Source: Gemmatimonadota bacterium (GTDB lineage Bacteria; GCA-2686955). Taken from it: DNA of 12,587 bases. The DNA is taken from contig NYZA01000094.1 of the NCBI GenBank assembly GCA_002686955.1, positions 1 through 12,587 of the forward strand. The letters run 5' to 3'. Position numbers and translations under genes: made by a program. Shown here one piece after another: positions 1 to 12,587 of this stretch (positions within the stretch are counted from its first letter, which is position 1; every line of letters starts with the position of its first letter). The notes under the pieces were generated by a model. The model saw only the letters and a list, made by a program, of their open reading frames with translations. It was not told where the DNA came from and did not search any database.

Positions 1-1
1 C

Positions 2-1969
2 GAGGGCCTGTTTCCGACGCCGAAGCTGCGCCGCCTGCAGATGATCGAGCCGGTGGCCTTTACGGCGTCGCTCGAAGAGCCCGCGCTCGCCGAGGATGCG
101 ACCTCGGATCAGAAGGACGAGCAGTTGCCGACCTACAACGCCTACTCGGTCGACGGCGACGTGACCGGGGAGCTGGTCTACGTCAACTATGGTGTCCCCG
201 AGGACTACGAGGAGCTGGCGCGCCGTGGCATCGACGTCGAGGGCAAGATCGCCCTGGCGCGCTACGGCAAATCCTGGCGCGGGATCAAACCCAAGGTGGC
301 TGCCGAGAACGGTGCGATCGGCTGCATCATCTTTTCGGATCCGCGGGACGACGGCTACTTTCTGGGCGATGTCTACCCGGTCGGCGGCTATCGCGGCGCG
401 GCGAGCGCTCAGCGCGGGTCGGTCGCCGACATGCCGCTCTTTCCCGGCGATCCGCTGACGCCGGGTCGCGGCGCAACCGCCGATGCCAAGCGGTTGAAGA
501 TCGAAGACGCACCGACGCTGACGACGATCCCCGTGCTGCCGATTTCCTACGCCGACGCGCAGCCGTTGCTCGAAGCGCTTGAAGGACCGGTCGCCCCGCC
601 GTCCTGGCGCGGGGCGCTTCCCCTGGCCTACCACCTCGGGCCGGGACCGGCCAAGGTTCGCCTGCAGCTCGAGTTCGATTGGAAGATGGCCACCGCTCGC
701 GACGTAATCGCCGTCCTCCCCGGAAAGGGATCTCCCGACCAGTGGGTGATCCGAGGCAACCATCACGATGCCTGGGTCAACGGCGCAGCCGACCCGGTCG
801 CCGGTCTGGTCGCAATGATGGAGGAGGCCCGCGCCGTGGCCGAGCTGACCAAGAACGGTTGGCGGCCGCGGCGCACGATCGTCTATGCGGCGTGGGATGC
901 CGAAGAGCCCGGCCTGCTCGGATCGGTCGAGTGGGCCGAAGCGCATGCGGACGAGCTGCGTCGCAAGGCGGTGGCCTACATCAACACAGACGCCTACGGC
1001 CGCGGCTTTCTCCAAATGGGCGGCTCGCACACGCTCGAACGATTCATGAACCAGGTGACAAGCGACGTGCCCGATCCCTACAAGGAGATGTCGGTGGCCC
1101 AGCGCCGGCGTGCCGCGATACTGGTGAACGGCAACGACAAGGCCAAGAAGGAGGCCCGCGAGCGCACCGACCTGCGGCTTGCGGCGCTCGGTTCCGGATC
1201 CGACTACACACCGTTCCTGCAGCATCTGGGCATCGCTTCGCTCAATCTGGGCTTCTTCGGGGAGGGGCAGTACGGCCAGTATCACTCGATCTACGATTCG
1301 TTCGACCACTTCACGCGCTTCATGGACCCCGACTTTCGTTACGGCGTCGCTCTGGCCAAGATCACGGGGCGCACGACACTACGTCTCGCCGACGCGGACG
1401 TGCTGCCCTTCGAGTTCGCCACGCTCGTCGAGACGATCGCCGGTTACGTCGACGAGCTGCAGAAGCTGACCGACGAGATGCGTGAGACGACTGCCGAGAA
1501 GAATCGCCTGATCGATGAGGGAAGCTACGTCGCGGCGGCGAGTCCTGAGGAGACCTATGTGCCGCCACAACGCGAGGAACCGGTACCGCACCTCAACTTC
1601 GCGCCGCTCGAGAATGCGCTCGAGTCGCTACGGAGTAGTGTGCAGGCCCATGAAGAGGCGTTGACGGCGGCGAGTGCCGAGGACGGAGCGCTGCCGCCGG
1701 AGAAGGCTGCGGCGCTCGACTCCGTGCTGATGAGCGTCGAGCGATCGCTGGGGCGCAGCGAGGGTCTTCCCGGCCGTTCTTGGTACACCCATCACGTCTA
1801 CGCGCCGGGTTTCTACACCGGCTACGGCGTGAAGACGCTACCCGGGGTCCGGGAGGCGATCGAGCTACGCCGATGGTCCCACGTAGAGGGGCAGATCACG
1901 GTGGCCGCCGCGGTGCTCGCTGCACTCGAAGAACAGGTGGAACGAGCGACGGAGATCCTGGCCCGCTGA
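2..1969 (+). CDS. M28-family zinc metallopeptidase, glutamate carboxypeptidase II-like (5' truncated)
   Basis: This is probably a co-catalytic di-zinc aminopeptidase/carboxypeptidase of the glutamate carboxypeptidase II and transferrin-receptor-like group. The frame is open to the window edge, so the true start and any signal peptide lie upstream; the first Met at 41 is internal. Counting from that Met, a protease-associated domain covers about residues 30-200, the M28 catalytic domain about 215-445, and a transferrin-receptor-like dimerisation domain about 480-640 (GRSWYTHHVYAPGFYTGYG near 578). The family's metal and catalytic residues are all visible: His241 and Asp251 (GNHHDAWVNGAADP), the Glu288/Glu289 pair (DAEEPGLLGS), Asp317 (YINTDAYG) and His415 (GQYHSIYDSF). 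It should therefore be active, probably outside the cytoplasm on small peptides. The substrate cannot be read from the sequence. No convincing terminator follows, and no co-transcribed neighbour is present. Confidence 0.93.
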   Translation, partial: EGLFPTPKLRRLQMIEPVAFTASLEEPALAEDATSDQKDEQLPTYNAYSVDGDVTGELVYVNYGVPEDYEELARRGIDVEGKIALARYGKSWRGIKPKVAAENGAIGCIIFSDPRDDGYFLGDVYPVGGYRGAASAQRGSVADMPLFPGDPLTPGRGATADAKRLKIEDAPTLTTIPVLPISYADAQPLLEALEGPVAPPSWRGALPLAYHLGPGPAKVRLQLEFDWKMATARDVIAVLPGKGSPDQWVIRGNHHDAWVNGAADPVAGLVAMMEEARAVAELTKNGWRPRRTIVYAAWDAEEPGLLGSVEWAEAHADELRRKAVAYINTDAYGRGFLQMGGSHTLERFMNQVTSDVPDPYKEMSVAQRRRAAILVNGNDKAKKEARERTDLRLAALGSGSDYTPFLQHLGIASLNLGFFGEGQYGQYHSIYDSFDHFTRFMDPDFRYGVALAKITGRTTLRLADADVLPFEFATLVETIAGYVDELQKLTDEMRETTAEKNRLIDEGSYVAAASPEETYVPPQREEPVPHLNFAPLENALESLRSSVQAHEEALTAASAEDGALPPEKAAALDSVLMSVERSLGRSEGLPGRSWYTHHVYAPGFYTGYGVKTLPGVREAIELRRWSHVEGQITVAAAVLAALEEQVERATEILAR

Positions 1970-2145
1970 CCATCTCGACCTTACTCTCCCCACGTAGGTC
2001 GGGGTATGTACGTCGGCGAAATGATTTGGACAACGGACGCCATTTTCGAGAAGACGGTTCTTGACTTCTACTATGCCGCTCTCTGGGCCAGGTACTCCCT
2101 CTTTCTCCGTTCCGTCGTTCTTCTCTTGATCTCCGATCGCTCGGT

Positions 2146-2170
2146 GGCGTTGGTGCGCGATTCGTGAACG
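2146..2170 (+). repeat. Left terminal inverted repeat of the IS5-like relic
   Basis: The 25 bases pair as an inverted repeat with 2581-2605. The outermost 11 are identical and 8 of the next 14 match, which fits an aged pair of IS ends. Confidence 0.68.
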
Positions 2171-2230
2171 AAATTGGCCGATTCCTCCAATCTCGGCGGT
2201 CCTTTCTGCCGAATCGGCCACCTTATCGAC

Positions 2231-2548
2231 ATGAACCCAAGAGTCCACCCCAAGTACAAGACAAAGTACCACGTGAGCAACTGAGCCGACTACGATCGCG
2301 CCCTTGCGCGACGAGGTGACATCACACTCTGGTTTGCCCCGGATGCCGCAGACTCTTAGAAGAAGGAATCGGGATACCACCAGCAGGCTCGCGTGGAGAA
2401 CACCTTCTTCAGATAGAAGTCCATCATTGGGGATCGGCTTCGGGCGCGTCATCCGAGGTCGCAGGAAGCCGAAGCGGTCATCGCGTGCAACATCCTGAAT
2501 CGGATGACGGAACTTGGCCGGCCAGAGTCCTTCGCAATGGGCGCCTGA
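2231..2548 (+). pseudogene. IS5-family transposase remnant, internally deleted, with stops
   Basis: One reading frame of 105 codons plus a terminal TGA carries both ends of an IS5-type transposase. The head (2252-2350) reads YKTKYHVSN-stop-ADYDRAL and then ARRGDITLWFAPDA, which is the N-terminal signature of the family with TGA at 2282 where Trp is usual. The tail (2360-2545) reads KKESGYHQQARVENTFFR-stop-KSIIGDRLRAR and continues to ACNILNRMTELGRPESFAM. This contains the last catalytic Glu (ARVEN) and the C-terminal Lys of the YREK signature, with Gln in the Arg position. TAG stops lie at 2357 and 2414. About 210-220 residues of the usual ~320, including both catalytic Asp, are missing, yet head and tail remain in frame. 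Not functional. Confidence 0.85.
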
Positions 2549-2580
2549 ACCAGATTCCCGAAACGGAGAATCCGGCGACG

Positions 2581-2605
2581 CGTCTCCGATTCATGCACCA
2601 ACGCC
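2581..2605 (-). repeat. Right terminal inverted repeat of the IS5-like relic
   Basis: The reverse complement matches the left end at 19 of 25 positions, with the outer 11 bases identical. It lies 33 bp past the stop of the transposase remnant, a normal distance for an IS end. Confidence 0.68.
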
Positions 2606-2930
2606 GGGACTGGGTGCAAACGGTCGAGGCACGAAGAAGCCGATGACTGTCTTGGATCCCGGCCTCAAGCGTATGCCACTTCGCCCAACAGACTCGAGCG
2701 CGTGTAACACTTTCCAGTAAATAGCATGCATCAGATATTCATGTGCCCGATTAACGGTAGGTGAGTCAGTGACCCCCATCACGGCCAGCGTTGCCGCCGG
2801 AACCGATGCGATGTACTGCGATGTGCAGAGACTCGGAAAGCCTCCGCCGTCGGAGAGCTGCGATGGCAAGTCCGAGAGCCACTCGCCGGCATAGTGGCTG
2901 GCCAGAGGTTCCGGACCTTGCCGCAGCAGG
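2606..2930 (-). other. Possible minus-strand gene fragment of unknown function
   Basis: No intact gene is assigned between the IS5 relic and the next gene. One minus-strand frame is open throughout and looks protein-like: PLASHYAGEWLSDLPSQLSD near 2900-2840, then QYIASVPAATLAVMG and NRAHEYLMHAIYWKVL near 2805-2715. It continues into the end of the IS5 relic at 2605 and upstream overlaps the ribosome-binding site of the plus-strand gene at 2946. I do not recognise the family. It could be a remnant of a gene cut by the IS5 element, or a chance open frame in GC-rich DNA. Confidence 0.25.
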
Positions 2931-2945
2931 ATAAGGAGAGAAGGG

Positions 2946-3632
2946 ATGAAGTCGCTACTAATCGCACTGGTCCTACTTATAGCGCCGATAGCACGGGGAG
3001 ATGTGTTCACCGCCACGTCTGCTAATGGCTGGACGACCACTGTGGACACGAGCACCGGAGAGGTGCGGCTGTTCTTTGACATGACCGAGCACGGGGACTA
3101 CGTCCAGATCGATGTCGCCACCCCGATGTCCCCGATTCAAACTTGCCTCAGTAGCTCGTGCGATCTACCCAGATCACCGGGCTTTAGCGGGGGCGTGACG
3201 TGGACGGGGCAGAGTTTTCAGGTGCAGTTTGAAGGCGGAGGGCCGTCGCCGCCTGTCAACTGGGTGAGCTGGTCTTGGTGGCCGGAGTATGAGTTTGTGG
3301 GCTTCGAGCTCGTGGAGGACAATATCACCTTCTCGCGGGTCGAGGCCGACGAGGCGAAGTTCACACTCCTGCTGCCCGTGTTCGTGAATCCCGAGGCCGA
3401 CGTTGTGGCTATCACTCGCGCGCGTTACAAGGCGCTGGAACGCAAGCTCATCGTTCGCGCAGTATCCGACAACGAGCTGGCCGTGCTGACCGTGGATGGA
3501 TATGGAGAGATGCGGTGGAATGAAGAAAAGCGCTTCCACCAGCGTGTCTTTAGAGATGTGGACAATCCGGGAGAGGTGACGGTCACGAGTAGTGAAGGGG
3601 ACGAGGATACCGTTGTGGTAGAGGTGCGATGA
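2946..3632 (+). CDS. Secreted beta-rich protein of unknown function
   Basis: A 228-residue exported protein. The ATG is supported by a strong Shine-Dalgarno sequence (AAGGAG at 2933-2938, 7 nt upstream) and by the signal peptide it produces: Lys2, then a hydrophobic stretch to about residue 16, with cleavage likely near ARG-D at 18/19. The mature N-terminal part has two close cysteines (67 and 72, CLSSSC) that could form a disulfide, and a Trp-rich patch at 106-112 (WVSWSWW). Residues about 150-228 resemble the C-terminal Ig-like beta modules of secreted bacterial enzymes: an ITRARYKALERKLIVRAVS strand pattern, then DNPGEVTVTSS and a DTVVVEVR end. No catalytic motif was seen, so binding or a structural role is more likely than an enzyme. 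A conserved hairpin repeat begins 36 bp past the stop. Confidence 0.75.
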   Translation: MKSLLIALVLLIAPIARGDVFTATSANGWTTTVDTSTGEVRLFFDMTEHGDYVQIDVATPMSPIQTCLSSSCDLPRSPGFSGGVTWTGQSFQVQFEGGGPSPPVNWVSWSWWPEYEFVGFELVEDNITFSRVEADEAKFTLLLPVFVNPEADVVAITRARYKALERKLIVRAVSDNELAVLTVDGYGEMRWNEEKRFHQRVFRDVDNPGEVTVTSSEGDEDTVVVEVR

Positions 3633-3667
3633 CGAATCCGCACACCGAGTAGGCGATTCAAGGGGCC

Positions 3668-3732
3668 TTTTCGACATCGCCCCGGAAGGGGCTGATGCGC
3701 TCCGGCGGGGCACACTTGTCAGATCGCTATAG
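3668..3732 (+). repeat. Gene-3'-end hairpin repeat, copy A
   Basis: This copy starts 36 bp after the stop of the secreted-protein gene. It contains two short hairpins, GCCCC-GGAA-GGGGC (3679-3692) and GCTCC-GGC-GGGGC (3699-3711), followed by CACACTTGTCAGATCGCTAT. Bases 3687-3732 match the reverse complement of copy B (5818-5863) at 45 of 46 positions. The one difference lies in a hairpin arm and leaves a G-U pair. There is no U-run, so it is not a classical intrinsic terminator. Confidence 0.85.
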
Positions 3733-4045
3733 TTCAGCGGTGCCGAAGAGGCCGCGTGAATCGGCTAACCGCCATGGTCACGATGCTGGCGGGGCTCGTC
3801 CGGACACGGCAGGACGCCTCACATTGCATTGATCTCCGTCTGATCGATCACCGACCTATCTTCCCCGAATGCACGATCCCTTCCGACATCTCTCCCTGTC
3901 CGAGATCGGAAGTCGCAAAGAGACCTATCGGGCACAGGATCCAATCCTTTGGCAGATCGCCGAGGCGATCGTCTTCATACGAAACCCCTATCGTTGGGGA
4001 GTCGGAAGAACAAGCCCCGTTTTCGGCACCAGCGATCGTAGACAT
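3733..4045. other. Gene-poor stretch between inverted repeat copies A and C
   Basis: These 313 bp lie between two oppositely oriented copies of the hairpin repeat. Short open frames exist on both strands, for example a plus-strand frame near 3869-4040 reading HDPFRHLSLSEIGSRKETY. None has a good ribosome-binding site or a recognisable domain, and the frames run on into copy C. It may be spacer or the core of a small mobile unit. I see no supported gene in it. Confidence 0.4.
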
Positions 4046-4090
4046 TCTGACAAGTGGGCCCAAAGGGGCCCGTTCCGGGGCGATGGCGAA
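4046..4090 (-). repeat. Gene-3'-end hairpin repeat, copy C (diverged, internally shortened)
   Basis: Read on the minus strand it begins TTCGCCATCGCCCCGGAA, matching copy A (TTCGACATCGCCCCGGAA) at all but one position, and ends CACTTGTCAGA, identical to copies A and B. The middle is shortened and altered but still forms a hairpin (GGGCCCCTTTGGGCCC). It lies 62 bp past the stop of the HEAT-like gene, in the same gene-relative orientation as the other copies. Confidence 0.7.
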
Positions 4091-4091
4091 G

Positions 4092-4106
4092 CTCGGCAGA
4101 GCCGAG
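4092..4106 (-). terminator. Short hairpin downstream of the HEAT-like gene
   Basis: CTCGGC-AGA-GCCGAG is a perfect 6-bp stem with a 3-nt loop, 46 bp past the stop at 4153. No U-tract follows, so a termination role is only possible. It directly abuts hairpin repeat copy C and may be part of that structure. Confidence 0.25.
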
Positions 4107-4152
4107 GAAAGGGCCGGCTGACTCGAACATCGTCGCGCCCCCGGCGTCGGTG

Positions 4153-5196
4153 CTAGTCGTCTTCGCGCGGCGGTGGCTCGTCGCCGCGGATCAGCGCCAG
4201 TGCACGCTCGATCTCGTCGAGGAGCCACGTGTCGTCGGACTCGGTGGCGGCCCTGAGTGCCTCTATTGCACCGATGGCGTCAACCGCTGCCGGGCCGTAC
4301 TTCCCTAACGCTTCGACGGCCTTCTCCGAAGGGCTCCAGTCGTGGCCCTCGTCATCCTCGAGCAAGCACATGACGAGCGGGATGAAGTGGGGCGGGTCCA
4401 GCACAAGGCTACCCGCTACACCGGCGGCGTTGCCTCGGATGAACCAATGAGGGCTACGAAGCGCTTGCTCGATTGCCTCGCTGACCAACGAGTTCACGAC
4501 ACCGAGGGCTCCCAAGGTAGAGATCGCACAGCTACGGCTTTCGGGGTCCAGCTCGTCAGACCTCGCCACCTCGAGTAGGCGATCGAGGAGAGGCGCCGCA
4601 GCTTCACCTAGATCCTGAAGCACCGCGCACAGGGCCTGCTTCTCGAGGTCTTCGCCTTCGACAAGAGCCGCTTCGATCTCCGCGACGCGGGCCGGATCCG
4701 CGCGCACCCAGTTCGCCACCGCGTTCCCGAGCTTGTAGGGGATCTCATTGATTCCGTGCCGCGCCATCGTGCGCCGAGCGGTCTCGAAGGAAAAGCCCGC
4801 CGCCGACATCTTCTCCATCAAGCCCGAGGCCACGCGCATCATCTCCGCATCACCCGATTCGAGCAGCTCTTCGATAATCGGCCGAGCTTCTTCGAGATCG
4901 CCTTCGAGGTGCTGCACGATGGAGTAGAGGGCCATGTGGAAGCGCGACTCGGGCGCGTCCACATCGAAGATACTCGGATCATCGAGCTCAATGGCCTCGA
5001 GGAAGCGGCGACGCGCCGCCGCGTAGGCGACCAGAAGCTCCCGGCTCACCGTCGCCGTCAGCTCGGGCCGAAGCACTTCGGGAAGCTGCCCGACCGCCAT
5101 GAGCTCGAAGGCGCCACCGTGCTCCCCCTCCCAACGATCGAGGGCTTCGCTCCGCTCTTCGGCACTTGCCGCATTCGCGAGTTTGCTGAGGCTCAT
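4153..5196 (-). CDS. HEAT-repeat-like alpha-solenoid protein, function unknown
   Basis: A 347-residue, acidic, Ala/Leu/Glu-rich protein with no signal peptide or membrane segment, so probably cytoplasmic. The ATG at 5196 has GGGGAG about 4 nt upstream. The second half looks like tandem HEAT or PBS-lyase-type helical pairs: residues ~205-235 (AAPLLDRLLEVAR... then AISTLGALG), ~240-265 (AIEQALRSPHWFIRGNAAGV), ~270-305 (LVMCLLEDDEGHDWSPSEKA then EALGKYGPAA) and ~308-338 (EALRAATESDDTWLLDEIER). The first half is also helical but unassigned. Such scaffolds usually bind proteins; no catalytic residues are evident. It stands alone on the minus strand between repeats and IS relics, which suggests accessory DNA. 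The C-terminus is a charged tail (PPPREDD). Confidence 0.7.
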   Translation of the reverse strand: MSLSKLANAASAEERSEALDRWEGEHGGAFELMAVGQLPEVLRPELTATVSRELLVAYAAARRRFLEAIELDDPSIFDVDAPESRFHMALYSIVQHLEGDLEEARPIIEELLESGDAEMMRVASGLMEKMSAAGFSFETARRTMARHGINEIPYKLGNAVANWVRADPARVAEIEAALVEGEDLEKQALCAVLQDLGEAAAPLLDRLLEVARSDELDPESRSCAISTLGALGVVNSLVSEAIEQALRSPHWFIRGNAAGVAGSLVLDPPHFIPLVMCLLEDDEGHDWSPSEKAVEALGKYGPAAVDAIGAIEALRAATESDDTWLLDEIERALALIRGDEPPPREDD

Positions 5197-5284
5197 GAGG
5201 CTCCCCTGTGTCGGGTGGGTCCGAGCTGCGGTTGCATTCGGGGGAGAGATCGTCCGGTCGCCACGCGCGCTTGAGGAGTCAACT
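5197..5284. promoter_or_regulatory. Upstream region of the HEAT-like gene
   Basis: This short gap separates the HEAT-like start codon from the stop of a minus-strand gene stub. It holds the GGGGAG ribosome-binding site (about 5201-5206). I found no convincing -35/-10 pair. The gene may once have been transcribed from the now-truncated upstream gene. Confidence 0.3.
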
Positions 5285-5404
5285 TCAGTCGAAGTAACCC
5301 TCTTGAATTGGCGTCACCCCGGCCATCTCCCCGCGTTCCAGAAAGACGACGTTCTTCCGAATGCAGCCGGTGTCGGGGTCGACCAGGACCCCGTGAAGGT
5401 CTCG
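5285..5404 (-). pseudogene. C-terminal stub of an unidentified gene, cut at an IS end
   Basis: On the minus strand a frame ending in TGA (5285-5287) encodes a protein-like tail: DLHGVLVDPDTGCIRKNV, then VFLERGEMAGVTPIQEGYFD. The readable part stops at 5404, exactly where the inverted end (GTAGTGTG) of the adjoining IS relic begins. The other part of the gene is not found beyond the far end of the relic at 5811, so the interruption was followed by deletion or rearrangement. I do not recognise the family. The stub lies in the same direction as the HEAT-like gene, 88 bp upstream of it. Confidence 0.45.
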
Positions 5405-5428
5405 TAGTGTGGAAGAAGTCAGCCGAAC
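5404..5428 (+). repeat. IS-end repeat family, copy 1
   Basis: GTAGTGTGGAAGAAGTCAGC followed by CGAAC is the plus-strand copy of an end shared with 5791-5811, 7344-7364 and 8330-8350, with one extra base relative to them. It marks the point where the upstream gene stub is broken. Confidence 0.6.
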
Positions 5429-5596
5429 TAGAACATTCACAACTTCAGGAGCTTACGCGAGGGCCAGGTCTACGGTTTCGGCCCAATTCTCCAGGTCTCA
5501 CTGGCCTAACCTCAGGCTAATGAACGCTCTGCCGCTGTAATTCCTGATACTGAGCTTCGCTGGCTGGGTCAATCGACACCAGGAGGCCGTGATTGA

Positions 5597-5784
5597 GAGA
5601 GATTCGTGCGCTCCATCCAATCGGAGTGTCTGTCCCAGATCATCTCTTTGGGAGAGCGGAATCGTCAGGGGCTCGGCAATCGGCTGATCGAGGAACAGCC
5701 AGGTGTCGTCGACATAGAGTCCGCCGTTGTGCGTCGTGAAAGGCTGGGCGGGTCCTCAACTACTACGCAAGGAGGGCCGCCTAG
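5597..5784 (+). pseudogene. rve-type (IS3/IS481-like) transposase C-terminal remnant
   Basis: The frame reads ERFVRSIQSECLSQIISLGE, then RNRQGLGNRLIEE and VVRRERLGG. This is the end of the integrase-core domain plus the C-terminal tail of rve transposases. Compared with the usual pattern, about 20 residues are missing between GER and RNRQGL, consistent with a small deletion between two similar GAGCG-type codon runs. The expected tail continues only after a frameshift near 5750, in a frame reading LNYYARRAA and ending at TAG 5782-5784. A stop (TGA, 5594-5596) precedes it in frame. Not functional. Confidence 0.75.
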
Positions 5785-5790
5785 ACGGTC

Positions 5791-5811
5791 GTCTGAGTTC
5801 TTGCACACTAC
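5791..5811 (-). repeat. IS-end repeat family, copy 2
   Basis: Minus-strand copy, GTAGTGTGCAAGAACTCAGA. It forms the inverted partner of 5404-5428 and lies 6 bp from hairpin repeat copy B. Confidence 0.65.
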
Positions 5812-5817
5812 GCCGAG

Positions 5818-5871
5818 CTATAGCGATCTGACAAGTGTGCCCCGCCGGGGCGCATCAGCCCCTCTTGGGGC
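5818..5871 (-). repeat. Gene-3'-end hairpin repeat, copy B
   Basis: It begins 15 bp past the stop of the HAF/PEP-CTERM gene. It has two perfect hairpins read on the minus strand, GCCCC-AAGA-GGGGC (5858-5871) and GCCCC-GGC-GGGGC (5839-5851). It is 45/46 identical to copy A over 5818-5863, in inverted orientation. The loop of the first hairpin differs from copy A while its stem is unchanged. Confidence 0.85.
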
Positions 5872-5886
5872 GTAGAAGGTCGAGCC

Positions 5887-7062
5887 TCACTGCTCGACGG
5901 GTGCGCTGCGTGTCCATGCGAGTCCGACGAGACCCGCGAGGACCAGGAGAGCGGTGCTGGGCTCGGGGATCACGGCGATGAAGGGCCGGCGCGCACCTTC
6001 GGGACCGCGCGCGACCCCGACAATGGTTGTTCCATCTGCGGAGATGCCGCTTGCCGTCCATAAGTGCCAGCCGCCGAGATCGACACCCAGCGCCGTCAAC
6101 AAGACCTCGAGAGACTTGGCGCCGCTTTCGCGATCCCAGACGAATGCCGCCGACCCGGCCAAGTCCGTTTGGTACCCGGGATCAGCCAGGTCAGAGCTGA
6201 ACCGGCCCACGACGAGGGCGCCGTCGGCAGAAACGTCGCGCGGGGAAATATTCTCCACTGTACCCGGCAGGCTCCGCCCGATCCTGCGCAGACCGCTCTT
6301 CTCGTCCCAGATCCACATCAACGAATCGCCCTGCCGATCGCCGATCACCGTCGAGCCGTCGCCCGAAATCGCGATCACTTGACCAGGCTCTGCATCCGGC
6401 GTGAGATAGCGCATCCCGTTCTTGGCATCCCAGATGAAGGGAACCGTGTACCAATAACTTGAGCTTCGACAGCAGCTCGCAGCCTCCCAGTCGTTGCCGA
6501 CAATGACCGAGCCGTCCGCGGACACGTCGACGGCAGAGCTGATGAACACGTGCTCTCCCAGGTGACCGAGGCCCTGCATGCCGTCGACGGGATCCCATCG
6601 GAGCGCCTCCGTTCCGCGCGCGCCCCACGACTCTCCCACGATGACGGTTCCGTCGGCGGACATGCCGTATGCAGCGGCGTAACTGCGGTCCTCGTCTCTC
6701 AGCGTTCCCAGTCGCTCGAAGCCAGTTTCTGCGCTCCAGACGTACGCATCGTTGACCCAGTTGCCTGCAATTCGGGAGCCGTCGGCCGAGACCGCAGGCG
6801 CGGTACGGAGCGATACGACTCCGGACTCTTCGAGCAGGCGGTAGCCCTCGCCCGCGCTCCACGAAAATGCGCGTGTCTGATAGGCCCCGATCTGCGCGTA
6901 CCCAGTGAACGTCGAGCCGTCGTCGGAGAGCGGGGTCAGGCCGCTGATGGACACGCCATCTGGCATGGGCCCGAGGATCTCGAGGGAAGCTGCCAGCGAA
7001 GCCGACGTCGAGGCCACTGGGCTCATCAACACGATCAGGGCAAGGAAGAGTCTGACAGGCAA
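5887..7062 (-). CDS. HAF-repeat extracellular protein with PEP-CTERM sorting signal
   Basis: A 391-residue exported protein. The start is TTG (7060-7062) with GAGGGG about 6-7 nt upstream. This start gives a proper signal peptide (VRLFLALIVLMSPVASTSA), which the next Met at residue 13 would destroy. The body consists of about seven repeats built on SADGSxxxG, near residues 47, 92, 135, 181, 233, 278 and 341, alternating with FxWxxxxGxxxL segments, as in HAF-family extracellular repeats that form propeller-like folds. The C-terminus is VIPEPSTALLVLAGLVGLAW, a PEP motif (366-368) plus a membrane segment, followed by one Arg. This marks the protein for exosortase/archaeosortase-type processing at the cell surface. 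The tail is less basic than usual. Neighbouring CysCys at 197-198 is unusual for the repeats. The exosortase itself is not in this window. Confidence 0.85.
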   Translation of the reverse strand: MPVRLFLALIVLMSPVASTSASLAASLEILGPMPDGVSISGLTPLSDDGSTFTGYAQIGAYQTRAFSWSAGEGYRLLEESGVVSLRTAPAVSADGSRIAGNWVNDAYVWSAETGFERLGTLRDEDRSYAAAYGMSADGTVIVGESWGARGTEALRWDPVDGMQGLGHLGEHVFISSAVDVSADGSVIVGNDWEAASCCRSSSYWYTVPFIWDAKNGMRYLTPDAEPGQVIAISGDGSTVIGDRQGDSLMWIWDEKSGLRRIGRSLPGTVENISPRDVSADGALVVGRFSSDLADPGYQTDLAGSAAFVWDRESGAKSLEVLLTALGVDLGGWHLWTASGISADGTTIVGVARGPEGARRPFIAVIPEPSTALLVLAGLVGLAWTRSAPVEQ

Positions 7063-7457
7063 GCGAATCCCCTCGGCGAAGCGGGGGTGTAGGGATGTGG
7101 TCGCCAGCCTCCTGAAATGTCGAGCTTTCGTAGCCGCAGATCGACGAGTGCGACCTGTCGCGCCGACGAGCCAGTGGGTAGGAATCGCCGCGGTCGGTCG
7201 CCGGGGGGAATCGAAGCGGTCTCTGAATTGAAGTGCTGTAGCCGATTCATCGGCTCACTCGCTTGCGCAATGACTCGCAAGTCGGCTGATCTGCGGCACA
7301 TCGACAGCGAGGCAAACGGCCGATTTCGTATCGGATTCCGACCGGCCGACTCTTTGCACACTACGCGATTCATGCTCCATCCGTGCCAGCAATGAATGCA
7401 GACAACCGCGAAAGCCAGCGCCCCACGAGGTACGAAACGGCCACAGGCCCGGGCGAC
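7063..7457. other. Intergenic region between divergent HAF gene and vapBC
   Basis: About 400 bp between two genes transcribed away from each other, so both promoters are expected here. Apart from the HAF ribosome-binding site (about 7069-7074) and the vapBC promoter to the right, the only clear structure is a solitary IS-end repeat at 7344-7364 with nearby CGGCCG palindromes and a CCGAT-TTCGT-ATCGG hairpin (7319-7333). Open frames on both strands here lack start signals and recognisable domains. Confidence 0.5.
7344..7364 (-). repeat. IS-end repeat family, copy 3 (solitary)
   Basis: The minus strand reads GTAGTGTGCAAAGAGTCGGC plus C. It is 19/21 identical to 8330-8350, in the same orientation. 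Together they flank vapBC as direct repeats about 965 bp apart. No transposase is attached. Confidence 0.7.
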
Positions 7458-7485
7458 TTGCCGATCTCCATGTGACAGCTATGCT
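7458..7485 (+). promoter_or_regulatory. Probable vapBC promoter
   Basis: TTGCCG (7458-7463) and TATGCT (7480-7485), separated by 16 bp, each match 4 of 6 of the sigma-70 consensus. The -10 lies in the centre of the palindrome at 7472-7490, so a bound antitoxin would block polymerase. Transcription would start near 7492, giving a very short leader. Confidence 0.5.
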
Positions 7486-7490
7486 GTCAC
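7472..7490. promoter_or_regulatory. Palindromic operator for VapB autoregulation
   Basis: GTGACAGC-TAT-GCTGTCAC is a perfect inverted repeat with 8-bp arms and a 3-bp centre, ending 5 bp before the TAAGGAGGTG ribosome-binding site. Ribbon-helix-helix antitoxins typically bind such palindromes as dimers, with the toxin as co-repressor. The assignment is inferred from position and symmetry. Confidence 0.7.
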
Positions 7491-7507
7491 TCTAAGGAGG
7501 TGGGCTC

Positions 7508-7780
7508 ATGCCGAATGACTCCCGAATGACCGTGCGACTCGATCCGGCGACCCGTCGCAAGGTGGAACTGCTCGCTGCCCGGGAAGGCATCTCCCTGAAT
7601 GAGGCGCTCAATCGACTCCTGCGACGAGCAGAGGACGACGTCAAGTCCACATCCAACCGCAAGCGATACCGGTTGAAGCCCCGCAAAGTCGGATTCGGCT
7701 TTGACATCGGGCATGCGAAGCGAATCGCTGCGGAGATGTCCGAGCTCGAGACACTCGAGAAGGTAAAGGGGCGACGTTGA
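7508..7780 (+). CDS. vapB: VapB-like ribbon-helix-helix antitoxin
   Basis: A 90-residue antitoxin. Residues about 6-42 (MTVRLDPATRRKVELLAARE, then GISLNEALNRLLRRA) are a CopG/Arc-type ribbon-helix-helix DNA-binding domain: a short beta strand followed by two helices. The C-terminal half is basic then acidic (KRYRLKPRKVGFGFDIGHAK, MSELETLEKVKGRR) and would wrap and neutralise the toxin. The ATG at 7508 follows a near-perfect TAAGGAGGTG (7493-7502). The stop overlaps the toxin start (TTGA), so the two genes are translationally coupled. The protein should repress its own promoter through the palindrome immediately upstream. Confidence 0.88.
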   Translation: MPNDSRMTVRLDPATRRKVELLAAREGISLNEALNRLLRRAEDDVKSTSNRKRYRLKPRKVGFGFDIGHAKRIAAEMSELETLEKVKGRR

Positions 7781-8211
7781 AGATCGCCGACGTTCAGATC
7801 CTCTTCTATGCGATCGATCGGACCGCTGACCTGCACGCGGTCGCTGTCCGCTGGCTCGAGGATGCGATCAACGCTCGTGAGCCAATGGGACTCGCATGGC
7901 CGACGATTCACCAATTCCTTCGATTGGGAACGAACCGGGCCTATCCAGGGGCGATGTCGGAGGACGAGGCACTCGACTGGGTCAGCGATTGGGTCGACGC
8001 CGGCGTGGCACTGGTTCCTGACTCAGAAACGACTTGGGCGCTATTTCACGAACTCGTCACCGCCTCGCCGAGGACGCTGCGGAACTCTATTGATGACGCT
8101 CATCTCGCAGCGATCGCAATCTCCCGCGGCGCCACACTCGTTTCTTTTGATTCAGACTTCGCGGTTTTCGCTGACCATGGGCTGCGCTGGGAGCATCTCA
8201 GGGCGCCGTGA
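7777..8211 (+). CDS. vapC: VapC-like PIN-domain toxin ribonuclease
   Basis: A 144-residue PIN-domain protein, the usual VapC size. It starts at TTG 7777, overlapping the antitoxin stop by 4 nt. Visible acidic residues are Asp5 (IADVQILFYAID), Asp106/Asp107 (IDDAHLAAIAISRGATL) and Asp125/Asp127 (SFDSDFAVF). The overall order, including PTIHQFLRLGTN near 42-53 and the C-terminal LRWEHLRAP, matches the subgroup first described in Mycobacterium (Mtu_PIN type). In that subgroup the internal Glu is often absent, and here it is replaced by His45-Gln46. It is expected to be a Mg2+-dependent endoribonuclease, possibly cutting tRNA or rRNA, held inactive by VapB. The target is not predictable from sequence. 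Confidence 0.88.
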   Translation: MKIADVQILFYAIDRTADLHAVAVRWLEDAINAREPMGLAWPTIHQFLRLGTNRAYPGAMSEDEALDWVSDWVDAGVALVPDSETTWALFHELVTASPRTLRNSIDDAHLAAIAISRGATLVSFDSDFAVFADHGLRWEHLRAP

Positions 8212-8329
8212 TCAGCTAGCCCACGTGTCGATCAGACCGAGGCCCGGCCTGCGCGAGGCGCGGAAAGATCAACTGAAATCGCAGATCTGACATTCGCCTA
8301 AGCACCTTATGTCGCGCATGTTTTGGTTC

Positions 8330-8350
8330 GGCCGAGTCTTGGCACACTAC
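8330..8350 (-). repeat. IS-end repeat family, copy 4 (solitary)
   Basis: The minus strand reads GTAGTGTGCCAAGACTCGGC plus C. It lies 119 bp downstream of vapC, in the same orientation as 7344-7364. No transposase sequence adjoins it. The remaining 8212-8472 has no supported gene. Confidence 0.7.
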
Positions 8351-8472
8351 AGGGTTGCGGTCAGTTCGAAGAGGTCGGTCATGGCGGGGCGTCTCCTTTG
8401 ATCTGGGGTCAACGGAACGGGTCGGTCGATTTGGATACGCACCGGTCCACGCCTTCATCGATCATCTTGCCT

Positions 8473-10380
8473 TTACTCGGACACGGCCGGCAGATTCCGT
8501 CCGGCAGTCATTTCCAACGCGTCCCAGTCCACATTCGAGAACATCTGCTGGAAGACAGGACCGTACCAGGGCGCGTTGACCTGCACGCGGCCATGCTCGT
8601 TGTCGACGTAGTAGTTCCTCTCGATCCCACCTTCCTTGGTCATCATGACGAGCTTGGCGGCTTCCTCGTCGAGCGCCTCGTTGTAGCGGTCGTAGGCGTC
8701 CTGAGTGACCTCGATCCGGGAAACCTCTTCCGTCAGCATTTGTCTCAGGCAGCGCCCGACGAACGCCGACCAGACCGAGAACCAGGTCGCTAGGCTCGGC
8801 CCGCTCGAAACCGGCTGTGAGTTGGGTCCGTAGAGCATATAGAAATTCGGAAACCTGGGGACCATCGTCCCAATCCAGGCGCGCGGTCCGTCGGCCCCCT
8901 CCCACGCCTCGTGAATGTCAATGCCGTCCCTGCCGATGAAACGCGCCGGATGGAGATACTTGACCACCTCGAAGCCCGTCGCGGCGACGATGACGTCGAC
9001 CTCGCGGACCGTGCCGTCGGCGGTTTCGATGCCGGTTTCCGTCAGCCGGGCGATAGGATGGGTTACGAGTTCGACATCGTCTCGGGTGAGCGCCCGGTAC
9101 CAGCCGTTGTCGACGACCGGACGGCGGGAGAACGGCGCGTAGTCGGGGATGAGCCGGTCGATCAGGTCCTGCCGGCCGCCTGTTTCGTTCTCGATGTACT
9201 CGGTCAGAACCTTGCGCAGTGCGTCGCTCCCTTGATTGACCAGGCCGCCCCCCGCCTGCCAGTCCTTGTCCATCGTTACGAGCGCGTGCGTGTCGAATAG
9301 CGGAGCGCCCGCCATGTAGCGGGACCAGTTCCAGTAGCCTGGAAAGTTGTCCATCAGCCAATGGACCTCTGGCTCCACGGGCAGGCCGTATTTGTCGCGT
9401 GGCATGATCCACTGCGGGGTGCGCTGGAAGACGTAGGTCTGCTCGGCATCCTCCGCGATCGCGCCGACCATCTGGATGCCGGTCGAGCCGTTGCCGATGA
9501 TGGCGACGCGTTTGCCTTCGAGCGACAGGTCCTCGGGCCAACGCGCCGGATGGATGATTCTGCCCTTGAACGCATCGTCGCCCTCGAACTCGATGAGCTT
9601 CGGGTTGGCGAACAGACCGGTTGCGGAGACGACGACTTTGGCCTCCAGGGCCTGCTGCCCGTCCGGTGTGTCGACGTCGAGCCTCCAGAGGTCCCGCTCC
9701 TCGTCGAAGGTGGCACATTTCAAGTCGTGGCCGAACCGGGTGTTAGCGCGAACTCCAAACTTGCTGGCGACATGGTCGAGGTGGGAGCGGACTTCCTCGC
9801 CACGCGCGAAATACTCGGACCAGCGATACGACTTCTCGAAGCTGAGTTCGTAGGTGCTCGAGATCGTATCGACCCGAATGTCTGGATAGCGATTCACGTT
9901 CCAGGTGCCACCGAATTCGGCCTGCCTTTCCAGCACGAAATAGGGCACGCCCAGCAACTCACATTGCACGGCCATGATGATTCCGGAAAAGCCGCCGCCG
10001 ATGATGGCGACGTTGAAGCCGTCGGGGAGTCGCGGCTTCTCACCGACCCATTCGACCAGGAACGGAAAGTTCCTGAACGCCGCCTGCTCGCGCCGCGCTT
10101 CGAACTCGAGGTCGCCCATCTCTTCCCCGGTCGCCAGGTTCATGAGGCGGCGCAACTCGGCTTCGGGCGGCTCCGGCAGCGAGCGCGGGCCCGCGTTCTC
10201 TTCCAGCCACGAGATGGCCTTCTCGATGAGCCATTCGCGCTGACCGTCGTCGAGCTGTAGCGGAAGTACGGCCAGATCCGGGTCGCCGGTGTTGTGATAC
10301 AGCGCCATTCGTACCGCGTTCGGGTCAGCCGCCTCGATCGCGCGCCGGATATAGACTCGATCTGTTTTCGTTCCGCGCAA
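8473..10380 (-). CDS. FAD/NADPH-dependent monooxygenase, Baeyer-Villiger type
   Basis: A 635-residue class B flavoprotein monooxygenase. It would use NADPH and O2 to insert oxygen into ketones or oxidise heteroatoms. The FAD-binding Rossmann motif is GGGFSG (128-133), followed by the typical FGGTWNVNRYPDIRVDT (156-172). The BVMO fingerprint is FKGRIIHPARWP (271-282), with Pro after His where Thr is common. The NADPH-binding motif is GNGSTG (296-301), and ATGF is at 467-470. About 120 residues precede the FAD domain, a helical extension seen in the larger BVMO subgroup. The start is TTG (10378-10380) with an excellent AAGGAGG (10386-10392) 5 nt upstream. No signal peptide, so cytoplasmic. It is oriented like the luciferase-like gene 479 bp upstream; the gap is too long to assume one transcript. 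The substrate is unknown. Confidence 0.92.
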   Translation of the reverse strand: MRGTKTDRVYIRRAIEAADPNAVRMALYHNTGDPDLAVLPLQLDDGQREWLIEKAISWLEENAGPRSLPEPPEAELRRLMNLATGEEMGDLEFEARREQAAFRNFPFLVEWVGEKPRLPDGFNVAIIGGGFSGIIMAVQCELLGVPYFVLERQAEFGGTWNVNRYPDIRVDTISSTYELSFEKSYRWSEYFARGEEVRSHLDHVASKFGVRANTRFGHDLKCATFDEERDLWRLDVDTPDGQQALEAKVVVSATGLFANPKLIEFEGDDAFKGRIIHPARWPEDLSLEGKRVAIIGNGSTGIQMVGAIAEDAEQTYVFQRTPQWIMPRDKYGLPVEPEVHWLMDNFPGYWNWSRYMAGAPLFDTHALVTMDKDWQAGGGLVNQGSDALRKVLTEYIENETGGRQDLIDRLIPDYAPFSRRPVVDNGWYRALTRDDVELVTHPIARLTETGIETADGTVREVDVIVAATGFEVVKYLHPARFIGRDGIDIHEAWEGADGPRAWIGTMVPRFPNFYMLYGPNSQPVSSGPSLATWFSVWSAFVGRCLRQMLTEEVSRIEVTQDAYDRYNEALDEEAAKLVMMTKEGGIERNYYVDNEHGRVQVNAPWYGPVFQQMFSNVDWDALEMTAGRNLPAVSE

Positions 10381-10859
10381 GTGAACCTCCTTCTCTTGTC
10401 TTCTCTGTCTGAGTCGGTCGGGGTTCGCGTCCTTTCGAAGCGTACCGTCGAGGGACGGCGAACGCCGGCGCCGGCCGCGTCAACACCCCCTAGTCCAGGC
10501 AGAGACTTTCCGCGTATATTTGGAGATCGCTCGAGAAGAACACGCGATTCCGCGGGGTTCTGGGCGTTGGAGTTTTTCGAATCCGAACCGGAGACAGCGG
10601 GTTTTGGGCTCGATGCACGCTGCGGCGCGCGATTGTCTCTGTAGCCGAGTTGGGCGGCTTGGATTGCGGAGAATCGGCCGCGACGGAGCTGTTATTTCCA
10701 GCGCCTGTCAGGCTCGGTTGGCGCCGGAGACCCTTGGGGACCGGCCTGTCCAGGCTCGAATGGCCGGACTTCCACGCCGAGCGCCGCGTACTCCATCCCT
10801 ATTGTCCCAGGAACGAATCACAGTGGAGCCGACCGAGGTCGATCGCGACGAGTACCGAA
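10381..10859. other. Intergenic region upstream of the monooxygenase gene
   Basis: A 479-bp gene-free region. It holds the monooxygenase ribosome-binding site (10386-10392), a 12-bp perfect palindrome GCCGGCGCCGGC (10464-10475) that could be a regulator site, a CCGTC-GAGG-GACGG hairpin (10445-10458), and an imperfect direct repeat (10703-10728 and 10744-10768). Promoter hexamers are not convincing. Open frames here lack start signals and domains. Confidence 0.45.
10703..10768. repeat. Imperfect direct repeat, two units
   Basis: GCCTGTCAGGCTCGGTTGGC (10703 on) and GCCTGTCCAGGCTCGAATGG (10744 on) are related units about 26 bp long with a 41-bp period, differing by small indels. They lie just past the 3' end of the luciferase-like gene, and the second unit also holds part of a CCGGCC/GGCCGG inverted pair (10741-10767). 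Function unknown. Confidence 0.45.
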
Positions 10860-11735
10860 CTACATCGCGCTCGCCGGAACTACCAGGGCCTTCGCGATGG
10901 GTTCGAACACGCTGCGAACCGCCTCGGCACTCGGAGCAGCGCCGAGCGCGACTACCTGATCCACTCCGACGTCGCGATAGGCGGCGAGATCGTCGGAGCC
11001 GAGCTCGGTGCCCGGCATGACGGTCACCTCGAGCTCGCTGCGGGAACGCCCATTCTCGGCGAGCAGCACATCGAGCTCGGCGAGGAGCGTGGCCATCTGC
11101 TCGGGTGTCTTCATCGCGGCGTTCCAGCCCTGGCCGAGCTCGGCGATCCGTCGAAGCGCGGGCCGGCTCTCGCCGCCGAAGATCAGCGGTGGATGGGGCT
11201 TCTGGACGGGCTTCGGAGCGAAGCGACAGGCGGGCAGGGAATAGAACTCGTCCTCGTAGGCCGAGGGGTCCTCCAACCAGAGTGTCTTCATGACGGACAC
11301 GTACGAATTCGTGCGAGCCCCCCGGTGCTCCCAGGGCGTCCCGAGCGCGCGCATCTCCTCTTCGAGCCAGCCGACGCCTATTCCGACGTCGAGGCGCCCG
11401 CCCGATAGCACATCGAGCGAGGCGATCTCCTTTGCGGCATAGATCGGATTGCGCTGAGGGAGGATCATCACCCCTGTCCCGATTCGGATCCGCTTCGTGT
11501 GGGCGGCGAAGAAGGAGAGGACGGGGAAGGGGTCGAGGACGTTGGCGCTCGCACCGCCCGGCATCCTGCCGTCTTCGGAATACGGGTAATTCGGTGCGTA
11601 CTGATCGAAGAGGACGGCGTGCTCCGGCACCCATAGCGACGAGAAGCCGCACTCCTCCGCGACGCCGGCCACTTCGATCGCGAGCTCCGGAGATGCTAGT
11701 TCCGCGGCGAGTGGGGTGAATAGTCCGATTTTCAT
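10860..11735 (-). CDS. Luciferase-like (LLM) flavin/F420-dependent oxidoreductase
   Basis: A 291-residue TIM-barrel oxidoreductase of the bacterial luciferase superfamily, closest by pattern to the F420-dependent LLM group. The ATG at 11735 (MKIGLFTPL) is chosen because it starts directly at the first beta strand and has GAGAG 5 nt upstream; a TTG four codons earlier has no ribosome-binding site. Visible family features are FSSLWVPEHAV (beta2), RIRIGTGVMILPQRNPIYAA (phosphate/flavin side), LDVLSGGRLDVGIGVGW (the most conserved block) and PHPPLIFGGESRPALRRIAE. Such enzymes reduce or oxidise substrates with F420 or FMN; no substrate is evident. With the monooxygenase downstream on the same strand, a shared oxidative catabolic role is plausible but not proven. 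Confidence 0.9.
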   Translation of the reverse strand: MKIGLFTPLAAELASPELAIEVAGVAEECGFSSLWVPEHAVLFDQYAPNYPYSEDGRMPGGASANVLDPFPVLSFFAAHTKRIRIGTGVMILPQRNPIYAAKEIASLDVLSGGRLDVGIGVGWLEEEMRALGTPWEHRGARTNSYVSVMKTLWLEDPSAYEDEFYSLPACRFAPKPVQKPHPPLIFGGESRPALRRIAELGQGWNAAMKTPEQMATLLAELDVLLAENGRSRSELEVTVMPGTELGSDDLAAYRDVGVDQVVALGAAPSAEAVRSVFEPIAKALVVPASAM

Positions 11736-11781
11736 CGAGTCTCTCAAAATGCAGGCGGGTGGTGGCGAGGCCTGCTGCGTC

Positions 11782-12474
11782 TCATGACATTCTGGACCGG
11801 GCCCGTTGCAATCGCAACGGCCCCGATTCGGCCTCCCCGATGCATACGTCGCGTTCCGCAGCTCGATTCTCCTTCATTCGCTCCTCACGGGCAGTCTTGC
11901 GTGCGGCTGAAAGCTTTCGAGTGACTTTGTCGCCCGTCCCAAGGAAGATCTCGTCCGGGGTCTGTCCCTCAAATGCGGAGTGCGGCATCACTTCATTGTG
12001 GGCCGTGACGTAGAACTCGATGAGGCGTCGGAGGGTAGTCAGGCTGCCCAAGGAATGAAGGTAGAGCCACGCGTGTTTCAAGGATCGCCAGAATGCCTCG
12101 ATCATTAAATTCGAAGAGGTCACCTCGACTTGAGCGAGAAGCCGCATCAATTCCGCCCCATCGAGTAAGTCTTCGACGGATCCATTGACGTTCTCACTTC
12201 CCAAGTCCGCGACAACGGCCGTGTGCTCGGAACCGTTCTTCAGCCGAACGGCGGCCTCGCGCAATATCCGACAGGTCCCGCCACTGCCGAGCCATTCTCC
12301 AAGCGTCCACGACAGGATCCACCGCGAATAGTTGTCGGTCACCGCATGCAGATACGCCCTCGTTCCATCGAGCAACCGGATGATGGTTACATCCAGGTGG
12401 AGGAGTTCACCGAGAGCCTTTGCTCGGATTCCGATCTTGGGCTTGGCCGGATAGACACGGGTTCGTGGGCACCT
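11782..12474 (-). pseudogene. rve-family (IS3/IS481-like) transposase, N-terminus lost
   Basis: A 230-codon frame covers the catalytic integrase core. RTRVYPAKPKIGIRAKALGE leads to HLDVT, whose Asp (12391-12393) is the first catalytic residue. Asp (VVADLGSENVN) and Glu (NLMIEAFWRSLKHAW) follow with 35 residues between them, the DD35E spacing of the family. The tail is HNEVMPHSAFEGQTPDEIFL and then a basic region. A TAG (12475-12477) closes the frame upstream, and directly beyond it the DNA belongs to an IS66 gene on the other strand. The ~150-residue helix-turn-helix part is therefore missing. A TTG at 12375 opens a shorter frame but would exclude the first Asp. It is unlikely to be active. 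A strong hairpin (CCGTTGC-AATC-GCAACGG, 11803-11820) lies in its 3' end. Confidence 0.82.
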
Positions 12475-12481
12475 CTACCCT

Positions 12482-12587
12482 GCATTCTTGGGCAAGAAGA
12501 ATTGGATGTTCTGCTGGACCGAGGTCGGGGCCGAGCAGGTGGGCTGGGCACAGACGCTGATCGCCACGTGCCGCATCCAGGGCATCG
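12482..12587 (+). pseudogene. IS66-family transposase C-terminal fragment (runs off window)
   Basis: The plus-strand frame reads AFLGKKNWMFCWTEVGAEQV and then GWAQTLIATCRIQGI. This matches the C-terminal segment of IS66-type DDE transposases, where an LGRKNWLF block is followed by ...SLLVTCRLHGI. Homology begins near 12482, immediately beyond the truncated rve transposase on the other strand, so this is a fragment at least at its 5' side. The 3' end is outside the window. Confidence 0.72.

Follow-up and report, generated by a model that had tools for sequence, protein, structure and literature searches.

Published REP elements are intergenic and lie close to gene 3' ends (PMC3733652), and the Rickettsia palindromic elements (RPE) are palindromes of 105-146 bp bounded by terminal inverted repeats and also occur fused to an RNase P RNA gene (PMC2229807). 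Here we analyze a repeat from a 4.28-Mb draft genome of 270 contigs that is 84.5% complete. The window, i.e. the whole stretch of DNA under study, is the 12,587-nt contig C94 of this assembly. The repeat probably constitutes a minor, mostly decayed, non-autonomous MITE-like palindromic family with a length of about 120 nt when complete, as in its copy A. It is one among several palindromic families in a repeat-rich genome, and a cellular function at gene ends is not needed to explain it.

An initial annotation of the window had described three hairpin-bearing copies, A, C and B, just past the stop codons of three unrelated genes. They do lie 36, 62 and 15 bp past these stops, as evidenced by the open reading frames and by a simple codon-usage script for gene calling that recovered the window's six main genes, including those beside the three copies (Table 1). 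All three are also found in the claimed single orientation relative to the gene, although for three copies the chance of this is 1 in 4. The similarity of A, B and C exceeds chance, as the core 11-mer TCTGACAAGTG has three exact occurrences in the 4.28-Mb genome, all of them in the window, against none for the reversed control, and as A matches B with an E value of 3.9e-18 in the genome search. The reported core identity of A and B, 45/46 bases, was reproduced, and over a longer match (3678-3739 and 5811-5872) 56 of 62 positions agree (90%). The single core difference, said to be rescued by a G-U pair, is so on the gene-sense strand only and is a C-A mismatch on the opposite one. Copy C is nearest to a recent subfamily found on contigs C72 and C15, with an identity of 80-85%, and of 82-85% to the C72 copies. 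Note that A and C occupy the same gap between two convergent genes, where an insert is necessarily 'past the stop' of either gene. The repeat is real and was correctly described, but its unit is larger (84-124 nt) and the rule that it sits at gene ends fails.

Table 1. Positions of the repeat copies, their neighboring genes and related elements (window coordinates unless a contig or sample locus is named).
Feature	Position	Strand	Remarks
Probable secreted-protein gene	2946-3632	+	signal-peptide-like start; stop 36 bp before copy A as initially delimited; Pfam search of the product without match
Outer arm of A	3646-3676	+	recurs alone at C59:8856-8886, 90% identity over 31 nt
Copy A	3648-3771	-	fullest copy; core 3678-3762; initially delimited as 3668-3732; R1 model match 3679-3762, E 2.8e-15
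Copy C	3996-4093	+	inverted relative to A; R1 model match 3997-4081, E 2.0e-19
HEAT-repeat protein gene	4153-5196	-	PF13646 HEAT_2, E 2.7e-8; stop 62 bp from copy C as initially delimited
Internally deleted IS	5403-5812	+	integrase-core type, IS481- or IS3-like; 24-bp terminal inverted repeats; abuts B
Copy B	5811-5876	+	left side cut at the end of the IS remnant; R1 model match 5811-5870, E 8.6e-8
PEP-CTERM protein gene	5887-7062	-	PF07589, 20.0 bits, just under the cut-off of 20.7; stop 15 bp from copy B as initially delimited
Near-perfect palindromes (examples)	L203:13162-13351, L209:11210-11399, L231:411-598, L239:126-294, L172:5605-5782		from the sample of the same genome

Within the genome the repeat is a dispersed element of 84-124 nt with ten copies, three in the window, four on C72 and three on C15, and these three of the 270 contigs together amount to 33 kb. 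A genome search with copy B yielded one further copy on C15, and comparing its flank with C by eye showed that the unit reaches upstream to a common TTTTCGGCACC block. The search with this extended form retrieved the recent 84-nt subfamily, with four members on C72 and two on C15 that are near identical; the core is the same in five of the six, and one has a single inserted base. The ten copies fall into two subfamilies and have sharp common ends and unrelated flanks; a sequence-only covariance model retrieved exactly this set from the genome. Its application to 290 other genomes, just one of them from the same phylum, gave nothing convincing, two weak matches (E 0.0015 and 0.0099) being at chance level for so many genomes. 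No copy was found in plasmids and viral contigs, and scanning 1.58 Mb of the genome under study did not reveal an eleventh. Exact 17-18-mer scans of collections of genome contigs and viral contigs returned four matches that lacked hairpins and were hence taken as chance; plasmid searches gave nothing or chance-level matches of 24-28 nt, mostly inside genes, and viral scans with the outer arm and the core were empty or at chance.

The unit consists, in this order, of an outer arm (GGGGARTAGG.GATTCAAGC.GCGTTTTCSGCACC), a variable stretch, TGACAAGT, a first hairpin and a second hairpin. The first, GCCC..GGGC, is predicted in four of five distinct forms, C retaining it, and in the fifth merges into a longer stem. 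The second, which ends near TTCCGGGGC, is predicted in A and B only and not in the recent copies. In A, the outer arms TAGGCGATTCAAGGGGCCTTTTCGACA and TAGCCGATTCACGCGGCCTCTTCGGCA close one long hairpin over 124 nt, with predicted folding energies of -62.4 and -53.5 kcal/mol on the two strands (z -4.74 and -4.26) that none of 200 shuffled sequences equaled. For most copies z is near 0; C and the C72 copy that was tested are almost indistinguishable from shuffled sequences, and B falls in between (z -2.5 and -1.35). The second arm, and with it the terminal inverted repeats, is present in A only, the other nine copies having one arm or none. Inspection by eye of those recent copies that have both flanks showed no target-site duplication, while A is flanked by a possible 2-bp TA on both sides. 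No Rfam match coincides with the repeat in the window, and a search for tRNA-like structures was negative. An interpretation of the arm as a protein C-terminus (K.RF.H.R*) was dropped, other reading frames being equally consistent.

A stop codon within 62 bp is a feature of the window copies alone. Of the seven others none was assignable to the vicinity of a gene 3' end, and six lie between genes or directly beside truncated ones. The truncated neighbors on C72 and C15 comprise an IS3-like orfB, an IS1182-like fragment, an HTH transposase, a DUF4011 gene and a probable tyrosine-recombinase pseudogene, the last recognized by eye and without a Pfam or NCBIfam match. Beside several copies the gene is cut at the copy and does not continue on the other side. 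As genes are truncated on both sides, simple insertion is no explanation, and recombination between copies or assembly joins are possible causes. The four C72 copies have the same orientation and are spaced by 2-5.6 kb. At one of them the 3' half of an RNase P RNA ends exactly (L092:6956-7194, minus strand), the sole Rfam match on this contig. The assembly also has an intact RNase P RNA, on C225 (L230:4407-4791, plus strand), to which this half is only about 65% identical (144/221 columns). Judging from this sequence difference, C72 may be an island of foreign DNA or a contig that was binned wrongly, and if so the two subfamilies may belong to different genomes. The G+C content of C72 and C15 is below that of the sampled genome. 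The two contigs also share an identical stretch of 58 nt (L092:41-98 on C72, L038:7199-7256 on C15) that is joined to two unrelated truncated genes and, read from the gene side, begins with CTAGCCCGAAT, resembling the end of an abundant palindrome (CTAGCCCGCAT).

The window contains further mobile remnants. The internally deleted IS next to B has its inverted pair at 5403-5426 and 5789-5812 and shows 72% identity over 194 nt with the left end of an IS at C75:2087-2280. A second repeat family in the window (5403-5812, 7343-7368 and 8329-8350) represents terminal inverted repeats (CTTTGCACACTACG) of this decayed integrase-core IS, whose left end with the transposase is found on C75. Remnants of another IS transposase at 2146-2553 are 80-85% identical to parts of C75:2737-3484, and a toxin-antitoxin-like pair at 7508-8211 (a weak HicB-type match and a PIN domain) has IS end repeats on both sides.

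These data bear on the suggestion of the initial annotation that selection acts on structure at RNA 3' ends. Hairpins in the mRNA would then act as terminator or stabilizer of the upstream gene, REP-like in function, in agreement with three equally oriented copies 15-62 bp past a stop, of which A and B fold both hairpins and C keeps the first. We nevertheless regard this as very unlikely. Folding is no better than that of shuffled sequences in most copies, the second hairpin is not predicted in the recent ones, A and C occupy a single convergent intergenic region, and the placeable copies outside the window are intergenic or at truncated genes, without regard to gene ends. A plain terminator had already been doubted for want of a U-run, and indeed there is no U-tract, nor a single site combining a G+C-rich hairpin with a U-tract between 3500 and 6000. 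A role as gene-end signal would have made the repeat a new element of RNA or recombination, and the evidence removes most of that prospect.

A folded recombination site, attC-like or of another single-strand or tyrosine-recombinase type, was the second structural option. Copies would then mark the boundaries of joined cassettes, for which the directly oriented C72 copies, the unrelated truncated genes that abut copies and the RNase P RNA half that stops at one copy could be taken as signs. An attC-like nature did not stand up, in that no pair of RYYYAAC ... GTTRRRY (R''/R') boxes is present at any copy on either strand and no TIGR02249 match for an integron integrase above cut-off was obtained in this 84.5% complete genome. 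In addition, A and C are mutually inverted, and several segments carry decayed IS genes, so that we hold this reading to be improbable. The narrower proposal that the 84-nt form is the recombination site of an unknown system, joining unrelated segments at the hairpin end, would produce truncated genes on both sides and direct repeats every 2-5.6 kb; to us it is highly improbable. The repeat might also derive, as a relic, from the ends of an IS200/IS605-type (HUH) element with a Y1 transposase, as proposed for REPs. The initial annotation had advised looking for a Y1 transposase with the repeat beside it, and the only such gene of the genome (Y1_Tnp match C59:8842-9117) is indeed joined to the outer arm, but it is truncated, the isolated arm sitting at the truncation point. 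As tnpA is cut within its coding sequence, the arm resembles an insertion or a junction and not the natural end of an element. The lack of a visible target duplication at the recent copies and the hairpin that terminates A and B would suit such an origin, whereas the foot of the first hairpin bears no GTAG or CGTC tag in any copy (only in B is the second hairpin followed by GTAG) and an intact Y1 transposase flanked by the repeat was not found in the 84.5% complete genome. An origin of this type appears unlikely.

The MITE option of the initial annotation fits best, with dispersed copies, a palindromic fullest copy and a palindrome-rich genome, although its insertion specifically at gene ends does not hold. 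A full-length IS with the repeat as its ends and with target duplications was looked for and not found, and a pattern search of the own genome (up to 3 mismatches; assembly 84.5% complete) gave no parent IS sharing these ends, which leaves the assignment to MITEs incomplete. For a MITE-like family, copies would have been spread by a transposase acting in trans on folded or inverted ends, and this enzyme may since have been lost or may be absent from the assembly. Copies beside stop codons would persist if insertion there does little harm. Further findings also stand against the MITE-like reading: both arms occur in A alone, the copies are clustered on three contigs, unlike the abundant families, and the truncated genes do not continue past them. 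The repeat is a new palindromic family in a poorly sampled phylum.

The abundant repeats were assessed in a 1.63-Mb sample, 38% of the genome, on which all abundance figures rest. All-against-all comparison delivered 399 short repeat loci and 19 families with at least three members. Several kinds are near-perfect palindromes of 160-190 nt with predicted folds of -67 to -147 kcal/mol. In one large family, 38 of 52 loci are at contig ends. The largest lies mostly between genes, and 73 of its loci were assigned to a gap flanked by two genes (44 unidirectional, 17 convergent, 12 divergent). From these, on the basis of the codon-usage gene calls, gene 3' ends are a median of 79 bp away and 5' ends 226 bp. 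In the abundant AGGGTCC family, a check for target duplications detected an exact 3-bp end repeat in only 5 of 16 strict copies. Since both the largest family and published REPs prefer the space behind genes, the pattern in the window is a usual one for such repeats. Our repeat is like these families in kind, and no sequence link to the abundant palindromic ones emerged. The 160-190 nt palindromes are probably more interesting than the original finding, and their abundance would help to study the spread of such elements and what maintains them near gene 3' ends.

In comparison with known systems, the repeat is neither a REP/RAYT element nor an attC site nor an intrinsic terminator. With attC it shares an imperfectly palindromic folded form and, in the window, the proximity to gene ends, and it differs from the sites of integrons in having no R''/R' boxes, no integrase above cut-off and copies of mixed orientation in the window. 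Hairpins and an intergenic position near gene 3' ends recall REPs and REPINs (PMC3733652). Those with a RAYT usually exceed 100 copies of 20-40 nt, whereas here there are ten copies of 84-124 nt, no GTAG or CGTC at the hairpin foot and no intact Y1 gene. The copy that abuts RNase P RNA on C72 is reminiscent of RPE, but that RNA is broken and has no insert inside, and the likeness to RPE is one of form, no relation in sequence having emerged. Unlike MITEs, the repeat came without a detectable parent IS or target duplication, and nine of ten copies are without the second arm. As in MITEs, including ERIC-like palindromes, it is short, non-coding and dispersed, its fullest copy is palindromic, and it resides in a genome with hundreds of repeats of similar size.
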